From the NCBI RefSeq assembly GCF_025755255.1, contig NZ_JALIEB010000009.1, positions 62,001-126,000 on the forward strand: 64,000 bases of DNA, in the 5' to 3' direction. Each line of letters starts with the position of its first letter. Position 1 is the first letter of the stretch. The notes under the pieces are model-generated. The model worked only from the letters and a program-made list of their open reading frames with translations, had not been told where the DNA came from and ran no database searches. Positions 1 through 64,000 of this stretch are shown in pieces. The position numbers were made by a program, and so were the translations under genes. The DNA comes from Roseobacter sinensis (GTDB lineage: Bacteria > Pseudomonadota > Alphaproteobacteria > Rhodobacterales > Rhodobacteraceae).

Positions 1-180
1 CTCCAGGACCCGACCGCGCCCATGTTGGGCACCTTCCGCGGCTACGGCAAATGGTTCATCACCCGGCGCCCGCGCAGACCGCTGCAGGATCCATCCGAGC
101 GGGTACATGACAGCGTGACCCTGCGCCAGATGGCGCAGCCAGCGCCACGCGGCTGGCTCGGGTTCGGCAAAACGGTCTGA
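1..180 (+). CDS. C-terminal fragment of an unidentified protein (possibly DUF2235-like)
   Basis: The window opens inside an open frame that runs to a TGA at 178-180 and encodes the last 59 residues of a protein. The piece is basic and tryptophan- and proline-containing, with RGYGKWF, TRRPRRP and VHDSVTLR motifs. A loosely similar ending (positively charged stretch, then DDSVRLR) closes the DUF2235 hydrolase at 31986-33134, so this could be the tail of a second DUF2235 protein. That is an inference from a short match only. Start and catalytic part lie outside the window. Confidence 0.5.
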   Translation, partial: LQDPTAPMLGTFRGYGKWFITRRPRRPLQDPSERVHDSVTLRQMAQPAPRGWLGFGKTV

Positions 181-210
181 GGCACCAGCCCGGTAGGGCC
201 GAGGCGGCAA

Positions 211-1227
211 GTGGGGGCGCATCGGGTGAGATCAGCGGTTCTTTGGGGATTGGCCTTGGCCATCACTGCGGCCGCGGCAGGAGCGATCGGCGCGCTGAGC
301 GCTTTTGAGCTGCCCTCGGACGCGCGGGTGTCGGAGCATGTGTTTTCCTCCCAAGACCAAGAGCTTGCAGGCACGCTGGTACAGCCAGGCGAAGAGGGCG
401 ACGGCCCGGTCGTCCTCCTGGTGCATGGGGACGGCCCGCAGGACCGGTGGTCGGACAGCGGCTATCTTCCACTGGTGCGAACCCTGCTCGATGCGGGCAT
501 CGGTGTCTTTTCCTGGGACAAGCCGGGGGTGGGGCAAAGCACGGGCGACTGGCTGTCGCAATCCATGTCCGATCGCGCCGCGGAGGCCGCCGCCGCCCAT
601 GCTGTCCTACGCGACGATTTGGGGATCGCGGCGAAGCGGCTGGGATTCTTGGGGTTTTCGCAGGCAGGCTGGGTCGTGCCGGAGGCAGCGGACCGCAGCG
701 GTGCGGCCTATGTCGTGCTTGTCGGCCCGGCGATCAACTGGCGCCGGCAGGGGGCCTATTTCACGCGCAAGCGGCTCCAGCGCGCCGGCGTTGGGGACGC
801 CAAAATCGCCGCAGAGGTAGCGCGGAACCTCGCGCAGAACGATGCGCTTTTTGCGCAGGACGGTGACTGTCGCGGACGGCCCGATCTGAGCGCTGCCCGG
901 TGCGGCTTCGTCCGGCGGAATTACGCAGCGGATGCGACGGCGGAGATCCTCGCCATGCAACTGCCGACCCTTGTCATGGTAGGGGCTGAGGATTTGAATG
1001 TGGATGCTGCCGAGACCGCGGGGGCCTATGGTCGCAACCCGCGGCTTGAGGTCCGTGTGATCCCCGCGGCCACTCACAGCTTGCTGCGCGCGGGTCCCTA
1101 CAACTTCCAGACCCCTGAGGAGTGGACCTTGACCGCACAGCTGCGCTTTCTGATTGCAGGCTCAAGGGCTTACGCTCCCGGCGTTCTCGACCAGATCACC
1201 GGTTGGATTGCGGATCAGCAGCGCTGA
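211..1227 (+). CDS. Exported alpha/beta-fold hydrolase
   Basis: 338 residues from a GTG start. Residues 8-30 are a hydrophobic alanine-rich segment that would act as a signal peptide or N-terminal anchor, so the enzyme probably works in the periplasm. The alpha/beta-hydrolase signature is complete: HGDGPQDR (residues 72-79) as the oxyanion-hole loop, GFSQAG with nucleophile Ser150, GAED with Asp261 as the likely acid, and THS with His289. DKPGVGQSTG is typical of small esterase or peptidase-like members. It stands alone, 30 bp after the preceding fragment. The substrate cannot be deduced; other serine hydrolases of this fold cover esterases, lactonases and peptidases. Confidence 0.82.
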   Translation: MGAHRVRSAVLWGLALAITAAAAGAIGALSAFELPSDARVSEHVFSSQDQELAGTLVQPGEEGDGPVVLLVHGDGPQDRWSDSGYLPLVRTLLDAGIGVFSWDKPGVGQSTGDWLSQSMSDRAAEAAAAHAVLRDDLGIAAKRLGFLGFSQAGWVVPEAADRSGAAYVVLVGPAINWRRQGAYFTRKRLQRAGVGDAKIAAEVARNLAQNDALFAQDGDCRGRPDLSAARCGFVRRNYAADATAEILAMQLPTLVMVGAEDLNVDAAETAGAYGRNPRLEVRVIPAATHSLLRAGPYNFQTPEEWTLTAQLRFLIAGSRAYAPGVLDQITGWIADQQR

Positions 1228-1259
1228 TCCGCTGGGGTGCGCCGGCCCGGCCGGCCATC

Positions 1260-1463
1260 TCAAAACGGGAACCGGTGAAGTTCGGGTGGCGGGCGTTCGA
1301 TCTCGGGCAGCAGCCCCACGTCCTTTCTGAGATAGGACGGCAAATGCGCCTGACCGCGCAGATTTGCCCGGCCCCGCCGAGGCCGCGCGATGAGTCTGGC
1401 CACCAGCCGGAAAAAGAGCCCGTGTGACCGGCCGAACGGGATGTAGAGGGATAAGCTTGGCAT
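1260..1463 (-). CDS. DUF1127-like small basic protein
   Basis: 67 residues, very basic, with the segment AHLPSYLRKDVGL near the middle, which matches the DUF1127 core (usually L-x-D-x-L-L-x-D-I-G-L). DUF1127 proteins are short, arginine-rich and common in Alphaproteobacteria; characterised members bind RNA or affect RNA turnover and stress or nutrient responses. The ATG at 1463 is preferred over one at 1475 because GGAGAG sits four bases in front of it. It converges on the hydrolase gene with a 32-bp gap. The match is to the family core only, so the role is inferred. Confidence 0.6.
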   Translation of the reverse strand: MPSLSLYIPFGRSHGLFFRLVARLIARPRRGRANLRGQAHLPSYLRKDVGLLPEIERPPPELHRFPF

Positions 1464-1511
1464 TTTACTCTCCATGAATGATGGAAAGCCGCCACATGAG
1501 GGGAACGCATG

Positions 1512-1538
1512 AAAAAGGCCGCATCATGAGGCGGCCTT
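1512..1538 (-). terminator. Rho-independent terminator, minus strand
   Basis: Perfect 8-bp inverted repeat AAGGCCGC (1515-1522) / GCGGCCTT (1531-1538) with an 8-nt loop. Read on the minus strand the stem is followed by TTTTTC, as in an intrinsic terminator. It therefore closes a minus-strand transcript that starts somewhere between about 1620 and 1830, where only a tiny reading frame is visible. Confidence 0.65.
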
Positions 1539-1563
1539 CAGATTGGAAACCTGTCAGACCGCG

Positions 1564-1620
1564 TTAGCGCGTGGTCATCACGCCCGCGTGGCGCAGTGCT
1601 GGGAACGGAAGTTTCATCAT
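1564..1620 (-). CDS. Possible 18-residue peptide
   Basis: A minus-strand frame of 18 codons (MMKLPFPALRHAGVMTTR) starts at 1620, is preceded by GGAAAGG about six bases upstream, and ends 26 bp before the minus-strand terminator at 1512-1538. Ribosome site, short frame and terminator together make a plausible mini-transcript: either a small peptide gene or a small RNA with an incidental frame. Codon statistics cannot decide at this length. The rest of the 1476-1835 gap shows only the imperfect palindrome CTGAT-N5-ATCAG at 1715-1729. Confidence 0.3.
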   Translation of the reverse strand: MMKLPFPALRHAGVMTTR

Positions 1621-1835
1621 ATCCGACCTTTCCGGGTCCTTGGGTTTCGTCCGGACCTGCTACCAGCGCGGGGTGAGTCGTTCAACAGTATTGATGTGTG
1701 TCGGTACAATTTTGCTGATCTGCAATCAGGGTCGCTGCAGGGGCGCAGACGGAGGGGCCGGCATATGATCTGGAACAAGGTGATACGCAAAAGACCGATC
1801 TATCCTGCGTCCGATAGATCCTGAAGGAGGACGCA

Positions 1836-2372
1836 ATGAAGATACTGATTGCCTATGCGAGCCTCGAAGGCCAGACGCGGAAGATCGTGACTGCCGCGGC
1901 CCGCGCGTTGCAAGACGCGGGCGCCGAGGTTCAGATGTTCGACACCGCGGACAAGGCGGCGCCGCTGGCCTTTGACACCGTGGATCGCGTGATCCTCGCC
2001 GCCCCGGTGCATGAGCGCCGCCACCCGCTGACCTTCGAGGTCTTTATCGGCGCGCATCGCGCCGACCTGCAGGCGCGCAAGACGCTGATGCTGTCGGTCA
2101 GCCTCAATGCCGCCTTTGCCGAAGGGCAGGAGGAGGCTCGGGACTACCTGACCGAGATGGAAATGCGCACCAAGTTCGCAGCGGACCGCAATGTTCTCGT
2201 GGCCGGGGCCGTGCAGGCTGGCAGCTACGAGTACTTCGAGACACAGATCCTGCGCCACGTGGTCCTGCGCGACCTCGATTACGACATCAGCGATGGACCG
2301 AAGGAATTCACCGATTGGGATGCGCTGAAGTCCGAGGTGGCGGCCTTTCTGGAGGAGCCTGTCGCCGGCTGA
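1836..2372 (+). CDS. Flavodoxin-domain protein, HemG-like
   Basis: 178 residues with a strong AAGGAGG in front of the ATG. The N-terminus MKILIAYASLEGQTRKI is a flavodoxin FMN-phosphate loop, and the length, the APVHERRHP segment and the C-terminal YFETQIL resemble menaquinone/quinone-dependent protoporphyrinogen IX dehydrogenase HemG, which oxidises protoporphyrinogen to protoporphyrin in haem synthesis. No other haem gene is adjacent, and several flavodoxin-like proteins of this size have other roles, so the family (FMN-binding flavodoxin) is firm and the HemG role is tentative. It converges with the thioesterase gene. Confidence 0.75.
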   Translation: MKILIAYASLEGQTRKIVTAAARALQDAGAEVQMFDTADKAAPLAFDTVDRVILAAPVHERRHPLTFEVFIGAHRADLQARKTLMLSVSLNAAFAEGQEEARDYLTEMEMRTKFAADRNVLVAGAVQAGSYEYFETQILRHVVLRDLDYDISDGPKEFTDWDALKSEVAAFLEEPVAG

Positions 2373-2412
2373 TCTCGGCTGCTCTGTTTTGACAGTCGCG
2401 GGCCCGGAGGCG

Positions 2413-2892
2413 TTAGCGCATCTTCATGATGATGCAGGTGGTCGAGCCGGTCGCATAGAGCTTGCCGTCCTCCACACCGCGGATATTGCCATGCGCGACA
2501 CCGGTGGAGCGGCCGGCGTGATCGACCTCGCCGATGCAATCGATCAGCGTGCCCACGGGCAGGTTGCGGGTGATGTTGATTTTGAATTCGAGCGTTGTGT
2601 AGACCGAGCCGCGCGGCACCTTCGTCATCACGGCACAGGCCATCGCGGAATCGAGCAGGGTGCCGTACCAGCCGCCGTGCACGGTGCCCATGGGATTGGT
2701 CACGTAAAACTCAGGCGTGCCGCGGAAGACCACGCGGCCGTCGTCCACTGCATGCAGCCTGTATCCCATCGTCTCGCCAATCGGCGGGCCGGGGCTGCGG
2801 CCGTCCAGAATGCTCTGCATGAACTCCAGCCCCGACATCGACAAAAGCGCGTCCTGGCTCAGCAGATCGGCAGGTGAGGTGGCTGTGCGCAT
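2413..2892 (-). CDS. PaaI-type hotdog thioesterase
   Basis: 159 residues. The motif NPMGTVHGGWYGTLLDSAMACAV is the conserved helix of the 4HBT/PaaI hotdog fold, with the HGG turn and the acidic residue (LLD) used for thioester hydrolysis. The following VYTTLEFKINITR and GxVDHAGRSTGVAHGNI strands also fit. Such enzymes hydrolyse acyl- or aryl-CoA thioesters; the natural substrate is not predictable here. It lies 67 bp behind metF on the same strand and could be co-transcribed with it. Confidence 0.85.
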   Translation of the reverse strand: MRTATSPADLLSQDALLSMSGLEFMQSILDGRSPGPPIGETMGYRLHAVDDGRVVFRGTPEFYVTNPMGTVHGGWYGTLLDSAMACAVMTKVPRGSVYTTLEFKINITRNLPVGTLIDCIGEVDHAGRSTGVAHGNIRGVEDGKLYATGSTTCIIMKMR

Positions 2893-2959
2893 GAGGGGGC
2901 TCCGACACGTGGGATGACGCAGCGGCAGCTAAGCCCCGTTTCACTGGCATGACAAGAGG

Positions 2960-3829
2960 TTACGCGACGTCGCGCACGCCTGCGGTCGCGAGCGTCACGC
3001 CGAGCGCGTGGCAGATTTCCCGCGTCATGTCGGGGCGGTTCAGCGTGTAGAAATGCAAGGCATCCACGCCTTCGTCCACCAGATCCGAGCAGAGCTCGGT
3101 GCAGACCGCCGTTGCCAGAAGGTCGTGCCGGTCGTCGCGGATGGCCGCGTCGAAGGCCTGATCGAGCCAAGCCGGTATGGTCGCGCCGCAGCGCAACGCG
3201 AATTTGCGGGCGTTCTGCCAGTTGACGATCGGCAGGATGCCGGGCGTGATCGGCGCCGTGATCCCCGCTTTCGCGCAGTCGTCACGGAACCGCAGGAATG
3301 TCTCGGCTTCGAAGAAGAACTGGGTGATCGCCTCCGCGGCCCCCGCGTCGATCTTGGCCTTGAGCCAGTCGATGTTGGCTGCTTGACTGGTGGCGTCGGG
3401 GTGCTTCTCGGGGTAGGCGCCGACGCGCAGGGTGAACTGGCCCGATTGCGCGAGGGCCTCGATGAGCTCGACCGAATTGGCAAACCCATCCGGATGCGGC
3501 GTGAAGCGGGCCTCGCCCTCGGGCGCATCGCCGCGCAGGGCAACGATGTCGGTCACCCCGGCCTTGGCAAAGCGCTGTGCGATGGCAAGCGTTTCTGTCT
3601 TGGATGCGCCGACACAGGTCAGATGCGCGGCCACCGGAAGGCCGGAGGACTTGCGCAGCGTGTAGGCGGCATCGTGGGTCAGATCGCGGGTGCTGCCACC
3701 CGCGCCATAGGTCACGGAGAAGAAACGCGGCTCTAGCGGAGCGAGGGCCTGCGCGGTTTCGAAGAGCTTGAAGGACGCATCAATCGACCGCGGCGGAAAG
3801 ACTTCGAAAGAGACGGAGGGCGTGGGCAT
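2960..3829 (-). CDS. metF: 5,10-methylenetetrahydrofolate reductase MetF
   Basis: 289 residues. MetF reduces 5,10-methylene-THF to 5-methyl-THF with FAD and NAD(P)H, the last step before methionine synthase. Visible signatures are SFEVFPP with the catalytic glutamate near the N-terminus, SVTYGAGGSTR, AAHLTCVGASKTE and ALRGDAP, all characteristic of the TIM-barrel MTHFR family at its usual bacterial length. The ATG at 3829 is chosen over an in-frame ATG at 3856 because AAGGAAG lies 6 nt upstream of it, inside the longer version. The gene is divergent from metR with probable MetR operators in between, so it is probably activated when methionine is short. Confidence 0.95.
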   Translation of the reverse strand: MPTPSVSFEVFPPRSIDASFKLFETAQALAPLEPRFFSVTYGAGGSTRDLTHDAAYTLRKSSGLPVAAHLTCVGASKTETLAIAQRFAKAGVTDIVALRGDAPEGEARFTPHPDGFANSVELIEALAQSGQFTLRVGAYPEKHPDATSQAANIDWLKAKIDAGAAEAITQFFFEAETFLRFRDDCAKAGITAPITPGILPIVNWQNARKFALRCGATIPAWLDQAFDAAIRDDRHDLLATAVCTELCSDLVDEGVDALHFYTLNRPDMTREICHALGVTLATAGVRDVA

Positions 3830-3877
3830 GGGGCGCTTCCTTTTCGGATTGCACATCTTGTGCCACAGCTCGCTTCG

Positions 3878-3912
3878 TGAGACAAACTCATAACCCTCAT
3901 CTTTAACATGAG
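3878..3912. promoter_or_regulatory. MetR-like operators in the metF-metR intergenic region
   Basis: TGAG-ACAAA-CTCA at 3878-3890 is a perfect palindrome with a 5-bp spacer, close to the MetR consensus TGAA-N5-TTCA. A second perfect palindrome, CTCAT-N7-ATGAG, follows at 3896-3912, directly before the metR start. Position between divergent metF and metR and the known autoregulation of MetR make these its likely binding sites. Confidence 0.6.
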
Positions 3913-3918
3913 CTGGAT

Positions 3919-4824
3919 ATGCATATCGAGTTTCGCCACCTGCGCACGATCCAGGCCATCCACCAGGCTGGCGGGCTGTCGCTTGCGGCCGAGAAGCTGC
4001 ACATCACGCAGTCAGCCCTCAGCCACCAGATCAAGGGGCTGGAGGATCAGGCGGGGGTCGAGCTGTTTGTGCGCCGCTCCAAGCCGCTGAAGCTTTCGCC
4101 AGCGGGTCTGCGTCTTCTCAAGCTGGCCGAGCAGGTCCTGCCGCAGGTTCAGGCCCTGCAGGAGGAGTTTTCGGGCCTGCGCGACGGCAGCGCGGGGCGG
4201 ATGCACATCGCGATCGAATGCCATGCCTGTTTCGAGTGGCTCTTCCCTGTCTTGGAGCGGTTTCGCAAGAACTGGGGCGAGGTGGACGTGGACATCCGGC
4301 CCGGCCTCGCCTTCGATGCGATGCCCGCGCTCTTGAAGGAGGAGGTGGATCTTGTCGTCTCCTCCGACCCCGAGGACATGCCCGGGGTTGAATTCATCGA
4401 ACTCTTTGATTACGCGCCGGTTTTCGTGGCGTCGGGCGCACATCCGCTCGCACAGAAATCTTACGTGGAGGCCGAGGATTTTCGTGGTGAAACTCTGATC
4501 ACCTATCCGGTGGAGCGCACGCGCCTCGATGTCTTCAGCCAGCTTCTGATCCCCGCCAAGGTCGAGCCTGCGGCGATCCGCCAAGTGGAACTGACGGCCG
4601 TCATCCTGCTGCTCGTGGCATCGAACCGGGGCGTGTCGGTTTTGCCCGATTGGGTGGTGCGCGAGGTGAAATACTCCTCGGACTACATCACCCGACCGCT
4701 CACCAAAGACGGCATCACCCGCAGGCTCTATGCGGCTGTCCGCACGGACGATCTGCAAAAGCCGTTCATGCAGCAACTCCTTGAATTCGCGGGCGAAGAG
4801 GCGCGCAAGCTTCAGGCAGTCTGA
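3919..4824 (+). CDS. metR: LysR-family methionine regulator MetR
   Basis: 301 residues, normal LysR length. Residues 1-60 are the winged helix-turn-helix: FRHLRTIQAIHQAGGLSLAAEKL, then ITQSALSHQIKGLE as recognition helix and LFVRRSKPLKLSPAG as wing. The remainder is the periplasmic-binding-protein-like effector domain, with IECHACFEWLFPVL as in MetR. MetR uses homocysteine as co-regulator and controls met genes; divergence from metF supports the assignment. The stop is only 2 bp from the stop of the convergent gene, so there is no room for a terminator between them. Confidence 0.88.
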   Translation: MHIEFRHLRTIQAIHQAGGLSLAAEKLHITQSALSHQIKGLEDQAGVELFVRRSKPLKLSPAGLRLLKLAEQVLPQVQALQEEFSGLRDGSAGRMHIAIECHACFEWLFPVLERFRKNWGEVDVDIRPGLAFDAMPALLKEEVDLVVSSDPEDMPGVEFIELFDYAPVFVASGAHPLAQKSYVEAEDFRGETLITYPVERTRLDVFSQLLIPAKVEPAAIRQVELTAVILLLVASNRGVSVLPDWVVREVKYSSDYITRPLTKDGITRRLYAAVRTDDLQKPFMQQLLEFAGEEARKLQAV

Positions 4825-4826
4825 GC

Positions 4827-5909
4827 CTATTGCAGGCTGCGCAGGAAGCGGTTCCCGAGGCGGATGAGGTCGTCCACGGGGTTCGGTTGCTGGCGCCAGG
4901 TCGGGCGCCTGTCGGTCGTGCCATCCAGCCAGACCTCGACCCGACCCGGTGCGCCGTTGCCGCTTTCCGAGAAATCGCGCGCTTCGATCCGCAAATCCCG
5001 CGCGAGCGTGCGCGCGACGGTTGCGTCGGTCGCATCGTAAAAGCGGACATGCGGGGCCGAAATCGTGAGGCTCAGGCGCTGGACCGTCGCAATCTCAAAG
5101 CCGTTCTGACCCAGTTCCGCCTTGCTTTCATCCAGTGCGGCGGTGGTCACACTGTCGGGCGCATAGAGGTGGATCCTGGGTCTGACCGGTGCCGCGGGCG
5201 GGTCCGGCGCGATATCGAAGAGCGGGATCTCGGGCGCTGCCTCGGCCGTAGGGGCATCGGGCGTGTCCGCTTCTTCGGCGGGTGCCTGCGGTGCATCCTC
5301 GGGCGCGATCTCCGTCGGTGATGCAGCCGTGATTACAGGCGCTTCGGCCTCTGCCTCCGGCAGCGCCCCGATTGAGAGCGCCGTGCCGAAACCGAGGGAG
5401 AGCCCAAAACCCAGGGCAACACAGCAGACGACGGCAAGCAGAGCCGCGCGACCGGAAAGGGACGGCGCCCGCCTGGTCGCGGCCGTCCGCACATGGCCCG
5501 AAGGCCGCCGGACACTTTCGATCGCCTGATGCCGGATCGCCCGCAGCACCGGCTTCTCGGTCTTTGGCGCGGTCAGCGGCGGCGGCGTGCGTGCGAAGGC
5601 GGGCACCGGGCCGCGCACGGGCTCGGGTGGCGGCACCAGACCAGGCGCAGGCTCGGGCGGCGGCATCGGTGCTGCGGCCGCAGGCGCAGGTGTCGGTGTT
5701 GCGGTCACATCCGCAGGTTCGGATTTCGGTACGACATCAACCGGCGGCGGTTTTGGGCCGCGGTTCTTTTCGGCCAGCACCTTTTCGCGCTGCGCGCGGG
5801 CAGCTTCGAGCCGCTGGTCCCAGTCGCCGGAACTCAGCAGCTCGGTGATCTGTGCGTGTTTCGATGCGCTTGTGTCGCTCTCTGCAGTCGTCGGTATCGT
5901 CCCCGCCAT
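4827..5909 (-). CDS. Proline-rich single-pass membrane protein, unknown function
   Basis: 360 residues. An N-terminal cytoplasmic half contains a charged helix (residues 25-50) and a long alanine/proline-rich low-complexity linker. One transmembrane segment follows around residues 155-180 (SGRAALLAVVCCVALGFGLSLGFG), then an acidic periplasmic linker, and a compact C-terminal domain of about 110 residues with HVRFYDATDATVARTLARDL. This last part resembles LytR-C or SPOR-like domains seen in envelope proteins, but I cannot assign it. Nothing in the neighbourhood explains its job. It converges on metR. Confidence 0.65.
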   Translation of the reverse strand: MAGTIPTTAESDTSASKHAQITELLSSGDWDQRLEAARAQREKVLAEKNRGPKPPPVDVVPKSEPADVTATPTPAPAAAAPMPPPEPAPGLVPPPEPVRGPVPAFARTPPPLTAPKTEKPVLRAIRHQAIESVRRPSGHVRTAATRRAPSLSGRAALLAVVCCVALGFGLSLGFGTALSIGALPEAEAEAPVITAASPTEIAPEDAPQAPAEEADTPDAPTAEAAPEIPLFDIAPDPPAAPVRPRIHLYAPDSVTTAALDESKAELGQNGFEIATVQRLSLTISAPHVRFYDATDATVARTLARDLRIEARDFSESGNGAPGRVEVWLDGTTDRRPTWRQQPNPVDDLIRLGNRFLRSLQ

Positions 5910-6057
5910 TGTCTCAGGCCTCAGCTAGGGTGTCCCACGTGTTCGGGCCGCGCGGACCTTTCACCGCACAATAGCTTGACAGCGCAGGGGCGTAAAAACG
6001 AAGCGGTGCCTGCGCCGGGCTTTGAGCAGCTTATCGCTCGTGACCCTTAGGCGGGTT

Positions 6058-6288
6058 TCAGCGCGCGAGCCGCGCCGCACGCCCGCCGCGCCGCTTGGAA
6101 AGCTGGCCTTGCCGTGACGGCAATTCGGCCATGACAGTTCGCCGCGCCTCCGGACTCATGCGCGACCAGGCGGTGATCTCGTCGATGGAGCGCAGGCAGC
6201 CGGTGCAGAGCCGCACCTCGGGCTGAATCACGCAGACCTTGATGCAGGGGCTTTCGATCTCGTCACGGCGCCAGATCTCGTCACTCAT
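6058..6288 (-). CDS. DUF1289 cysteine-motif protein
   Basis: 76 residues with the DUF1289 signature ESPCIKVC and LCTGCLRSIDEITAW; Cys15, Cys19, Cys28 and Cys31 form a likely metal or Fe-S site. Small DUF1289 proteins are frequent in Proteobacteria, are sometimes called YdhL-type, and are without an established biochemical role. The C-terminus is very basic. It lies 12 bp behind ruvX on the same strand and is probably in one transcript with ccmI and ruvX. Confidence 0.88.
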   Translation of the reverse strand: MSDEIWRRDEIESPCIKVCVIQPEVRLCTGCLRSIDEITAWSRMSPEARRTVMAELPSRQGQLSKRRGGRAARLAR

Positions 6289-6300
6289 ACTCTCTTTTCC

Positions 6301-6780
6301 TCATGCGCCACGCATCACGCGAAGCCTGTCCAATGCGCCTTGCAAGATATATCCCGCGGCCACCTGATCAATGACCTCGGCGCGACGTTTTCGCGACGTA
6401 TCCGCCTCCAAGAGCGCGCGTTCGGCTGCCACGGTCGACAGACGCTCGTCCCAAAAGGTGATCGGCAGGTCAAATCCGTCGATGCGGTCGAGGTTGCGGG
6501 CGAAGGCGCGTGTGGACTGGCAGCGCGGCCCTTCGGTGCCGTCCATGTTGCGGGGCAGGCCAAGGACCAGCCCGCCGATCTGCCTCTCCGCGGTGATTTC
6601 GGCGAGGCGGGCGGCATCCTGCATAAACTTGCGGCGCTTGATCGTCTCCAGCGGCGTTGCAATGGACAGAAACGTGTCCGAGACCGCCACTCCGATGGTC
6701 GCGGTGCCAAGGTCCAGCCCGACGAGGCTCTGCTGTGGCGGCAGCGCGGCGGCGAAGCCCGCCAGATCGTCGTAGATCAT
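6301..6780 (-). CDS. ruvX: Putative pre-16S rRNA nuclease / Holliday junction resolvase YqgF (RuvX)
   Basis: 159 residues, RNase H-like fold. SLVGLDLGTATIGVAVSD carries the first catalytic aspartate, LVLGLPRNMDGTEG the middle motif, and FWDERLST and EVIDQVAAGYIL the remaining acidic residues of the YqgF/RuvX family. These enzymes process the 5' end of 16S rRNA and have been described as putative Holliday junction resolvases. The start codon overlaps the ccmI stop by 4 bp, indicating translational coupling. Confidence 0.93.
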   Translation of the reverse strand: MIYDDLAGFAAALPPQQSLVGLDLGTATIGVAVSDTFLSIATPLETIKRRKFMQDAARLAEITAERQIGGLVLGLPRNMDGTEGPRCQSTRAFARNLDRIDGFDLPITFWDERLSTVAAERALLEADTSRKRRAEVIDQVAAGYILQGALDRLRVMRGA

Positions 6781-8009
6781 TCCACGACCTGCGCCCGCTG
6801 GCCGGCCCGCAGCAGCAGATCGAGCGCGCGGGTGTCGTCGGCGAAAACCTCGACCGCGTTGTCATAGACGGCGCGCGCCTGCGGGCGCTGGCCCAGCACG
6901 CCGAGCGCGGTGATCAGCTGCGCCCAGTCCTGCACCGGGCCGCCTTCGCTCGCCAGCCGTTCCGAGAGGCCGGTCACCATGCCCTGGATCATCTCCAGCC
7001 GTTCGGCAGGCGAGAGGTTTTCGGCAGCTTCCACATCGGCGGCAGAGGGGCCGCGCCCGCTGCCGATCTCGGGCAGCTGATAGTTCACGCCGGCGCGCAG
7101 GGCCATGTCTTCGATCTGGGCGAGGATCGGCGGAATCCAGGGCGCATCCTCGGGGCCAGCGCGCAACAGCGCGTCCCAGGTCCGGAAGGCGCTGTCGGGC
7201 CGGCCGGTTTGCGCCATCATCAGGCCCATGTAGTAGCGCGCCGTGCCGTTGTCCGGCTCGAGCGCCAGAGCGGATTGCAGCGCCGCTTCGGCTTCGGGCG
7301 AAACATAGCCGCCCGCCGCCACGACCAGCATGTCCGCATAGTCGGTGTGATCCTGCGCGGTCACATCTGCGCCCTTGATGCGAATGACCTCGGCCTGGGC
7401 CTCTGCGGCGGCGCGGAAATTGCCCAGATTTGCTTCGTTCTGGGCCAGCAGGATATGGCCTTGCAGATCGTCCGGTCGGCGCGCCACGGTGTCGCGCAGC
7501 TGCTCGACAAGGGCCACATAGTCGGGGCTTGCGTCCTGGGGGAGCCGCGCGGCGGGCAGGCTGGCTTCGGCTTCGGCCTGGCTCGGCCGTGTGGCGCGGG
7601 CCTCTTCGGCGAAGTCGATCCGGTCGGCGAGCGACAGATCGCCATAGCCCGGAGCGCCGAGCTGAAGATACATCGCGACGCTGCCACCAACGAGGACAAG
7701 TGCGATGAGTGCTGCGACGATGCCGGGTGCGCCCTTGTCGGCGTCCGCGGCAACACTGTCCTTCTGCAAGGCGGCGTCGGCTGCCAGGATGCGGCGCGAG
7801 ACCTCCGCGCGCACGCGGTCTGCATCCTCTGGGCTGACGACGCCGCGCGCGAGGTCCTTGTCGATCTCCTTCAGTTGGTCGCGGTAGACGCGTAGATCAT
7901 AGGCCGCCGGCGGCACCGCCGCCCCGCTGCGCGGCGCCCGCAACCCAAGCGCCAGCAGAACCGCGATGGCCAGCGCCAGACCGCCCGCGAGGATCCAGAA
8001 GACTGTCAT
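6777..8009 (-). CDS. ccmI: c-type cytochrome biogenesis protein CcmI
   Basis: 410 residues. The N-terminus has two membrane segments (residues 1-25 and roughly 95-115) separated by a cytoplasmic loop with the CcmI motif YRDQLKEIDKDLARGVVSPEDADRVRAEVSRRIL. The long periplasmic C-terminal part is made of TPR-like helices (LLAQNEANLGNFRAAAEAQ, ALEPDNGTARYYMGLMMAQ). CcmI holds apocytochrome c and delivers it to the CcmFH haem ligation complex. The ATG at 8009 is used because AAGGAGGAGG precedes it by five bases. No other ccm genes are in the window. Confidence 0.92.
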   Translation of the reverse strand: MTVFWILAGGLALAIAVLLALGLRAPRSGAAVPPAAYDLRVYRDQLKEIDKDLARGVVSPEDADRVRAEVSRRILAADAALQKDSVAADADKGAPGIVAALIALVLVGGSVAMYLQLGAPGYGDLSLADRIDFAEEARATRPSQAEAEASLPAARLPQDASPDYVALVEQLRDTVARRPDDLQGHILLAQNEANLGNFRAAAEAQAEVIRIKGADVTAQDHTDYADMLVVAAGGYVSPEAEAALQSALALEPDNGTARYYMGLMMAQTGRPDSAFRTWDALLRAGPEDAPWIPPILAQIEDMALRAGVNYQLPEIGSGRGPSAADVEAAENLSPAERLEMIQGMVTGLSERLASEGGPVQDWAQLITALGVLGQRPQARAVYDNAVEVFADDTRALDLLLRAGQRAQVVE

Positions 8010-8227
8010 CAATGCCTCCTCCTTAGCCCCTTCACTTAGTCAACAATGGGCGCACACAAAAGGGGCAAAAGGCCACGGTGACATGGCGTGCGCATGGGCA
8101 ATTGTGTGCGGTGTCGCAAACTTGTTAGAAAGCGGCGCGCGCAGTCTCTCGTTTTTTCGCAACTGCCGCAGAACAGGAGCAATCCGGGCCTCTGCGCGCG
8201 GGGTGTCTGACATGGGGTGATCCGGCC

Positions 8228-9472
8228 GTGAAACGCTATTCCGTCTTTGCCGTGGCGCGCGAGGCTCTGCGCTATCACACCGGCTGGGAGCGGGCGTGGA
8301 AAAAAGCGCAGCCGAAGCCGCGCTACGATGTGATCATCATCGGCGGCGGCGGGCACGGGCTGGCCACGGCCTATCACCTGGGCAAACGGTTCGGGATCAA
8401 GAACGTCGCGATCCTCGAGAAGGGCTGGCTCGGCGGCGGCAACACGGGCCGGAACACGACGATCATCCGCAGCAATTACCTGCAGGATCCGTCGGCGGCG
8501 CTCTACGAGAAGTCGCGCGCGCTTTACGAGACGATGTCTCAGGATCTCAACTACAACGTGATGTTCAGCCCGCGCGGGGTGATCATGCTGGCGCAAACCC
8601 ATCACGAGGTCCGCGGCTATCAGCGCACGGCCCATGCCAACGCGCTGCAAGGCGTGAAGACCGAGTTCATCGGCCCGCGTCGCGTTAAGGATCTGGTGCC
8701 GATCATCAATATCGACGGACCGCGCTATCCGGTGCTGGGCGGGCTCTGGCAGGCACGCGGCGGCACGGCGCGGCACGATGCGGTGGCCTGGGGCTATGCG
8801 CGGGCATGCTCGGACATGGGCATGGATATGATTCAGCAGTGCGAGGTGACGGCGATCCGGCGTGAAGGCGGCAAGGTCGTCGGTGTCGACACCACGAAGG
8901 GTGCCATTGACTGCGACAAGCTGGGCATCGTGGTGGCGGGCAATTCGGGCCATGCGGCGGCGATGGCGGGCTTCCGTCTGCCGATTGAGAGCGTGGCGTT
9001 GCAGGCGCTGGTCTCGGAGCCGATCAAGCCCTGCATGGATGTGGTGGTCATGGCCAACACGGTGCACGGCTACATGAGCCAGTCCGACAAGGGCGAGATG
9101 GTGATCGGCGGCGGCACGGATGGCTACAACAACTACACCCAGCGCGGCGCGTTCCACCACATCGAGGAGACCGTGCGTGCGCTGGTCGAGACCTTCCCGA
9201 TGATCTCGCGCCTGAAGATGCTCCGGCAATGGGGCGGGATCGTGGATGTGACGGGCGACCGCTCTCCGATCCTGTCGAAGACGCCGGTCGAGAATGTCTT
9301 CATCAACTGCGGCTGGGGCACGGGTGGTTTCAAGGCCACGCCCGGCTCCGGCTGGGCGATGGCGGAGCTGATGGCGAAGGGGCACGGATCCCTGACGGAC
9401 GCCTTCGGACTACAGCGCTTCCGCGAGGGCCGCTTCATTGACGAAAGCGTTGCCGCAGGGGTGGCGCATTGA
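8228..9472 (+). CDS. soxB: Sarcosine oxidase subunit beta (locus 1)
   Basis: 414 residues from GTG. SoxB is the flavin-carrying catalytic subunit of heterotetrameric sarcosine oxidase, which oxidatively demethylates sarcosine to glycine. Residues 35-45 hold the FAD loop IIIGGGGHGLATAYHLG, NTGRNTTIIRSNY is the conserved segment after it, and GGTARHDAVAWGYAR contains the histidine that carries covalent FMN in this family. FINCGWGTGGFKATPGSG near the C-terminus is the usual FAD-binding end. It heads a soxB-D-A-G order interrupted by small-protein genes. A paralogue lies at 38929-40182. Confidence 0.93.
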   Translation: MKRYSVFAVAREALRYHTGWERAWKKAQPKPRYDVIIIGGGGHGLATAYHLGKRFGIKNVAILEKGWLGGGNTGRNTTIIRSNYLQDPSAALYEKSRALYETMSQDLNYNVMFSPRGVIMLAQTHHEVRGYQRTAHANALQGVKTEFIGPRRVKDLVPIINIDGPRYPVLGGLWQARGGTARHDAVAWGYARACSDMGMDMIQQCEVTAIRREGGKVVGVDTTKGAIDCDKLGIVVAGNSGHAAAMAGFRLPIESVALQALVSEPIKPCMDVVVMANTVHGYMSQSDKGEMVIGGGTDGYNNYTQRGAFHHIEETVRALVETFPMISRLKMLRQWGGIVDVTGDRSPILSKTPVENVFINCGWGTGGFKATPGSGWAMAELMAKGHGSLTDAFGLQRFREGRFIDESVAAGVAH

Positions 9473-9474
9473 TG

Positions 9475-9660
9475 TCACTCGTGCGTTTTCTTGCCCTGAC
9501 CGGCCGCACTGCCGAAGGCGATCAGGCTGCCCACGTCCACCTCGCGCCCGCCACGCGCGGCCTTGCGCTCGGCGATGCCGCGACGCTCGCGGACCAGCAT
9601 GATGATTGCCACCACCGCAATGGCGCCGAAGACCAGGACGGCCATCATTTCCTTGCTCAT
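9475..9660 (-). CDS. Small single-helix membrane protein, opposite strand inside the sox locus
   Basis: 61 residues: N-terminal transmembrane helix MAVLVFGAIAVVAIIMLV followed by a basic cytoplasmic tail (RERRGIAERKAARGGREV). GAGGAG six bases upstream supports the ATG at 9660. The stop lies 2 bp from the soxB stop. No family recognised; the short N-terminal helix plus charged tail resembles small stress-related membrane proteins. It is divergent from the small gene at 9804. Confidence 0.6.
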   Translation of the reverse strand: MSKEMMAVLVFGAIAVVAIIMLVRERRGIAERKAARGGREVDVGSLIAFGSAAGQGKKTHE

Positions 9661-9766
9661 CTGAGGCTCCTCTTTCCCTGTCGTGCCCAAAGGATAGCGC
9701 GCCTTGATGGACTTGGCGACAGTTACCCGTCCGGAGAGCGATGGAACAAGGCGCAGCCTTTCAGTG

Positions 9767-9797
9767 TTTCCTCTGCAACTGAAATGTACAGAGGAGA
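9767..9797 (+). promoter_or_regulatory. Hairpin that would sequester a Shine-Dalgarno site
   Basis: TTTCCTCTG (9767-9775) and CAGAGGAGA (9789-9797) form nine consecutive pairs, one of them G-U, around a 13-nt loop. The right arm contains the whole GAGGAG ribosome-binding site of the gene starting at 9804. When folded, the site would be hidden, as in RNA thermometers and other translational switches. The structure is visible in the sequence; regulation is an inference. Confidence 0.55.
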
Positions 9798-9803
9798 CAT
9801 ATC

Positions 9804-9986
9804 ATGTCCGATCAAACGCAGCAGAACTCGAAAGGTGGGAACACCGGTCTTGCCTTCGTGGTTGGGATGCTCGTCGTCATTGTCGGTATCCTGGCCTATC
9901 TCATGCTGGCCGACGATGCCGGCCTCTCGGTCGAAGGGCCCGATACAGCCATTGAAGGGGCCGCAGAGGCCATTTCGGGCGAATGA
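9804..9986 (+). CDS. Small single-helix membrane protein A (sox locus insert)
   Basis: 60 residues: hydrophilic glutamine/asparagine-rich N-terminus (MSDQTQQNSKGGNTG), one transmembrane helix (LAFVVGMLVVIVGILAYLMLA), then a short acidic tail ending EGAAEAISGE. The Shine-Dalgarno GAGGAG lies inside a 9-bp hairpin. A strong terminator follows at 10010-10054, so it is a single-gene transcript. Organisation and topology match the gene at 10203, suggesting two distant copies of one family of unknown function. Confidence 0.65.
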   Translation: MSDQTQQNSKGGNTGLAFVVGMLVVIVGILAYLMLADDAGLSVEGPDTAIEGAAEAISGE

Positions 9987-10009
9987 CGCCAAGAATTCGA
10001 CCGTTGCGC

Positions 10010-10054
10010 ACGCCGCCAGGACGACCTTGCGTCCCGGCGGCGTTCCGTCTTTTT
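10010..10054 (+). terminator. Rho-independent terminator after small gene A
   Basis: ACGCCGCC-A-GGACG (10010-10023) pairs with CGTCC-C-GGCGGCGT (10030-10043): 13 pairs with one mismatch around a 6-nt loop, followed six bases later by TTTTT (10050-10054). Confidence 0.7.
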
Positions 10055-10202
10055 CCATCAAATCCCCGCCATCGGCACCTTTTGGCCAGTCTTTCTGCGG
10101 CGCTCCGGCTTCACACCGCCCAAATTCGAGGGTGCAGTCCCCCGACATTGTTACCGCTCTCGCATCGGCCAAACTGACCTCCCGTAACAAGGAGACTGAC
10201 CA

Positions 10203-10412
10203 ATGGCTGACTACACGACCCACAACACTGATGGCGTCAGCGGCAAGGGCATTTTCATCGCGCTCGTGGTTATCGGCGCGTTCGTCTTCCTGCTGGCCGT
10301 TCTGGGCACGAGCACCGTTCCACCTGATGGGGAAGGTGCAACGGCCCCGGCAGCCATCGAAACGGCACCCACAGCACCGGCTGACACCACAGCCCCAGCC
10401 GTGGTGGAATAA
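10203..10412 (+). CDS. Small single-helix membrane protein B (sox locus insert)
   Basis: 69 residues with an AAGGAG ribosome site. Hydrophilic N-terminus (MADYTTHNTDGVSGKG), one transmembrane helix (IFIALVVIGAFVFLLAVLG), and a C-terminal alanine/threonine/proline-rich tail that would be exposed in the periplasm. Same plan as the gene at 9804. It is followed by its own terminator at 10444-10472, directly before soxD. Function unknown. Confidence 0.65.
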   Translation: MADYTTHNTDGVSGKGIFIALVVIGAFVFLLAVLGTSTVPPDGEGATAPAAIETAPTAPADTTAPAVVE

Positions 10413-10443
10413 CACACCTCTTCTTCCTCCCCTGATCGCAGCA

Positions 10444-10472
10444 GGCGGGCGTCTTTTGGCGCCCGCCTTTTT
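10444..10472 (+). terminator. Rho-independent terminator between small gene B and soxD
   Basis: Perfect 8-bp stem GGCGGGCG (10444-10451) / CGCCCGCC (10460-10467), 8-nt loop, then TTTTT. It implies that soxD-A-G of this locus are not simply read through from upstream. Confidence 0.85.
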
Positions 10473-10505
10473 GCTGTGCCCGCCCAAGACTGCCGGAGCG
10501 CGCCC

Positions 10506-10835
10506 ATGCTGATCCTCACCTGTCCCGTCTGCGGTGTGACGGCCGAAGAAACCGAATTTCACGGCGGCGGCGAGGCGCATCTGACCCGCCATGGCCCGGG
10601 CAGTTCCGACGATGAGTTTCAGAGCTATCTCTTCATGCGGGAAAACCCGCGTGGCGTGCATTTCGAGCGCTGGCGCCACGTCTATGGCTGCGGCAAGTGG
10701 TTTCACGCGGCGCGCTGCACCACGACGCTGGAGGTCTTCGGCACCTACCCTGCCCAGACCACCGAACCGCCCAAGGACCTGCGCAAGACGATTTCCCAAA
10801 AGCGCCCCGGCTGGACATGGAGAGATCTCACGTGA
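10506..10835 (+). CDS. soxD: Sarcosine oxidase subunit delta (locus 1)
   Basis: 109 residues. SoxD is the small zinc-binding structural subunit of heterotetrameric sarcosine oxidase. The zinc ligands are visible: Cys6 and Cys9 in TCPVCG, His58 and Cys62 in RWRHVYGCGKWF. Conserved LFMRENPRG and RCTTTLEVFGTY also fit. The ATG at 10506 removes a ten-residue upstream extension that would begin inside the preceding terminator region. The gap to soxA is 61 bp, unlike the 4-bp overlap in the second locus. Confidence 0.92.
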   Translation: MLILTCPVCGVTAEETEFHGGGEAHLTRHGPGSSDDEFQSYLFMRENPRGVHFERWRHVYGCGKWFHAARCTTTLEVFGTYPAQTTEPPKDLRKTISQKRPGWTWRDLT

Positions 10836-10836
10836 T

Positions 10837-10862
10837 CCTTCACCCGTCCCAAAATACTCAAA
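10837..10862 (-). repeat. 26-nt element shared with the second sox locus (copy 1)
   Basis: Read on the minus strand this is TTTGAGTATTTTG followed by GGACGGGTGAAGG, identical at 25 of 26 positions to 40207-40232. It starts 2 bp after the soxD stop and fills much of the soxD-soxA gap. Confidence 0.8.
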
Positions 10863-10896
10863 TCCCGACACCGACCAAAACGCGGATCATCCGATC

Positions 10897-13800
10897 ATGA
10901 GCACACGCCTGGCCACCGGCGGCCGCCTCCTGAACAAGAGCAAGCCGCTGAGCTTCACTTTCAACGGCAAGCGGCTGCGCGGCTTCGCAGGCGACACGCT
11001 CGCCTCGGCGCTGCTGGCCAACGACCAGATGCTCGTCGGCCGTTCGTTCAAGTACCACCGTCCGCGCGGGATCGTCGCCTCGGGGGCCGAGGAACCCAAT
11101 GGGCTGGTCAACCTCGGGGAGGAGGGCCGTTTCGAGCCCAACCAGCGCGTCACCACGACCGAGCTCTTTGAGGGACTTGCAGCGCAGAGCCAGAACCACT
11201 GGCCCAGCCTCGACTTCGACATAGGGGCCGTCAATTCGCGCCTCAGCCGGTTTCTGCCTGCGGGCTTCTACTACAAGATGTTCATCCATCCGCGCCCCTT
11301 GTGGAAACATCTTTACGAGCCGTTCATCCGGCAGTCGGCAGGCCTGGGCCGTGCACCGACGGCGCGGGACGCCGACACCTACGAGCATTTCTATTTCTTC
11401 TGCGATGTCATGGTCATCGGCGGCGGCGTGGCGGGCCTGCAGGCCGCCAAGGCCGCCGCCGTGACCGGCGCCAAGGTTCTGCTGGTCGAGCAGACGGCGC
11501 ACTGGGGCGGGCGGGCGCTGGTCGACGGCGGCACCGTCGAAGGCAAGCCTGTGGACAACTTCGTGGAACAAATCGTTTCCGAACTTGAAACAATGCCCAA
11601 TGTGACCCTGCGCAAGCGCCTGATGGGCGCGGGGGTCTACGACCACGGCTATGTGCTGGGCTATGAGCAGCTGCGCGATCACGCGCCCGACACACCCGGC
11701 CCCCGGCACCGGCTCTGGCGCATCCGGGCGGGCCATATCGTGACCGCCACGGGTGCCATCGAGCGGCCATTGTCCTTTGCCGGCAATGACATCCCCGGTG
11801 TGATGCTGGCCTCGGCGATGCGCGACTACGTGGTCAATTACGGCGTCTCCTCGGGCGACCGCACCGTGGTCGTGACCAACAACGATGACGCCTATCTGAC
11901 GGCATCTGCGCTCGTAAATGCTGGGCTGCGCGTGCCCGCCATCCTTGATGCGCGGGTTCTCGCTGAGGACAGCCCGGCCATGGCGGAAGCGAAGGCACTC
12001 GGCATCCGCGTGCTGATGGGCCACGGCATCGCATCGGTGAAGGGGACCAAGCGCGTGACCGGCGTGGGTGTCTGCAGCCAGGCCGGCGAAGGCGCAGTGC
12101 TGGAAGAGGTGGCCTGCGACGCGGTGGCCATGTCGGGTGGCTGGTCACCGGTCGTCCACCTCTGGTCGCATTGCGGCGGAAAGCTCGTCTGGGACCAGGC
12201 GCAGGCACATTTCAAGCCGGATGTGGACAAATCGCCCACCGGAGCCGCGGGCGAGGCCTTTGTGACCCCGGCCGGCGCCGCAGCAGGGCCGCTGCACCTG
12301 GGCGATGTGCTGACCAGCGCGGATCAGGCGGGCAAGGATGCGGCGAAGGCGCTTGGATTCAAACCGAAGCGGCGCAAATGCCCCGTCGGTGAAACGCCGG
12401 ACGAGGCGCCGATGCAGCCCGTCTGGCTGATGCCGCAGGGCGCAGGTGCCGAGCTGCGCAGCAAGGCCTGGCTCGACTATCAGAACGACGTGAAGGTCTC
12501 GGACGTGCAGCTTGCCGCACAGGAAGGCTTTGAGAGCGTCGAGCACGCCAAGCGCTATACCACGCTCGGTATGGCCACGGATCAGGGCAAGCTGAGCAAT
12601 ATCAACGGGCTGGCCACGCTGGCCGGATCGCTTGGCAGCTCCATCCCCGAGGTGGGGACAACCACGTTCCGGCCGCCCTATACGCCCATTTCCATGGGGG
12701 CGATTGCGGGTGAGGCGCGGGGCGAGGTGTTCCAACCCATCCGCCGCACGCCGATGCACGACTGGCATGAGGCGAACGGCGCGGAGTGGGAGCCAGTGGG
12801 CCACTGGCGGCGGCCCTACGCCTACGTGCGCGACGGTGAGAGCACCTATGACGCGGTGATGCGCGAGACGAAGAACACGCGCGAGAACCTCGGACTGCTC
12901 GACGCCTCGACGCTCGGCAAGCTGATTGTGAAAGGCCCGGATGCGGGGCGCTTTCTCGACATGCTCTACACCAACATGATGAGCACGCTGAAACCCGGCA
13001 AATGCCGCTATGGGCTGATGTGTTCCGAGAACGGCTTTCTGATCGACGACGGGGTGGTGGCACGCATCGACGAGGACACTTTCCTCTGCCACACCACCAC
13101 CGGCGGGGCCGAGCGCATTCACCAGCATATGGAGGAATGGCTGCAGACCGAATGGTGGGACTGGAAGGTCTGGGTTGCCAACGTCACCGAGCAATATGCG
13201 CAGGTGGCTGTCGTAGGCCCGAATGCCCGCAAAGCGCTGGAAAAGCTGGGTGGCATGGATGTCTCGAAGGAGGCACTCGGGTTCATGGAATGGGCCGATG
13301 GCGAATTGGCAGGCTTCAAGGTCCGGGTCTACCGCATCTCCTTCTCAGGCGAGCTCAGCTATGAGATCGCCGTGGAGGCAAGCCAGGGGCAGGCCTTTTG
13401 GGATGCGCTGATGGTCGTCGGCCATGATCTCGGGGTGATGCCCTATGGCACCGAGGCGCTGCATATCCTGCGGGCGGAAAAGGGCTTCATCATGATTGGC
13501 GATGAGACCGATGGCACGGTGATCCCGCAGGATCTGGGCCTCGACTGGGCGATTTCGAAGAAGAAGGATGACTACCTCGGCAAGCGCGCGCTGGAGCGGA
13601 CCCACATGACCGACCCCAACCGCTGGAAGCTGGTGGGGCTCGAGACGCTCTCGGGCGCGGTGCTGCCCGACGGCGCCTATGCGGTGGGCGAGGGGATCAA
13701 CGCCAATGGTCAGCGCATCACGATCGGGCGGGTCACGTCGAGCTATCATTCGCCGAACCTCGGCCGCGGCATTGCCATGGGGCTGGTGCTGCATGGGCCC

Positions 13801-13911
13801 GACCGCATGGGCGAGGTGCTGGAGTTCCCGGGAACCGAGGGCGCCACGTTTAAGGCGCGCATCGTGGATCCGGTGTTCTATGACAAGGACGGAGAGAAGG
13901 CGAATGTCTGA
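10897..13911 (+). CDS. soxA: Sarcosine oxidase subunit alpha (locus 1)
   Basis: 1004 residues. SoxA binds NAD and tetrahydrofolate and captures the methyl group released in the beta subunit as 5,10-methylene-THF. Order of parts: N-terminal ferredoxin-like domain with GRSFKYHRPRGIVASG (about 45-60); Rossmann nucleotide site VIGGGVAGLQAA (about 170); oxidoreductase core with AVAMSGGWSP and AQEGFESVEHAKRYTTLGMATDQGK; and from about residue 620 a GcvT-like aminomethyltransferase domain (GLLDASTLGKL, RISFSGELSYEIAV, PYGTEALHILRAEKGF). The start at 10897 matches the paralogue. The stop overlaps soxG by 8 bp. Confidence 0.94.
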   Translation: MSTRLATGGRLLNKSKPLSFTFNGKRLRGFAGDTLASALLANDQMLVGRSFKYHRPRGIVASGAEEPNGLVNLGEEGRFEPNQRVTTTELFEGLAAQSQNHWPSLDFDIGAVNSRLSRFLPAGFYYKMFIHPRPLWKHLYEPFIRQSAGLGRAPTARDADTYEHFYFFCDVMVIGGGVAGLQAAKAAAVTGAKVLLVEQTAHWGGRALVDGGTVEGKPVDNFVEQIVSELETMPNVTLRKRLMGAGVYDHGYVLGYEQLRDHAPDTPGPRHRLWRIRAGHIVTATGAIERPLSFAGNDIPGVMLASAMRDYVVNYGVSSGDRTVVVTNNDDAYLTASALVNAGLRVPAILDARVLAEDSPAMAEAKALGIRVLMGHGIASVKGTKRVTGVGVCSQAGEGAVLEEVACDAVAMSGGWSPVVHLWSHCGGKLVWDQAQAHFKPDVDKSPTGAAGEAFVTPAGAAAGPLHLGDVLTSADQAGKDAAKALGFKPKRRKCPVGETPDEAPMQPVWLMPQGAGAELRSKAWLDYQNDVKVSDVQLAAQEGFESVEHAKRYTTLGMATDQGKLSNINGLATLAGSLGSSIPEVGTTTFRPPYTPISMGAIAGEARGEVFQPIRRTPMHDWHEANGAEWEPVGHWRRPYAYVRDGESTYDAVMRETKNTRENLGLLDASTLGKLIVKGPDAGRFLDMLYTNMMSTLKPGKCRYGLMCSENGFLIDDGVVARIDEDTFLCHTTTGGAERIHQHMEEWLQTEWWDWKVWVANVTEQYAQVAVVGPNARKALEKLGGMDVSKEALGFMEWADGELAGFKVRVYRISFSGELSYEIAVEASQGQAFWDALMVVGHDLGVMPYGTEALHILRAEKGFIMIGDETDGTVIPQDLGLDWAISKKKDDYLGKRALERTHMTDPNRWKLVGLETLSGAVLPDGAYAVGEGINANGQRITIGRVTSSYHSPNLGRGIAMGLVLHGPDRMGEVLEFPGTEGATFKARIVDPVFYDKDGEKANV

Positions 13912-14494
13912 ACCAGTGACGGCCCTCGGTGGGGTAAGTTCCGATGCGAGGATCGCTGCGATTGCCGAAGCACCCTTGCAGGGCATGATCACGCTCCGCG
14001 CAGACCTCTCCGACAGCGCCGTGAAGAAAGCGGCCAAGGCTGCGGCCGGCGCGGATGTCCCGGGTCCGGGTACGGTGCATCTTGGGGATGAGAGCGGCCT
14101 CTGCTGGATGAGCCCCGACGAGCTTTTGCTGCTGTGCCCCTACGCAGAGGTCACGGAGACGCTGGAACGGCTGCAAAAGGCGCTCGTCAAGACCCATGCG
14201 CTGGCGGTCAATGTTTCCGATGCGCGGGCGTCCTTCACGGTAACCGGCCCGCGGGCGCGCGAGGTGATGGGCAAGCTCTGCCCTGTGGATTTCGCACCCG
14301 ACAGATTCGCTCCGGGGATGTTCCGCCGCACCCGCATGGCTCAGGTCCCAGCCGCCATCTGGATGAGTGCCGACGAGACATTCCGCATCGTTTGTTTCCG
14401 GTCTCAAGCCCAATACGTCTTTGATCTTCTGACTGTCGCCGCCCAGCCGGGATCCGAAGTATTTTCTGACGGAAAGACACCGGCTTTGGCTTGA
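13904..14494 (+). CDS. soxG: Sarcosine oxidase subunit gamma (locus 1)
   Basis: 196 residues, a divergent GcvT-like subunit of heterotetrameric sarcosine oxidase. Recognisable segments are GLCWMSPDELLLLCP, VNVSDARASFTVTGPRAREVMGKLCPVDFAP and MAQVPAAIWMSADETFRIVCFRS. Overlapping start and stop with soxA (8 bp) indicate coupled translation. The last codons (about 14457-14473) contain GAAGTATTTT and GACGG, a weak echo of the element shared by the two sox loci. Confidence 0.9.
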   Translation: MSEPVTALGGVSSDARIAAIAEAPLQGMITLRADLSDSAVKKAAKAAAGADVPGPGTVHLGDESGLCWMSPDELLLLCPYAEVTETLERLQKALVKTHALAVNVSDARASFTVTGPRAREVMGKLCPVDFAPDRFAPGMFRRTRMAQVPAAIWMSADETFRIVCFRSQAQYVFDLLTVAAQPGSEVFSDGKTPALA

Positions 14495-14596
14495 CCTTGC
14501 TCGCCGTTCCCGAGACGTTCACGGTCAGTCGGGCGCGGGCGGGCATATCCGCACGGTCACGTATTGTGTATGGATCGGTGACGAGGGTTTTTGATC

Positions 14597-15007
14597 ATGA
14601 AACATGTTTTGGGCGTGCTGCTTGCGGTGGCCGGATTGGCGGCAGCGACGCCGATACGCGCGGCGGAAACCGTCTATGACTGCACTGCTTCCTTCAACAC
14701 CACCCGCGGCTTCATCGCGCCGCGCATCGTCTTCTTTGTCGATGCGCAACGGGGCACGGTGCGCGTACTCGACGGCATCATCCAGGCGGTCAATGGCGGC
14801 CCGGTAGAAGGCTCGCTGAAGGCGCGGTCCGAGAAGGTGCATCGCATCGACTGGCGCGTCAGCAACGTGGCGACCGAGGCGGGGGCGCTCAACATCACCT
14901 ACCGCGCCAATCTCAACCACGCAGCCCAGACCTATACGATGGAGGCACGCATTGGCGGTTACGACAACGACGCCCGCGGACAGGGCAGCTGCAAGGTCGC
15001 ACGATAG
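14597..15007 (+). CDS. Exported protein, first of a related pair
   Basis: 136 residues with a clear signal peptide (KHVLGVLLAVAGLAAATPIRAAE, cleavage near AAE). The mature part begins VYDCTASFNT and ends GQGSCKVAR, giving a likely Cys-Cys pair, and consists of beta strands. The next gene has the same frame of motifs, so the two are probably an old tandem duplication. Family and function unknown. GAGGG lies upstream of the ATG at 14597; an upstream TTG is possible but unnecessary. Confidence 0.65.
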   Translation: MKHVLGVLLAVAGLAAATPIRAAETVYDCTASFNTTRGFIAPRIVFFVDAQRGTVRVLDGIIQAVNGGPVEGSLKARSEKVHRIDWRVSNVATEAGALNITYRANLNHAAQTYTMEARIGGYDNDARGQGSCKVAR

Positions 15008-15016
15008 GCAGCTGTG

Positions 15017-15481
15017 ATGACCTACGCGAATAGCCTCTTCCAGAGATTGTGCCTTATCGCGGCGGCGGCTGCCGCGAGCGCTTGGGTCCAGGCCCCAGAC
15101 GCCGCAGCCCAGACGGCCCAGGGCGTTTTGTACGACTGCGACATGAGCCCCAGCAGGCGCAACGAATTCTGGATCTCGACCAAGATCGGATTTGTTCTGC
15201 TGGACACGGGCGCGGTCGTGATCTCGGACGGTGTGACGCTGGCCTACGGCGTTGGCACCGCGCCCGGCACGCTCCTGCGCAACACCGACCGCGAAATCCG
15301 CGTGTCGTGGCAGCTCGAGGGCGGGCTGCGGCAGCGCCGGGACCGCGAGGTAATTTTCCCGAATGCGGAGTACACCGCAACGATCTCGAAACCGTCGAAC
15401 CGCATCACGGTCCGGGGCAAGCTGCCGGGGCATCGGAGCAGCTTTTCGGGGCGTGGCCAATGCGTCATGCGGGCCGGGTAG
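15017..15481 (+). CDS. Exported protein, second of a related pair
   Basis: 154 residues. Signal peptide of the LCLIAAAAAASAWVQA type, then a mature part starting VLYDCDMSP and ending GRGQCVMRAG. It shares with the preceding protein the YDC near the mature N-terminus, a central stretch GVGTAPGTLLRNTDREIRVSW (compare GGPVEGSLKARSEKVHRIDW), and a near-terminal G-x-G-x-C. The genes are 9 bp apart and presumably one transcript. Small periplasmic protein, function unknown. Confidence 0.65.
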   Translation: MTYANSLFQRLCLIAAAAAASAWVQAPDAAAQTAQGVLYDCDMSPSRRNEFWISTKIGFVLLDTGAVVISDGVTLAYGVGTAPGTLLRNTDREIRVSWQLEGGLRQRRDREVIFPNAEYTATISKPSNRITVRGKLPGHRSSFSGRGQCVMRAG

Positions 15482-15518
15482 GCCGCGGCGCCTCGGCGAT
15501 GGGAGCGGACCTCGTGAA

Positions 15519-15540
15519 AACCGCTTTGGCGGAACTTTTT
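15519..15540 (+). terminator. Weak terminator candidate upstream of sodB
   Basis: Short stem CCGC-TTTG-GCGG (15521-15532) followed by AACTTTTT. It could end the transcript of the exported pair; the four-base stem makes this uncertain. Confidence 0.3.
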
Positions 15541-15620
15541 GGCGTCGTTAACACTTGATCTCGGGAGCGGCTGCGCTTCATGTGCAGTGTACCCAATTCA
15601 AATGACAAAGGGGGCCCACA

Positions 15621-16220
15621 ATGGCTTTTTCACTTCCCGATCTTCCTTATGCACATGATGCCCTGGCATCGAAGGGTATGTCGAAGGAGACGCTGGAGTA
15701 TCACCATGACCTGCACCACAACGCCTATGTGACCAATGGCAACAAGGCGATCGAAGGCACCGAGTGGGAGGGCAAGTCGCTCGAAGAGATCATCAAGGGC
15801 ACCTACGACGCGGGCGCAGTGGCGCAGAACGGCATCTTCAACAACATCAGCCAGCTGTGGAACCACAACCAGTTCTGGGAGATGATGGGCCCGGGCGACA
15901 GCGCGATGCCGGGCGAGCTGGAAAAGGCGCTGACCGAGAGCTTCGGCTCCGTGGACAAGTTCAAGGACGAGTTCAAGGCGGCGGGGGCCGGGCAGTTCGG
16001 CTCGGGTTGGGCTTGGCTGGTCAAGGACACGGACGGCAGCCTGAAGGTGACCAAGACCGAAAACGGGGTGAACCCCTTGTGCTTCGGGCAGACCGCGCTT
16101 CTGGGATGTGACGTGTGGGAGCACTCCTACTACATCGATTTCCGCAACAAGCGCCCGGACTACCTTGCCAATTTCCTCGACAATCTCGTGGACTGGGAGA
16201 ACGTCGCCTCGCGCATGTGA
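15621..16220 (+). CDS. sodB: Superoxide dismutase, Fe/Mn family
   Basis: 199 residues, the usual Fe-SOD length, converting superoxide to oxygen and hydrogen peroxide in the cytoplasm. Metal ligands are His28 (EYHHDLHH), His82 (LWNHNQFW), Asp164 and His168 (CDVWEHSYYIDF). AQNGIFNNISQLWNH and GSGWAWLV are typical. The absence of a signal peptide fits a cytosolic enzyme. Overall sequence is closer to iron than manganese types, but metal choice cannot be read with certainty. It has its own leader region and a terminator. Confidence 0.95.
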   Translation: MAFSLPDLPYAHDALASKGMSKETLEYHHDLHHNAYVTNGNKAIEGTEWEGKSLEEIIKGTYDAGAVAQNGIFNNISQLWNHNQFWEMMGPGDSAMPGELEKALTESFGSVDKFKDEFKAAGAGQFGSGWAWLVKDTDGSLKVTKTENGVNPLCFGQTALLGCDVWEHSYYIDFRNKRPDYLANFLDNLVDWENVASRM

Positions 16221-16240
16221 TCCGCGCCACAGGTTTTAAG

Positions 16241-16269
16241 AAGGCCCTGCCACCCGGCGGGGCCTTTTT
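16241..16269 (+). terminator. Rho-independent terminator after sodB
   Basis: AAGGCCCTGCC (16241-16251) pairs with GGCGGGGCCTT (16256-16266), one G-T pair, 4-nt loop, followed by TTT. It lies 21 bp after the sodB stop. Confidence 0.85.
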
Positions 16270-16322
16270 GCTTGTGGGCGCGGGGGTTTGGGCGCAGAAC
16301 CCTTCCAGGAAGGAGACCACGG

Positions 16323-17243
16323 ATGCAGAGCGAAGCGGCCAGGGGCGTTGGTGCGATGGTGGCGGCCTGCTGCATCTGGGGACTCTCACCGCTCTACTAC
16401 AAGCTGCTCGCCGAGGTACCGGCGGCCGAGGTGCTGTCTCATCGAATGATCTGGTCGCTGGTGTTCTTCGGCGCCGTGCTCGCCGTGCAGCGCCGTCTGC
16501 GCGAAGTGATCGGCGCAATGAACACCGGGTCTGCCCTCCTGCGGGTGGTGCTCGCCTCGCTGATGATCGGTGCGAACTGGGGGCTCTTCATCTGGTCGGT
16601 CCAAACTGGTCAGACAACGCAGACCTCGCTGGGCTACTACATCTACCCGCTTGTCGCGGTGGTGATCGGACGCATCGTCTTTGCCGAACGTCTGTCCCCC
16701 GTCCAGTGGCTGGCCGTGGCGCTCGCGACGCTGGCAGTCACGCTGCTGACGCTGGGGCTGGGGCTGCTGCCGTGGATCGCACTGACCCTGGCGGGAACCT
16801 TCAGCATCTACGGCTTGCTCAAGAAGCAGATGGCAGCGGGGCCGGTCGTCTCGGTGACCGCCGAGGTGCTGCTTCTGGTGCCCCTTGCGCTGATGATACT
16901 GTTGCAATCTCATCACAATGGCGGCACCGTGCTGGGTGGCGACTGGCGCATCTTTGCCCTGCTGGTGTTCTCCGGGCCGATGACGGCGCTGCCCTTGATC
17001 CTCTTCTCCTATGCCGCGCGGCGGTTGGCGATGACGACCGTGGGGCTGCTGCAGTACCTCAACCCGACATTGCAATTCGGCTGCGCCGTTTTCGTCTTCG
17101 CCGAGCCCTTTGGCCCGTGGCACGTTGCAGCATTTGCGCTGATCTGGACTGCGCTGGCGCTCTACTCCGGTGCAGCGCTCCGTCAGGACAGGGCCCGGCG
17201 CAGAGCCGCGCGCGCCGCCGCCGTGTCGGGGACTGCCGTATAG
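16323..17243 (+). CDS. rarD: EamA-family transporter RarD
   Basis: 306 residues and about ten transmembrane helices, a drug/metabolite transporter superfamily member. The N-terminus GVGAMVAACCIWGLSPLYYKLL, SHRMIWSLVF, WGLFIWSV and GYYIYPLVAVVIG are RarD hallmarks; YAARRLAMTTVGLLQYLNPTLQF is the second EamA repeat. Physiological substrate is not established for RarD; the name comes from chloramphenicol sensitivity. AGGAGA precedes the ATG at 16323. The 3' end overlaps the convergent LOG gene by 61 bp. Confidence 0.9.
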   Translation: MQSEAARGVGAMVAACCIWGLSPLYYKLLAEVPAAEVLSHRMIWSLVFFGAVLAVQRRLREVIGAMNTGSALLRVVLASLMIGANWGLFIWSVQTGQTTQTSLGYYIYPLVAVVIGRIVFAERLSPVQWLAVALATLAVTLLTLGLGLLPWIALTLAGTFSIYGLLKKQMAAGPVVSVTAEVLLLVPLALMILLQSHHNGGTVLGGDWRIFALLVFSGPMTALPLILFSYAARRLAMTTVGLLQYLNPTLQFGCAVFVFAEPFGPWHVAAFALIWTALALYSGAALRQDRARRRAARAAAVSGTAV

Positions 17244-17734
17244 AAGTCGTGCAGACTCGCCGCGGCAAAGCCCTGATCGGTCACATGGTGCAGAAGCTGC
17301 ATTAAGGGATCCCAGTAGCCATTTGTATTCACGAGAAAAACAGGCTTCTCATGCAGTCCGAGTTGGCGCCAGGTCAGCACCTCGAAGAGCTCGTCGAGCG
17401 AACCCGCGCCACCCGGGAGGACCACCACCGCATCGCAGTTCATGAACATGACCTTCTTGCGCTCGTGCATGGTTTCGGTGACCACGTAGGAGGTCAGATC
17501 GGTCTTTCCGACCTCCCATGCAACCAGATGGTTCGGGATCACGCCGAAGGTTTCGCCGCCGGCCGCCTGCGCCGACCGGGCAACCGCGCCCATCAGCCCA
17601 ACATCCCCGGCCCCATAGACGAGACGCCACCCTTCCTCGGCGAGCGCGGCGCCCAGAGCTTCCGCTTCGGCGAGATAGGCGGGGTCGGCGCCTGTACGCG
17701 AGCCGCAGTAAACGCAAATGGATTTCGGGCGCAT
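17183..17734 (-). CDS. LOG family protein (nucleoside 5'-monophosphate phosphoribohydrolase)
   Basis: 183 residues. SICVYCGSRTGADPAY at the N-terminus, VYGAGDVGLMGAVA, and the catalytic/substrate motif MHERKK plus PGGAGSLDELFE (usual form PGGxGTxxE) define the LOG/TIGR00730 family, which releases the base from nucleoside monophosphates such as cytokinin nucleotides. The T-to-S change in PGGAGS is conservative. Bacterial members may act in nucleotide turnover rather than cytokinin signalling. The last 20 codons overlap the end of rarD on the other strand. Confidence 0.9.
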   Translation of the reverse strand: MRPKSICVYCGSRTGADPAYLAEAEALGAALAEEGWRLVYGAGDVGLMGAVARSAQAAGGETFGVIPNHLVAWEVGKTDLTSYVVTETMHERKKVMFMNCDAVVVLPGGAGSLDELFEVLTWRQLGLHEKPVFLVNTNGYWDPLMQLLHHVTDQGFAAASLHDFYTAVPDTAAARAALRRALS

Positions 17735-17869
17735 CGCTGGGTCCTTGCCTTTGAAATGAATAGCAAAAGAGAGGTCATGTGTTTTGACCGGTGATAGAGC
17801 AGTTGATATGTAGGCTCAACGCCCGTTCCGCTGTGCGGAGCGGTCAATGGTGTGCAAGAAGAGAAGATC

Positions 17870-19207
17870 ATGAGCGACGCGCGCGCTGACACCAAACCGG
17901 GGGGAACCGGGCTCTGGCTGGCCGGGGCCGTGGTGATCGGTGTCATTGGCGCAGGCGTCTACATCATGTTCGACCGCGACGAGGCCGCAGGCCCGGACGA
18001 CCTGGCCGCCCTTGAGGAACCGTCCTCCGACAGCGCCACGCCGGAGGCTGACGCGCCCGTGCAGCAGGAGGCCTCTGCGGCGGAGGCTGAGCGTGAGGAG
18101 GCGACCCCCGCAGCCCCCCCGGAGCCTGCGCCGCAGACCCCGCCCACGGTCGACGAAGTCCGGCTTGAAGCCGACGGGCTGACAGTGATTGCCGGCCGCG
18201 CCGAGCCGGGCGCGCAGGTCTCGGTGCGCGTGGACGGCGAGGAGGTGGCCACGGCCGTGGCGGACGCCCGCGGTGCCTTCGCCGCCGTCGGCGTGGTCGC
18301 GCCCAGCGATGCGGTGCGGGTGCTCACGCTCGAAGCGCAGGGCGCAGACGGGGCTGTCGCGTCGGAGGAAGATGTCATCCTTGCACCCTTGGCACCACAG
18401 GTCGCCGACGCTGCGCCTGTCCAGGGCGACACGGCACCCGACGCGGATGCCCCGAAGCGAGCGACCCAAGAGGCTGTCGAAACCGCCGAGCCGTCGCCCG
18501 CGGGTGACGAGCGGGAGGTGGCGGCGCTGGCGCCTGCCGCATCTGGGGCCGGGCCATCCGCCGCGCCGGTGCCGGATGCGGAGGCGCTGGATCCGACTGC
18601 GGGCCAGGCCGCCGCGCTGGCCGATCCGCCCGTGACCACCACGGCAGAGGCTGCCACCTCTGCACCCGATCCCGGATCGGTCGCGGTGTTGAAATCGACC
18701 GAAGAGGGTGTCGAACTGCTGCAACCCGCGCCCGAGGCGATGACCGCGGTTGCCATCGACACGATCAGTTATTCCGACGCCGGGGAGGTACAACTCTCGG
18801 GCCGCGCGGTCGCTGGCACCTCGGAAGTGCGCGTCTATCTCAACAACAGCTTCGCGACCTCGCTGCCCGTGGACAGTGACGGGGGCTGGCGGGGCGATCT
18901 GCCTCAGGTCGACGCCGGCATCTATCAGTTGCGTGTCGATGAGGTGAACGCTGCAGGCGTTGTGACCAGCCGGATCGAAACGCCGTTCAAACGCGAAGCC
19001 CCCGCCGCGCTGGCCGAGGCAGATACAGAGCGCGCGGGCCCGGTGCGTGCGATCACCGTGCAGACCGGCGACACCCTTTGGGCCATTGCCCGGGACCGAT
19101 ACGGCGAAGGGGTGCTCTACGTGAAGGTCTTCGAAGCCAACCGAACCGCCATCCGCGACCCGGACCTGATCTATCCGGGGCAGGTCTTCGACCTGCCGGT
19201 GGAGTGA
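17870..19207 (+). CDS. LysM-domain envelope protein with Ig-like repeats
   Basis: 445 residues. One N-terminal transmembrane helix (residues 15-35, LWLAGAVVIGVIGAGVYIMF) anchors a long alanine- and acid-rich periplasmic part. Two beta-sandwich-like segments are visible: VDEVRLEADGLTVIAGRAEPGAQVSV, and later ISYSDAGEVQLSGRAVAGTSEVRVYL. The last 50 residues form a LysM domain (VQTGDTLWAIARDRYGEG, DPDLIYPGQVFDLP) that binds peptidoglycan. It is likely a cell-wall-attached scaffold. The ATG at 17870 is preferred over a GTG 18 bp upstream; neither has a strong ribosome site. Confidence 0.85.
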   Translation: MSDARADTKPGGTGLWLAGAVVIGVIGAGVYIMFDRDEAAGPDDLAALEEPSSDSATPEADAPVQQEASAAEAEREEATPAAPPEPAPQTPPTVDEVRLEADGLTVIAGRAEPGAQVSVRVDGEEVATAVADARGAFAAVGVVAPSDAVRVLTLEAQGADGAVASEEDVILAPLAPQVADAAPVQGDTAPDADAPKRATQEAVETAEPSPAGDEREVAALAPAASGAGPSAAPVPDAEALDPTAGQAAALADPPVTTTAEAATSAPDPGSVAVLKSTEEGVELLQPAPEAMTAVAIDTISYSDAGEVQLSGRAVAGTSEVRVYLNNSFATSLPVDSDGGWRGDLPQVDAGIYQLRVDEVNAAGVVTSRIETPFKREAPAALAEADTERAGPVRAITVQTGDTLWAIARDRYGEGVLYVKVFEANRTAIRDPDLIYPGQVFDLPVE

Positions 19208-19208
19208 G

Positions 19209-19255
19209 CCGCAGCATCGCAATTCGTCGCGCGCGACTGGCCAAAGGGGCTGCGG
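19209..19255. repeat. Nested inverted repeats between the LysM and ABC exporter genes
   Basis: Outer arms CCGCAGC (19209-19215) and GCTGCGG (19249-19255) enclose a perfect 12-bp palindrome GTCGCGCGCGAC (19226-19237). There is no T-run, so it is not a classical terminator; it may be an mRNA 3' structure or a protein site. Confidence 0.35.
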
Positions 19256-19293
19256 TGCCTTAGGTAAACCCCTGAACGCACGCGGGATCCTTC

Positions 19294-21135
19294 ATGCCAG
19301 CTGACACCACGACCACCTCGGAGGCGGAGGCCGCGGGGGCCACTCCGAAAACCGAAGCCGAAGAGCGTCAGTCCGGGCTGCGCACGATCCGCAAGGTTGC
19401 GCCCTACCTTTGGCCCGCGGATCCGGCCTGGGTGCGGCGGCGCGTGCTGGGCGCGATGGCATTCCTGCTGCTGTCCAAGCTGATCTCGGTGGCAACGCCC
19501 TTCTTCTACAAGGGTGCAGTGGATGCGCTCGCGGAAGAGGGCGTGCCGATGCTTGCGCTCGGGGCGGTGGGGCTGACCGTCGCCTATGGCGTGGCTCGGC
19601 TGATGACCGTGGGCTTTCAGCAGCTGCGCGATGCGGTCTTCGCGCGTGTCGGTCAGCGGGCCTTGCGGATGCTGGCGCTGGAGACTTTCAATCATATCCA
19701 CCGCCTCTCGATGCGCTATCACATCACGCGCAAGACCGGCGGCCTCAGCCGGATCATCGAGCGCGGGGTCAAGGGCGTCGATTTCCTGCTGCGCTTCCTG
19801 CTGTTCTCGATTGGCCCGCTGATGCTGGAATTGCTGCTGGTGGGCATCATCCTCGCGGTGGTCTTCGATGTCTGGTACCTGGTCGTTGTCGCCGTGACCA
19901 TCGGTCTGTATGTCTGGTTCACCTTCGCGGTGACCGAATGGCGTGTGAAGTTGCGGCGCGAGATGAACGATCAGGACACCGATGCCAACCAGAAAGCCAT
20001 CGACAGCCTGCTGAACTTCGAGACGGTCAAGTATTTCGGCGCGGAAGCGCGCGAGGCCCGGCGCTATGATGCGGCGATGGCGAAATACGAGGTCGCGGCG
20101 ATCAAGACCAATTACAGCCTCGCCTTTCTAAACTTCGGCCAGTCGCTGCTGATCACCGCAGGGTTGGTGGGTGTGATGGTGATGGCCGCGATCGGTGTGC
20201 AGAACGGCACGCTGACGGTGGGCGATTTCGTGATGGTCAACGCCTACATGATCCAGATCACCATTCCGCTGAACTTCCTTGGCACGGTCTACCGCGAGAT
20301 CCGTCAGGCGCTGGTGGACATGGGTGAGATGTTCGACCTCTTGGAACAACCGGCCGAGGTCACCGATGCGCCGGAGGCGCGGGCGCTGGAGGTGCGCGGC
20401 GGGCGCATCGAGCTCGACGACGTGCGGTTCGGCTATGACAGTGATCGCATGATCCTGAAGGGCGTGACCGTGACGGCGGAACCCGGAGAGATGGTGGCCA
20501 TCGTCGGCTCCACCGGGTCGGGCAAGTCGACCATCGGGCGGCTGCTCTTCCGGTTCTACGATGTGAACGCGGGCGCGCTGCGGATCGACGGGCAGGATGT
20601 GCGCGACGTCACGCAGGAGAGCCTGCATGCAGCCATTGGCGTGGTGCCGCAGGACACGGTGCTTTTCAACGACACGATCCGCTACAACATCGGCTATGGC
20701 CGCGATGGGGCGACGCAGGCCGAGATCGAAGCAGCGGCGCAGGCGGCGCAGATCCACGACTTCATCATGGGGCTGCCGGACGGCTATGACACGACGGTGG
20801 GCGAGCGCGGGCTGAAGCTCTCCGGTGGCGAGAAGCAGCGGGTGGGCATTGCGCGGACCCTGCTGAAGGACCCGCCGATCCTGCTGCTCGACGAGGCGAC
20901 CTCGGCGCTCGACTCCGAGACCGAACAGGAGATCAAGGAAGCGCTGATGCAGGCGGGGCGTGGGCGCACCGTGCTGACCATCGCGCATCGGCTCTCGACG
21001 ATTGCCGAGGCCGACCGGATCATCGTGCTCGAACAAGGCGAGATCGTCGAGCAGGGCCGGCATGAGGATCTGCTGGCCAAGGCGGGCCGCTATGCGCAGC
21101 TCTGGACCCGGCAACAGTCGGATGAGGCGGCCTGA
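19294..21135 (+). CDS. ABC exporter of the Atm1/ABCB7 family
   Basis: 613 residues, a half-transporter with fused membrane and ATPase domains. Residues 40-340 carry six transmembrane helices, with the Atm1-typical NFETVKYFGAE segment. The nucleotide-binding domain shows Walker A GSTGSGKS (about 405), signature LSGGEKQR (about 509), Walker B ILLLDEATSALD (about 530) and the H-loop IAHRLST. Bacterial Atm1 homologues export glutathione conjugates or glutathione-metal complexes and protect against heavy metals. It is a single gene, 86 bp after the LysM gene. Confidence 0.92.
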   Translation: MPADTTTTSEAEAAGATPKTEAEERQSGLRTIRKVAPYLWPADPAWVRRRVLGAMAFLLLSKLISVATPFFYKGAVDALAEEGVPMLALGAVGLTVAYGVARLMTVGFQQLRDAVFARVGQRALRMLALETFNHIHRLSMRYHITRKTGGLSRIIERGVKGVDFLLRFLLFSIGPLMLELLLVGIILAVVFDVWYLVVVAVTIGLYVWFTFAVTEWRVKLRREMNDQDTDANQKAIDSLLNFETVKYFGAEAREARRYDAAMAKYEVAAIKTNYSLAFLNFGQSLLITAGLVGVMVMAAIGVQNGTLTVGDFVMVNAYMIQITIPLNFLGTVYREIRQALVDMGEMFDLLEQPAEVTDAPEARALEVRGGRIELDDVRFGYDSDRMILKGVTVTAEPGEMVAIVGSTGSGKSTIGRLLFRFYDVNAGALRIDGQDVRDVTQESLHAAIGVVPQDTVLFNDTIRYNIGYGRDGATQAEIEAAAQAAQIHDFIMGLPDGYDTTVGERGLKLSGGEKQRVGIARTLLKDPPILLLDEATSALDSETEQEIKEALMQAGRGRTVLTIAHRLSTIAEADRIIVLEQGEIVEQGRHEDLLAKAGRYAQLWTRQQSDEAA

Positions 21136-21228
21136 TGGCGTTCGGCGCGCAAGGTCCTTCTTGCGTCTCGACGTCTGATCCGCAGGCAAGAGCCCGCGGA
21201 CCACACTTCAGTTGTGGATCGATCGGTA

Positions 21229-21519
21229 TCAGCGCCGGGGCCGGAAGATGAACTCGTCATACTCCTCGATCAGCCCGCGCGCAGCACGCTCGCAATCCTG
21301 GGGGCTGTCGGGGATGCAGGTCCGGGAGAGCCCGCGATACACAACGCTGGTCTGCTCGTAGTTGCCCTCGGGCCCTTCGATCAGGCGGGTGCGGATCTCA
21401 TAGCGTTCACCGGCGAAGAAGCCGTCCTGCAGGGTCGCGGGTGTGCGGGTCTCCGTGGCGACGGAAGCGCAGGCCGTCAAGGCAAGCAGCGCGATGGGCG
21501 CGATGGTTTTCAAGGTCAT
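21229..21519 (-). CDS. Small lipoprotein, unknown function
   Basis: 96 residues. The signal sequence ends in the lipobox LTAC with Cys17 as the lipidated residue. The mature protein has two further cysteines (TCIPDSPQDC), possibly a disulfide, and ends in arginines. No family recognised. It converges on the ABC exporter and lies downstream of the DUF302 gene on the same strand. Confidence 0.65.
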   Translation of the reverse strand: MTLKTIAPIALLALTACASVATETRTPATLQDGFFAGERYEIRTRLIEGPEGNYEQTSVVYRGLSRTCIPDSPQDCERAARGLIEEYDEFIFRPRR

Positions 21520-21613
21520 TGTAAAATCCTTCGGTCAAATGATAGTCGGCTTGTCCTGAAGGGTCTACGCGCCAACCCGGGGGATAATTCCCCCGGGCCG
21601 GGTCACGTCCGCG

Positions 21614-22069
21614 TTACTCCGCGGCGGTGGCCGCGGTCGTCAGCTTGTCGAGCGCGCCGGTCATCATCTGAATGTATTGTGCATCCGCCGGCAGATCATG
21701 AGCAGCGGCAAAGCTTGCCGGGTCGTGATAGACCACATGTACGACGCCCTCGGCGTCTTCATAGGCCACGACGCGCAGCGGCAGGTCGAGCCCTGCGCTC
21801 TGTCCGTCCAGCATCGCTGGGGTGCCGAGCTTCGGATTGCCGAACATCAGCATCTGCGTGGGGCGCAGCTCCATCTCGACGTTGGCCGCACCTGCGGCGT
21901 GGTCGACCCGCGCAAACACGGTGGCGCCCGCGCCTTCGACGGCCGCTGCCAGCCGATCAATGGTTTCGGCAACGGAGTGGGGGCTGGTTTTGTGGATCAT
22001 GTCTGCGGCCCAGGCTGTAGATGCGGTTGCAAGGCCCAGCAGCCCTGCGAGAAAAGCGTGACGGATCAT
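21614..22069 (-). CDS. Exported DUF302-domain protein
   Basis: 151 residues. Signal peptide (RHAFLAGLLGLATASTAWAAD) followed by a DUF302 domain: SVAETIDRLAAAVEGAGATVFARVDHAAGA, MLMFGNPKLGTPAMLDGQSAGLDLPLRVVAYED and VVYHDP are the classic segments. DUF302 proteins are small alpha/beta domains of unclear function. AAGGAA five bases before the ATG at 22069 decides the start against an upstream in-frame ATG. It lies 81 bp behind the RND permease on the same strand. Confidence 0.88.
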   Translation of the reverse strand: MIRHAFLAGLLGLATASTAWAADMIHKTSPHSVAETIDRLAAAVEGAGATVFARVDHAAGAANVEMELRPTQMLMFGNPKLGTPAMLDGQSAGLDLPLRVVAYEDAEGVVHVVYHDPASFAAAHDLPADAQYIQMMTGALDKLTTAATAAE

Positions 22070-22145
22070 CGGTCTTCCTTGGAATAGTGTACCATCGCGC
22101 AACCCTAGCATGGATTGCGGCGATGTCCTGTCACGCCCGCGTGAG

Positions 22146-22163
22146 AGCCGCTATTCAGCGGCT
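22146..22163. other. Perfect hairpin over the RND permease stop codon
   Basis: AGCCGCT (22146-22152), 4-nt loop, AGCGGCT (22157-22163), overlapping the TAG of the minus-strand permease gene. No T-run follows on either strand, so it is more likely an mRNA 3'-stabilising structure than an intrinsic terminator. Confidence 0.4.
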
Positions 22164-25100
22164 TTCAGCGGAGCGGCCTGCTCGGGCGTCGTGGAGGCCA
22201 GCGCCGCATCGTCCCAGAGGATCTCGCCCGACACCACGCGATACGCGTCTTTCTGGAGCGCCCAGTCCCGCGCGGCTCGGCTTGCGCGGCCCATGGACAT
22301 CTTGGCCAGAAGCGTCGCGAACCACTGCACATAGGTGGTGGCCCAGACCCGGATCGCGAGCATCGAGGGTGTCACCACCAGCGTCAGCACCGTGGCGATC
22401 CCCAGCCCGAAGACCACGGCCGTCGCCAGCTGTTTCCACCAGAGCGCGGTGGGGCTGTTGAAGGTGTAGCCGCCGTCGGCAAAGTTCAGGCTCAGCCCGA
22501 TCATCATCGGTGCAAGGCCCGCCATGGTGGTGATCGTGGTCAGCAGCACCGGTCGGATCCGAGCCTGCGCTGTCCGGATGATGGCCTCGATCCGTGGCAT
22601 GTACTGGCTGTATTCCTGGTAGGTGTCGATCAGGATGATGTTGTTGTTCACAACAATCCCTGCGAGCGCCACGATGCCGGTGCCTGTCATGATAATCGAG
22701 AAGGTCTGATCCATCACCAGCATCCCGATCAGCACCCCCGTGGTCGAGAGCACGACGGCCAGCAGCACCAGCACGGCGTTGTAGAAGCTGTTGAACTGCG
22801 CCAGCAGGATGATGAACATCAGCCCCAGCGCTGCGGCAAAGGCCGAGGAGAGGAAGGCCTGGCTCTCTGCCTGCTCTTCCTGATCGCCGGTCCACTCGAA
22901 GCTGATGCCGGCGGGCAACGGATCGGTCTCGAGCCACGTGCTCAAGACCCCGATGCGCTCGTTGGCGTTGATCGGGACGAGACGGAGGCTGCCGGCGTCG
23001 ATCCCGGCCTGCAGGTCGCGATCCGCATCGGCCAAGCGGTTGGTGATCTTGTAGGCCGTCTGATCCGTTCCGGTCAGATCCGCATCCGCCGCGGCGGGGC
23101 GCAATACGGCGAGGGTCTCTTCAACCTCGACGCCGTCCTCGCGGCGCGTCTCCACCAGCTTCATCAGCCCTGCGCCCACGTCGGCCTTCACGTCGAAATA
23201 GCGCTTCTGCTCGATGCGGTTGATCTCGGCCAGCTTCGGCACCGGCGTGCGGGTGATGAAATTCGAGAGCGGCACGAGCCCGTCGTCGGTGCGGACCTTG
23301 AGCGTGTCGAGCGTCGACAGGACGCGATAGTCCTCGGGCAGGCGCACGCGGATGTCGATTTCCTCGTCCGAGCTGTCCACGCGCATGGTGTCAAGCATCA
23401 GCCCCCGCGTGACCAACTGCACCATGGCGCCGACAGCGGCCACATCGGCGCCATAGCGCCCGGCCTTCTCCACATCGACGTCGATCTGCCAATCAATGCC
23501 GGGCAGGGGGCGCGAATCCTCGATCAGCGTAAGCCCCGGCGTGCGTTCGAACTCGGCCCGCGCAATAGCGGCCGCCTCGGTCAGTGTTTCGAAGTCATCG
23601 CCCTTCAGGCGCAGATGCACCGGCTTGCCGGAGGCCGGCCCATCCGCCACTTCGAGCACTTCGGTCTTGATGCCCGGCAGCGTCGCAAGCTGCTCTGTCA
23701 GTTCGGCGATGACGATATTGCCGTCAAGGTCCAGCCGGCCCGCGCGGTCTTCCCACGGGATCGTCTCGAACTGAACCTGACCGATCAGATCCTTGGGCCG
23801 CGCGCCGCCCGAGGTATCGGTGTTCAGCCCGCCCTGTCCGGCAAAGGAGAACGCGTTGGCGATACCGGGATGCGCCAGCACGATCTCCTCGGCCTGACGG
23901 ACCAGCGCGTCCTTCTCATCGAGCGAGAGGTTGCCGCGGGCAAGAACGTAGACAACACCCTGTTCGGGCTCCGATTCGACGAAGAACTCCACGCCGCGAC
24001 TGTTGTTGGTGAAATACATCAGCACGCTGCCAACGAAGATGAACACGGCGCCTGCGATGACGAGCGGCATGATCGGGTTGCCGGCAATTCCGGCGATGAC
24101 GTGTCCGAAACCCGACCGCCGATAGCCCGCGCGGATCTCCCGCGGCTCGGCACGCACAAGGCGGTCTGCCACCCCGCGGCCAAAGCGTCCCATCCGGGTC
24201 AGGAACGCAAAGAGCGACACGAGCAAGAGCAGAAAGCCTCCCAGTGCAACGAACAGGCAGGCCGTGGCTGCAAGCAGCAGCAGGAAGACCACGAAGAGCG
24301 TGGGGATCACCGAGGAGACGATTTGCAGGCTGTCCATCTGGGCGAACCGGCCTTCGACGATGCCAAAGATCGGCCCCATCGCGCTCGATACCGCAATCAT
24401 CACCAGCGCCACCGGGAAGAGCGCGAGGTGCAGATAGAGCTTCAGTTCGGCGATGGCGGTCATGTAGTCGGCCATCCAGCGCTCCAGCCGTCCGGTGACG
24501 CCGCCCATCACAGGCAGGTAGATCAGCGCCACGACCAGCGAGGCCGAGAGCACGAAGATCAGCGTGACCGGCAGCATGCCCATGAATTCGCCCGGCACAC
24601 CGGGCCAGAACAGCATGGGCAGGAAGGCGCAGAGCGTCGTGGCCGTCGACGAGATGATCGGCCAGAACATGCGCTTGGCGGCTTCCACGTAAGCGCGCAT
24701 CGGGCCTTCGCCCTCCTGCTGACGCTTGTCCGCGTATTCGACCACCACAATGGCACCGTCCACCAGCATCCCCACCGCGAGGATGAGCCCGAACATGACG
24801 ATGTTGGAAATCGAGATGCCCATGATCGCCAGGAAGGCAAAGCAGAGCAGGAAGGACGTGGGGATCGCAAAACCCACCAGGAGGGCCGCCCGGATGCCAA
24901 GTGCGGCCAGCACGACGATCATCACCAGCGCGATGGCGGTGAAGACAGATCCCTGCAGCTGCTGCACCATGCCATTGACGATGCGCGACTGGTCGTTCGA
25001 GGTGCCGACCTCGACGGCCGCCTGCAACCCTTCCGGCCACTCGGCCTTCTTCTCGGTCACGATCTGCTTCACCAGATCGGCTGTGTCGATCAGGTTGAAG

Positions 25101-25963
25101 CCCTTGCGTTTCACGATCTGCAGCGCGATGGTGTTCTGCCCGTTGAAACGCGCCGTGCCCGCACGGTCCTCGAAGGTCGGGTTGATGTCGGCGAGATCGC
25201 CCAAGGTGACCACCCGGTCGCCGTTGGTCTTGACCGGCAGATCATAGATGTCCTGCGGCTCATCGAAAGACGACGGGATCTTGACCGCGAACGTGCCCTG
25301 CGCCGTATCCACTTCACCGGCGGCAATAAGCTGGTTGTTGTTGCGGACGGTATTGATCAGCTCGGTTGCGGTCACGTTGTAGGCTTCGAGGCGCAGCGGG
25401 TCGATAAGCACCTCGATCATCTCGTCCCGGCTGCCGCCGATCCCGGCTTCCAGAACCGCATCCAGAGCTTCAAGGTCGTCCTGCAAGTCCTTGGCAATAC
25501 GGATCATCGTGCGTTCAGGCACCGGGCCCGTGAGATTGACGATGATGATCGGAAACTCGGAGAAGTTGATCTCGTTGATGGTGTATTGCTCGGCGCCCTC
25601 GGGGAAGTCCGCCTCGGCCTTGCCCATGGCGTCGCGCACATCCGCAAGCACCTTGGTCTTGTCCCAGCCGAACTCGAACTCGAGCGAGACGCCGGCATAG
25701 CCTTCGGCGGCCGTGGCCGACATCTTGTCGAGCCCGTCGAGGTCCGCAAGCTCCGTCTCCATCGGTTTCACGAGCAGCGTCTCGCTGTCGGCCGCGGAGA
25801 TGCCCGGGAAGGGGACCGAGACGAAAAGTGCGGGGATTTCGATGTCGGGCTCACCCTCCTTGGGCAGGACCGAATAGGCATAGCCGCCCACCACCAGGCT
25901 GAGCAGGATGAAGGCGATCACCATCCGTGCCCGGCTGGCAGCCCAGTCGACGATCCCGGTCAT
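22151..25963 (-). CDS. RND efflux permease, unusually long
   Basis: 1270 residues against about 1030-1050 for AcrB-type pumps. The N-terminus (RARMVIAFILLSLVVGGYAYSVLPKEGEPDIEIPALFVSVPFPGIS) and the helix-4 motif GLILAVGMLVDGAIVVVEY, whose aspartate belongs to the proton relay, identify an inner-membrane proton-driven RND exporter. EFEFGWD and FGLGIATVLTLVVTPSMLAI also fit. Between the first and second membrane halves, at about residues 500-600, there are extra hydrophobic stretches (LFPVALVMIAVSSAMG, TLFVVFLLLLAATACLFVALG, LLLLVSLFAFL) not present in AcrB. It overlaps the adaptor gene by 4 bp. No outer-membrane channel gene is adjacent. Confidence 0.92.
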   Translation of the reverse strand: MTGIVDWAASRARMVIAFILLSLVVGGYAYSVLPKEGEPDIEIPALFVSVPFPGISAADSETLLVKPMETELADLDGLDKMSATAAEGYAGVSLEFEFGWDKTKVLADVRDAMGKAEADFPEGAEQYTINEINFSEFPIIIVNLTGPVPERTMIRIAKDLQDDLEALDAVLEAGIGGSRDEMIEVLIDPLRLEAYNVTATELINTVRNNNQLIAAGEVDTAQGTFAVKIPSSFDEPQDIYDLPVKTNGDRVVTLGDLADINPTFEDRAGTARFNGQNTIALQIVKRKGFNLIDTADLVKQIVTEKKAEWPEGLQAAVEVGTSNDQSRIVNGMVQQLQGSVFTAIALVMIVVLAALGIRAALLVGFAIPTSFLLCFAFLAIMGISISNIVMFGLILAVGMLVDGAIVVVEYADKRQQEGEGPMRAYVEAAKRMFWPIISSTATTLCAFLPMLFWPGVPGEFMGMLPVTLIFVLSASLVVALIYLPVMGGVTGRLERWMADYMTAIAELKLYLHLALFPVALVMIAVSSAMGPIFGIVEGRFAQMDSLQIVSSVIPTLFVVFLLLLAATACLFVALGGFLLLLVSLFAFLTRMGRFGRGVADRLVRAEPREIRAGYRRSGFGHVIAGIAGNPIMPLVIAGAVFIFVGSVLMYFTNNSRGVEFFVESEPEQGVVYVLARGNLSLDEKDALVRQAEEIVLAHPGIANAFSFAGQGGLNTDTSGGARPKDLIGQVQFETIPWEDRAGRLDLDGNIVIAELTEQLATLPGIKTEVLEVADGPASGKPVHLRLKGDDFETLTEAAAIARAEFERTPGLTLIEDSRPLPGIDWQIDVDVEKAGRYGADVAAVGAMVQLVTRGLMLDTMRVDSSDEEIDIRVRLPEDYRVLSTLDTLKVRTDDGLVPLSNFITRTPVPKLAEINRIEQKRYFDVKADVGAGLMKLVETRREDGVEVEETLAVLRPAAADADLTGTDQTAYKITNRLADADRDLQAGIDAGSLRLVPINANERIGVLSTWLETDPLPAGISFEWTGDQEEQAESQAFLSSAFAAALGLMFIILLAQFNSFYNAVLVLLAVVLSTTGVLIGMLVMDQTFSIIMTGTGIVALAGIVVNNNIILIDTYQEYSQYMPRIEAIIRTAQARIRPVLLTTITTMAGLAPMMIGLSLNFADGGYTFNSPTALWWKQLATAVVFGLGIATVLTLVVTPSMLAIRVWATTYVQWFATLLAKMSMGRASRAARDWALQKDAYRVVSGEILWDDAALASTTPEQAAPLKAAE

Positions 25964-27234
25964 TGGCTGAGCTCCCGATAGGTGGGCGCGACCCTGACGC
26001 CCTCGATGACGAATTCCTGACCCAGCACGATGACTTCTGCAGTCTCTGGCAGGCCGGTCAGCCAGACGCCCTCGGGGGTATCGCGCATCAGCGACACCGG
26101 GTGAAAGGCCACGATCGCCTCCTCATCAATGGTGCGGATGCCGAGTTTGCCCTCATCGTTCAACGTCAGCGCCGACTGCGGCAGCAGATGCGCCGTCGCG
26201 CCCTCGGCCGATATCTCGATCTCGGCGGTCTGGCCGTCGCGGATGCGGTTGTCAGTATTGGGTACTTCGATCTCCACCCGGAAGGTGCGTGTGGTCTCAT
26301 CCGCCGAGTTGGAGACGAAGGTCACCACACCGCGAACCTCACCACCGCGGGCGTCGGTGTCACCGGTCAGCGCCCCGCTGCCCCGGACCAGCCGCGCCGT
26401 TGCATTGGCGCCCAGCTCGACGCGCGCGACCTCGGTTTCCGGCACGAAGGCCACCAGCTTGATCGGGTCGAGCTGGATGATCGTGGCGCAGAGCGACCCA
26501 GGCTGGAGCAGCGAGCCCAACTCGGCGGTATCGCTTTCGAGCACACCGCCGAACGGGGCTCGGATGATCAGGCGCTGGATCTCTTTTTCTGCCGTTGCGA
26601 CAGCCGCCTGCGCGGTCTGGATGCCCGATTGCGCACCGCGCAGGCCGGCGCGTGCGCTTTCCACGCCAGCCTCGGCCGTGGCGAGCGCCGCCTCGGTGTT
26701 CGCGACGCGGGTCGTGGAGGCGAAACCGCTGTCGCTGAGTTTGGACGAGGCGTTGAGGTTGATCCGGGCTTCTTCGAGCTGCGCCAGCGATTCTGTCAGG
26801 CGGGCTTCGGCTTCGGGCACGCGCGCTTCGGCCTCGTCGAGTTGCGCCCGCGCTTGGGCGAGTTCCGTGCCGCGCGTGCCTTCGTCGAGGCGGCACATTT
26901 CCTGCCCGGCCTCGACACGTGCGCCCTTGCGCAGCGGCTCGGAGACCACGACAGCCGATGTCTCGGCCCGCACGTCTACAGTCCGGGCCGCTTCGGTCTG
27001 GCCGCGCAGCGCCACCGCGGTGTCGATCTGACGGGCAATCGAGCGGACCACCACAACCTTCACGAGGCCGGCTGTCTCCTGCTCAGCGGTGTTGACCACC
27101 GCGGCGATCTCCTCCGTCTCGGGCGTGTCGCTGTCGTCAGCGCCGAAGAGAGCCACCAGCCGCGGTCGGTCCAGGATGAAAAGCGACAAGGCACCCGCGA
27201 CAATCAGGGCTGCCAAAACAGAAAAAATACGCAT
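25960..27234 (-). CDS. RND efflux periplasmic adaptor (membrane fusion protein)
   Basis: 424 residues. N-terminal membrane anchor (FSVLAALIVAGALSLFIL), lipoyl half-motif VSEPLRKGARVEAGQEMCRLD, a long alpha-helical hairpin (roughly residues 120-220, repeats of AQLDEAEARVPEAEARL type), second lipoyl half with IRAPFGGVLESDTAELGSLLQPG, then beta-barrel and membrane-proximal domains. It links the permease to an outer-membrane channel encoded elsewhere. It is first in the operon, translationally coupled to the permease, with a TetR-like palindrome about 86 bp upstream of its start. Confidence 0.92.
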   Translation of the reverse strand: MRIFSVLAALIVAGALSLFILDRPRLVALFGADDSDTPETEEIAAVVNTAEQETAGLVKVVVVRSIARQIDTAVALRGQTEAARTVDVRAETSAVVVSEPLRKGARVEAGQEMCRLDEGTRGTELAQARAQLDEAEARVPEAEARLTESLAQLEEARINLNASSKLSDSGFASTTRVANTEAALATAEAGVESARAGLRGAQSGIQTAQAAVATAEKEIQRLIIRAPFGGVLESDTAELGSLLQPGSLCATIIQLDPIKLVAFVPETEVARVELGANATARLVRGSGALTGDTDARGGEVRGVVTFVSNSADETTRTFRVEIEVPNTDNRIRDGQTAEIEISAEGATAHLLPQSALTLNDEGKLGIRTIDEEAIVAFHPVSLMRDTPEGVWLTGLPETAEVIVLGQEFVIEGVRVAPTYRELSQ

Positions 27235-27319
27235 GTCGATCGCCTCGAAATGGATCTATTCACGTCCACGCAGGGTGCCATGATCCATGACGTGGTGCGC
27301 GTTCCATACGACAGTTACG

Positions 27320-27337
27320 CTAAACTGACCAGTTCAG
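27320..27337. promoter_or_regulatory. TetR-type operator candidate for the efflux operon
   Basis: CTAAACTG-AC-CAGTTCAG: 8-bp arms matching at 7 of 8 positions with a 2-bp centre, located between the efflux operon (minus) and the yfgM-like gene (plus). RND pumps are often repressed by TetR-family proteins at such palindromes. No tetR gene is in the window. The rest of the 218-bp intergenic region shows no further structure. Confidence 0.45.
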
Positions 27338-27452
27338 ATTAGTTATTTCCGCCCGATATGGCAATGATGGCTTCGGGCGGTCGTTCCACCAGGTCTTGGC
27401 TTGCCTGCACAGCCAAGGTATGAGGGGCGAAATTCGATGTCGGCAGGTGGTC

Positions 27453-28130
27453 ATGAGCGACACAGACAGTTTTATCAACGAGGTCAATGAAGAGGTCCGG
27501 CGCGACCGCCTTTATGGCTACCTGCGACGGTATGGCTGGATCGGTGTCCTGCTGGTCGTTCTGATCGTCGGCGGTGCGGCCTGGACGGAATACCGCAAGG
27601 CGGTGGCGCGCAACGAGGCACAGGCGCTTGGCGATGGCATGCTCGCGGCCCTGAGCGCGACGAATGCAGAAGACCGGGCCGCAGCGCTGTCAGGGCTTGG
27701 CGCGGATGATCCAACCGCACAGGCGCTCGTTTCCATGTTGCGGGCGTCCTCGGCGCAGGAGGCAGGCGATATCGAAGCGGCGGTCGCTGCGCTGAACGCG
27801 GTGGCGGTGAATGGCGAGGTCAATCCGATTTACCGCCAGATCGCGAGCTTCAAGGCGCTGACCCTGCAGGCCGACACCCTGGATGCCGACAGCCGCCGCC
27901 AGCAGTTCGAAGCGCTGGCCGCACCCGGGGGCGCGATGCGGCTTCTGGCGCTGGAGCAGCTCGCGCTAATGGACGTCGCCGCGGGCGAGACGGACGCCGC
28001 GATTGCGGGGTATCAGGACATCCTGCGCGATGCCGCCGTGACCCCGGACTTGCAACAGCGCGCCTTACAGGTGATTGTGGCGCTGGGAGGCGAACCCGAT
28101 CTCGACAACCTGCCAACGACGGGGAACTGA
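27453..28130 (+). CDS. YfgM-like TPR membrane protein
   Basis: 225 residues. Residues 1-25 are charged, a transmembrane helix follows (GWIGVLLVVLIVGGAAW), and the periplasmic part is helical and TPR-like (AQALVSMLRASSAQEAGDIEAAVAALNAV, LAALEQ-type helices). This matches YfgM, which binds the SecYEG translocon and hands proteins to periplasmic chaperones. The order yfgM-bamB-der is conserved in Proteobacteria, which supports the call. AGGTGG precedes the ATG. Confidence 0.85.
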   Translation: MSDTDSFINEVNEEVRRDRLYGYLRRYGWIGVLLVVLIVGGAAWTEYRKAVARNEAQALGDGMLAALSATNAEDRAAALSGLGADDPTAQALVSMLRASSAQEAGDIEAAVAALNAVAVNGEVNPIYRQIASFKALTLQADTLDADSRRQQFEALAAPGGAMRLLALEQLALMDVAAGETDAAIAGYQDILRDAAVTPDLQQRALQVIVALGGEPDLDNLPTTGN

Positions 28131-28191
28131 TCCCCGCATCAGGCACGAGAGGGAGCGCAGCGGTCGAAGGTATGGGTAAAGCGAGCAGGGC

Positions 28192-29541
28192 ATGATCAAG
28201 TTTCCGACAGTCTCGGTGCGGGCGCACACGGGTTTGGCGCTGCTGGCCGCGGCGGTGTTTCTGACCGCCTGCGCGGAAGACGACATTATTCTGCCCGGCA
28301 AGCGCGAGGACATCCGCTCGGTGCTGCAGGACGGCGAGGCGGTGCCGCTGGCAGCCGAGACAGAGGACGCACCGCGTCCCATTTCCCTGCCCGCACAACA
28401 GACCAACAGCGACTGGACCCAAGGCCCCGGCTCGCCCGCGTTCCGCGTTGCGCACCCGGCGCTCGGCGCCAACCCGCAACGCGTCTGGTCGGCCAACATC
28501 GGCGCGGGCGACGGGCGCCGGCAGCGGATCACGGCAGATCCGGTGGTGGGCGGCGGGCTGATCTACACGCTTGACGCCGAGACGCTGGTGACGGCCACGT
28601 CACCCACCGGAGAGACCGTTTGGCGCCGCGACGTCACATCCGTCCGCGACGACGCGGGGGCGGCGACGGGGGGCGGCATCTCCTTCAATGACGGGCGGCT
28701 CTACGTGTCACTGGGCTACGGCGCACTGGTCGCGCTCGATGCCGCGACGGGCGAGGAGATTTGGCGGCAGGACCTGGAAGGCACCGGCTCCGGGCGCCCG
28801 ACGATCTTTGGCGATCTGGTCTATACCACCTCCGGCGATGATACCGGCTGGGCGCTGCGCGCCGAGGATGGTCGGGTCGAGTGGCAGCTGACGGCCTCGC
28901 CCGATGTGAACAACGTGCTCGGCGGCCCGGCACCGGCTGTGGCCGACGATTTTGCCATCTTTGCCTTCGGCTCGGGTGAGATCCAGGCCGTGTTCCGACG
29001 CGGCGGGCTGCGGCGTTGGGATGCCTCCGCCCTTGGCCAGAGGTTCGCGCGCGCGCTCGGCACGGTCAGCGATGTGACCGGCGCGCCGGTCATCTCCGGC
29101 AACACCGTCTACGTGGGCAACCAGTCCGGGCGCATCGTGGCGCTGAACTTCGGCTCGGGCGCACGCGAATGGACGGCGCGGGAAGGGGCGGTCGGGCCGG
29201 TGCTGCCCGCGGGTGACAGCATCTTTGTGGTTTCGGATCTGGGTGAGCTGCTGCGCATCGACGCCTCGGATGGATCGCGCATCTGGGGCGCACAGCTGCC
29301 CAACTTCGTGAAGGACCGTCCGCGCCGTCGGGCCGAGATCTTCGCGCATCATGGTCCGGTTCTGGCGGGTGGGCGGATCTATGTGGCCTCCAACGACGGG
29401 TTGCTGCGGGGGTTCGATCCGGAGAGCGGTGCGTTGGTCACCTCGACGGAGATCCCCGGCGGGGCGACAACGGCTCCGGTGGTGGCGGGCGGCGTGCTCT
29501 ATGTGGTGTCGACCAACGGCCAATTGCACGCTTTTCGTTGA
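28192..29541 (+). CDS. bamB: Outer membrane assembly lipoprotein BamB-like beta-propeller
   Basis: 449 residues. Lipobox LTAC with Cys27. The rest is a PQQ-like eight-bladed beta-propeller with repeated G-x-(V/I)-x-A-L-D-A-x-T-G-E-x-x-W blades, for example YGALVALDAATGEEIWRQDL, GRIVALNFGSGAREW and GLLRGFDPESGALV. BamB is a lipoprotein of the BAM complex inserting beta-barrel proteins into the outer membrane. The position between yfgM-like and der genes is the canonical one. Confidence 0.92.
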   Translation: MIKFPTVSVRAHTGLALLAAAVFLTACAEDDIILPGKREDIRSVLQDGEAVPLAAETEDAPRPISLPAQQTNSDWTQGPGSPAFRVAHPALGANPQRVWSANIGAGDGRRQRITADPVVGGGLIYTLDAETLVTATSPTGETVWRRDVTSVRDDAGAATGGGISFNDGRLYVSLGYGALVALDAATGEEIWRQDLEGTGSGRPTIFGDLVYTTSGDDTGWALRAEDGRVEWQLTASPDVNNVLGGPAPAVADDFAIFAFGSGEIQAVFRRGGLRRWDASALGQRFARALGTVSDVTGAPVISGNTVYVGNQSGRIVALNFGSGAREWTAREGAVGPVLPAGDSIFVVSDLGELLRIDASDGSRIWGAQLPNFVKDRPRRRAEIFAHHGPVLAGGRIYVASNDGLLRGFDPESGALVTSTEIPGGATTAPVVAGGVLYVVSTNGQLHAFR

Positions 29542-29592
29542 CGCCCAACTGCGGTAAAGCGCGGCCTTACCCGGAGTGTCGGAGCCTGTGAA

Positions 29593-31071
29593 ATGTCCTT
29601 TACCCTCGCCATCGTGGGGCGGCCCAATGTCGGCAAGTCAACGCTGTTCAACCGTTTGGTGGGCAAGCGGCTGGCGCTGGTCGACGATCAGCCGGGGGTA
29701 ACCCGGGACCTGCGGGAGGGGGCCGCGCGCCTCGCGGATCTGCGCTTTACGGTTGTGGACACCGCGGGCCTGGAAGAGGTGACGGACGACAGCCTGCAGG
29801 GCCGCATGCGACGTCTGACCGAACGCGCCGTGGAGATGGCCGACATCTGCCTTTTCATGGTCGATGCGCGCGTGGGCATCACGCCCTCTGACCTGGTCTT
29901 TGCCGATATCCTGCGCAAGCGGGCCGATCACGTGATCCTGGCGGCCAACAAGGCCGAGGGCGCGGCGGCGGATGCCGGGGTGCTCGAGGCTTACGCGCTG
30001 GGGTTGGGCGAGCCCATTCGCCTCTCGGCAGAGCATGGCGAAGGCCTGAACGACCTTTATGCACAGCTGATGCCACTGGCCGATCACTACGCGGCGCGGG
30101 CCGATGCCGAGGCGCCAGAGACGGATATCGCGCTCGATGAAGATGAAGGCGATATGGAGGCTGATATCCCCATGCCGACCGACCGCAAGCCCTTGCAGGT
30201 GGCGGTGGTCGGACGGCCGAATGCGGGGAAGTCGACCTTGATCAACCAGATCCTCGGTGAGGACCGCCTGCTGACCGGGCCGGAAGCCGGTATCACCCGC
30301 GACGCGATCTCGCTGCGGGTGGACTGGGCGGGGCCGGACGGGCAGGCCGTGCCGATGCGGATTTTCGATACCGCAGGCATGCGCAAGAAGGCCAAGGTGC
30401 AGGAGAAGCTCGAAAAGCTTTCGGTGGGCGATGGCTTGCGGGCCGTCAAGTTTGCCGAGGTGGTGGTCGTCTTGCTCGATGCGGCCATCCCGTTCGAACA
30501 GCAGGACCTGCGTATCGCCGATCTGGCCGAGCGAGAGGGGCGCGCGGTGGTCGTCGCGGTCAATAAATGGGACATCGAGGACGACCGGCAGGGCAAGCTG
30601 AAGGCGCTCCAGGAGAGCTTTGAACGTCTGCTCCCGCAGCTGCGCGGGGCGCCGCTGATCACGGTGTCGGCGAAGACAGGCCGCGGGCTCGATCGCCTGC
30701 ATGGCGCGATCCTGCGGGCCTATGAGGTCTGGAACCGCCGGGTGACGACCGCGCAGCTGAACCGCTGGCTTTCGGGCATGGTCGAGGCACATCCACCGCC
30801 TGCGCCGCAGGGCAAGCGCATCAAGCTGCGGTACATGACGCAAGCCAAGACGCGCCCGCCGGGCTTTGTGGTCATGTGCAGCCACCCCGACAAGGTGCCG
30901 GACAGCTACACCCGCTATCTGGTCAATGGGCTCCGGCTGGACTTCGACATGCCGGGCACGCCCATTCGTCTGTGGATGCGGGGGCAAAGCGATGCGAACC
31001 CCTACAAGGGTCGCAAGAAGGCGGCGCCCTCGAAACTGCGCAAGCACACCGAAGGTCGGCGCAAGGCGTGA
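29593..31071 (+). CDS. der: Ribosome-assembly GTPase Der (EngA)
   Basis: 492 residues with two tandem GTPase domains and a KH-like C-terminal domain. First P-loop [14 protein letters not shown] (residues 8-21) with DTAGL; second P-loop [13 protein letters not shown] (about 206-218) with DTAGMRKK and NKWD. In the first domain the base-recognition motif is AANKAEG. It is essential for 50S subunit maturation. An acidic linker ([14 protein letters not shown]) separates the domains. It is last in the yfgM-bamB-der series. Confidence 0.97.
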
Positions 31072-31084
31072 TGCACCGAGGGGC

Positions 31085-31153
31085 GGCCTGAAAGCCCGCC
31101 CAACCCGGCCGTTGCTGCCCGTTGTGCTGGCAGGTGAGGTGGGCTTTCAGGCC
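31085..31153. repeat. Long inverted repeat between der and the TspO-like gene
   Basis: GGCCTGAAAGCCC (31085-31097) and GGGCTTTCAGGCC (31141-31153) are perfect 13-bp arms, extendable to 16 bp with one wobble, around a 43-nt spacer. The spacer contains a smaller hairpin CTGCC/GGCAG (31115-31133). The right arm covers the TspO-like stop codon. It may be a bidirectional terminator or a copy of a dispersed palindromic repeat. Confidence 0.7.
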
Positions 31154-31875
31154 ACCTCGTGCGACCGGCGCTCGGACCGCAAGGCCTTGTAGGCGGGGAT
31201 CAGAAGTGCGGCGGCCCCGCCTGCCGCAAGCGCCGCGATCAGTTGATCGCCAGCCCTGTTCTGAACGACCACCGCGACCAGCGCCCAGATGACCGCAAGC
31301 GCATAGGTCGGGGTGCGCCTGAGGCTCGACTGGACCGCCGAGGCCAGAACCAGAGCGATGAAGACAAAAATCAGAGCTGCCGCCTGCGCATCGAGATAGC
31401 CATAGCCGGCCGAGACCAGCCCCAGGGCCACGCAGCTGGCGGCGCTGAGCCAGCCGGCGTAGAGACCAATGGGATAGGCTGCCCAGATGCGGTCGGCCTC
31501 GGGCGCGCGGTAGAGGGCGAGAAGGGCGCTCAGCAGCATGACCCAGATCAGCACCGCGGCCCAGACCGGGCTTTGTACGGCCACCGGCAGCCAGCTCGTC
31601 CCCACTGCCAGTGAGACGCAGAGCGGTGCGCGCATCGCCTGCCAGCGTGGATCTTGCGCGCGCCGCAGCAGGCCAAACCCCATGCCTACAATCAGCCACA
31701 GATAAATCACCCCCCAGATCGCAAAGGCGTAGCCGGCGGGCTGAACGGGCGGCGCAACCTGCGGCACCGGGAACTGATCGGGCTCGAAGCCGCCGAAATC
31801 CGGCACCAGAAGCGGCGAGGCGGCAAAGCTGAGCGTCAGGGCCGCGGTAAGCGCGGCGAGCAGGCGGGGCGACAT
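31147..31875 (-). CDS. TspO/MBR-like integral membrane protein
   Basis: 242 residues, mostly hydrophobic, about seven membrane helices. PPVQPAGYAFAIWGVIYLWLIVGMG resembles the first signature of TspO/MBR (tryptophan-rich sensory) proteins, and YPIGLYAGWLSAASCVALG the second, but the protein is about 80 residues longer than classical TspO (about 160). TspO proteins bind porphyrins and affect pigment and stress regulation in Rhodobacter. Ligand and role here are inferred from weak similarity. Confidence 0.6.
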   Translation of the reverse strand: MSPRLLAALTAALTLSFAASPLLVPDFGGFEPDQFPVPQVAPPVQPAGYAFAIWGVIYLWLIVGMGFGLLRRAQDPRWQAMRAPLCVSLAVGTSWLPVAVQSPVWAAVLIWVMLLSALLALYRAPEADRIWAAYPIGLYAGWLSAASCVALGLVSAGYGYLDAQAAALIFVFIALVLASAVQSSLRRTPTYALAVIWALVAVVVQNRAGDQLIAALAAGGAAALLIPAYKALRSERRSHEVA

Positions 31876-31985
31876 GAGACATCCTTTCCTTGGGCCGGGC
31901 CGGCGCCCGTTACCGGTGCGTGCGCTGCATTAAGCGCCTGCGATGACACTTCTGTCATCTCTAGGGCAGCGAAGGGGAATGGCAA

Positions 31986-33134
31986 ATGGCATACATCGCG
32001 ATTTTCTGCGACGGCACGTGGAACTCGGCGGCAAGCGGTCCGGCGACGCATGTCTTGCGGCTGTCGACGCTTTGTGCGCGCAGCGTTCATCAGAAGGTGA
32101 TCTACTTCGAAGGCGTCGGCACCGGCAGCGGCATGGTCAGCGCGTTTGGCCGCTGGCTGAGCAAATGGGGCGGGGGCCTCTTCGGCTGGGGTCTCAATCG
32201 CAACATACGGGCCGCCTACCTCGCGCTCTGCCAGTGCTACCGACCGGGCGACAAGATCCTGATCTTCGGCTTTTCGCGCGGGGCCTACACCGCGCGCTCG
32301 CTCGCCGGCATGATCCGCAAATGCGGCATCCTGTCCGAGCCGACACCGGGCAACGTGCGGCGGGCATTCCGTCTCTATCGGCAGCGCGGGCCGCATAATG
32401 CGCCGGATGCCCCGCATATCCGGGCAGCGCGGCAGAAGCTGTCGCCAAAATTCGCAACCAGCCAGGCGGATGTGCTCGCTCGCAGCGATGACAGCTGCCT
32501 CGTGCGGATCGCCTATCTCGGTGCCTGGGACACGGTTGGCGCGCTCGGCATTCCGGAGAGCGTCTTTGGCCGCTGGGCGGATTGGTGGAATGCGCGCTAC
32601 GCCTTTCACGACACGCGGCTGTCTCACCTGGTGGAATCCGCGCGCCATGCGGTCGCGCTCGATGAGCGGCGGCGGCCCTATGTCCCCAGTCTGTGGGACA
32701 ATCTCGACGCCAGCGCAGAGGGGCCGGGCCTGAATCTTGGGTTTGAGGGCCCGGAAAGGCCGTACCAGCAGACATGGTTTGTCGGGGATCACGGCATTGT
32801 CGGAGGCTCCGCGCGGACGCGCGCGCTGACCGAGCGGACCCTCACCTGGATCTGGGAGGGCGCGGCCGCGCAGGGGCTGCAGCTGAAACCCGGTATGGCG
32901 CTGCCGCAACTCACGCCGGATCCGGCGGCTGCGACCGACGAGATCGATGACCACGGCTGGATCTACCGCCTCGTCCCGGCGGCGCTGCGGTGGCGGTCGG
33001 GCCCGACCCGGGCCCGCGATCTCGATGACAGCGTCCGGCTTCGGCTGGCGGCCCGCCCCGAGTACCGACCGGCCAGTCTGCGGGCGCTGATGCCGGGCCT
33101 CTCACGGCTGGACGCGGATCGCCCCGCGCGGTAG
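31986..33134 (+). CDS. DUF2235 alpha/beta-hydrolase (phospholipase-like)
   Basis: 382 residues. IAIFCDGTWNS at the N-terminus is the DUF2235 opening, FGFSRGAYTARSLAGMI holds the nucleophile serine in G-F-S-R-G, and LGAWDTVGALG and FVGDHGIVGG supply the acid and histidine region. Some DUF2235 proteins are type VI secretion phospholipase effectors (Tle1), but no vgrG, hcp or immunity gene is nearby and no signal sequence is seen, so this is better read as a cytosolic hydrolase. The C-terminus is basic. Confidence 0.85.
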   Translation: MAYIAIFCDGTWNSAASGPATHVLRLSTLCARSVHQKVIYFEGVGTGSGMVSAFGRWLSKWGGGLFGWGLNRNIRAAYLALCQCYRPGDKILIFGFSRGAYTARSLAGMIRKCGILSEPTPGNVRRAFRLYRQRGPHNAPDAPHIRAARQKLSPKFATSQADVLARSDDSCLVRIAYLGAWDTVGALGIPESVFGRWADWWNARYAFHDTRLSHLVESARHAVALDERRRPYVPSLWDNLDASAEGPGLNLGFEGPERPYQQTWFVGDHGIVGGSARTRALTERTLTWIWEGAAAQGLQLKPGMALPQLTPDPAAATDEIDDHGWIYRLVPAALRWRSGPTRARDLDDSVRLRLAARPEYRPASLRALMPGLSRLDADRPAR

Positions 33135-33167
33135 GAGGCCGCAGGGAAACTGACAAGGCAGAGCATC

Positions 33168-33656
33168 ATGCAGAGCGAACCGGAGCCGGAGGTGCTCGCC
33201 ACCGTGCAGGCGTCGCTGGGTCGGCGCATCCTTGGCATTGGTCTCTTGGGCGTGCTTGGCGTGCTGGTGATCTATGTGGCCTTCATGACACCGCCCAGTC
33301 TGGGCTGGCAGGCCTTTCTGATCGGCCTCGGGGTCACGGCGCTGCTGGTGGCGGACGCGATGCGCCGCTCGACCTCCCATGTGCTTGAACTGACACGCAG
33401 CGAACTGCGCGAACGTGGTGGACGGGTGATCGCCGAGGTGGACACGATTACGGGCATCGACCGCGGCGCCTTCGCCTTCAAACCGTCGAACGGATTTCTG
33501 TTGCGGCTCGACGCCCCCGGGACGCGACAATGGCGGCCGGGGCTCTGGTGGCGTGTCGGACGGCGGGTCGGCGTCGGCGGCATGACACCGGGACGTCAGA
33601 CCAAGTACATGGCCGAAATCATAGCTGTCATGCTCGCCGAACGCGACGCGGGCTAG
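33168..33656 (+). CDS. Two-helix membrane protein of unknown function
   Basis: 162 residues. Two transmembrane helices (IGLLGVLGVLVIYVAF and FLIGLGVTALLVADAM) are followed by a beta-rich cytoplasmic part, HVLELTRSELRERGG and GAFAFKPSNGFLLRLDAPG, which could be a PH-like domain. It lies 33 bp behind the DUF2235 gene and is probably co-transcribed. The stop shares a CTAG with the stop of the convergent gene. Confidence 0.65.
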   Translation: MQSEPEPEVLATVQASLGRRILGIGLLGVLGVLVIYVAFMTPPSLGWQAFLIGLGVTALLVADAMRRSTSHVLELTRSELRERGGRVIAEVDTITGIDRGAFAFKPSNGFLLRLDAPGTRQWRPGLWWRVGRRVGVGGMTPGRQTKYMAEIIAVMLAERDAG

Positions 33657-34228
33657 GCGCAGGCTGCGTTGCCATCCCAGCTGATCGAGGGCGCGCGCCG
33701 GGGCCGCGTGAAGATGAAGTTGTGGATGTCGTGGTCGCCGATGCCGATGTTGAACGGCGCAGAGTACCGCGACCAGGTCTCGACGACCGTGATGCGCTCG
33801 AAGTTGGGCAGGATCGGCAGCAACTCGTCCCAGCCTTCGACCTGTGCCGTCGTTGCGGGCGGCAATACCCCGATCGATTGCGACCAGTCGCAGACATAGC
33901 GGTTGTTGGCCGCATCAAACCAGACCGAAGTGATCCGCACCGTTGACGGTTCAGGTGATCGGGCGAGGCTGTCGAAGAGGCTGCGCGCGCCCGTCATGTA
34001 AGCGACGTTCAGAGCACGGTCTTCACGCGAGACCATATCGCCGATGGTATAGGCCGCTTTCTGGTTGATGCTGTGCTGCCGGTACGCATCGAAGATCGTG
34101 ACCGTCGCCATGTAAGCCCAAAAGAGGATCGGCGCGATAATCACTGCTTCCAGCGCGATGTTCGCGTCTTCGGCGCGGCGGAACCGACGCAGCGCGGCGC
34201 GGGCGCGGGGGATATAGGACAGGGGCAT
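33653..34228 (-). CDS. TadE/TadF-like pseudopilin
   Basis: 191 residues. The N-terminus has a basic stretch and then EDANIALEAVIIAPILFWAYMATVTIFDAYR, a type-IV-pilin-like hydrophobic helix preceded by acidic residues as in the TadE/TadG superfamily; the rest is a small exported domain with one late cysteine pair. It belongs to a three-gene minus-strand unit with ATGA overlap to the gene before it. Tad minor pilins form Flp-type adhesion pili. Confidence 0.75.
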   Translation of the reverse strand: MPLSYIPRARAALRRFRRAEDANIALEAVIIAPILFWAYMATVTIFDAYRQHSINQKAAYTIGDMVSREDRALNVAYMTGARSLFDSLARSPEPSTVRITSVWFDAANNRYVCDWSQSIGVLPPATTAQVEGWDELLPILPNFERITVVETWSRYSAPFNIGIGDHDIHNFIFTRPRRAPSISWDGNAACA

Positions 34229-34803
34229 CAGATGGGCTCCTGCACGAAGGCCGACATGGATATCATCTTCACCTTGCCGGCGCCGTCCTTGCTGAACGAG
34301 CGGCCCAGCCCGGTTGTGGGGAACACGGGGTCGAATTTCACGCAGGCGCGCATGATCATCAATTGGTGCTCGACGCCGTTGGTGAACCCGCGTGGCTGAT
34401 TGATCGGCTCCGACACATCGACGCAATCGACGACATCGGACAAACCGACATAGGCAAAGGGATCGATGGGCTCCATCTCGAGACGCAGCGTGGTGTCACA
34501 ATTGTTGGCGCCACCACTGTTCAGAAAGCCCGCGTAGTCGCAAACCTTCTGCTTCACAACCGGGTGGTCGAAGTCGACTTTGCCGTCGTTGTCTAGGTCG
34601 ATCCCGGTGTTGAGGCGGATTTCGCGCACCGCGAGATCGAGACCGCGGTCGAGGAAGAGTTGCCGCATCGAGTAGATGCCGAACTCGACCGAGGCCAGGA
34701 ACATGCTGAAGATGGCCGGCACGATGATCGCGAACTCGATGATCATGTGGCCTTCTTCGTCCTTGCGGAACCGCTTCAGGCAAGAGGAGATGCGGGCGAT
34801 CAT
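34228..34803 (-). CDS. TadE-family minor pilin
   Basis: 191 residues. DEEGHMIIEFAIIVPAIFSMFLASVEFGIYSMR is the diagnostic TadE motif (G-x-x-x-x-E-F-A-x-x-x-P helix). The exported domain contains NNCDTTLRLEM and a conserved VVDCVDV, with several cysteines. It overlaps both neighbours by 3-4 bp. It is a likely pseudopilin of a Tad/Flp pilus. Confidence 0.85.
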   Translation of the reverse strand: MIARISSCLKRFRKDEEGHMIIEFAIIVPAIFSMFLASVEFGIYSMRQLFLDRGLDLAVREIRLNTGIDLDNDGKVDFDHPVVKQKVCDYAGFLNSGGANNCDTTLRLEMEPIDPFAYVGLSDVVDCVDVSEPINQPRGFTNGVEHQLMIMRACVKFDPVFPTTGLGRSFSKDGAGKVKMISMSAFVQEPI

Positions 34804-36392
34804 TGGGTCAACCTCAGTTCGTTGATCTGCCGCGCGATGGTCGAGAACGCGGCGGCGATTTGCTCCTTGCCGCTGGCGCGGAAGAAATGGCTGTCGCTGG
34901 AGGCGCAGTATCTCATCTGATCCTCAGGCGTGCCCGGCGCTTCGAAGGCAATGGTGTAGATGACCACGTTGCGGCTGGTTTCTTTCGCGAGATCGCATTG
35001 CTTCTTGAAGTTCGTGACGTTGCTGGACTGCGATGTCATTTGCTCGCGATCCGACTTGCGCGCGTTGAGCTCCCTTGTGGGGTTCTCTTCGTGCATCGTG
35101 TCCTTTGGCCGCACCTGTTCGGTGATCTGACCATCTGTCATCAGCACGATGTACTTCACGGTTTCGATGTCGTTGAACGGCAGGGGCCGGTCGGCAAACT
35201 GCGGCGGCACAAGGCCATTGGCAGGTTTGGCCATTTCGGCAAAGTCAGGCTGAGAATCCGGGTTGAGCAGGGCCAGGGCCCATTTCATCGCGTAATGCGT
35301 TCCCGTCCCGTCGTGCATCCGCATGGTGTCGATGCGCTGCTTCAACTGGGCGGCATTGTTGGACGCGTAGATGATCGACGTCTGGTCCTGCGGGCACCAG
35401 CCCCAGTCCATGACGGAGCGTGTTGTGCCTCCGGGTTGTCCCTCTTCCAGAGGCTCGCCGTTTTCGTCGAACATGACGGGATCGCCATCTGCATCCCTCA
35501 CGATTTCAGTGGCGATCTTCCAGTTCATGAAGTGCGCCGTCTGCTGGTAGACCCCCTGCGACGGCAAACGGTCATGCAGGAAGTCGGACGAGCTGGTCAG
35601 GTCGAAATCGATACAGGACGACAGGTTCGGATAGACATAGCGTGCGTCCGGGTCGCTGCCGGTGCCTGCATCTTCATCCTCTGCCAACTGCGTGTTGTTG
35701 AAGAGCTCATTGACGCCGCCTTCATTCTCGTCAAGCGCTTGAGCCTCGTAGCGGACACCGCCCAGGCGGTTGAACATGAAGGGCCCGGGGTTGGTCTGGC
35801 CCGCGTAGGGAATGAGGTTGATCGACGTGGTGTTCGCCGCCGGTCCCAGCAGCACGATGTCGATGAAGTCCTTGGCTGCGGGCCGCAAATTATCCATCCG
35901 ATCCGAGAACCGCATGGAACCCGAAATGTCGAGCACAAGCGAAATCTCGACATTCGGCACGTCTTCGATTGCCTGGCTGAAGGCGGGTACGGGTAAGCTG
36001 TCAACGCCGAGCAGAGCCATGAACTGCGTGTTCGTGCGCATGAAAGCCTGGGCCGTCACGGTCCGGTAATTCAATCCCTGGTCGGGATTCACGGCCGTCA
36101 GATATTCGCGAAGGCCGGTCTTATCGAAATAGTCTTCGACAACTTCGGCAGGCGGCCGCGTCTGATCGAGGTCTGCCGCTGCCAGAACGGCGCGGTCGAC
36201 CGTATTCTGAAGCGCCGTGCGGCGCATTTCGTTCTGCATCAGGTCAACACCGATCCCGGCAACCATCAGCATCATGAGCATGATGAAAACCGAGAAGATG
36301 GTCACAACGCCATCTTCGTTTCGTGCGAAGTCAGACAGGCACCGTGGCCGCGTCTCGAGATCCTGGGGCGTCTCCGGCGAAATACGTGTCAT
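34800..36392 (-). CDS. TadG-like protein with von Willebrand A domain
   Basis: 530 residues. FARNEDGVVTIFSVFIMLMMLMVAGIGVDL is the Tad-type hydrophobic helix, followed by an N-domain and, from about residue 148, a VWA domain with the metal-binding MIDAS motif VLDISGSM and the later LMTDGQ. Late cysteines (KKQCDLAKE, MRYCASSDSHFF) also occur in TadG-like proteins. It is the first gene of the three-gene unit. These proteins assist Tad pilus assembly or surface attachment. No tadABC, rcp or flp genes are in the window. Confidence 0.87.
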   Translation of the reverse strand: MTRISPETPQDLETRPRCLSDFARNEDGVVTIFSVFIMLMMLMVAGIGVDLMQNEMRRTALQNTVDRAVLAAADLDQTRPPAEVVEDYFDKTGLREYLTAVNPDQGLNYRTVTAQAFMRTNTQFMALLGVDSLPVPAFSQAIEDVPNVEISLVLDISGSMRFSDRMDNLRPAAKDFIDIVLLGPAANTTSINLIPYAGQTNPGPFMFNRLGGVRYEAQALDENEGGVNELFNNTQLAEDEDAGTGSDPDARYVYPNLSSCIDFDLTSSSDFLHDRLPSQGVYQQTAHFMNWKIATEIVRDADGDPVMFDENGEPLEEGQPGGTTRSVMDWGWCPQDQTSIIYASNNAAQLKQRIDTMRMHDGTGTHYAMKWALALLNPDSQPDFAEMAKPANGLVPPQFADRPLPFNDIETVKYIVLMTDGQITEQVRPKDTMHEENPTRELNARKSDREQMTSQSSNVTNFKKQCDLAKETSRNVVIYTIAFEAPGTPEDQMRYCASSDSHFFRASGKEQIAAAFSTIARQINELRLTQ

Positions 36393-36595
36393 GCGATTAC
36401 CAACTCATTTTTCAAAACGGCCATCCGGCCTTGAAGCTTGACCGTGCGTTATGCAGGGCCAATGTGGCGAAAAGCGGGCGGAACCCGGCGCCAGGCTCGA
36501 AAATGCGCGAAATTTTAGTCGTATGACGGCAGTTTGCGCCGGTGCTCGGAAACAATAGGGTCGCCGAAGGGCTGACCGTTTCCGGATGGTAACCT

Positions 36596-36607
36596 CTGAC
36601 CGGTCAG
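36596..36607. promoter_or_regulatory. 12-bp perfect palindrome upstream of the dehydrogenase gene
   Basis: CTGACCGGTCAG lies in the 330-bp gap between the tadG-like gene and the dehydrogenase, 116 bp before the latter. It looks like an operator for a dimeric regulator. The rest of the gap shows no gene and no further clear structure. Confidence 0.4.
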
Positions 36608-36722
36608 GCTGCGTTCATACCAAATTCACACTTCGCCCAAAAAACTGGCAATGGACGACTCACCATCATAGGGTGCCATTGTCGCCAGACGCGAAACAGT
36701 GACCGCCAACAGGAGAGAGACA

Positions 36723-38156
36723 TTGAACAAGCACAGCATGGAACCGGGTTTCCGGGATAGCGTCGATCAGATGTTCAATCGGGCGGTTGGCCTGATGGAT
36801 CTTTCGCCTGGGCTGGAAGAGAAGATCAGGGTGTGCAACGCCACCTATACGGTGCGGTTTGGTGTCCGTCTTCGCGGCAAGATCCATACGTTCACCGGCT
36901 ATCGCTCTGTGCATTCGGAGCATATGGAGCCGGTCAAGGGCGGCATCCGCTATTCACTGAATGTGGATCAGGACGAGGTCGAGGCGCTGGCGGCGCTGAT
37001 GACGTACAAATGTGCGCTTGTGGAGGCACCGTTCGGTGGCTCGAAGGGCGGGCTCTGCGTCGACCCGCGCGACTGGGACGAGCATGAGCTGGAGCAGATC
37101 ACCCGGCGCTTTGCCTATGAGCTGATAAAGCGGGACCTGATCAACCCCTCCCAGAACGTGCCGGCCCCCGACATGGGCACGGGCGAGCGCGAGATGGCAT
37201 GGATCGCCGATCAGTACAAGCGGATGCACACCACGGATATCAACGGCAACGCCTGTGTGACCGGCAAGCCCCCGCATGCGGGCGGCATCGCGGGCCGGGT
37301 CGAGGCCACGGGGCGCGGTGTGCAATATGCGCTGCGGGCGTTCTTCCGCGACGACGAGGGTGTGAAGAAAGCGGGCATGAGCGGCGATCTCGACGGCAAG
37401 CGGGTGATCGTGCAGGGGCTCGGCAACGTGGGGTATCACGCGGCGAAATTCCTGCGCGAGGAGGATGGTTGCCTGATCACCGGGATCATCGAACGGGATG
37501 GGGCGCTCTTCAATCCCGAGGGGCTTGACGTGGAGCGCGTGCGCGAGTGGATCGCGAAACATGGTGGCATCTCGGGCTACTCCGACATGCATCACGTTGA
37601 GGATGGCGCCACTGTCCTTGAGGAAGAGTGCGACATCCTGATCCCCGCCGCGCTGGAAGGGGTGATCAACCTGCGCAACGCAGACCGGATCAAGGCACCG
37701 CTGATCATCGAGGCCGCGAATGGCCCCGTGACCGCCGGGGCCGACCAGATGCTGCGCGAGCGCGGCGTGGTGATGATCCCGGATATGTATGCCAACGCAG
37801 GTGGGGTGACGGTGAGCTACTTCGAATGGGTGAAGAACCTCAGCCACATCCGCTTTGGCCGTATGGGGCGGCGGCAGGAGGAAGCGCGCCACCAGTTGAT
37901 CGTGAGCGAGCTGGAGCGTCTGTCGCGCGACAAGGAACTGCACTGGGAGCTGAGCCCCGACTTCAAGCAAAAGTATCTCCGCGGCGCGGATGAGCTGGAG
38001 CTTGTGCGCTCCGGCCTCGATGACACCATGCGCATCGCCTATCAGGCGATGGCGGATGTCTGGCATGCGCGCGACGACGTCGAAGACCTGCGCACCGCCG
38101 CCTATCTCGTGGCCATTGACCGGGTGGCCAAGAGCTACCGCGCCAAGGGCTTGTGA
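36723..38156 (+). CDS. Glu/Leu/Phe/Val-type dehydrogenase (probable glutamate dehydrogenase)
   Basis: 477 residues. It interconverts an amino acid and its 2-oxoacid with NAD(P). The active-site region VKGGIRYSLNVDQDEVEALAALMTYKCALVEAPFGGSKGG carries the conserved lysines; PAPDMGTGEREMAWIAD and GKPPHAGGIAGRVEATGRGV follow. The Rossmann motif VIVQGLGNVGYHAAKFL is in the C-terminal half. A TTG start at 36723 is chosen because AGGAGAGAGA precedes it and it gives the shortest N-terminus consistent with the family; an ATG at 36738 is the alternative. The cofactor is not decidable by eye. Confidence 0.88.
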   Translation: MNKHSMEPGFRDSVDQMFNRAVGLMDLSPGLEEKIRVCNATYTVRFGVRLRGKIHTFTGYRSVHSEHMEPVKGGIRYSLNVDQDEVEALAALMTYKCALVEAPFGGSKGGLCVDPRDWDEHELEQITRRFAYELIKRDLINPSQNVPAPDMGTGEREMAWIADQYKRMHTTDINGNACVTGKPPHAGGIAGRVEATGRGVQYALRAFFRDDEGVKKAGMSGDLDGKRVIVQGLGNVGYHAAKFLREEDGCLITGIIERDGALFNPEGLDVERVREWIAKHGGISGYSDMHHVEDGATVLEEECDILIPAALEGVINLRNADRIKAPLIIEAANGPVTAGADQMLRERGVVMIPDMYANAGGVTVSYFEWVKNLSHIRFGRMGRRQEEARHQLIVSELERLSRDKELHWELSPDFKQKYLRGADELELVRSGLDDTMRIAYQAMADVWHARDDVEDLRTAAYLVAIDRVAKSYRAKGL

Positions 38157-38248
38157 CCCGCAGGCACCAGGGGTAACGTCCGGCGCGACAGGTGCGGGTG
38201 ACCGCGGATGCCGCCACCCGCACCGTGCGATCTCGGAAAGGTGGGCCT

Positions 38249-38830
38249 ATGGCGGATGTTGCGTTCTCATGCTCTTGCGGCAAGCTGAAGGGCGTCTTGC
38301 ACGAGGCCTCACCCGCCACTGCGTGCCACCTCACGTGTTACTGCAAGGATTGCCGCGCCTTTGCGCGGCACATGGGCCAATTGGACAAGCTCCTGCCTGG
38401 TGGTGGCAGCCCCATCGTTCAGATCCTGCCCGCGCGGGTGGAGATCATCGAAGGGGCCGAGCAGATCGCCTGTTTGCGCCTCTCGCCCAAGGGGCTGCAC
38501 CGCTGGTATGCCAGGTGCTGCAATACCCCGCTGGCCAATACGCCGGGCAGCTCGAAGATCCCCTTCGCGGGCATGTGGCGGCCGCTGTTCGAGAGCCACG
38601 CCGAGTTTGGGCCGGTCGTGTCATTGGGCTTCACCAAGATGGCCCTTCCGGGCGGGCCGCGCCGCGACAAGGGGCTCATGCGGATGCTGGGCAGTCTGAT
38701 CGCGCGGTCGGTCGCGGCCTACCTCAACGGCACCGCCCGGCAGTCACCCTTCTTCGACGACACGGGCGCGCCGGTCGCGGTGCCAGAAGTGATCAGTAAG
38801 GAGGCACGCGCCGCCGCCTACCGGGAGTAG
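38249..38830 (+). CDS. GFA-like zinc protein (DUF6151 type)
   Basis: 193 residues. Cysteines are arranged as in glutathione-dependent formaldehyde-activating-like proteins: FSCSCGKLKG at the N-terminus, ACHLTCYCKDCRAFARH and later RWYARCCNTPLANT. The order and the LFESHAEFGPVVSLGF segment suggest the DUF6151 group. Formaldehyde chemistry would fit next to sarcosine oxidase, but catalysis by this family is unproven and the neighbourhood is only suggestive. AAGGTGG precedes the ATG. Confidence 0.7.
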   Translation: MADVAFSCSCGKLKGVLHEASPATACHLTCYCKDCRAFARHMGQLDKLLPGGGSPIVQILPARVEIIEGAEQIACLRLSPKGLHRWYARCCNTPLANTPGSSKIPFAGMWRPLFESHAEFGPVVSLGFTKMALPGGPRRDKGLMRMLGSLIARSVAAYLNGTARQSPFFDDTGAPVAVPEVISKEARAAAYRE

Positions 38831-38928
38831 CAGGCTGCGGTCTTTCCGCGACATGACAGGTCGGATTCGGTCGTGGAGGCGCCGCATCTCTGCTGCTAGT
38901 CTGCGGTGAAACCGACGGAGTGTCCCAC

Positions 38929-40182
38929 GTGAAGTTTTCTGGCCTGCGCGTTCTGAAGGAAGGGCTGACAGGCAATGTCGGCTGGACGCCGCATTGGCGG
39001 GATCCGGAGCCGAAGCCGGAGTATGACGTTTTGATCATCGGCGGCGGCGGGCATGGTCTGTCCACTGCGTACTACCTCGCGAAGAACCACGGCATGACGA
39101 ATGTCGCTGTTCTCGAGAAGGGATACATCGGCGGCGGCAACATTGGGCGGAACACGACGATTGTGCGGGCGAACTACTTTTTGCCTGGGAATTCAGAATT
39201 CTACAGCCATTCCTTGAAGCTCTGGGAGGGGCTCGAGGAGGATCTGAATTACAACGTGATGCATTCGCAGCGCGGGATCATCAACCTCTTCCACTCGGAC
39301 GGTCAGCGTGATGCGTTCGTGCGGCGTGGCAATGCGATGGTGAACCAGGGCGACGATGCCATCCTGCTCGACCGCGAGGGCGTGCGCGCGCATCTGCCGT
39401 ATCTCGATTTCGAGAACACGCGCTTTCCGATCTACGGCGGGCTCTATCATCCGCGCGGCGGGACGGCGCGGCACGACGCGGTGGCCTGGGGCTATGCGCG
39501 GGGTGCTGATATGCGCGGGGTGGATCTTTTGCAGAATTGCGAGGTCACCGGCATCGACATTGAAAACGGCACGGTGCGCGGAGTGCAGACCACGCGCGGG
39601 GCGATCCGCGCGAAGAAGGTCGGGATCGTCGTGGCCGGGCGCTCCAGCCAAGTGGCGGCGATGGCCGGAATGCGTCTGCCGATCGAAAGCCATGTGCTGC
39701 AGGCTTTCGTGACCGAAGGGTTGAAACCCTGCATCGACCATGTGGTGACTTTTGGCATGGGGCATTTCTATATCAGCCAGTCCGACAAGGGCGGGCTCGT
39801 CTTCGGGGGCGATCTGGACTTCTATGCCTCCTACGCGAGCCGCGGCAACCTGCCGACGGCGGAGCATGTGATGGAGGCGGGCATGACGCTGATGCCGATG
39901 ATCGGCAAGGCCAAGCTATTGCGCAGTTGGGGTGGGATCATGGATATGACGCCTGACGGTTCGCCGATCATCGACAAGACGGACACCGAGGGTCTCTTCA
40001 TCGATTGCGGCTGGTGTTACGGCGGGTTCAAGGCGGTTCCGGCCTCGGGCTACGCCTTTGCGCATCTAATGGCAACCGGGCAGCTTCACGAGACGGCCGC
40101 GGCGTTCCGGCTCGACCGGTTCCGGACCGGGCGCGGTATCCTCGACGAAGAGGGCACCGGCTCTCAGCACAATCTGCATTGA
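38929..40182 (+). CDS. soxB: Sarcosine oxidase subunit beta (locus 2)
   Basis: 417 residues. Same architecture as the gene at 8228: FAD loop LIIGGGGHGLSTAYYLA, NIGRNTTIVRANYFLPGN, GGTARHDAVAWGYARG with the likely FMN-linked histidine, and FIDCGWCYGGFKAVPASG at the end. The start at GTG 38929 has CGGAG eight bases upstream; a GTG nine bases earlier is possible. The two SoxB proteins are clearly diverged, which suggests different N-methylated substrates rather than simple dosage. It leads a compact soxB-D-A-G operon. Confidence 0.92.
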   Translation: MKFSGLRVLKEGLTGNVGWTPHWRDPEPKPEYDVLIIGGGGHGLSTAYYLAKNHGMTNVAVLEKGYIGGGNIGRNTTIVRANYFLPGNSEFYSHSLKLWEGLEEDLNYNVMHSQRGIINLFHSDGQRDAFVRRGNAMVNQGDDAILLDREGVRAHLPYLDFENTRFPIYGGLYHPRGGTARHDAVAWGYARGADMRGVDLLQNCEVTGIDIENGTVRGVQTTRGAIRAKKVGIVVAGRSSQVAAMAGMRLPIESHVLQAFVTEGLKPCIDHVVTFGMGHFYISQSDKGGLVFGGDLDFYASYASRGNLPTAEHVMEAGMTLMPMIGKAKLLRSWGGIMDMTPDGSPIIDKTDTEGLFIDCGWCYGGFKAVPASGYAFAHLMATGQLHETAAAFRLDRFRTGRGILDEEGTGSQHNLH

Positions 40183-40206
40183 GGGGCGGCTGAGCGTGCA
40201 CCAGGT

Positions 40207-40232
40207 TTTGAGTATTTTTGGACGGGTGAAGG
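40207..40232 (+). repeat. 26-nt element shared with the first sox locus (copy 2)
   Basis: TTTGAGTATTTTT followed by GGACGGGTGAAGG, one mismatch to the inverted copy at 10837-10862. It lies in the 63-bp gap between soxB and soxD, and its final AAGG is 14 bp before the soxD start. Confidence 0.8.
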
Positions 40233-40245
40233 GGAGGGCGCGCGC

Positions 40246-40518
40246 ATGCGGCTGACCTGTCCGATCTGCGGCGCACGGGATCGGCGCGAATTCTACTATC
40301 AGGGCGATGCGGTGGCGCTGGATCGGCCCGCGCCGGGTGCAGGTGTGCAGGCCTGGGACGACTATGTGCATCTCCGGGATAATCCGGCCGGCCCGCGCCG
40401 CGAACTCTGGCATCACGAGGCGGGCTGTGGCGCCTGGCTGGTCGTCGAGCGCAATACCACGACCCATGAGGTCCATGGGGTGACCTTGGCCATGGCTGTC
40501 GCGGAGGCGCGGCGATGA
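40246..40518 (+). CDS. soxD: Sarcosine oxidase subunit delta (locus 2)
   Basis: 90 residues, shorter than the paralogue (109). Zinc ligands Cys5 and Cys8 (LTCPICG), His57 and Cys61 (LWHHEAGCGAWL) are intact. LRDNPAG and RNTTTHEVHG match the family. The missing C-terminal 20 residues are a tail only. The stop overlaps the soxA start by 4 bp (ATGA). Confidence 0.92.
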   Translation: MRLTCPICGARDRREFYYQGDAVALDRPAPGAGVQAWDDYVHLRDNPAGPRRELWHHEAGCGAWLVVERNTTTHEVHGVTLAMAVAEARR

Positions 40519-43454
40519 GGATTGACGGCAAGGGGCTGATCGACCGCGCCCAGCCTCTGCGGTTCCAGTTCGAGGGGATCGGACACACCGGGTTCGAGGG
40601 CGATACGCTGGCCTCGGCTTTGCTCGCCAAGGGCGTGCGGCTGATGGGCCGGTCGTTCAAGTACCACCGTCCGCGCGGTGTGCTGACCGCCGGCAGCGAA
40701 GAGCCGAATGCGCTGGTGACCATCGGGCGGGGTGCGGCGCAGGAGCCGAACGTGCGCGCCACCATGCTCGAGATCTACGACGGGCTTGACGCCCGCGCCC
40801 AAAACGCCTGGCCGTCGCTGCGTGCCGATGCGATGGCCATCAACGATGTCGCCTGGCCGTTTCTGGGCGCCGGGTTCTACTACAAGACCTTCATGTGGCC
40901 GCGCGGGTTCTGGGAACGGCTCTATGAGCCGCTCATCCGGCGTGCAGCCGGGCTGGGCGCTCTCAGCGGCGCACATCATCCCGATCGATCCGAAAAGGCC
41001 TATGCCTTTTGCGATCTTCTGGTGATCGGCTCGGGGCCTGCGGGGCTGGCGGCGGCGCTGACCGCCGGGCGTGCCGGAGCGGATGTGCTGTTGGTCGAGG
41101 AAGACAGTCTCTTCGGCGGGCGGCTCAATGCCGAGACCTTCGAGGTGGATGGCCTTGCCGGCCCCGACTGGGCGGCGCAAACGGTGGCTGAGCTGCGAGA
41201 CATGGAGAATGTGCGGCTGATGACCCGCACTTGCGTCGTCGGCGCCTACGACCATGGGACCTATGCCGCAGTCGAGCGGGTGGGCCCGCACGGGGCCAGG
41301 CGCCCGGAGGGCGGGGTTGCCGAGACCTTTTGGCGAATTGTGGCGAAACGCGCGATTCTCGCAGCCGGGGCGATCGAACGGCCCGTTGCCTTTGAGAACA
41401 ACGACCGGCCGGGCATCATGACCGCAAGCGCCGTGCGCGCGTACCTCAACCGTTGGGGGGTCGCCTCTGGCCAACGTGTGGCCGTGTTCGGCAACAATGA
41501 TGATGCACATCGCACGGCGGTTGATCTGGAAGCGGCGGGCGTCGAGGTTGCGGCGTTGATCGACAGCCGCGCGGAGATCGCGCCGCCGGATCTCAACTGC
41601 CCGGTCTATGCCGGTGCCATGGTCACCGGCAGCGCGGGGCGGCTGGGGCTCAAGCGGATCTCGGTGAAGACCGGCCGGGGCAACAAGGATATCGAGGTCG
41701 ACTGCCTGGCCATGTCGGGCGGCTGGAACCCCACGGTGCATCTGACCTGTCACATGAACGGCCGTCCGACCTGGCGCGCGGATATCGCAAGCTTCGTACC
41801 GACGCCGGGCAGCATTCCCGGACTTGTAACCGCAGGCGCATGCAATGGAGATTTCAGCACGCAAGCCTGTCTGAAGGCGGGAGCCGAGGCTGCGGCGGCC
41901 GTCCTGAAGGACCTCGGGCTCAAGGCGTCGGGCGGGGCGCGGCTGGCGGAGGCGGAGGACAGTCCGTACCGGATCGCACCGCTCTGGGCGGTGCCGGGCA
42001 CCGGCCGCGCCTGGCTCGACTTCCAGAACGATGTGACCGTCAAGGACGTCAAGCAGGCGGCCGTCGAAAACTTCCGCTCGGTCGAGCATATGAAGCGTTA
42101 CACCACGCAAGGCATGGCCACCGATCAGGGCAAGAATTCCAACGTGGCGGCCCTTGCCCTGCTGGCGGATGCCACGGGTCGCGGCATCCCCGAGACCGGG
42201 ACGACGACCTTCCGCCCTCCGTTCTCGCCGGTATCGCTCGCGACGTTCGGGGCCGGGGCGCAGGGCATCGGGTTCGCGCCGCAGCGTCTCACCACCTCGC
42301 ATGGCGAAAGCATAGCGCGGGGCGCGCCGATGATCGAGGCCGGTCTGTGGTACCGGCCCAGCTATTTCCCGCAGAAGGGGGAGACCCACTGGCGGCAGTC
42401 CTGCGACCGCGAGGTGGGATACGTGCGCAAGGCGGTCGGCGTCTGCGATGTCTCGACGCTCGGCAAGATTGACCTCCAGGGGCCGGGCGCCGCAGAGCTT
42501 CTGGATTTCGTCTATACGAACACCTTCTCCACGCTGAAGGTGGGTCGGGTGCGTTATGGGCTGATGCTGCGCGAAGACGGCTTTGTGATGGACGATGGCA
42601 CCACCGCACGCCTGGGCGATCAGCACTACGTGATGACGACCACAACGGCAGCGGCGGGCGCGGTGATGCGGCATCTGTACTTCGTGCATCAGGCGCTCTG
42701 CCCGCATCTCGACGTGCGCTTCACGTCGGTGACCGAGCAATGGGCGCAATTCGCGGTGGCCGGCCCGAAGTCGCGCGAGTTGCTGAACGGGCTGCTGGAT
42801 CAGCCCGTCGACAATGAGACCTGGCCCTTCATGGCCTGCGGTGACATGGCGATCGGAGGCATCCCGGGGCGGCTCTTCCGCATTTCGTTCTCGGGGGAGC
42901 ACGCGTATGAGGTCGCGGTGCCTGCACGCTATGGCGAGAGCCTTTTCAAGCGGTTGGTCGCCCGCGCCGAAGCGATGGGCGGCGGCGCCTACGGGATGGA
43001 GGCGCTCAACGTGTTGCGGATCGAGAAGGGGCATATCACCCATGCAGAGATCCACGGCCGCACCACCGCCTTCGATATCGGGTTCGCGCGGATGCTGAGC
43101 GCCAAGAAGGACTGTATCGGCAAGACCATGGCCGCGCGCGAGGGGCTGGTGGATCCGGGCCGCGAGCGGCTGGTGGGGCTGAAACCGGTGGGCGGCGACA
43201 GCGTGCTGAGCGCCGGCGCGCATCTCTTTGACACCGGTGTGGCCATGACGCGCGAGACGAGCCTCGGCTACACCACCTCGGCGGTCTTCTCGCCGACGCT
43301 GGGGCACCACATTGCGCTCGGCTTCCTGCAACGCGGCCCGGAACGGATGGGCGAGGTGATCCGTTGCTTCGATCACATGCGCGGACTCGAGGCAGAGGTG
43401 GAGGTCTGCCCCCCGGTTTTCGTCGATCCGGACGGAGGGCGGACCCGTGGGTGA
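40515..43454 (+). CDS. soxA: Sarcosine oxidase subunit alpha (locus 2)
   Basis: 979 residues. Domain order as in the paralogue: N-terminal GRSFKYHRPRGVLTAGSEEPN, Rossmann site LVIGSGPAGLAAALTAGRAGADV (about residue 170), the oxidoreductase core with LAMSGGWNP and AAVENFRSVEHMKRYTTQGMATDQGK, and a C-terminal GcvT-like THF domain (GVCDVSTLGKIDLQGPGA, FRISFSGEHAYEVAV, YGMEALNVLRIEKGH). It produces 5,10-methylene-THF from the methyl group. It is coupled to soxD (4-bp overlap) and soxG (8-bp overlap). Confidence 0.94.
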   Translation: MRIDGKGLIDRAQPLRFQFEGIGHTGFEGDTLASALLAKGVRLMGRSFKYHRPRGVLTAGSEEPNALVTIGRGAAQEPNVRATMLEIYDGLDARAQNAWPSLRADAMAINDVAWPFLGAGFYYKTFMWPRGFWERLYEPLIRRAAGLGALSGAHHPDRSEKAYAFCDLLVIGSGPAGLAAALTAGRAGADVLLVEEDSLFGGRLNAETFEVDGLAGPDWAAQTVAELRDMENVRLMTRTCVVGAYDHGTYAAVERVGPHGARRPEGGVAETFWRIVAKRAILAAGAIERPVAFENNDRPGIMTASAVRAYLNRWGVASGQRVAVFGNNDDAHRTAVDLEAAGVEVAALIDSRAEIAPPDLNCPVYAGAMVTGSAGRLGLKRISVKTGRGNKDIEVDCLAMSGGWNPTVHLTCHMNGRPTWRADIASFVPTPGSIPGLVTAGACNGDFSTQACLKAGAEAAAAVLKDLGLKASGGARLAEAEDSPYRIAPLWAVPGTGRAWLDFQNDVTVKDVKQAAVENFRSVEHMKRYTTQGMATDQGKNSNVAALALLADATGRGIPETGTTTFRPPFSPVSLATFGAGAQGIGFAPQRLTTSHGESIARGAPMIEAGLWYRPSYFPQKGETHWRQSCDREVGYVRKAVGVCDVSTLGKIDLQGPGAAELLDFVYTNTFSTLKVGRVRYGLMLREDGFVMDDGTTARLGDQHYVMTTTTAAAGAVMRHLYFVHQALCPHLDVRFTSVTEQWAQFAVAGPKSRELLNGLLDQPVDNETWPFMACGDMAIGGIPGRLFRISFSGEHAYEVAVPARYGESLFKRLVARAEAMGGGAYGMEALNVLRIEKGHITHAEIHGRTTAFDIGFARMLSAKKDCIGKTMAAREGLVDPGRERLVGLKPVGGDSVLSAGAHLFDTGVAMTRETSLGYTTSAVFSPTLGHHIALGFLQRGPERMGEVIRCFDHMRGLEAEVEVCPPVFVDPDGGRTRG

Positions 43455-43992
43455 GCTCGTCGGAACATCGCCCTGCGCAGGGGTGCTGCCGCTGACGATC
43501 GGCGACGTGCAGGCGGTGGAGGTAGAGCTCGGCCATCTGACCTCGATCGCGCCCTTTGCCGGGCAGGCCACGGCGGCATCGGTTGCACTGGAGGCAGCCC
43601 ACGGAATGCCTCTGCCCAAGGCCAATTGCACAACCGGCAAGGAGGGCGCGCGGGCGATCTGGTTCGGGCGCGACATGGCGCTGCTTGCAGGCCCGACCTG
43701 CGATCCGGCAGTGGCCAAGCACGCGGCGCTGACCGATCAGTCTGACGCCTGGGCCGCGGTCACGCTGTCAGGCCCTTCGGCGGAAGATGTTCTGGCTCGG
43801 CTCGTGCCTGTCGATCTGCGCAGCGTCAGTTTCAAGCGCGGCCACACGGCGCGAACGCTGCTCAAGCACATGAACGGCTCGGTCACGCGGCTGGGCCCGG
43901 AGAGCTTCCTGATCCTTGTCTTCCGCTCGATGGCGCGGACTCTTGCGCATGATCTCAAAGAGGCTATGGAAGCGGTTGCCGCGCGCGGATAG
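43447..43992 (+). CDS. soxG: Sarcosine oxidase subunit gamma (locus 2)
   Basis: 181 residues from a GTG start overlapping the soxA stop by 8 bp, exactly as in locus 1. Conserved gamma-subunit pieces: WAAVTLSGPSAEDVLARLVPVDLRSVSFKRGHTARTLLKHM and GPESFLILVFRSMARTL. Low identity to the other SoxG, as expected for the fastest-evolving subunit. Confidence 0.88.
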   Translation: MGELVGTSPCAGVLPLTIGDVQAVEVELGHLTSIAPFAGQATAASVALEAAHGMPLPKANCTTGKEGARAIWFGRDMALLAGPTCDPAVAKHAALTDQSDAWAAVTLSGPSAEDVLARLVPVDLRSVSFKRGHTARTLLKHMNGSVTRLGPESFLILVFRSMARTLAHDLKEAMEAVAARG

Positions 43993-44032
43993 ACTGCGCG
44001 GCATCGAGAGTGAGGCGGAGAGAGAGATCGAC

Positions 44033-44335
44033 ATGATGCGTTTTGTTCTAGCGGGCGCTCTGGCGCTGACGGCGGCGCCGGCCCTGGCGCAAAGCGAAAA
44101 GGAAGTGAGCTGCGGCTATCAGGCCGACGTGGTGGCAGCGGTGCGCCAGGCGCGGCTTGACCGCGTGAAGGAGCGGCAGGTGGAAGAAACCGTGCTCGCG
44201 GGCAACCCGAGCTGGCCCGAGAAGTTCAACAACGCGATCCCGCTGGTGACCCCGTGGATCTACGAGATGCCGCGCAAGGATGTGCGCGACAACGATCTGG
44301 CGGCGGTTTGGAGGGAAGCCTGCCTCGCGCAGTAG
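44033..44335 (+). CDS. Small exported protein, unknown function
   Basis: 100 residues. Signal peptide MMRFVLAGALALTAAPALAQ, mature part with two cysteines (VSCGYQADVV near the start, WREACLAQ at the end) likely joined in a disulfide, and a central TPWIYEMPRKDVRDNDL. No family recognised. It lies 40 bp behind soxG and could ride on that transcript; a GGAG-rich stretch precedes it. Confidence 0.7.
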   Translation: MMRFVLAGALALTAAPALAQSEKEVSCGYQADVVAAVRQARLDRVKERQVEETVLAGNPSWPEKFNNAIPLVTPWIYEMPRKDVRDNDLAAVWREACLAQ

Positions 44336-44390
44336 GCTCTGCGCCGGGTCTTTGCTGGACTCTGATCGCCCGGCCTAGGATACTTTCGGG

Positions 44391-46349
44391 ATGAGTCTCC
44401 CGCCCGGATTTCTGGATGAGCTACGCACCCGCCTGAGCCTGACCTCGGTGGTCGGGCGCAAGGTCATGTGGGACATGCGCAAGTCCAATCAGGCCAAGGG
44501 CGATATGTGGGCACCGTGCCCCTTCCATCAGGAAAAATCGGCCAGCTTCCACGTCGATGACCGCAAGGGGTTCTACTACTGCTTCGGGTGCCACGCGAAG
44601 GGGGATGCGATTTCCTTCGTGCGCGAGAGCGAGAATGTTGGCTTCATGGAGGCGGTGGAGATCCTGGCGCGCGAAGCCGGGATGACCATGCCGGCGCGCG
44701 ATCCGCAGGCACAGCAGAAAGCCGACAAGCGCAGCCAGCTGGCCGAGGTGATGGAACAGGCGGTCAAGTTCTTCCGCCTGCAGCTCAATACTGGTGCGGC
44801 GGCGGAGGCGCGGGCCTATCTCGACCGGCGCGGGCTGGATGCGGCGGCGTTGGAGCGCTGGGAGATCGGCTTTGCGCCGGACCAGTGGCAGGGCCTCTGG
44901 GATCATCTGAAGGGCAAAAATGTCGAGGATCAGCTGATCCTCGATGCGGGGTTGGCGAAGCCGTCTAGCAAAGGCGGCAAGCCCTATGACACCTTTCGCG
45001 GGCGCATCATCTTCCCCATCCGCGACGCGCGCGGTCGGGCCATTGCCTTTGGCGGGCGCGCGATGGACCCCAACGACAATGCCAAATACCTGAACTCGCC
45101 CGAAACCGCGCTCTTCGACAAGGGACGCAGCCTCTACAACCACGGGCCGGCGCGCACGGCGGCGGGCAAGGGGCAACCTCTGATCGTGGCCGAAGGCTAT
45201 ATGGATGTGATCGCGCTGGCCGCGCATGGGTTCGAGGCGGCGGTCGCGCCCCTTGGCACCGCGATCACGGAACACCAGTTGCAGATGCTCTGGCGGATCG
45301 CGCCCGAGCCGATTGTGGCCCTCGACGGCGACACCGCCGGGCTGCGCGCGGCGATGCGGCTGATCGATCTGGCGCTGCCGCTGCTGGAAGCCGGGCGGTC
45401 CCTGCGCTTTGCGATCATGCCGCCGGGCAAGGACCCGGACGATCTGCTGCGGGCCGAGGGGGCACCGGCCTTGCAGAGGTTGCTCGATCAGGCGCTGCCC
45501 ATGGTTCAGCTGCTCTGGCGGCGCGAGACCGAAGGCAAGATCTTTGACAGCCCCGAACGCAAGGCGGCGCTCGACAAGGCGCTGCGCGACAAGATCATGC
45601 TAATCCGGGATCCGTCGATCCGCAGCCACTACGGGCAGGAGCTCAAGGACATGCGCTGGCAGCTGTTCCGCCCACAACGTGCGGCAGGCGGCCGGTCCGG
45701 CCGGCAGGGACGTCGATGGGCCGATGCGCCGGCCTCGGCGCTTGCATCGACCAAGGCGTCGGTGCTGGCCGTCTCGGCCGATATGAGCGCCACCGAGCAG
45801 CTCCGCGAAGCTGTCATCCTTGCCGTTCTCGTGACCTGCCCGGAGCTTGTCGAGACCTTCGAATCCGGATTGGAGCAGATGCGGTGCAATGACCCGCTTC
45901 ATGCCGATCTGCGGGACCTGATCCTGCGGCATATGAGCTTGGATGCCGAGGCCATGCGCCACCGCATATCCGACGCCCTGGGGCCGGAGCCCCTTGAAAA
46001 CCTGTTCGCTCAACGCCATGTCGCCATCGTGCCCTGCATCCGTGTTCCGGGTGATCTTGAAAAGGCACGCATGACAGTCGCGGAGGAGATGGCGAAGTTG
46101 CAAAGCGCCCGTGGGCTGGATGCCGAGATTTCCGAGGCCGTCGAAGACCTCGACGGGGTTGCTGACGAGGGTTTGACCTGGCGCCTGTCGGAAGCTGCGC
46201 GGGCTGCGGAACAGGCCCGGCGCAGCAGCCAGGACGACAAGGCGGAATACGACATCGCCGACAATGGCGCCGTGCTGAGCCGCGATGAAAGACGCAGATT
46301 GGATCACCTTTTGGGACAGATTGACCTCGAGAAGCGGGGGAAATCGTGA
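44391..46349 (+). CDS. dnaG: DNA primase DnaG
   Basis: 652 residues. It synthesises RNA primers at replication forks. The CHC2 zinc ribbon is complete (Cys43, His46, Cys64, Cys67 in CPFHQEKSASFHVDD and YYCFGCH), the TOPRIM core shows VAEGYMDVIAL and ALDGDTAGLRAA, and IRDARGRAIAFGGRAM is the RNA polymerase basic motif. The C-terminal helicase-binding part is more divergent, ending in a helical tail. It is directly upstream of rpoD as in many Proteobacteria. Confidence 0.97.
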   Translation: MSLPPGFLDELRTRLSLTSVVGRKVMWDMRKSNQAKGDMWAPCPFHQEKSASFHVDDRKGFYYCFGCHAKGDAISFVRESENVGFMEAVEILAREAGMTMPARDPQAQQKADKRSQLAEVMEQAVKFFRLQLNTGAAAEARAYLDRRGLDAAALERWEIGFAPDQWQGLWDHLKGKNVEDQLILDAGLAKPSSKGGKPYDTFRGRIIFPIRDARGRAIAFGGRAMDPNDNAKYLNSPETALFDKGRSLYNHGPARTAAGKGQPLIVAEGYMDVIALAAHGFEAAVAPLGTAITEHQLQMLWRIAPEPIVALDGDTAGLRAAMRLIDLALPLLEAGRSLRFAIMPPGKDPDDLLRAEGAPALQRLLDQALPMVQLLWRRETEGKIFDSPERKAALDKALRDKIMLIRDPSIRSHYGQELKDMRWQLFRPQRAAGGRSGRQGRRWADAPASALASTKASVLAVSADMSATEQLREAVILAVLVTCPELVETFESGLEQMRCNDPLHADLRDLILRHMSLDAEAMRHRISDALGPEPLENLFAQRHVAIVPCIRVPGDLEKARMTVAEEMAKLQSARGLDAEISEAVEDLDGVADEGLTWRLSEAARAAEQARRSSQDDKAEYDIADNGAVLSRDERRRLDHLLGQIDLEKRGKS

Positions 46350-46451
46350 AGACGGTCGTCTGTCAGCGGACCCAGCGGGCGAATCACACGCCACGAATGG
46401 GGCCGGTTTGAGGCCGTTGCGTGGTGCGTGAAAGCACCACAATCCGGGCGG

Positions 46452-46466
46452 TTAACCATATTTGAA
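46452..46466. promoter_or_regulatory. CtrA-like site upstream of rpoD
   Basis: TTAA-CCATATT-TGAA resembles the CtrA full site TTAA-N7-TTAA with one mismatch and contains the 8-base CtrA half-site TTAACCAT exactly. It lies 112 bp before the rpoD start in the 229-bp dnaG-rpoD gap. No other clear element is seen there. Confidence 0.35.
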
Positions 46467-46578
46467 CGGGAAACGCCCAGAAAAAGAAGGTAAATGGGTG
46501 GTCGAATCGCCCGAAACCGCTAGATGATTCTCAAGTGATTCGGGCAAGCGAATCGTTGAGACGCGTGAGGAGTATTGA

Positions 46579-48561
46579 ATGGCCGCCAAAGACAGCAACA
46601 CCGACTCCAAGCCAGACGACCAGGACGCGGGCCACTCGCTCGACATGAGCCAGGCCGCCGTCAAGAAGATGATCGGCGAGGCGCGCGAGAAAGGCTACAT
46701 CACCTACGATCAGCTCAATACGGTGCTGCCGCCCGATCAGGTCAGCTCCGAGCAGATTGAGGATGTGATGTCGATGCTCTCCGAGATGGGCATCAACATC
46801 ATCGAGGACGAAGACGCCGAGGAAGAAGAGGCGAAGGGCTCCACCGAGCTGACGACCACCGAAGGCACGCGTGAAGTTGCATTGGGGTCGGGCACCTCTG
46901 AAAAGCTCGACCGCACGGACGACCCCGTGCGCATGTACCTGCGCGAAATGGGCTCGGTCGAGCTTCTGTCGCGCGAGGGTGAGATCGCGATTGCCAAGCG
47001 CATCGAGGCAGGCCGCAACACGATGATTGCGGGCCTCTGCGAGAGCCCGCTGACCTTCCAGGCGATCACCATCTGGCGCGACGAGCTTCTGTCGGAAGAG
47101 ATCCTTCTGCGCGACGTCATCGACCTCGAGGCCACATTCGGCAACCAAATGGACGAGGACGGTGCGGTGGATGAGCCCGTGGTCGCGGCCGACGGCAGCA
47201 CCGCCAAGACGGAAGACGAGGGTCCGGAACTGGACGCCGATGGCAACCCGATCGCGCAGGACGACGACGACGAGGATGACGATCAGGCCAACATGTCGCT
47301 GGCTGCGATGGAAGCCGCGTTGAAGCCGCAGGTGCTCGAAGCGCTCGACACCATTGCGGAGGACTACGTGAAGTTGAGCGAGATGCAGGACAGCCGCATC
47401 TCGGCCACGCTTAACGAAGACGGCACCTTCTCCGAGGCGGATGAAGAGCTCTACCAGAAGCTGCGGTCCGAGATCGTGCTGCTGGTGAACGATCTGCATC
47501 TGCACAACAACCGTATCGAAGCGCTGATCGACCAGCTTTACGGCATCAACCGGCGCATCATGCAGATCGACAGCTCCATGGTGAAGCTGGCGGATCAGGC
47601 GCGGATCAACCGGCGCGAATTCATCGACGAATACCGCGGCTACGAGCTCGATCCGAACTGGATGGAGCGGATGGCCGAGAAGCCCGGGCGCGGCTGGCAG
47701 ATGTTCATCGAACGCTCCACCGAGAAGGTTGAAGAGCTGCGCACGGACATGGCGCAGGTCGGCCAGTATGTGGGCCTCGACATCTCCGAATTCCGCCGCA
47801 TCGTGCAGCAGGTGCAGAAGGGCGAGAAAGAGGCGCGCCAGGCCAAAAAGGAAATGGTCGAGGCGAACCTGCGTCTGGTGATCTCCATTGCCAAGAAATA
47901 CACGAACCGCGGCCTGCAATTCCTTGATCTCATTCAGGAAGGCAACATCGGCCTGATGAAGGCGGTGGACAAGTTCGAATACCGCCGCGGCTACAAGTTC
48001 TCGACCTATGCGACCTGGTGGATCCGTCAGGCGATCACCCGCTCGATTGCCGATCAGGCCCGCACCATCCGCATTCCGGTGCATATGATCGAGACGATCA
48101 ACAAGCTGGTGCGCACCGGGCGCCAGATGCTGCACGAGATCGGCCGCGAGCCGACACCGGAGGAGCTGGCCGAGAAGCTGCAGATGCCGCTGGAGAAGGT
48201 CCGCAAGGTGATGAAGATCGCCAAGGAGCCGATCTCTCTGGAGACGCCGATTGGCGACGAGGAAGATTCGCAACTGGGCGATTTCATCGAGGACAAGAAC
48301 GCGGTGCTGCCTTTGGACAGCGCCATTCAGGAGAACCTGAAAGAGACCACGACTCGTGTGCTGGCATCGCTCACCCCGCGTGAAGAACGCGTGCTGCGCA
48401 TGCGCTTCGGTATCGGCATGAACACCGACCACACGCTCGAAGAGGTCGGCCAGCAGTTCAGCGTGACCCGCGAACGCATCCGCCAGATCGAAGCGAAGGC
48501 GCTGCGGAAGCTGAAGCATCCAAGTCGGTCGCGGAAACTGCGGAGTTTCTTGGATCAGTAG
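46579..48561 (+). CDS. rpoD: Primary sigma factor RpoD (sigma-70)
   Basis: 660 residues. Region 1.1 at the N-terminus, region 1.2 [29 protein letters not shown], an acidic non-conserved insert around residues 190-240, region 2 ([51 protein letters not shown]), region 3 and region 4.2 ([28 protein letters not shown]). It is the housekeeping sigma factor directing transcription from -35/-10 promoters. AGGAG precedes the ATG. Confidence 0.98.
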
Positions 48562-48564
48562 AGT

Positions 48565-49200
48565 TTGGCTTGTAGCAAACGGTCGCCCAAGTACAGACTG
48601 AAACTTTGGGCCTATTACAGCATCGTTGTCCCAGGGGCCCTCGGTTTTCTCGCTTGGCTCTTTGTTTGGGGTGTCCCAGTCTTAGAATTTGTCGCCAGTG
48701 ACGCGTGGATCCAACTCACACGACCCCTCAATGGTGTCCTGATGGCACTGGCGTTTGTTCAGATCCTCATACTTTTTTGGGGTGTGGAAGAGACCAGGGT
48801 CTTTTTTGCTGAGAGGGCGCTCCGGAAAGGGAAGGTTCCAACGGATCGAACAGTAGCCGAGTATGACTGGTATGCAATCGGAGTGCTTTCCTTTGGAACC
48901 TTCTGCGCGGGCGTTTTGTACTCATGCATTTTGGTCATTTGCATCCCGATGGCGACAACTCTGGTAGATCGACAGCCTCTGTTGCAAGTGCAGGTTGTCA
49001 CAGAGGTGTACCACGGCAGCGGAACAAAGGGACGCAACGCAATTCGCTTCGACGGCACGCACTGGTTGGTCGGCGGCCTGATTGAACCCCCACCAGAGAT
49101 TCTGGATGCGGCGGGCGTCGGCGATCGGGTCGTACTGACAGGCGTCGGCAACCGCTGGGGCGTTTTCTATGACGACATTGAGCTGATTAAGCAGCAGTGA
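48565..49200 (+). CDS. Orphan multi-pass membrane protein of low GC content
   Basis: 211 residues from a TTG start 3 bp after rpoD; no ATG or GTG is available near the N-terminus, so the start is uncertain. Four hydrophobic segments (YYSIVVPGALGFLAWLFVWG, LNGVLMALAFVQILILFWG, YAIGVLSFGTFCAGVLYSCILVICI) precede a soluble beta-rich tail (VTEVYHGSGTKGRNAIRFDGTHWLVGG, GVGDRVVLTGVGNRWGVFYDDIELI). Three 60-base lines of the gene contain 50-55 percent GC against 63 percent in a line of rpoD. Composition and lack of any recognised family point to recent acquisition. Confidence 0.6.
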   Translation: MACSKRSPKYRLKLWAYYSIVVPGALGFLAWLFVWGVPVLEFVASDAWIQLTRPLNGVLMALAFVQILILFWGVEETRVFFAERALRKGKVPTDRTVAEYDWYAIGVLSFGTFCAGVLYSCILVICIPMATTLVDRQPLLQVQVVTEVYHGSGTKGRNAIRFDGTHWLVGGLIEPPPEILDAAGVGDRVVLTGVGNRWGVFYDDIELIKQQ

Positions 49201-49277
49201 AAGTACGTGCTGGTATCTTGCTTCCGCCTTGGAACTGACCAAGTTATGGTCTGGTGACAGGCCGAATTGGAGGGATC

Positions 49278-49553
49278 ATGCAATTTCTTAAAAAGCTCTT
49301 GGGCGGTGGAGACAACTCAGAGGCGAAAGCCTCAAGTGAGACTTACGAGGGCTTTCAGATCACACCCACGCCTATCGCCGAAGGCAATACCTACCGGGTG
49401 GCGGCGACCATCGAGAAAGAGGTGGATGGCGAGATGAAGGCGCACAAGCTGGTGCGCGCCGACACGCTGCAAGGGCTGGAAGAGGCGCAGGCCGCCTGCA
49501 TCCGCAAGGCCAAGCAGGTAATCGACGAGCAGGGCGAGCGGATTTTCCGGTGA
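49278..49553 (+). CDS. HlyU-family protein
   Basis: 91 residues. The start MQFLKKLLGG followed by SSETYEGFQITPTPIAEGNTYRVAATIEKEVDGEMKAHKLVRADTL and a closing helix with AQAACIRKAKQVIDEQGERIF match the small HlyU family (PF10115 type), described as transcriptional regulators. This is not the ArsR-type HlyU of Vibrio cholerae. Strong GGAGGG before the ATG at 49278. It overlaps yjbQ by 4 bp. Confidence 0.82.
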   Translation: MQFLKKLLGGGDNSEAKASSETYEGFQITPTPIAEGNTYRVAATIEKEVDGEMKAHKLVRADTLQGLEEAQAACIRKAKQVIDEQGERIFR

Positions 49554-49972
49554 GCCCTGACGGCCCCGCCGAGATCACAATTTCGACCCGGGGGCAGGGG
49601 CTCTACGAATTTACAAAACAGATCCCTCCGCTGACCGGCTCCGGGCTGCTCACGCTGTTCATCCGCCACACCTCGGCCAGCCTGCTCATTCAGGAAAACG
49701 CCGACCCCGAGGTGCAGACCGATCTTGCGAATTTCTTCGCCCGGCTGGTGCCACCGGCGAGTGATCCGTCGATGTCCTATCTGACCCATACCTACGAAGG
49801 CCCGGACGACATGCCTGCGCATATCAAGGCTGCACTCCTGCCCACGCATCTTTGCATTCCGGTCACCGACGGGCAAATGGCGCTTGGCACCTGGCAAGGC
49901 ATCTACCTCTTTGAACATCGCGACCGGCCGCATCAGCGCCGGGTGGCGGTCTCCTTCCTGCCGGCCGCCTGA
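49550..49972 (+). CDS. yjbQ: YjbQ family (UPF0047) protein
   Basis: 140 residues from GTG. LLTLFIRHTSASLLIQENADPEVQTDL and MPAHIKAALL, LGTWQGIYLFEHRDRPHQRRVAVSF are the invariant segments of the YjbQ/UPF0047 trimeric fold; the conserved histidine lies in RHTSAS. Members have weak thiamine-phosphate-synthase activity when overproduced, the true role being unsettled. It overlaps the preceding hlyU-like gene (GTGA). Confidence 0.9.
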   Translation: MSPDGPAEITISTRGQGLYEFTKQIPPLTGSGLLTLFIRHTSASLLIQENADPEVQTDLANFFARLVPPASDPSMSYLTHTYEGPDDMPAHIKAALLPTHLCIPVTDGQMALGTWQGIYLFEHRDRPHQRRVAVSFLPAA

Positions 49973-50101
49973 CGGCTGTTTCCGCTACCATATCTGGGGC
50001 CGCATTTCCCCCCTACCCAAAACCTAGGCGCTCGCCTATAATTGTGGATAAGTGGGGCGGCGATCCCACAAAGAGGCGGATAGAGGAAGGGGAGACAGCC
50101 C

Positions 50102-50569
50102 ATGCGCTGCCCGTTTTGCGGAAACATTGACACACAGGTGAAAGACAGCCGGCCCGCAGAGGACCACGTGTCGATCCGGCGGCGACGGTTCTGCCCGGCC
50201 TGTGGCGGGCGGTTCACCACCTACGAGCGGGTGCAGCTGCGCGATCTTGTGGTGATCAAATCCAACGGCAAGCGAGAGGATTTCGACCGCGACAAGCTGG
50301 AGCGCTCGATCCGCATTTCGATGCAGAAGCGCCCCATCGATCCCGAGCGGATCGACCAGATGATCTCGGGCATCGTGCGGCGGCTGGAGAGCATGGGCGA
50401 GACGGACATTCCCTCTAAGACCATCGGTGAGATCGTGATGGAAGCGCTCGCGCGGATCGATACGGTGGCGTATGTCCGTTTTGCCAGCGTCTACAAGAAT
50501 TTCCAGGCAGCGGACGATTTCGATAAATTCGTCAGCGAGTTGCGGCCCGACGTCAAAAAAGAAGAGTGA
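50102..50569 (+). CDS. nrdR: Transcriptional repressor NrdR
   Basis: 155 residues. Zinc ribbon with Cys3, Cys6, Cys31, Cys34 (CPFCGN ... [13 protein letters not shown]) and an ATP-cone domain from about residue 50 ([18 protein letters not shown]). NrdR senses dATP/ATP and represses ribonucleotide reductase genes. Overlap with ribD by 4 bp (GTGA). A TATAAT at 50037-50042 is a possible -10 box. Confidence 0.97.
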
Positions 50570-51660
50570 GCGCCGAGGCGCGATACATGGCGTTGGCGCT
50601 GTCGCTGGGGCGGCGCGGGCTCGGACGCACGGCGCCAAACCCCGCCGTGGGCTGCGTGATCGTGAAAGAGGGCCGGATCGTGGGCCGCGGCTGGACCCAG
50701 CCGGGCGGGCGGCCCCATGCCGAGACGGCGGCCTTGACGCAGGCGGGTCCTGCTGCGCGTGGCGCTGACGTCTATGTCACGCTCGAGCCTTGTGCGCATC
50801 AGGGCGAGACGCCGCCTTGCGCGCAGGCGCTGATCGACGCTGGTGTGGCCCGCGTGGTGGCCGCGACGCAGGATCCCGACCCGCGCGTCAGCGGTCAGGG
50901 GCTTGAGATGCTGCGTGCCGCCGGCATCGCGGTCGACGTCGGGCTGTTGGAGGACGACGCGTTGCAGGACAACGCTGGGTTCTTTGCGCGGGTCGAGCTG
51001 GATCGGCCCTTTGTCACGCTGAAGCTTGCCAGCAGCTTTGACGGGCGCATCGCCACGGCGACGGGCGAAAGCCAATGGATCACCGGGCTGTGGGCGCGAA
51101 GATATGTGCACGGTCTGCGAGCCCGTCATGACGCGGTCATGGTGGGCGGCGGAACCGCGCGCAAGGACGATCCGAGCTTGACCGTGCGGGGGCTCGGGAC
51201 CTCCTGGCAACCGGCGCGCGTCGTGATCAGCCGGCGGCTCGATCTGCCGCTGATGGGCACCTTCGCGCGCACCGCGCGGGAGGTGCCTGTCATCCTGTGT
51301 CACGGCCATGATGCCGATGCGACGCTGATGCAGACCTGGGAGGACCTCGGCGCCACGCTGCTGCCGTGCGCGGCGGCGCGCGGGCAACTCGACCCGGCAG
51401 ATATCCTTCGGCAGTTGGCGGGCCACGGCCTGACCCGCGTGTTCTGTGAAGGTGGCAGCGCGCTGGCCGCGAGCCTGATCGAGGCGGATCTAGTTGACGA
51501 GTTGGTCGGCTTTACCGCCGGCGTCGCAATCGGGGCCGAAGGATTGCCCTGCATCGGCGCGCTTGGGCTGGAGCATCTCGATGACGCGGCGCGGTTCGCC
51601 TTGGTCCGGAGCACGCCGCTGGGCGGCGATGTGCTGCATGTGTGGCGCAGGGCGCCCTGA
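50566..51660 (+). CDS. ribD: Riboflavin biosynthesis deaminase/reductase RibD
   Basis: 364 residues, bifunctional. The N-terminal zinc deaminase has His51/Glu53 (PHAETAAL) and Cys76/Cys85 ([14 protein letters not shown]). The C-terminal reductase from about residue 145 shows [31 protein letters not shown] and [22 protein letters not shown]. Together they convert the GTP cyclohydrolase II product into the ribitylaminopyrimidine phosphate. GTG start coupled to nrdR. Confidence 0.96.
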
Positions 51661-51661
51661 G

Positions 51662-53680
51662 TTAGCGCCGCCAAAGCCCAGTGTGACCGGCCAGCAGACC
51701 TTGCAGCTTCGCGAGCAGCCGGTTGGTTGCGGTGCGCCGCTGCACATGGCCGCTGGCAAGCCGGTCGACCACCACTTCGACAGGGCAGGGCAGCCCGGTC
51801 TTCGGGTCGATGTAGCGCGGATAGTCGATCAGGGCTGCGTGCACCAATCCCGCCAGCGTCGGGCGGGCCCGGCGGCGCGGCGGCACCTCGCCCAGATCCC
51901 GCGTCAGCCCCCAGCCCGCGTAGAAGGGCGCGCCAAGCGTGGTGACCGGCACCTGCCGCAGGAGCGCCTCGAAGCCCAGAAGCGAGGTCATCGTCCACAC
52001 CGCCTGCACCTGATCGACCAGCGCCAGCGGATCGGCGCGGTCCGCGACATAATCCGCCAGCCCGGTGGCGTCGCAGGCACCGTCGCGCAGCCCCGCCTCG
52101 ACATCCGGGTGGGGTTTGTAGATGAGCGTGGCGGTGGGATGCGCCGCGCGCGCGGCCTGCAGCAAAGCGAGATTGCTGCGCACCTCGGTCGTCCCGGTTG
52201 TGACGGAGGCATCGTCTTCGACCTGACCCACCACGAGAATACGGTGCCCGTCCGGGAGAGCCGCGGGCTCACCGCCGAGGTTGTACTTGGTCAAGCGCTC
52301 TTGAACCAGCCGGGTGACGAGCGCCTGCGCCCGTGCCTCCTGATCCGGTCGCAGCTCTGAACGTTGGTCGATCAGAGCCTCCAGGCGGCTCGGGCGCGTC
52401 GGGTCGTAGTAGATGCCCAGATCGTCGAGCACCAGCGAGAGCGGCGGTACCAGATCGGCCCCGAGCCCGCGCGAGCGCAGGAAGCCGTCTTCCACGCGCA
52501 CCGCATCCGATTGCGCGCTCTGAGCTTTCGCCGCCCAGACCATCCAAGGCCGGTCGAGCGCCCGCGCCTTCTCGGGATCGTCTTCAAAGATCACGGGCCG
52601 GTGCATCCCGAAGACCTGTTGAAGCGGCTTGCGCTTCCATAGTCGCATGCCCGAGGCGACCCAGCCGCGGTGGTCATCGCGCCAGCTTCGGGCCTGCGCC
52701 GCGAGAGTTTCAACGACCTTGCTCGGCTCACAGAGCTGATCCCGATAGGGATCGTACCACTTCGGATAGAGCATCATCGCGGCGGCAAAGAGCTGGGCGC
52801 GGGTGAGCTTGCGCTGGCGACGCTGGACAGGGAATTCGTCCTGCGACAGGCCCCAGCCTGCGTAGAACGGCTGTCCGAAGACACGCGGCTTGTGGCCCGC
52901 AAAGATCGCCTCGAACCCCAGTTGTGACGAGACGGTATAGACGCCGACGGCCCCCTCGAAGAGCACCCAGGGGCTGACCGGATCGGTGAGCAGCGTGATG
53001 CGGGCCGAGAGGTCCTGCGCCTCGAAATACCCGGGCCGGAAACCTGCAACCGACTCCGGGTGCGACTTGATCACGATGGGCGCGCCCGGGTGCTCCTCCT
53101 GCGCGACGAAGAGCATTTCCAGAAACCGGTTCCGATCGGCGCCGCAGGCGGTGACCGAAGCATCGCCACGGGTCTGGTCGAGCACCAGCACGTACCCCGG
53201 TGGCGGTGCGGGGCGGGCGGGATCGACGGCGCTGAACTTGGTCAGATGCGCCTCTTGGATCCGCGCCATCAGCCCACGCGCAGTATCGAGCAGCGCTGTG
53301 TCGTCAAGCGGGTGTGTGGCAAGCAGCGTCTCGAGATCCGAGGCGGTCGCGGGGTCGTAGTGGACACCGCCGTGATCGATCAGCAGGCCAAGCGGCGGTT
53401 CCTTCATCCGGCCGGGGTGCAGCGAGCGCAACCAGGCGTCCTCCACCCGCACCAGACCCTTGCCAGCCCTCTGAGCTATAGCCTCGCCGCGATGGGCGGT
53501 CGGGCTCATCCCCCAGACGCCCACCAGATCCTCGGGGCCCGGCGCGCCGAGCTTGATCCGATATCCGCTGAGTTCGAGAATGCGCCGGATGCGGGGCTGG
53601 GTCAGAAATCCGCCATTGTATACAAAGAGCCGCCGGTCAGCAGTCTGTCCGGCGGCCTCGGGCTCAGGCGGGGCGACCAT
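51662..53680 (-). CDS. kpsC: Capsule Kdo-linker glycosyltransferase KpsC
   Basis: 672 residues with an internal duplication: the first module carries LVRVEDAWLRSLHPG, LLIDHGGVHYDPA and GQPFYAGWGL, the second VRVEDGFLRSRGLGAD, LVLDDLGIYYDP and GAPFYAGWGL. This two-module layout is typical of KpsC, which elongates the poly-Kdo linker on phosphatidylglycerol for ABC-type capsule export. The ATG at 53680 is used because longer starts overlap the upstream gene. It is last in the minus-strand trio with the wza-like and kpsS genes. Confidence 0.93.
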   Translation of the reverse strand: MVAPPEPEAAGQTADRRLFVYNGGFLTQPRIRRILELSGYRIKLGAPGPEDLVGVWGMSPTAHRGEAIAQRAGKGLVRVEDAWLRSLHPGRMKEPPLGLLIDHGGVHYDPATASDLETLLATHPLDDTALLDTARGLMARIQEAHLTKFSAVDPARPAPPPGYVLVLDQTRGDASVTACGADRNRFLEMLFVAQEEHPGAPIVIKSHPESVAGFRPGYFEAQDLSARITLLTDPVSPWVLFEGAVGVYTVSSQLGFEAIFAGHKPRVFGQPFYAGWGLSQDEFPVQRRQRKLTRAQLFAAAMMLYPKWYDPYRDQLCEPSKVVETLAAQARSWRDDHRGWVASGMRLWKRKPLQQVFGMHRPVIFEDDPEKARALDRPWMVWAAKAQSAQSDAVRVEDGFLRSRGLGADLVPPLSLVLDDLGIYYDPTRPSRLEALIDQRSELRPDQEARAQALVTRLVQERLTKYNLGGEPAALPDGHRILVVGQVEDDASVTTGTTEVRSNLALLQAARAAHPTATLIYKPHPDVEAGLRDGACDATGLADYVADRADPLALVDQVQAVWTMTSLLGFEALLRQVPVTTLGAPFYAGWGLTRDLGEVPPRRRARPTLAGLVHAALIDYPRYIDPKTGLPCPVEVVVDRLASGHVQRRTATNRLLAKLQGLLAGHTGLWRR

Positions 53681-53688
53681 TCGGAGGG

Positions 53689-54822
53689 CTAGTTGGCCAG
53701 TTGGTCGATGGAGGCCGCGGGGCTGACAAGCGAACCGAAGACGGCCGCGACCGCCTTGTTCCACTGTGCGAGCGGCGCTTCGGTGACATAGATCGTGTCG
53801 CCATCACGGACCACGAAATCGCGTGCCATGAACATGCCGTTGGGCTCCGTCAGATCGAGCAGGTAGATCATCCGCTGCGCGCCCACCAGATCGTTGCGCC
53901 CAAGCACCTCGGCGGCGACCTCAGCAGGTTCATTGCGGAACACAAAGACGCCCGTCGCGTCAGAGGTCGACGAGACCAGGCCGCCGACCTGCGCGATCGC
54001 TTCCAGCGCCGAGAGGTTCTGCGACTGGAAAGGCACCCGCGCCTGGGCCCCGGTGGCGCCCAGAGCGGTGAAGGAGCGTGTGTCCTCCTCCACGAGAATG
54101 CGGTCGCCACCGCGCAGTGCGATATCGAGCTCGGGGTGATCGTAGAGATCCTGGAACCAGATGCGACTGCGCTCATGCCCGCGGATCACGGTGATCTGGG
54201 CGATCTCGGGTTCGATGGTCACCCCGCCGGCGCGGGCCAGCATGCTCGAGAGGGTGCGCGTGGGCCGCTCGATGGCGTAGACACCCTGGCCCCCCACCGC
54301 TCCGATGAGCGATACGGTCGAGCCGTCACCCGCTTCGCGGCGCACCTCGACCTGTGGGTCCGGGGTCTGGTCTTCGAGCCGGGTGGTGATGATCCGGCGG
54401 ATCGCCTCGGGCGAGTTTCCGGCCGCACGGATGCGCCCTGCGTAGGGGACGAAGATGAACCCGTCGCCGTCAACCTGAACGGTTTCGAGCAGCGTGGCAT
54501 TGGTGGTCTCAGCCGCCAGCAGCCCGTCATCCACGTTCTCCCAGATCGTGAGCCCCAGGAGGTCGCCGGGCCGGATCGTGTCTGATCCGATGGGTGCGGC
54601 ATTCTTGAAGCTGTCCGAGAAGCCGAGCGCGGGGACGACGGCGATGGCACGGGTGACGCGATCGTTGACCGAGACGACGAAGGCGTCGCCCTGTTTTTCC
54701 ACGGAGCCCTGGTAGATCTGCCGTTTGTTCGGTCCGACATGAGGTAAACCGCACGACGCAAGGACGGCCAAGGCCGTCACAAGGGCGATGGGGCGTGCCC
54801 ACCGAAAGCCGGATGGTGTCAC
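53689..54822 (-). CDS. Polysaccharide export lipoprotein (Wza/KpsD family)
   Basis: 377 residues from GTG 54822 (GAGGAG eight bases upstream). Signal sequence with lipobox LASC (Cys24). The mature protein has the polysaccharide-export domain with IRPGDLLGLTIWENVDDG, VQVDGDGFIFVPYAGRI and VSLIGAVGGQGVYAIERPTRTLSSML, then SLBB-like repeats (ISALEAIAQVGG type: NLSALEAIAQVGGLVSS). It forms the outer-membrane channel for capsule. Placement between kpsS and kpsC supports a capsule role. Confidence 0.92.
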   Translation of the reverse strand: MTPSGFRWARPIALVTALAVLASCGLPHVGPNKRQIYQGSVEKQGDAFVVSVNDRVTRAIAVVPALGFSDSFKNAAPIGSDTIRPGDLLGLTIWENVDDGLLAAETTNATLLETVQVDGDGFIFVPYAGRIRAAGNSPEAIRRIITTRLEDQTPDPQVEVRREAGDGSTVSLIGAVGGQGVYAIERPTRTLSSMLARAGGVTIEPEIAQITVIRGHERSRIWFQDLYDHPELDIALRGGDRILVEEDTRSFTALGATGAQARVPFQSQNLSALEAIAQVGGLVSSTSDATGVFVFRNEPAEVAAEVLGRNDLVGAQRMIYLLDLTEPNGMFMARDFVVRDGDTIYVTEAPLAQWNKAVAAVFGSLVSPAASIDQLAN

Positions 54823-54876
54823 TGCGTGGTCTCCTCGACCGTTCGAACTCTGCCTCGTCTCGCCGGTTTGTCCCGG

Positions 54877-54896
54877 ACTATTCGCGGCAGAATAGT
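54877..54896. promoter_or_regulatory. Perfect inverted repeat between kpsS and the wza-like gene
   Basis: ACTATTC (54877-54883), 6-bp spacer GCGGCA, GAATAGT (54890-54896), in the 114-bp gap before the wza-like GTG start. It may be an operator or an mRNA hairpin attenuating the downstream gene. Confidence 0.45.
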
Positions 54897-54936
54897 GACA
54901 TCTCGCTTGAAAATCCAGCACTTGGACGTGTGTTGG

Positions 54937-56250
54937 CTATTTCACCAGCCGCAACTGTTGCGGATCAGCCGCGGTTCTCGGCGGCTCAAGCGCGTAGGGA
55001 TCGCGCTCGGCCAGTATCAGATCGACGACCGTGCGCAGCAATTGGCGCCGCCCGCGGCTGGCGTAGAAGCTTCCCGGCAGCTGGCTGGTTTGCAGCAGAT
55101 AGGTCCGAAACTCCTGATAGGCCGTCCGGTTCGGTCGGATCGGGGCACGGAAGAACTCTGACAAGGGCTGGTCCGAGACCAGTTCGGGCTTGTTGTAGAC
55201 AGCCGCGCCGAAGGCCTTCAGCGGGATGCCGCGCCAGAGCGCCTGTTGTCCGGACGTCGAGTTCACGGTCACCGCACTGCGCGCTTCGTCCAGAATGCCA
55301 GCGAGTTTTCCGCCGCGCAGGTAGTGCACCCGGTCCGCGATCCCGGCGGCACGCGCAAAGCGCCGGATGTCGCGCCGCAGGGGTGCGCGGCCATCCTCGA
55401 GGGGATGCGCCTTGAACACGAGGTGATGGTGGCCAGGGGCGCCCGAGGCGAATTCCGTGATCACCAGCTCAAGGAATTCCGCCTGAGACTCAAACGGCGC
55501 ATGGTTCTGAAAGGCGCTGTCGTGCTCGAGCTGCAACAGCGCGAGATGGTAGGGGAACCCGCCCTGCTGGATGCGAAAGGTCGCCAGACGCCGCTCGAGC
55601 CCCTGAAACGGCATCAGCACCAGACGGCGCAGGTAGAGCCGAAACTCCTGCGCGACGTTGAGGGCCCGGTGCGGCCGGAAGCGGCGATATCGCTGGTTCA
55701 GGAACATGACGAACCCATGGTAGGCGGCGCCGTAGAACACATGCTGACGCATGTCTCCCCAGTGGCAGGGCGGCACGGGCGCCTCACGCGCCGGATCAGC
55801 CTGCGCGGCGCGCATTCGGTCGAGCGGCATCTCCATAAGGGGCGAATGACCGTTCGAGCCGCCGCGCTCGTAGCTGACCCAGTAGGGGCGCAGATAGCCT
55901 TCTTCGAAGACATGCACCCGGAGGCCGCGGGCCTTGGCGGCGGTGACCGCCTCGGCGTGCATCCACCGCGTATCGCCATAGAGGACCAGATCGGTGATGC
56001 CTCTCTCGTCCAGTATTTGGCACAGAAATCCTGACCAGTCCGCCGGGTCCGCGCGAAATGGAACATAGCTCCGGCGCTGCGGCCAAAAGGCGCTGTCACC
56101 CATATTGAACCCGATGCGCCAGACCGTAGCACCGGTTTTGGCGAGCTTCTGCCCGAGTTGGAAAAAGAACGGCCCATGCGGCCCTTGCAGGAACAGAAAG
56201 ACGCGGTCTTGCGGGGGAGGGGCCTCTGTCGCGGCCGGGCGGGTCGTCAC
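54937..56250 (-). CDS. kpsS: Capsule biosynthesis protein KpsS
   Basis: 437 residues from GTG. RVFLFLQGPHGPFFFQLGQKLAKTGATVWRIGFN is the standard KpsS opening; VLYGDTRWMHAEAV, HVFEEGYLRPYWVSYERGG and VNSTSGQQALWRGIPLKAFG are conserved further on. KpsS adds the first Kdo to phosphatidylglycerol, and KpsC extends it. No kpsMTE export genes are in the window. It is divergent from ribE with a 132-bp gap that shows no riboswitch. Confidence 0.93.
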   Translation of the reverse strand: MTTRPAATEAPPPQDRVFLFLQGPHGPFFFQLGQKLAKTGATVWRIGFNMGDSAFWPQRRSYVPFRADPADWSGFLCQILDERGITDLVLYGDTRWMHAEAVTAAKARGLRVHVFEEGYLRPYWVSYERGGSNGHSPLMEMPLDRMRAAQADPAREAPVPPCHWGDMRQHVFYGAAYHGFVMFLNQRYRRFRPHRALNVAQEFRLYLRRLVLMPFQGLERRLATFRIQQGGFPYHLALLQLEHDSAFQNHAPFESQAEFLELVITEFASGAPGHHHLVFKAHPLEDGRAPLRRDIRRFARAAGIADRVHYLRGGKLAGILDEARSAVTVNSTSGQQALWRGIPLKAFGAAVYNKPELVSDQPLSEFFRAPIRPNRTAYQEFRTYLLQTSQLPGSFYASRGRRQLLRTVVDLILAERDPYALEPPRTAADPQQLRLVK

Positions 56251-56382
56251 GTTCGCGCTTCACTCTTTTCTGTCACCCCGCGCGGCTTATGGCATTTTGC
56301 GCACGATCCGGCAAGCGCCGGGGCTTGCGCGCAGGCCGAGCGGCGGCTACCTCCCCCTCAGGCATCACAGGAAAGCGGACCC

Positions 56383-56976
56383 ATGTTCACTGGCATTGTC
56401 ACCGATATCGGCGAGGTTCTGGCGCTGACGCAGGAGGGCGATCTGCGCGCGCGGATCCGGACGGGTTACGACACGCAGGGTATCGACATGGGCGCTTCCA
56501 TCGCCTCGGATGGCGTGTGCCTCACTGTCGTCGATCTCGGGCCCGACTGGTACGAGGTGCAGGTCAGCGCTGAGACAGTCGACAAGACCAACCTCGGCGC
56601 ATGGGCGGTCGGCAAGCGGGTCAACCTCGAACGCGCGCTGCGCGTGGGCGATGAGCTTGGCGGGCACATCGTCTCGGGTCATGTGGACGGCGTGGCCGAG
56701 GTGATCTCGGTCACTGACGAAGGTGACAGCACGCGTGTTCTGCTGCGCGCGCCCGCAGATCTGGCGCGGTTCATCGCACCCAAGGGTTCGGTCGCGCTCA
56801 ACGGTACCTCGCTCACCGTGAACGAGGTTGACGGCGCGGACTTCGGGATCAACTTCATCCCGCACACCAAAAAGGCCACCACCTGGGGCGACGTGGCGGT
56901 GGGCGACCGGGTCAATCTGGAGATCGATACGCTCGCCCGTTACGTTGCGCGCCTTGCAGAGATGCACGAGCCCTGA
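56383..56976 (+). CDS. ribE: Riboflavin synthase alpha subunit RibE
   Basis: 197 residues. The N-terminus MFTGIV is diagnostic. The protein consists of two homologous lumazine-binding barrels: first with IASDGVCLTVVDLG and ALRVGDELGGHIVSGHVDG, second with VALNGTSLTVNEVDG and GDRVNLEIDTLARYVARL. It dismutates two 6,7-dimethyl-8-ribityllumazine molecules to riboflavin. It is separated from ribD by the capsule genes but co-oriented with it. Strong match at full length. Confidence 0.97.
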   Translation: MFTGIVTDIGEVLALTQEGDLRARIRTGYDTQGIDMGASIASDGVCLTVVDLGPDWYEVQVSAETVDKTNLGAWAVGKRVNLERALRVGDELGGHIVSGHVDGVAEVISVTDEGDSTRVLLRAPADLARFIAPKGSVALNGTSLTVNEVDGADFGINFIPHTKKATTWGDVAVGDRVNLEIDTLARYVARLAEMHEP

Positions 56977-57051
56977 GCGCGGGGCGCATCTGGTCAAGCC
57001 ATCGCCGCTGCGATAAGAGCCGTCCCAGGTGAAGAGAAAGGCACGCGCGCC

Positions 57052-58176
57052 ATGAGCTTTGAAACCCCCGGGCCCATCGAGACCGATCTGCGCGCCAAGA
57101 TTGCGCCGGTGGAGGAGATCATCGAAGAGGCCCGGCAGGGGCGAATGTTCATCCTCGTCGACCACGAGGATCGCGAGAATGAGGGTGACCTGGTGATCCC
57201 CGCTCAGTTCGCCGATGCCGAAGCGATCAATTTCATGGCGACGCATGGTCGGGGCCTGATCTGCATGCCGCTGACGGCAGAGCGGGTGGAGACATTGGGC
57301 CTGCCGATGATGGCGGTGAATAACTCCTCGCGGCACGAGACCGCCTTCACCGTCTCGATCGAAGCACGCGAAGGGGTGACAACCGGCATCTCTGCTGCCG
57401 ATCGGGCGTTGACCGTCGCCGTGGCCATCAGCGAGCAGGCCGGGGCGGCCGACATTGCGACGCCGGGCCACATCTTCCCACTGCGCGCGCGACGCGGCGG
57501 CGTTCTGGTGCGCGCGGGCCATACGGAAGCGGCCGTCGACATCAGTCGCCTTGCTGGGCTGCATCCTTCGGGCGTGATCTGCGAGATCATGAAGCCCGAT
57601 GGCGAGATGGCACGGCTGCCGGATCTGGTCGCCTTCGCCGCCGAGCACGGGATGAAGATCGGCACGATCAGCGATCTCATCTCCTACCGGCTGCAGCACG
57701 ACAACCTGCTGCGCTTGCGAGACGAACGCACCGTCACCTCAGCCTACGGCGGCGAGTGGCATATGCGCGTCTTTGCCGATGAGATCACCGGCACGGATCA
57801 CGTAGTGTTGAGCAAGGGCGATCTCAACGACAACGCACCGATCCTCGTGCGGACCCATGCGCTGAATGCTCTGGAGGATGTGCTGGGCCTCGGCCCCAGC
57901 CCGGCGGACGAGCTGCCCCGCGCGATGCAGATCATTGCCGAAGAAGGGCGCGGGGCGGTGCTGCTCTTCCGCGAACCGCACCCGAAGCTGCGCCTCGATG
58001 GCGATGAGGATGACGGTCCGCGCACCATCAAGCGCACGGGTGTCGGTGCACAAATCATGTCGAGCCTTGGGTTCCGCGACCTGATCCTGCTGACAGACAG
58101 CCCGCAGACCAAATACCTGGGCCTCAAGGCCTACAACCTCTCCATCGTGGGCACGCGCCCGATCACCAAGGAGTAG
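57052..58176 (+). CDS. DHBP synthase with degenerate GTP cyclohydrolase II domain (RibBX type)
   Basis: 374 residues. The N-terminal 3,4-dihydroxy-2-butanone-4-phosphate synthase half is intact: [68 protein letters not shown]. The C-terminal half aligns with GTP cyclohydrolase II ([44 protein letters not shown]), but the three zinc cysteines (CLTGD and CDC) are absent and RQEGRNIGL is replaced by REPHPKLRL. It therefore should make only the four-carbon unit; a separate ribA is expected elsewhere. Such RibBX variants are known in Proteobacteria. Confidence 0.93.
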
Positions 58177-58178
58177 CC

Positions 58179-58730
58179 ATGGCGGCCAATCAAGAGCATT
58201 ACGTCCTGCCGCGCCCGGAATTCGACAAGCCGGTGAAAATCCTGATTGTCGTGGCGCCCTACTACAAGGACATCGCCGACAGTCTGGTGGCCGGCGCCAA
58301 GGCCGAGATCGAGGCGGCCGGAGCAACTTGGGATCTGATCGAGATGCCCGGCGCGCTTGAAGTGCCCACGGCCATCGGGATCTCCGACCGGGGCAGCAAT
58401 TTCGACGGCTATGTGGCGCTTGGTTGCGTCATCCGCGGTGAGACGACGCATTACGAAACGGTCTGCAACGACAGCAGCCGCGCGCTGCAGCTGCTGGGCC
58501 TGCAGGGGCTTTGTATCGGCAACGGCATCCTGACGGTGGAGACCCGCGCGCAGGCGGAGGCGCGGGCGGATGTAGAAGGCCAAAACAAGGGGGGCGGCGC
58601 AGCGGCAGCGGCCTTGCATCTGGTGGCGATGGCCCGTAAGTGGGCCAACCAATCCAAAGGCATCGGCTTCAAGCCCGCAGGGCAGGATACGCTGATCGCC
58701 GGTTCAAGTGACGGATCCAAGACCGCATGA
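58179..58730 (+). CDS. ribH: 6,7-dimethyl-8-ribityllumazine synthase RibH
   Basis: 183 residues. VKILIVVAPYYKDIADSLVAGA is the substrate-binding start, MPGALEVPTAI the middle, YVALGCVIRGETTHYETVCNDSSRAL contains the catalytic histidine in HYE, and GNGILTVETRAQAEARA the end. The enzyme joins the pyrimidine and butanone phosphate into lumazine. It lies 2 bp after the ribBX stop and overlaps nusB by 4 bp. The C-terminal tail is longer than in short icosahedral types. Confidence 0.97.
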   Translation: MAANQEHYVLPRPEFDKPVKILIVVAPYYKDIADSLVAGAKAEIEAAGATWDLIEMPGALEVPTAIGISDRGSNFDGYVALGCVIRGETTHYETVCNDSSRALQLLGLQGLCIGNGILTVETRAQAEARADVEGQNKGGGAAAAALHLVAMARKWANQSKGIGFKPAGQDTLIAGSSDGSKTA

Positions 58731-59209
58731 CATCGCTGCATGGCAACCTCTCGGGTAATCAGCGCCGGAAGATGAAATCCGCCGCACGGCTTTATGCCGT
58801 GCAGGCGCTCTTCCAGATGGAGCATTCCGGGCAAACGGTGGAGTCCGTGCGGGCGGAGTTTCTCGATCACCGGTTCGGCGCAGTCTATGATGGCGAGGAG
58901 ATGCTCGATGGCGATATGGAGCTCTTTGGCGAGGTGCTGGACCGGGCGGTGAACTATCAGGCGCCGATCGATCAGATGACGGACCGGGCGCTGGTTGCGA
59001 AATGGCCCATCGCACGCATCGATCCGACGCTGCGGGCGCTGTTCCGCGCGGCCGGCGCCGAAATGCAAGCCAAAGAGACGCCTCCCAAAGTTGTGATTAC
59101 CGAGTATGTCGACGTCGCGCGCGCCTTTTTCCCCGAGGGAAAGGAGCCGAAGTTCGTGAATGCGGTGCTCGACCACATGGCCCGCGAGGCGCAACCCGAG
59201 GCCTTTTGA
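58727..59209 (+). CDS. nusB: Transcription antitermination factor NusB
   Basis: 160 residues, all-helical. AARLYAVQALFQMEHSG at the N-terminus, DPTLRALFRAAGAEM in the middle and VVITEYVDVARAFFPEGKEPKFVNAVLDHMAREA at the end are NusB hallmarks. With NusE (S10) it binds boxA for rRNA antitermination. ribH-nusB linkage is widely conserved. Confidence 0.97.
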   Translation: MTSLHGNLSGNQRRKMKSAARLYAVQALFQMEHSGQTVESVRAEFLDHRFGAVYDGEEMLDGDMELFGEVLDRAVNYQAPIDQMTDRALVAKWPIARIDPTLRALFRAAGAEMQAKETPPKVVITEYVDVARAFFPEGKEPKFVNAVLDHMAREAQPEAF

Positions 59210-59252
59210 AACGCGCCCGATCTGCGCTATCTTTTGATCAAAGGAGACCGAC

Positions 59253-59561
59253 ATGCCGCGAGTCGTCAGACTGTACATGAAGAGCGCTTTCACCGGCTTT
59301 TTCGCAGCCGGGGCCTTCGTGGCCCTTGTTTTATGGCTCAACGTCGCGAATCTCGGACATCTGGTGGCAACCTCGGATGTCGCGGTGATGGCGGTCGCGG
59401 TGTTCTGGGTGCTGAACGGAATCGTCTTCTCCGGCGTTCAGTTCGCCTGGGCGATCACCGCCATGGCCGCGCGCGACGATCGCAATGACGACAGTGGCGG
59501 TGGTCCGCGGCAAGCGGTGCCCGTTCTGGTTGCGTCACCAGCCCCCAAACCGCGCCGTTAG
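59253..59561 (+). CDS. Two-helix membrane protein, unknown function
   Basis: 102 residues. Two transmembrane helices (AFTGFFAAGAFVALVLWL and VAVMAVAVFWVLNGIVFSGVQFAWAITAM) separated by a short loop, then a charged proline-rich tail. GGAGA precedes the ATG by five bases. It lies 43 bp behind nusB and is probably the last gene of the riboflavin transcript. No family recognised. Confidence 0.65.
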   Translation: MPRVVRLYMKSAFTGFFAAGAFVALVLWLNVANLGHLVATSDVAVMAVAVFWVLNGIVFSGVQFAWAITAMAARDDRNDDSGGGPRQAVPVLVASPAPKPRR

Positions 59562-59632
59562 CGCTAATATTCAGCAAAACCCTCTGGACATTTCGGCCTC
59601 AGATGCCATCTTTGGTACAAAGGAGACCGGCA

Positions 59633-59746
59633 ATGTTTGAGTACATTCTTCGTTTGATCCGCAGTGTCTTTAGCCAGCCCCAGCAGGAAGAATTGCTGGT
59701 ACCGGTCCGTGTCGAAGAGAAACGCACGCTTCACAAGCGTCGCTGA
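59633..59746 (+). CDS. 37-residue protein with amphipathic N-terminus
   Basis: MFEYILRLIRSVFSQPQQEE starts the protein, a short amphipathic helix, followed by a charged stretch ending HKRR. AGGAGA six bases upstream is a strong ribosome site, which together with the intact stop at 59744-59746 makes translation likely. It lies 71 bp behind the preceding membrane protein. No known family; a membrane-surface role is conceivable. Confidence 0.55.
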   Translation: MFEYILRLIRSVFSQPQQEELLVPVRVEEKRTLHKRR

Positions 59747-59829
59747 GCCGACCGAAAAAGCTGATATCGCTGAGGGAAGCGGGTTCGGGTGACGGGCCCG
59801 CTGCAACCGTTTGGTATTTATTCCCGAGG

Positions 59830-59845
59830 ACCTGTATATACAGGT
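59830..59845. promoter_or_regulatory. 16-bp perfect palindrome in a gene-free stretch
   Basis: ACCTGTATATACAGGT is an exact palindrome in the 300-bp gap 59747-60046 between the small protein and mmcB. Otherwise the gap holds no supported gene apart from the LexA site near its right end. It resembles an operator of a dimeric regulator. Confidence 0.5.
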
Positions 59846-60020
59846 GGGCGCCAGGTAACTTGGCCAGGGCCAGGACAGAGCCAGCTCCCTCGGATTTGCT
59901 TAAGGCCACTGGAACGTAACCAGTCACGCGAAGAGCAGCACCCGTCATCAAAGCACTTAATCGCCTGTGGTCCCAGCGACAAGTGCGCATGGGCGATGCG
60001 GCAAAATATTCTTGAACGAT

Positions 60021-60035
60021 GTTCCCGATCTGTTC
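60021..60035 (+). promoter_or_regulatory. LexA (SOS) box of mmcB
   Basis: GTTC-CCGATCT-GTTC matches exactly the alphaproteobacterial LexA box GTTC-N7-GTTC, ending 11 bp before the mmcB start. In Caulobacter, mmcB belongs to the SOS regulon. Confidence 0.8.
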
Positions 60036-60046
60036 ATAGTTTGGCC

Positions 60047-60505
60047 ATGACTGTGCCCGATCTTTCATCTGTCCAGCCCGGCCAACTGCTGGCGCGCGGC
60101 GCGGGGCGCCTGCTGTCGAGCTATGGGTTTGTCAGTGTGGAAGAGCTCATCCCCGCGCGCGGGCTGCGCGTGGACGTCATGGGGCTCGGCCCGAAAGGCG
60201 AGATTTGGGTGATCGAATGCAAATCGAGCCGGGCGGACTTTTGCTCCGACCACAAGTGGGAAGGCTACCTTGAGTGGTGCGATCGCTTCTTCTGGGCGGT
60301 GGACGAATATTTTCCGACGGAACTGTTGCCCGATCACACGGGGCTGATCATCGCCGATGCCTACGGTGGCGAGGTCGTTCGCATGGGTCCCGAGACCAAG
60401 CTCGCGGCGGCGCGGCGCAAGGTGCTGATTCAGAAGGTAGCGACGACAGCCGCACGGCGGCTGCAGGGGCTGCGCGATCCGGAGATGGCGCTGGAGTGGG
60501 GCTAG
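60047..60505 (+). CDS. mmcB: MmcB family DNA repair protein
   Basis: 152 residues. The core RVDVMGLGPKGEIWVIECKSSRADFCSDHKWEGYLEWCDRFFWAV contains a PD-(D/E)xK-like nuclease arrangement (Asp43, Glu57, Lys59). MmcB protects against mitomycin C damage. ATG at 60047 is chosen over a much longer upstream extension because it gives the family length and leaves the LexA box in the promoter. The stop shares CTAG with the stop of the convergent gene. Confidence 0.9.
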   Translation: MTVPDLSSVQPGQLLARGAGRLLSSYGFVSVEELIPARGLRVDVMGLGPKGEIWVIECKSSRADFCSDHKWEGYLEWCDRFFWAVDEYFPTELLPDHTGLIIADAYGGEVVRMGPETKLAAARRKVLIQKVATTAARRLQGLRDPEMALEWG

Positions 60506-60699
60506 CGGCGCTTGCGGCCCATATTGCGGGCGCGGTTGGCTGCGGCGGTGATTTCCTCGGCGATCTCGTCCGCATCGTCCGGCGAGAAATCCATAGGAAT
60601 TTCAACGCCTTCTGATTCGACATAAATGCGAACCATGCCCTTGTCCGTCGGCCCGATCTGGAGGTTTGCCTCGATCTCGCGCTCGGTATCGATGCCCAT
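60502..60699 (-). CDS. Small acidic protein (DUF6324-like)
   Basis: 65 residues: GIDTEREIEANLQIGPTDKGMVRIYVESEGVEIPMDFSPDDADEIAEEI, then a basic end RARNMGRKRR. It matches a small Rhodobacterales family that I recall as DUF6324. GGAGA with six bases spacing supports the ATG at 60699. Function unknown. It converges with mmcB sharing a CTAG at the two stops. Confidence 0.75.
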   Translation of the reverse strand: MGIDTEREIEANLQIGPTDKGMVRIYVESEGVEIPMDFSPDDADEIAEEITAAANRARNMGRKRR

Positions 60700-60761
60700 C
60701 CGTAGTCTCCTGTCTGATCCGATCAATCGCTAGCCTGCACGGGCTTGAAAGGCAAGCGGGC

Positions 60762-61262
60762 ATGCGGTTTGCTAGGTTTATGGACAGGGTGCGCATTCGA
60801 CCTTTCACACCGCACGACCGCGATTGGCTGGTCGCCCAGCACGGCACGCTCTATGCGCAAGCTGAGGGCTTTGATGCGAGCTTCGGTGCGTTGGTGGCAG
60901 AGATTCTGGACCAGTTCATCGTACATCACGACAGTGTGGCCGAGCGCGGCTGGATCGCCGAGGACGCGGGCCGCCGACTGGGTTCGATCTTCTGTGTCAG
61001 ACTGTCAGAGACGACGGCCAAACTGCGTCTCTTCCTGCTGGTGCCCGAGGCGCGGGGCAAGGGCCTCGGCAAGCGCCTTTTGCGCACCTGCATGGGCTTT
61101 GCGAAGGCGCAAGGCTACCGCGACATGCAACTCTGGACTCACGAAAGCCATGCGGCGGCCTGCGCGCTCTATCGCGCCGAAGGCTGGGACTTGCTGAGCG
61201 CAAAGCCCGTGCATTCCTTCGGTCAGGACCTTGTGGAACAGAGCTGGGCCTATCGTTTCTAA
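60762..61262 (+). CDS. GNAT family N-acetyltransferase
   Basis: 166 residues. The acetyl-CoA-binding motif is LFLLVPEARGKGLGKRLLRTCMGFAKAQGY (the R/Q-x-x-G-x-G/A form is RGKGLG), followed by MQLWTHESHAAACALYRAEGW. This topology is typical of small-molecule or protein N-acetyltransferases, some fused to MarR regulators, but here it is a stand-alone domain. Start 60762 has AAAGG nine bases upstream; 60780 is the alternative. Confidence 0.85.
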   Translation: MRFARFMDRVRIRPFTPHDRDWLVAQHGTLYAQAEGFDASFGALVAEILDQFIVHHDSVAERGWIAEDAGRRLGSIFCVRLSETTAKLRLFLLVPEARGKGLGKRLLRTCMGFAKAQGYRDMQLWTHESHAAACALYRAEGWDLLSAKPVHSFGQDLVEQSWAYRF

Positions 61263-61305
61263 GCCTCTTGCATTCCGCAAACCGGGCGGATACATCCAGA
61301 TTTGT

Positions 61306-61382
61306 GCCGCCTTAGCTCAGTTGGTTAGAGCGCCTGATTGTGGATCAGGAGGTCCCTGGTTCGAGCCCAGGAGGTGGTACCA
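61306..61382 (+). tRNA. tRNA-His (GUG)
   Basis: Cloverleaf: acceptor GCCGCCT (61306-61312) pairs with AGGTGGT (61372-61378); D arm with AGCTCAGTTGGTTAGAGC; anticodon stem CCTGA/TCAGG with loop TTGTGGA, anticodon GTG at 61340-61342; T arm CCTGG-TTCGAGC-CCAGG. A73 is followed by an encoded CCA. The base before the acceptor is T, so no G-1 is encoded, a known alphaproteobacterial deviation. Confidence 0.97.
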
Positions 61383-61401
61383 TCCTCCGTGCAGATCGCC
61401 C

Positions 61402-62283
61402 TCAGAGCACAATGCCGAGCAGAACCGGCAGGGTGATCACCGACAGCAGTGTCGAAACCACCACGAGACCGGCGACCGCCTCGGCATCTGCGCCGTATTT
61501 TTCGGCGATCAGATAGCTGGTGACTGCCGCCGGTGCCGCCAATTGCAACACCAGGATGCCGAAGGCCACATGCGGCAGCTCGAACCAGAGCCCCAAGCTC
61601 CAGCCGATGCTGACGCAGAGGGTGATCTTGACCAGTGCAATCCACAGCGAGCGGCCGAAGTTCTGCGGGCTCAGCCGCGCGACGGCGACGCCAAGGGTGA
61701 TCAGCATGAGCGGAATGGCCATCTGGCCGAGCAGCGAGAGCGTGTTGGTGACGAGGGGAGGCGTTTGCCACCCCTGCCAGAGAAAGAGGGCGCCGAGAAG
61801 CGTGGCCGCGACCATCGGTTCCTTGAACATCGTAAGCGGCGAGTTCGTCCGCGCGACGGTCCAGACGCCGAAGGTGAAGGCGAAGATCGACGAGACGGCG
61901 AAGACCACCACCGCATAGCCGAACCCTTCGTCTCCATAAGCAAAGAACGCCAGCGGCAAGCCGATGTTACCGGTGTTGCCCATCATGATCGGCGCGAGAT
62001 AGGTGCGGACTTCGAGGCCGGTAAGACGCACAAAGCACCAAGCCCCGAAGGCGGCACAGGCATATCCTGCCATCGCAGCGAGGCTGATCTGCGAGAGCGA
62101 TTGCGCGGGAATTTTCGTTTGCATCAGCGCCACGAAGATGAGCGCGGGGACCGCGAGCGTCATCGACAGCCGCGTGACGAACTGGACGCGATACTCAAAG
62201 CCCAGGCGGACCCACAGAAACCCGATACCGGCCAGCAGGAACACAGGCGCCGTGATTTCGATGACTTTCAGGGCAAGATCCAA
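61402..62283 (-). CDS. AEC family transporter
   Basis: 293 residues and about ten transmembrane helices. The auxin-efflux-carrier fold is indicated by LAVPALIFVALMQT, APIMMGNTGNIGLPLAFFAYGDEGFGYAVVVF (N-x-G-N-x-G-L-P motif), and in the second repeat MAIPLMLITLGVAVARL and LQLAAPAAVTSYLIAEKYGADAEAVAGLVVVSTLLS. Bacterial members export or import dicarboxylates such as malate. Substrate unknown. It lies 19 bp from the convergent tRNA-His end. Confidence 0.9.
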   Translation of the reverse strand: MDLALKVIEITAPVFLLAGIGFLWVRLGFEYRVQFVTRLSMTLAVPALIFVALMQTKIPAQSLSQISLAAMAGYACAAFGAWCFVRLTGLEVRTYLAPIMMGNTGNIGLPLAFFAYGDEGFGYAVVVFAVSSIFAFTFGVWTVARTNSPLTMFKEPMVAATLLGALFLWQGWQTPPLVTNTLSLLGQMAIPLMLITLGVAVARLSPQNFGRSLWIALVKITLCVSIGWSLGLWFELPHVAFGILVLQLAAPAAVTSYLIAEKYGADAEAVAGLVVVSTLLSVITLPVLLGIVL

Positions 62284-62337
62284 AGCGCGTCCTCAGGTTG
62301 AAGTATGTCGCGTAATGCTTTGCTTTTGTGAGAAAGA

Positions 62338-62649
62338 TTATCTCTCGACCGCGATGGTCTGCCGCAGCTGCCCGGTCACGCGATCGAAGATCAGGATCTC
62401 GTCGGCATCGGTTGTCACCGCGTACCACTCCGGCCCTTGCGTGAAGCTCACGGCCCTTGCGCCATCGGGCAGCGCGATTGTTTCGGGCAAATCGGGGGCC
62501 GGCCCGTTGAAACGCATGACAATCAGCGCGATGATCAGTAAGACACCGCCGATCATCGTGGCGGTGAGCACCGTGACCAGCCGGCGCAGAAACCGCAGGT
62601 TGGCGGGCTCGGGTCGCGCTGCGTCCGCATCTGTTTCTGGGTTGTCCAT
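62338..62649 (-). CDS. Single-helix membrane protein (DUF6476-like)
   Basis: 103 residues: NLRFLRRLVTVLTATMIGGVLLIIALIVMRF is a transmembrane helix with a basic start; the periplasmic tail LPDGARAVSFTQGPEWYAVTTDADEILIFDRVTGQLRQTI reads like one beta-propeller blade. It resembles a small Rhodobacterales family I recall as DUF6476. Its ATG overlaps head-on with that of the rluD-like gene. Confidence 0.7.
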   Translation of the reverse strand: MDNPETDADAARPEPANLRFLRRLVTVLTATMIGGVLLIIALIVMRFNGPAPDLPETIALPDGARAVSFTQGPEWYAVTTDADEILIFDRVTGQLRQTIAVER

Positions 62650-63673
62650 GCCGTCTCGCCAAATCCGCTTCACCATCGACGCCTCGCCGCCGTCGCGCCT
62701 TGATAAGGCGCTTGCCCGCGATGTGCCAGAGGAGGCGTCGCTCTCGCGTACGCGCCTCGCCCGGCTGATCTCGGAGGGCGTTGTGCAGGTCAATGGCCAG
62801 CCGCAAACCGACCCGAAGGCGCGCGTCGACGCCGGGGCCGAAATCACCATTGACGTGGAGGAGGCGCGGGAGAGCCATATCCTGCCCGAAGACATAGCCC
62901 TCGATGTTGTGCATGAGGATGCGGATCTCATCGTGGTCAACAAGCCCGCGGGCCTCGTGGTGCATCCTGCGCCGGGGACGCCGTCGGGCACGCTTGTCAA
63001 CGCGCTGCTGGCGCATTGTGGCGATGACCTCTCTGGTGTTGGCGGTCTGAAACGCCCGGGCATCGTGCACCGGATCGACAAGGACACGTCTGGTCTGCTG
63101 GTGGTTGCGAAATCCGACGCGGCGCATCATGGGCTGGCCGCCCAATTCGAGGCGCATCGGGTCGAGCGCTACTACAACGCGGTCGTCTATGGTGTGCCGG
63201 ACGGGAACGACCCGCGGCTGCGCGGCGTCAAGGGCGTGAGTTTCGAGCCCGGCCACATCCTGAAGATCACAACGCAACTCGCGCGCCACAAGACGGATCG
63301 CCAGCGCCAGGCGGTGCTGTTCGAGGGCGGGCGGCATGCGGTGACACGGGCGCGGACTGTCGAACGCTTTGGACGGCCACCTGTCCTTGCACTGCTGGAA
63401 TGCTGGCTCGAGACGGGACGCACCCATCAGATTCGCGTGCATCTTGCCCATGCGGGCCATGGGCTTGTTGGCGATCCAACTTATGGTGGCAAGCGTAAAT
63501 TGCCCGCAAAGTCTCTCGACGCGGCGGCCGCTCAGGCGGTGGCCGCATTCCCGCGCCAGGCCTTGCATGCTGCCGTGTTGGGCTTTGAACACCCCGTCAC
63601 TGGCGCCAATCTGCGGTTCGAGGCACCCTTGCCACAGGATCTGTCCGAACTGCTCGGGAGTGTTCGCGCCTGA
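62648..63673 (+). CDS. RluA-family 23S rRNA pseudouridine synthase (RluD-like)
   Basis: 341 residues. N-terminal S4 RNA-binding domain (SRLDKALARDVPEEASLSRTRLARLISEGVVQVNGQP), then the catalytic domain: VNKPAGLVVHPAPG, GIVHRIDKDTSGLLVVAKSD with the catalytic aspartate in H-R-I-D/K-D-T-S-G, and LLECWLETGRTHQIRVHLAHAGHGLVGDPTYGG. Domain order and length fit RluD, which modifies helix 69 of 23S rRNA. No ribosome site is visible before the ATG, so initiation may depend on local context. Confidence 0.92.
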   Translation: MPSRQIRFTIDASPPSRLDKALARDVPEEASLSRTRLARLISEGVVQVNGQPQTDPKARVDAGAEITIDVEEARESHILPEDIALDVVHEDADLIVVNKPAGLVVHPAPGTPSGTLVNALLAHCGDDLSGVGGLKRPGIVHRIDKDTSGLLVVAKSDAAHHGLAAQFEAHRVERYYNAVVYGVPDGNDPRLRGVKGVSFEPGHILKITTQLARHKTDRQRQAVLFEGGRHAVTRARTVERFGRPPVLALLECWLETGRTHQIRVHLAHAGHGLVGDPTYGGKRKLPAKSLDAAAAQAVAAFPRQALHAAVLGFEHPVTGANLRFEAPLPQDLSELLGSVRA

Positions 63674-63799
63674 CCGACACATTCCACAAACCTGCGTGAG
63701 CGCACCGTCATGTGAAGTGTTAACGCTGGCGCTTCGTGTCAGTCTTTCGTTAACGCGGCGGCGATACACTTGGCATTAACAATTTCGCAGCAGCTGACT

Positions 63800-63815
63800 T
63801 GAACTGATCGGTTCA
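63800..63815. promoter_or_regulatory. Near-perfect palindrome in the rpoH leader region
   Basis: TGAACTGATCGGTTCA is a 16-bp palindrome with one mismatched pair, 45 bp before rpoH. It shares AACTGA-N2-(A/G)GTTCAG with the efflux-operon palindrome at 27320-27337. Promoter elements for rpoH cannot be read confidently. Confidence 0.35.
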
Positions 63816-63860
63816 GACACCATATTTCATGTTAAGCCCTTAAACATTGGGAGGCTCTTG

Positions 63861-64000
63861 ATGGCAAATTACGCAAATCTTCCGGCACCGACGCCAGAGG
63901 GCGGGTTGAACCGCTATATGCAGGAGATCCGCAAATTTCCGCTTCTGGAACCGGAAGAGGAGTACATGCTGGCCAAGCGTTGGGTCGAAGAACAGGATAC
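63861..64000 (+). CDS. rpoH: RNA polymerase sigma-32 factor RpoH, N-terminal part
   Basis: The first 46 codons of a gene cut by the window end: MANYANLPAPTPEGGLNRYM, then EIRKFPLLEPEEEYMLAKRWVEEQD, which is region 1.2 of alphaproteobacterial RpoH. GGGAGG precedes the ATG. RpoH directs heat-shock transcription and in Rhodobacterales also responds to singlet oxygen. Confidence 0.9.
   Translation, partial: MANYANLPAPTPEGGLNRYMQEIRKFPLLEPEEEYMLAKRWVEEQD

Follow-up and report, generated by a model that had tools for sequence, protein, structure and literature searches.

In this work we analysed a stretch of 64,000 nucleotides of Roseobacter sinensis DNA (the window), in which three small membrane protein genes, P1, P2 and P3, lie between soxB and soxD of a sarcosine oxidase operon. 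We consider it likely, with a probability of about three in four, that P2 is an EcfG-controlled envelope-stress gene lodged in the sox operon together with two independently signalled neighbours. The features of the locus, with their positions in the window, are as follows.

8228..9472, plus strand: soxB, sarcosine oxidase beta subunit, the upstream host gene (TIGR01373, E 1e-188).
9475..9660, minus strand: P1, 61 aa, single helix, basic tail; ribosome site GAGGAG.
9743..9768, plus strand: EcfG-type promoter element GGAAC-N17-TGTT, 61 nt 5' of the P2 start.
9804..9986, plus strand: P2, 60 aa, single helix, acidic tail predicted to be periplasmic, P2-type family; ribosome site GAGGAG.
10009..10054, plus strand: intrinsic terminator 3' of P2, a hairpin and a T run, with paired changes in the stem.
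10203..10412, plus strand: P3, 69 aa, single helix, Ala/Pro-rich acidic tail predicted to be periplasmic; ribosome site AAGGAG.
10443..10472, plus strand: intrinsic terminator 3' of P3, with paired changes in the stem.
10506..10835, plus strand: soxD, sarcosine oxidase delta subunit, the downstream host gene (PF04267, E 1.1e-28).
10897..13911, plus strand: soxA, sarcosine oxidase alpha subunit (TIGR01372).
13904..14494, plus strand: soxG, sarcosine oxidase gamma subunit, assigned by its place and by similarity to the same-place gene of the second copy.

P1 is convergent with soxB and divergent from P2, and the whole sox operon is flanked in the window by ccmI and sodB. A second, paralogous soxBDAG operon is found at positions 38932-43938; its soxB is 50% identical and its soxB-soxD gap measures 63 nt.

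An earlier note on this DNA had reported open reading frames of 61, 60 and 69 residues between soxB and soxD, with a ribosome site and a terminator for each of P2 and P3, and this description is accurate: the frames and the sites are in the sequence, and the stems of both terminators covary. In the P2 stem, 7 of 15 pairs show changes on both sides (8 genomes, after two of the ten P2 loci, L051 and L057, had been removed from the alignment by eye beforehand), and in the P3 stem 7 of 11 pairs do so (16 genomes). A search for homologues, which the note had set as a test, found relatives in Roseobacter and in other genera. Single-sequence searches detected P1 in 18, P3 in 15 and P2 in 10 of the 18 other Roseobacter genomes (19, 16 and 11 of 19 with the genome of the window counted); the same searches in 40 genomes outside the genus found no P1, no P3, and P2 weakly in two. 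Profile searches of 198 genomes of the family, own genome counted, found P1 in 7, P3 in 11 and P2 in 25. The median dN/dS, computed with our own Nei-Gojobori script on pairs with a dS of 0.1 to 1.5, is 0.19 for P1 (102 pairs), 0.18 for P2 (28 pairs) and 0.12 for P3 (79 pairs); the diverged P2 of L056 was left out of A2. All three genes are under purifying selection. Their homologues in the genus and their low dN/dS confirm that these are real, conserved small membrane-protein genes.

The surroundings of the block were surveyed in the family. Among the best matches listed, an adjacent soxB/soxD pair was found in 135 of the 198 genomes (own genome counted), a sample that leans to better-scoring operons. 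The gap is at least 150 nt long in 97 of these 135 best-matching operons and below 150 nt in 38, with a maximum of 2648 nt. Long gaps are thus common in the family, and within the genus the block is kept; the arrangement in the window is therefore not a local oddity, and the idea of an insertion peculiar to this operon was abandoned. The short gap that the earlier note had ascribed to homologous operons holds for the second copy in the window, but not for the 97. The long gaps other than that of the window itself (96) were read for frames of 40-140 codons that have a ribosome-site-like word and a hydrophobic stretch of 19 residues. Among the matches listed, 61 of the 96 contain such a small gene, and the total of 87 ORFs, some of which may, given the filter, be chance or two-helix frames, compares with a mean of 0.4 in dinucleotide shuffles of the gaps (20 rounds). 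Small hydrophobic genes, that is, interrupt a well-known catabolic operon in 61 of the 134 other best-matching operons surveyed (the 96 long gaps that were read plus 38 short ones counted as empty), and one may ask how soxDAG comes to be expressed downstream of them. By protein patterns of our own making, 18 of the 66 plus-strand ATG frames in the gaps are P2-type and 17 P3-type (among the matches listed), and no fewer than two more small families recur in the remaining gap ORFs. As side observations, a family with an AGFxxG-like helix, often with a VVYPNL-like or VYTSF end (by eye), seems to recur in nine of the gaps, and the members seen are without an EcfG-type element; a tiny family at four loci has its helix first, then FEA or FETG and an acidic tail, and two of the four have the looser EcfG-type element described below at 61 nt.

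P2 and P3 each consist of a start of 15 residues, one helix and an acidic tail (net charge -7 and -5, respectively), whereas the helix of P1 lies at residues 5-23 and is followed by a basic tail (net +4). The single plan that had been attributed to all three proteins is therefore common to P2 and P3 but not to P1. The positive-inside rule is the basis for predicting membrane topology. From their short start, helix and acidic tail, P2 and P3 are predicted to be oriented N-in/C-out, and the helix near the start of P1, with its basic tail, suggests that the topology of P1 is probably the opposite. When the profiles were compared with hhalign, P2-type and P3-type matched with a probability of 95.8% (E 7e-9), across 28 helix columns only, and P1 matched P2-type with a probability of just 10.6%. 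Since hydrophobic composition can give such a score, a match limited to 28 columns does not prove kinship, and that of P2-type with P3-type is possible. These values do not support one common family for all three, as the earlier note had proposed. P1, P2 and P3 have no Pfam-A or NCBIfam match above the curated cut-off. Matches of single P2-type members to 18 Pfam families at E 0.1 (the best, Apolipoprotein, at 4.6e-5 in 1 of 23 members) and of P3-type members to eight NCBIfam families (best 0.0083) were set aside as composition, and no solved-structure homologue of P1 was obtained at E 1.

Support for a link between P2 and stress comes from its upstream region. In the 10 aligned Roseobacter P1-P2 regions, GGAAC and a downstream GTT are invariant. 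The stricter of our two promoter patterns, GGAAC-N16/17-[CT]GTT, which was derived from this alignment, is found wherever a Roseobacter locus has P2 (11 of 11, the diverged copy in G008 counted) and at none of the eight without an intact P2; in the 19 Roseobacter loci its matches are confined to P2, and the minus strand of the block has none. The looser pattern, GGAAC-N15..18-NGTT, also of our own design, lies within 100 nt upstream of all 18 P2-type genes from 16 other genera, of none of the 17 P3-type genes and of 7 of the 31 other small gap genes, the corresponding counts for the stricter pattern being 15, 0 and 6 (all among the matches listed). The P2-type class was picked by protein pattern, independently of the element. 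An EcfG-type promoter at P1 or P3 is not indicated by these counts, neither in the 17 P3-type genes nor on the minus strand of the 19 Roseobacter blocks, where the stricter pattern was sought. GGAAC precedes the ATG by 58 or 61 nt in the P2-type genes and by 55-67 nt in the other seven; in shuffled upstream regions a mean of 0.29 of 66 carry the element, with a maximum of 3 (200 rounds), and matches to the looser pattern in the 96 loci number 35 on the coding strand against 5 on the opposite strand (among the matches listed). At 30 P2-type loci that were read, the element is within 90 nt of the match start in 27; of the other three, L278 and L285 lack it and L284 has it at 125 nt only. As a control, the 200 nt preceding the phyR match were examined at 30 loci: the looser element is there in 27 and the stricter in 23, with 11 of the element-bearing loci having it on both strands. 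Two of these 30 PhyR matches are partial and doubtful, and neither has the element. A second stricter-pattern match in the window, at 43340 inside the second soxA, is probably due to chance.

The accessible parts of three papers give the EcfG consensus as GGAAC-N16-17-C/GGTT (PMC12148442), as GAAC-N16,17-C/GGTT (PMC4814048) and, for Sphingomonas melonis, as GGAAC-N17-20-GTT, enriched within 100 bp of starts (PMC6599016). The element of the window ends in TGTT; it fits the last of these patterns as given there and is one base off the C/GGTT forms. We infer from this resemblance that P2 is under EcfG control. The element also bears on a quite different explanation, namely that the block is a type I-like toxin-antitoxin module, with the small proteins as hydrophobic toxins and with the hairpins and the divergent P1 transcript as control. 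Their size, their single helix and the divergent neighbour would suit such a module, but the acidic tails, the stable place across genera and the EcfG-type element would not, and we regard it as highly improbable.

P2-type genes also tend to co-occur with the anti-sigma factor NepR. A broad P2 profile (A4), built partly from genomes that it then searched, matches in 43 of the 198 genomes, and NepR (PF18557) matches in 88. Own genome excluded, NepR is found in 38 of 42 P2-type genomes versus 50 of 155 others (Fisher p 4.6e-12, in a test that treats genomes as independent and ignores shared ancestry), and at stricter P2 thresholds in 28 of 30 and 22 of 24; a NepR match is absent from four P2-type genomes. 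The suggestion that the block is possibly stress related is thereby strengthened for P2, by the element at 18 of 18 relatives (among the matches listed) and by the co-occurrence with NepR. PhyR is present in 17 of the 18 other Roseobacter (E 1e-10), and 7 of the 8 in which a P2 match is absent have it. The genome of the window, a draft of 77 contigs, gave no PhyR match at E 1e-10, no NepR match and no match to the phyR-region DNA of G011, an empty answer that alone shows nothing. G000 and G016 are the only two of the 19 Roseobacter without a PhyR match, and G000 keeps the P2 promoter element. Separately, a P2-like match (L286; G198:C48:17814-17987) shares its contig with a NepR match some 4 kb away, and its 1.5 kb flanks contain no sox or ccmI match.

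Given their position, the small proteins might be accessory components of sarcosine oxidase, acting in membrane recruitment, assembly or uptake. In 14 of the 18 other Roseobacter the P1-bearing block is indeed flanked by soxB and soxD, a P2-type match is inside the gap in 29 of 43 genomes by our own tally (several of the weaker ones are located elsewhere and may be due to chance), and the six P1 homologues that the profile search found outside the genus are all sited between soxB and soxD. Of the remaining Roseobacter, G001 shows soxB and P1 before its contig breaks off. In G004, G010 and G012 no sox gene was matched within the 10-11 kb fetched around P1, and the gene order is ccmI-P1-P3-sodB. 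Beyond these, a P2-type gene adjoins ccmI without intact sox in G084, G149, G191, G195 and G203. The stretch read includes sodB at the far side of the gene in G084, G195 and G203, but not in G149 and G191. In these five genomes only distant soxB matches were found (best E 9e-153 to 2e-159, among the matches listed), and all five P2-type genes keep the promoter element. In G203, end fragments of soxB and a partial soxD surround an apparently intact P2-type gene (L262), a degenerate sox operon whose remnants let us infer that sox was lost there; in Roseobacter a loss is likely because 15 of the 18 relatives have the operon at this place. In total, eight genomes have small genes beside ccmI without intact sox nearby, and the presence of these genes accordingly does not depend on sox. 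The earlier note had asked whether the block is always inside soxB-soxD or moves; it is mostly inside, and where intact sox is missing the genes stay beside ccmI. Their retention in the eight genomes, their own terminators and stress-type promoter element, and the 38 of 135 best-matching operons whose gap of less than 150 nt is too short for such a gene make an accessory role unlikely. As a separate observation, G001 has a degenerate P2-like stretch (L049), without promoter element, next to P1 and just before the contig end.

The block might also serve mainly as a transcription insulator, whose terminators and internal promoters separate SoxB from SoxDAG, the coding capacity being secondary. 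Two covarying terminators stand in line with the operon, and no sigma-70-like promoter was found at 9000-11000 of the window (0.4 expected), so that soxDAG may need read-through. The low dN/dS of P1, P2 and P3, the persistence of the genes where sox is gone and the differences in gap gene content between genera nevertheless speak against this view, which we hold to be even less likely than an accessory role. A few other sequence signals were noted. A motif GGGG-N-CGC-N-ATNT is found 72-74 nt upstream of P3 in 9 of 16 Roseobacter and 72-75 nt upstream of 7 of 24 P3-like genes elsewhere, and is not present upstream of the window's own P3. At nine P3 loci and seven P3-like loci it takes the form of a GGGGATTTCCGC-like stretch with ATAT-like bases after it, 72-75 nt from the start, and looks like a promoter or an operator of some regulator. 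While a P1 promoter was sought, a TTGGCGAC-like stretch was seen to be largely conserved in the P1-P2 gap. Hairpins that might have involved the ribosome sites (CCTCTG/CAGAGG at P2, TTGTTAC/GTAACAA at P3) were dismissed, as by eye their upstream arms are not kept in the alignment.

We therefore return to P2 as an EcfG-controlled gene with independently signalled neighbours. The small genes would be independent units lodged in soxBDAG, at a locus that in Roseobacter lies between ccmI and sodB. Under stress, PhyR would draw NepR off the sigma factor EcfG, which would read the GGAAC-N17-TGTT promoter at 9743 and transcribe P2 into a short RNA that stops at the hairpin near 10045. The product would be small and anchored in the inner membrane, its acidic tail lying in the periplasm, and it would most likely help the envelope to withstand stress. 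This envelope role is our best guess, resting on the predicted topology and on one related species: in Rhodobacter sphaeroides, PhyR serves membrane stress and not general or oxidative stress, according to the accessible part of PMC5830050. P3 would be a second, separately terminated protein of the same predicted topology, with an Ala/Pro-rich tail, whose upstream signal in its relatives differs from that of P2, and P1 would be the third gene, divergent and with the opposite topology predicted. Sarcosine oxidase would be needed by none of the three. Several observations weigh against this reading: the draft genome of the window gave no PhyR or NepR match, which may reflect either loss or an assembly gap; the base before GTT in its element is T; eight of the 18 other Roseobacter gave no P2 match; four P2-type genomes are without NepR; and three of 30 P2-type loci are without the element inside 90 nt. 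P2 is best read as a stress gene within a metabolic operon, one that can outlive this operon.

A wider proposal is that in Rhodobacteraceae the soxB-soxD gap has long been a nesting site for small membrane proteins with a single helix, that P2-type proteins are a widespread, unrecognised effector of the general stress response guarding the envelope and that at the ccmI-sodB locus the P2-type family is older, or more strongly retained, than sarcosine oxidase; we put this combination forward tentatively, at somewhat less than even odds. As far as we have seen, the general stress response is little studied in roseobacters. It has been studied in Rhodobacter (PMC5830050) and Rubellimicrobium (PMC12148442), to judge from the accessible parts of these papers, and, in a literature lacking most subscription papers, no paper was found on the general stress response together with PhyR in Roseobacter, nor on sarcosine oxidase with EcfG or with a small membrane protein in Roseobacter. 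The P2-type family, with a promoter element at a fixed distance across genera, would make a clean reporter and knock-out target for this response.

Three known systems resemble the locus in part. DUF6724 (PF20485) weakly matches 4 of 19 P1 members (best E 0.0017), and P1 of the window scores 13.7 bits against a cut-off of 27, so that membership is not claimed. With heterotetrameric sarcosine oxidase operons, soxBDAG, the locus has in common the order soxB, D, A, G; unlike a plain soxBDAG operon, it carries guest genes with their own signals between soxB and soxD. The EcfG general stress regulon shows the same GGAAC-N-GTT element less than 100 nt from the start as is found at P2, and, in the accessible part of PMC6599016, the EcfG-regulated genes of Sphingomonas melonis include many hypothetical proteins, as P2 would be. 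P2-type genomes mostly have NepR as well. Unlike the genes of that regulon, the P2 genes, whose sigma-dependence is a prediction from sequence, sit inside a catabolic operon, and in the draft genome of the window neither phyR nor NepR was found.
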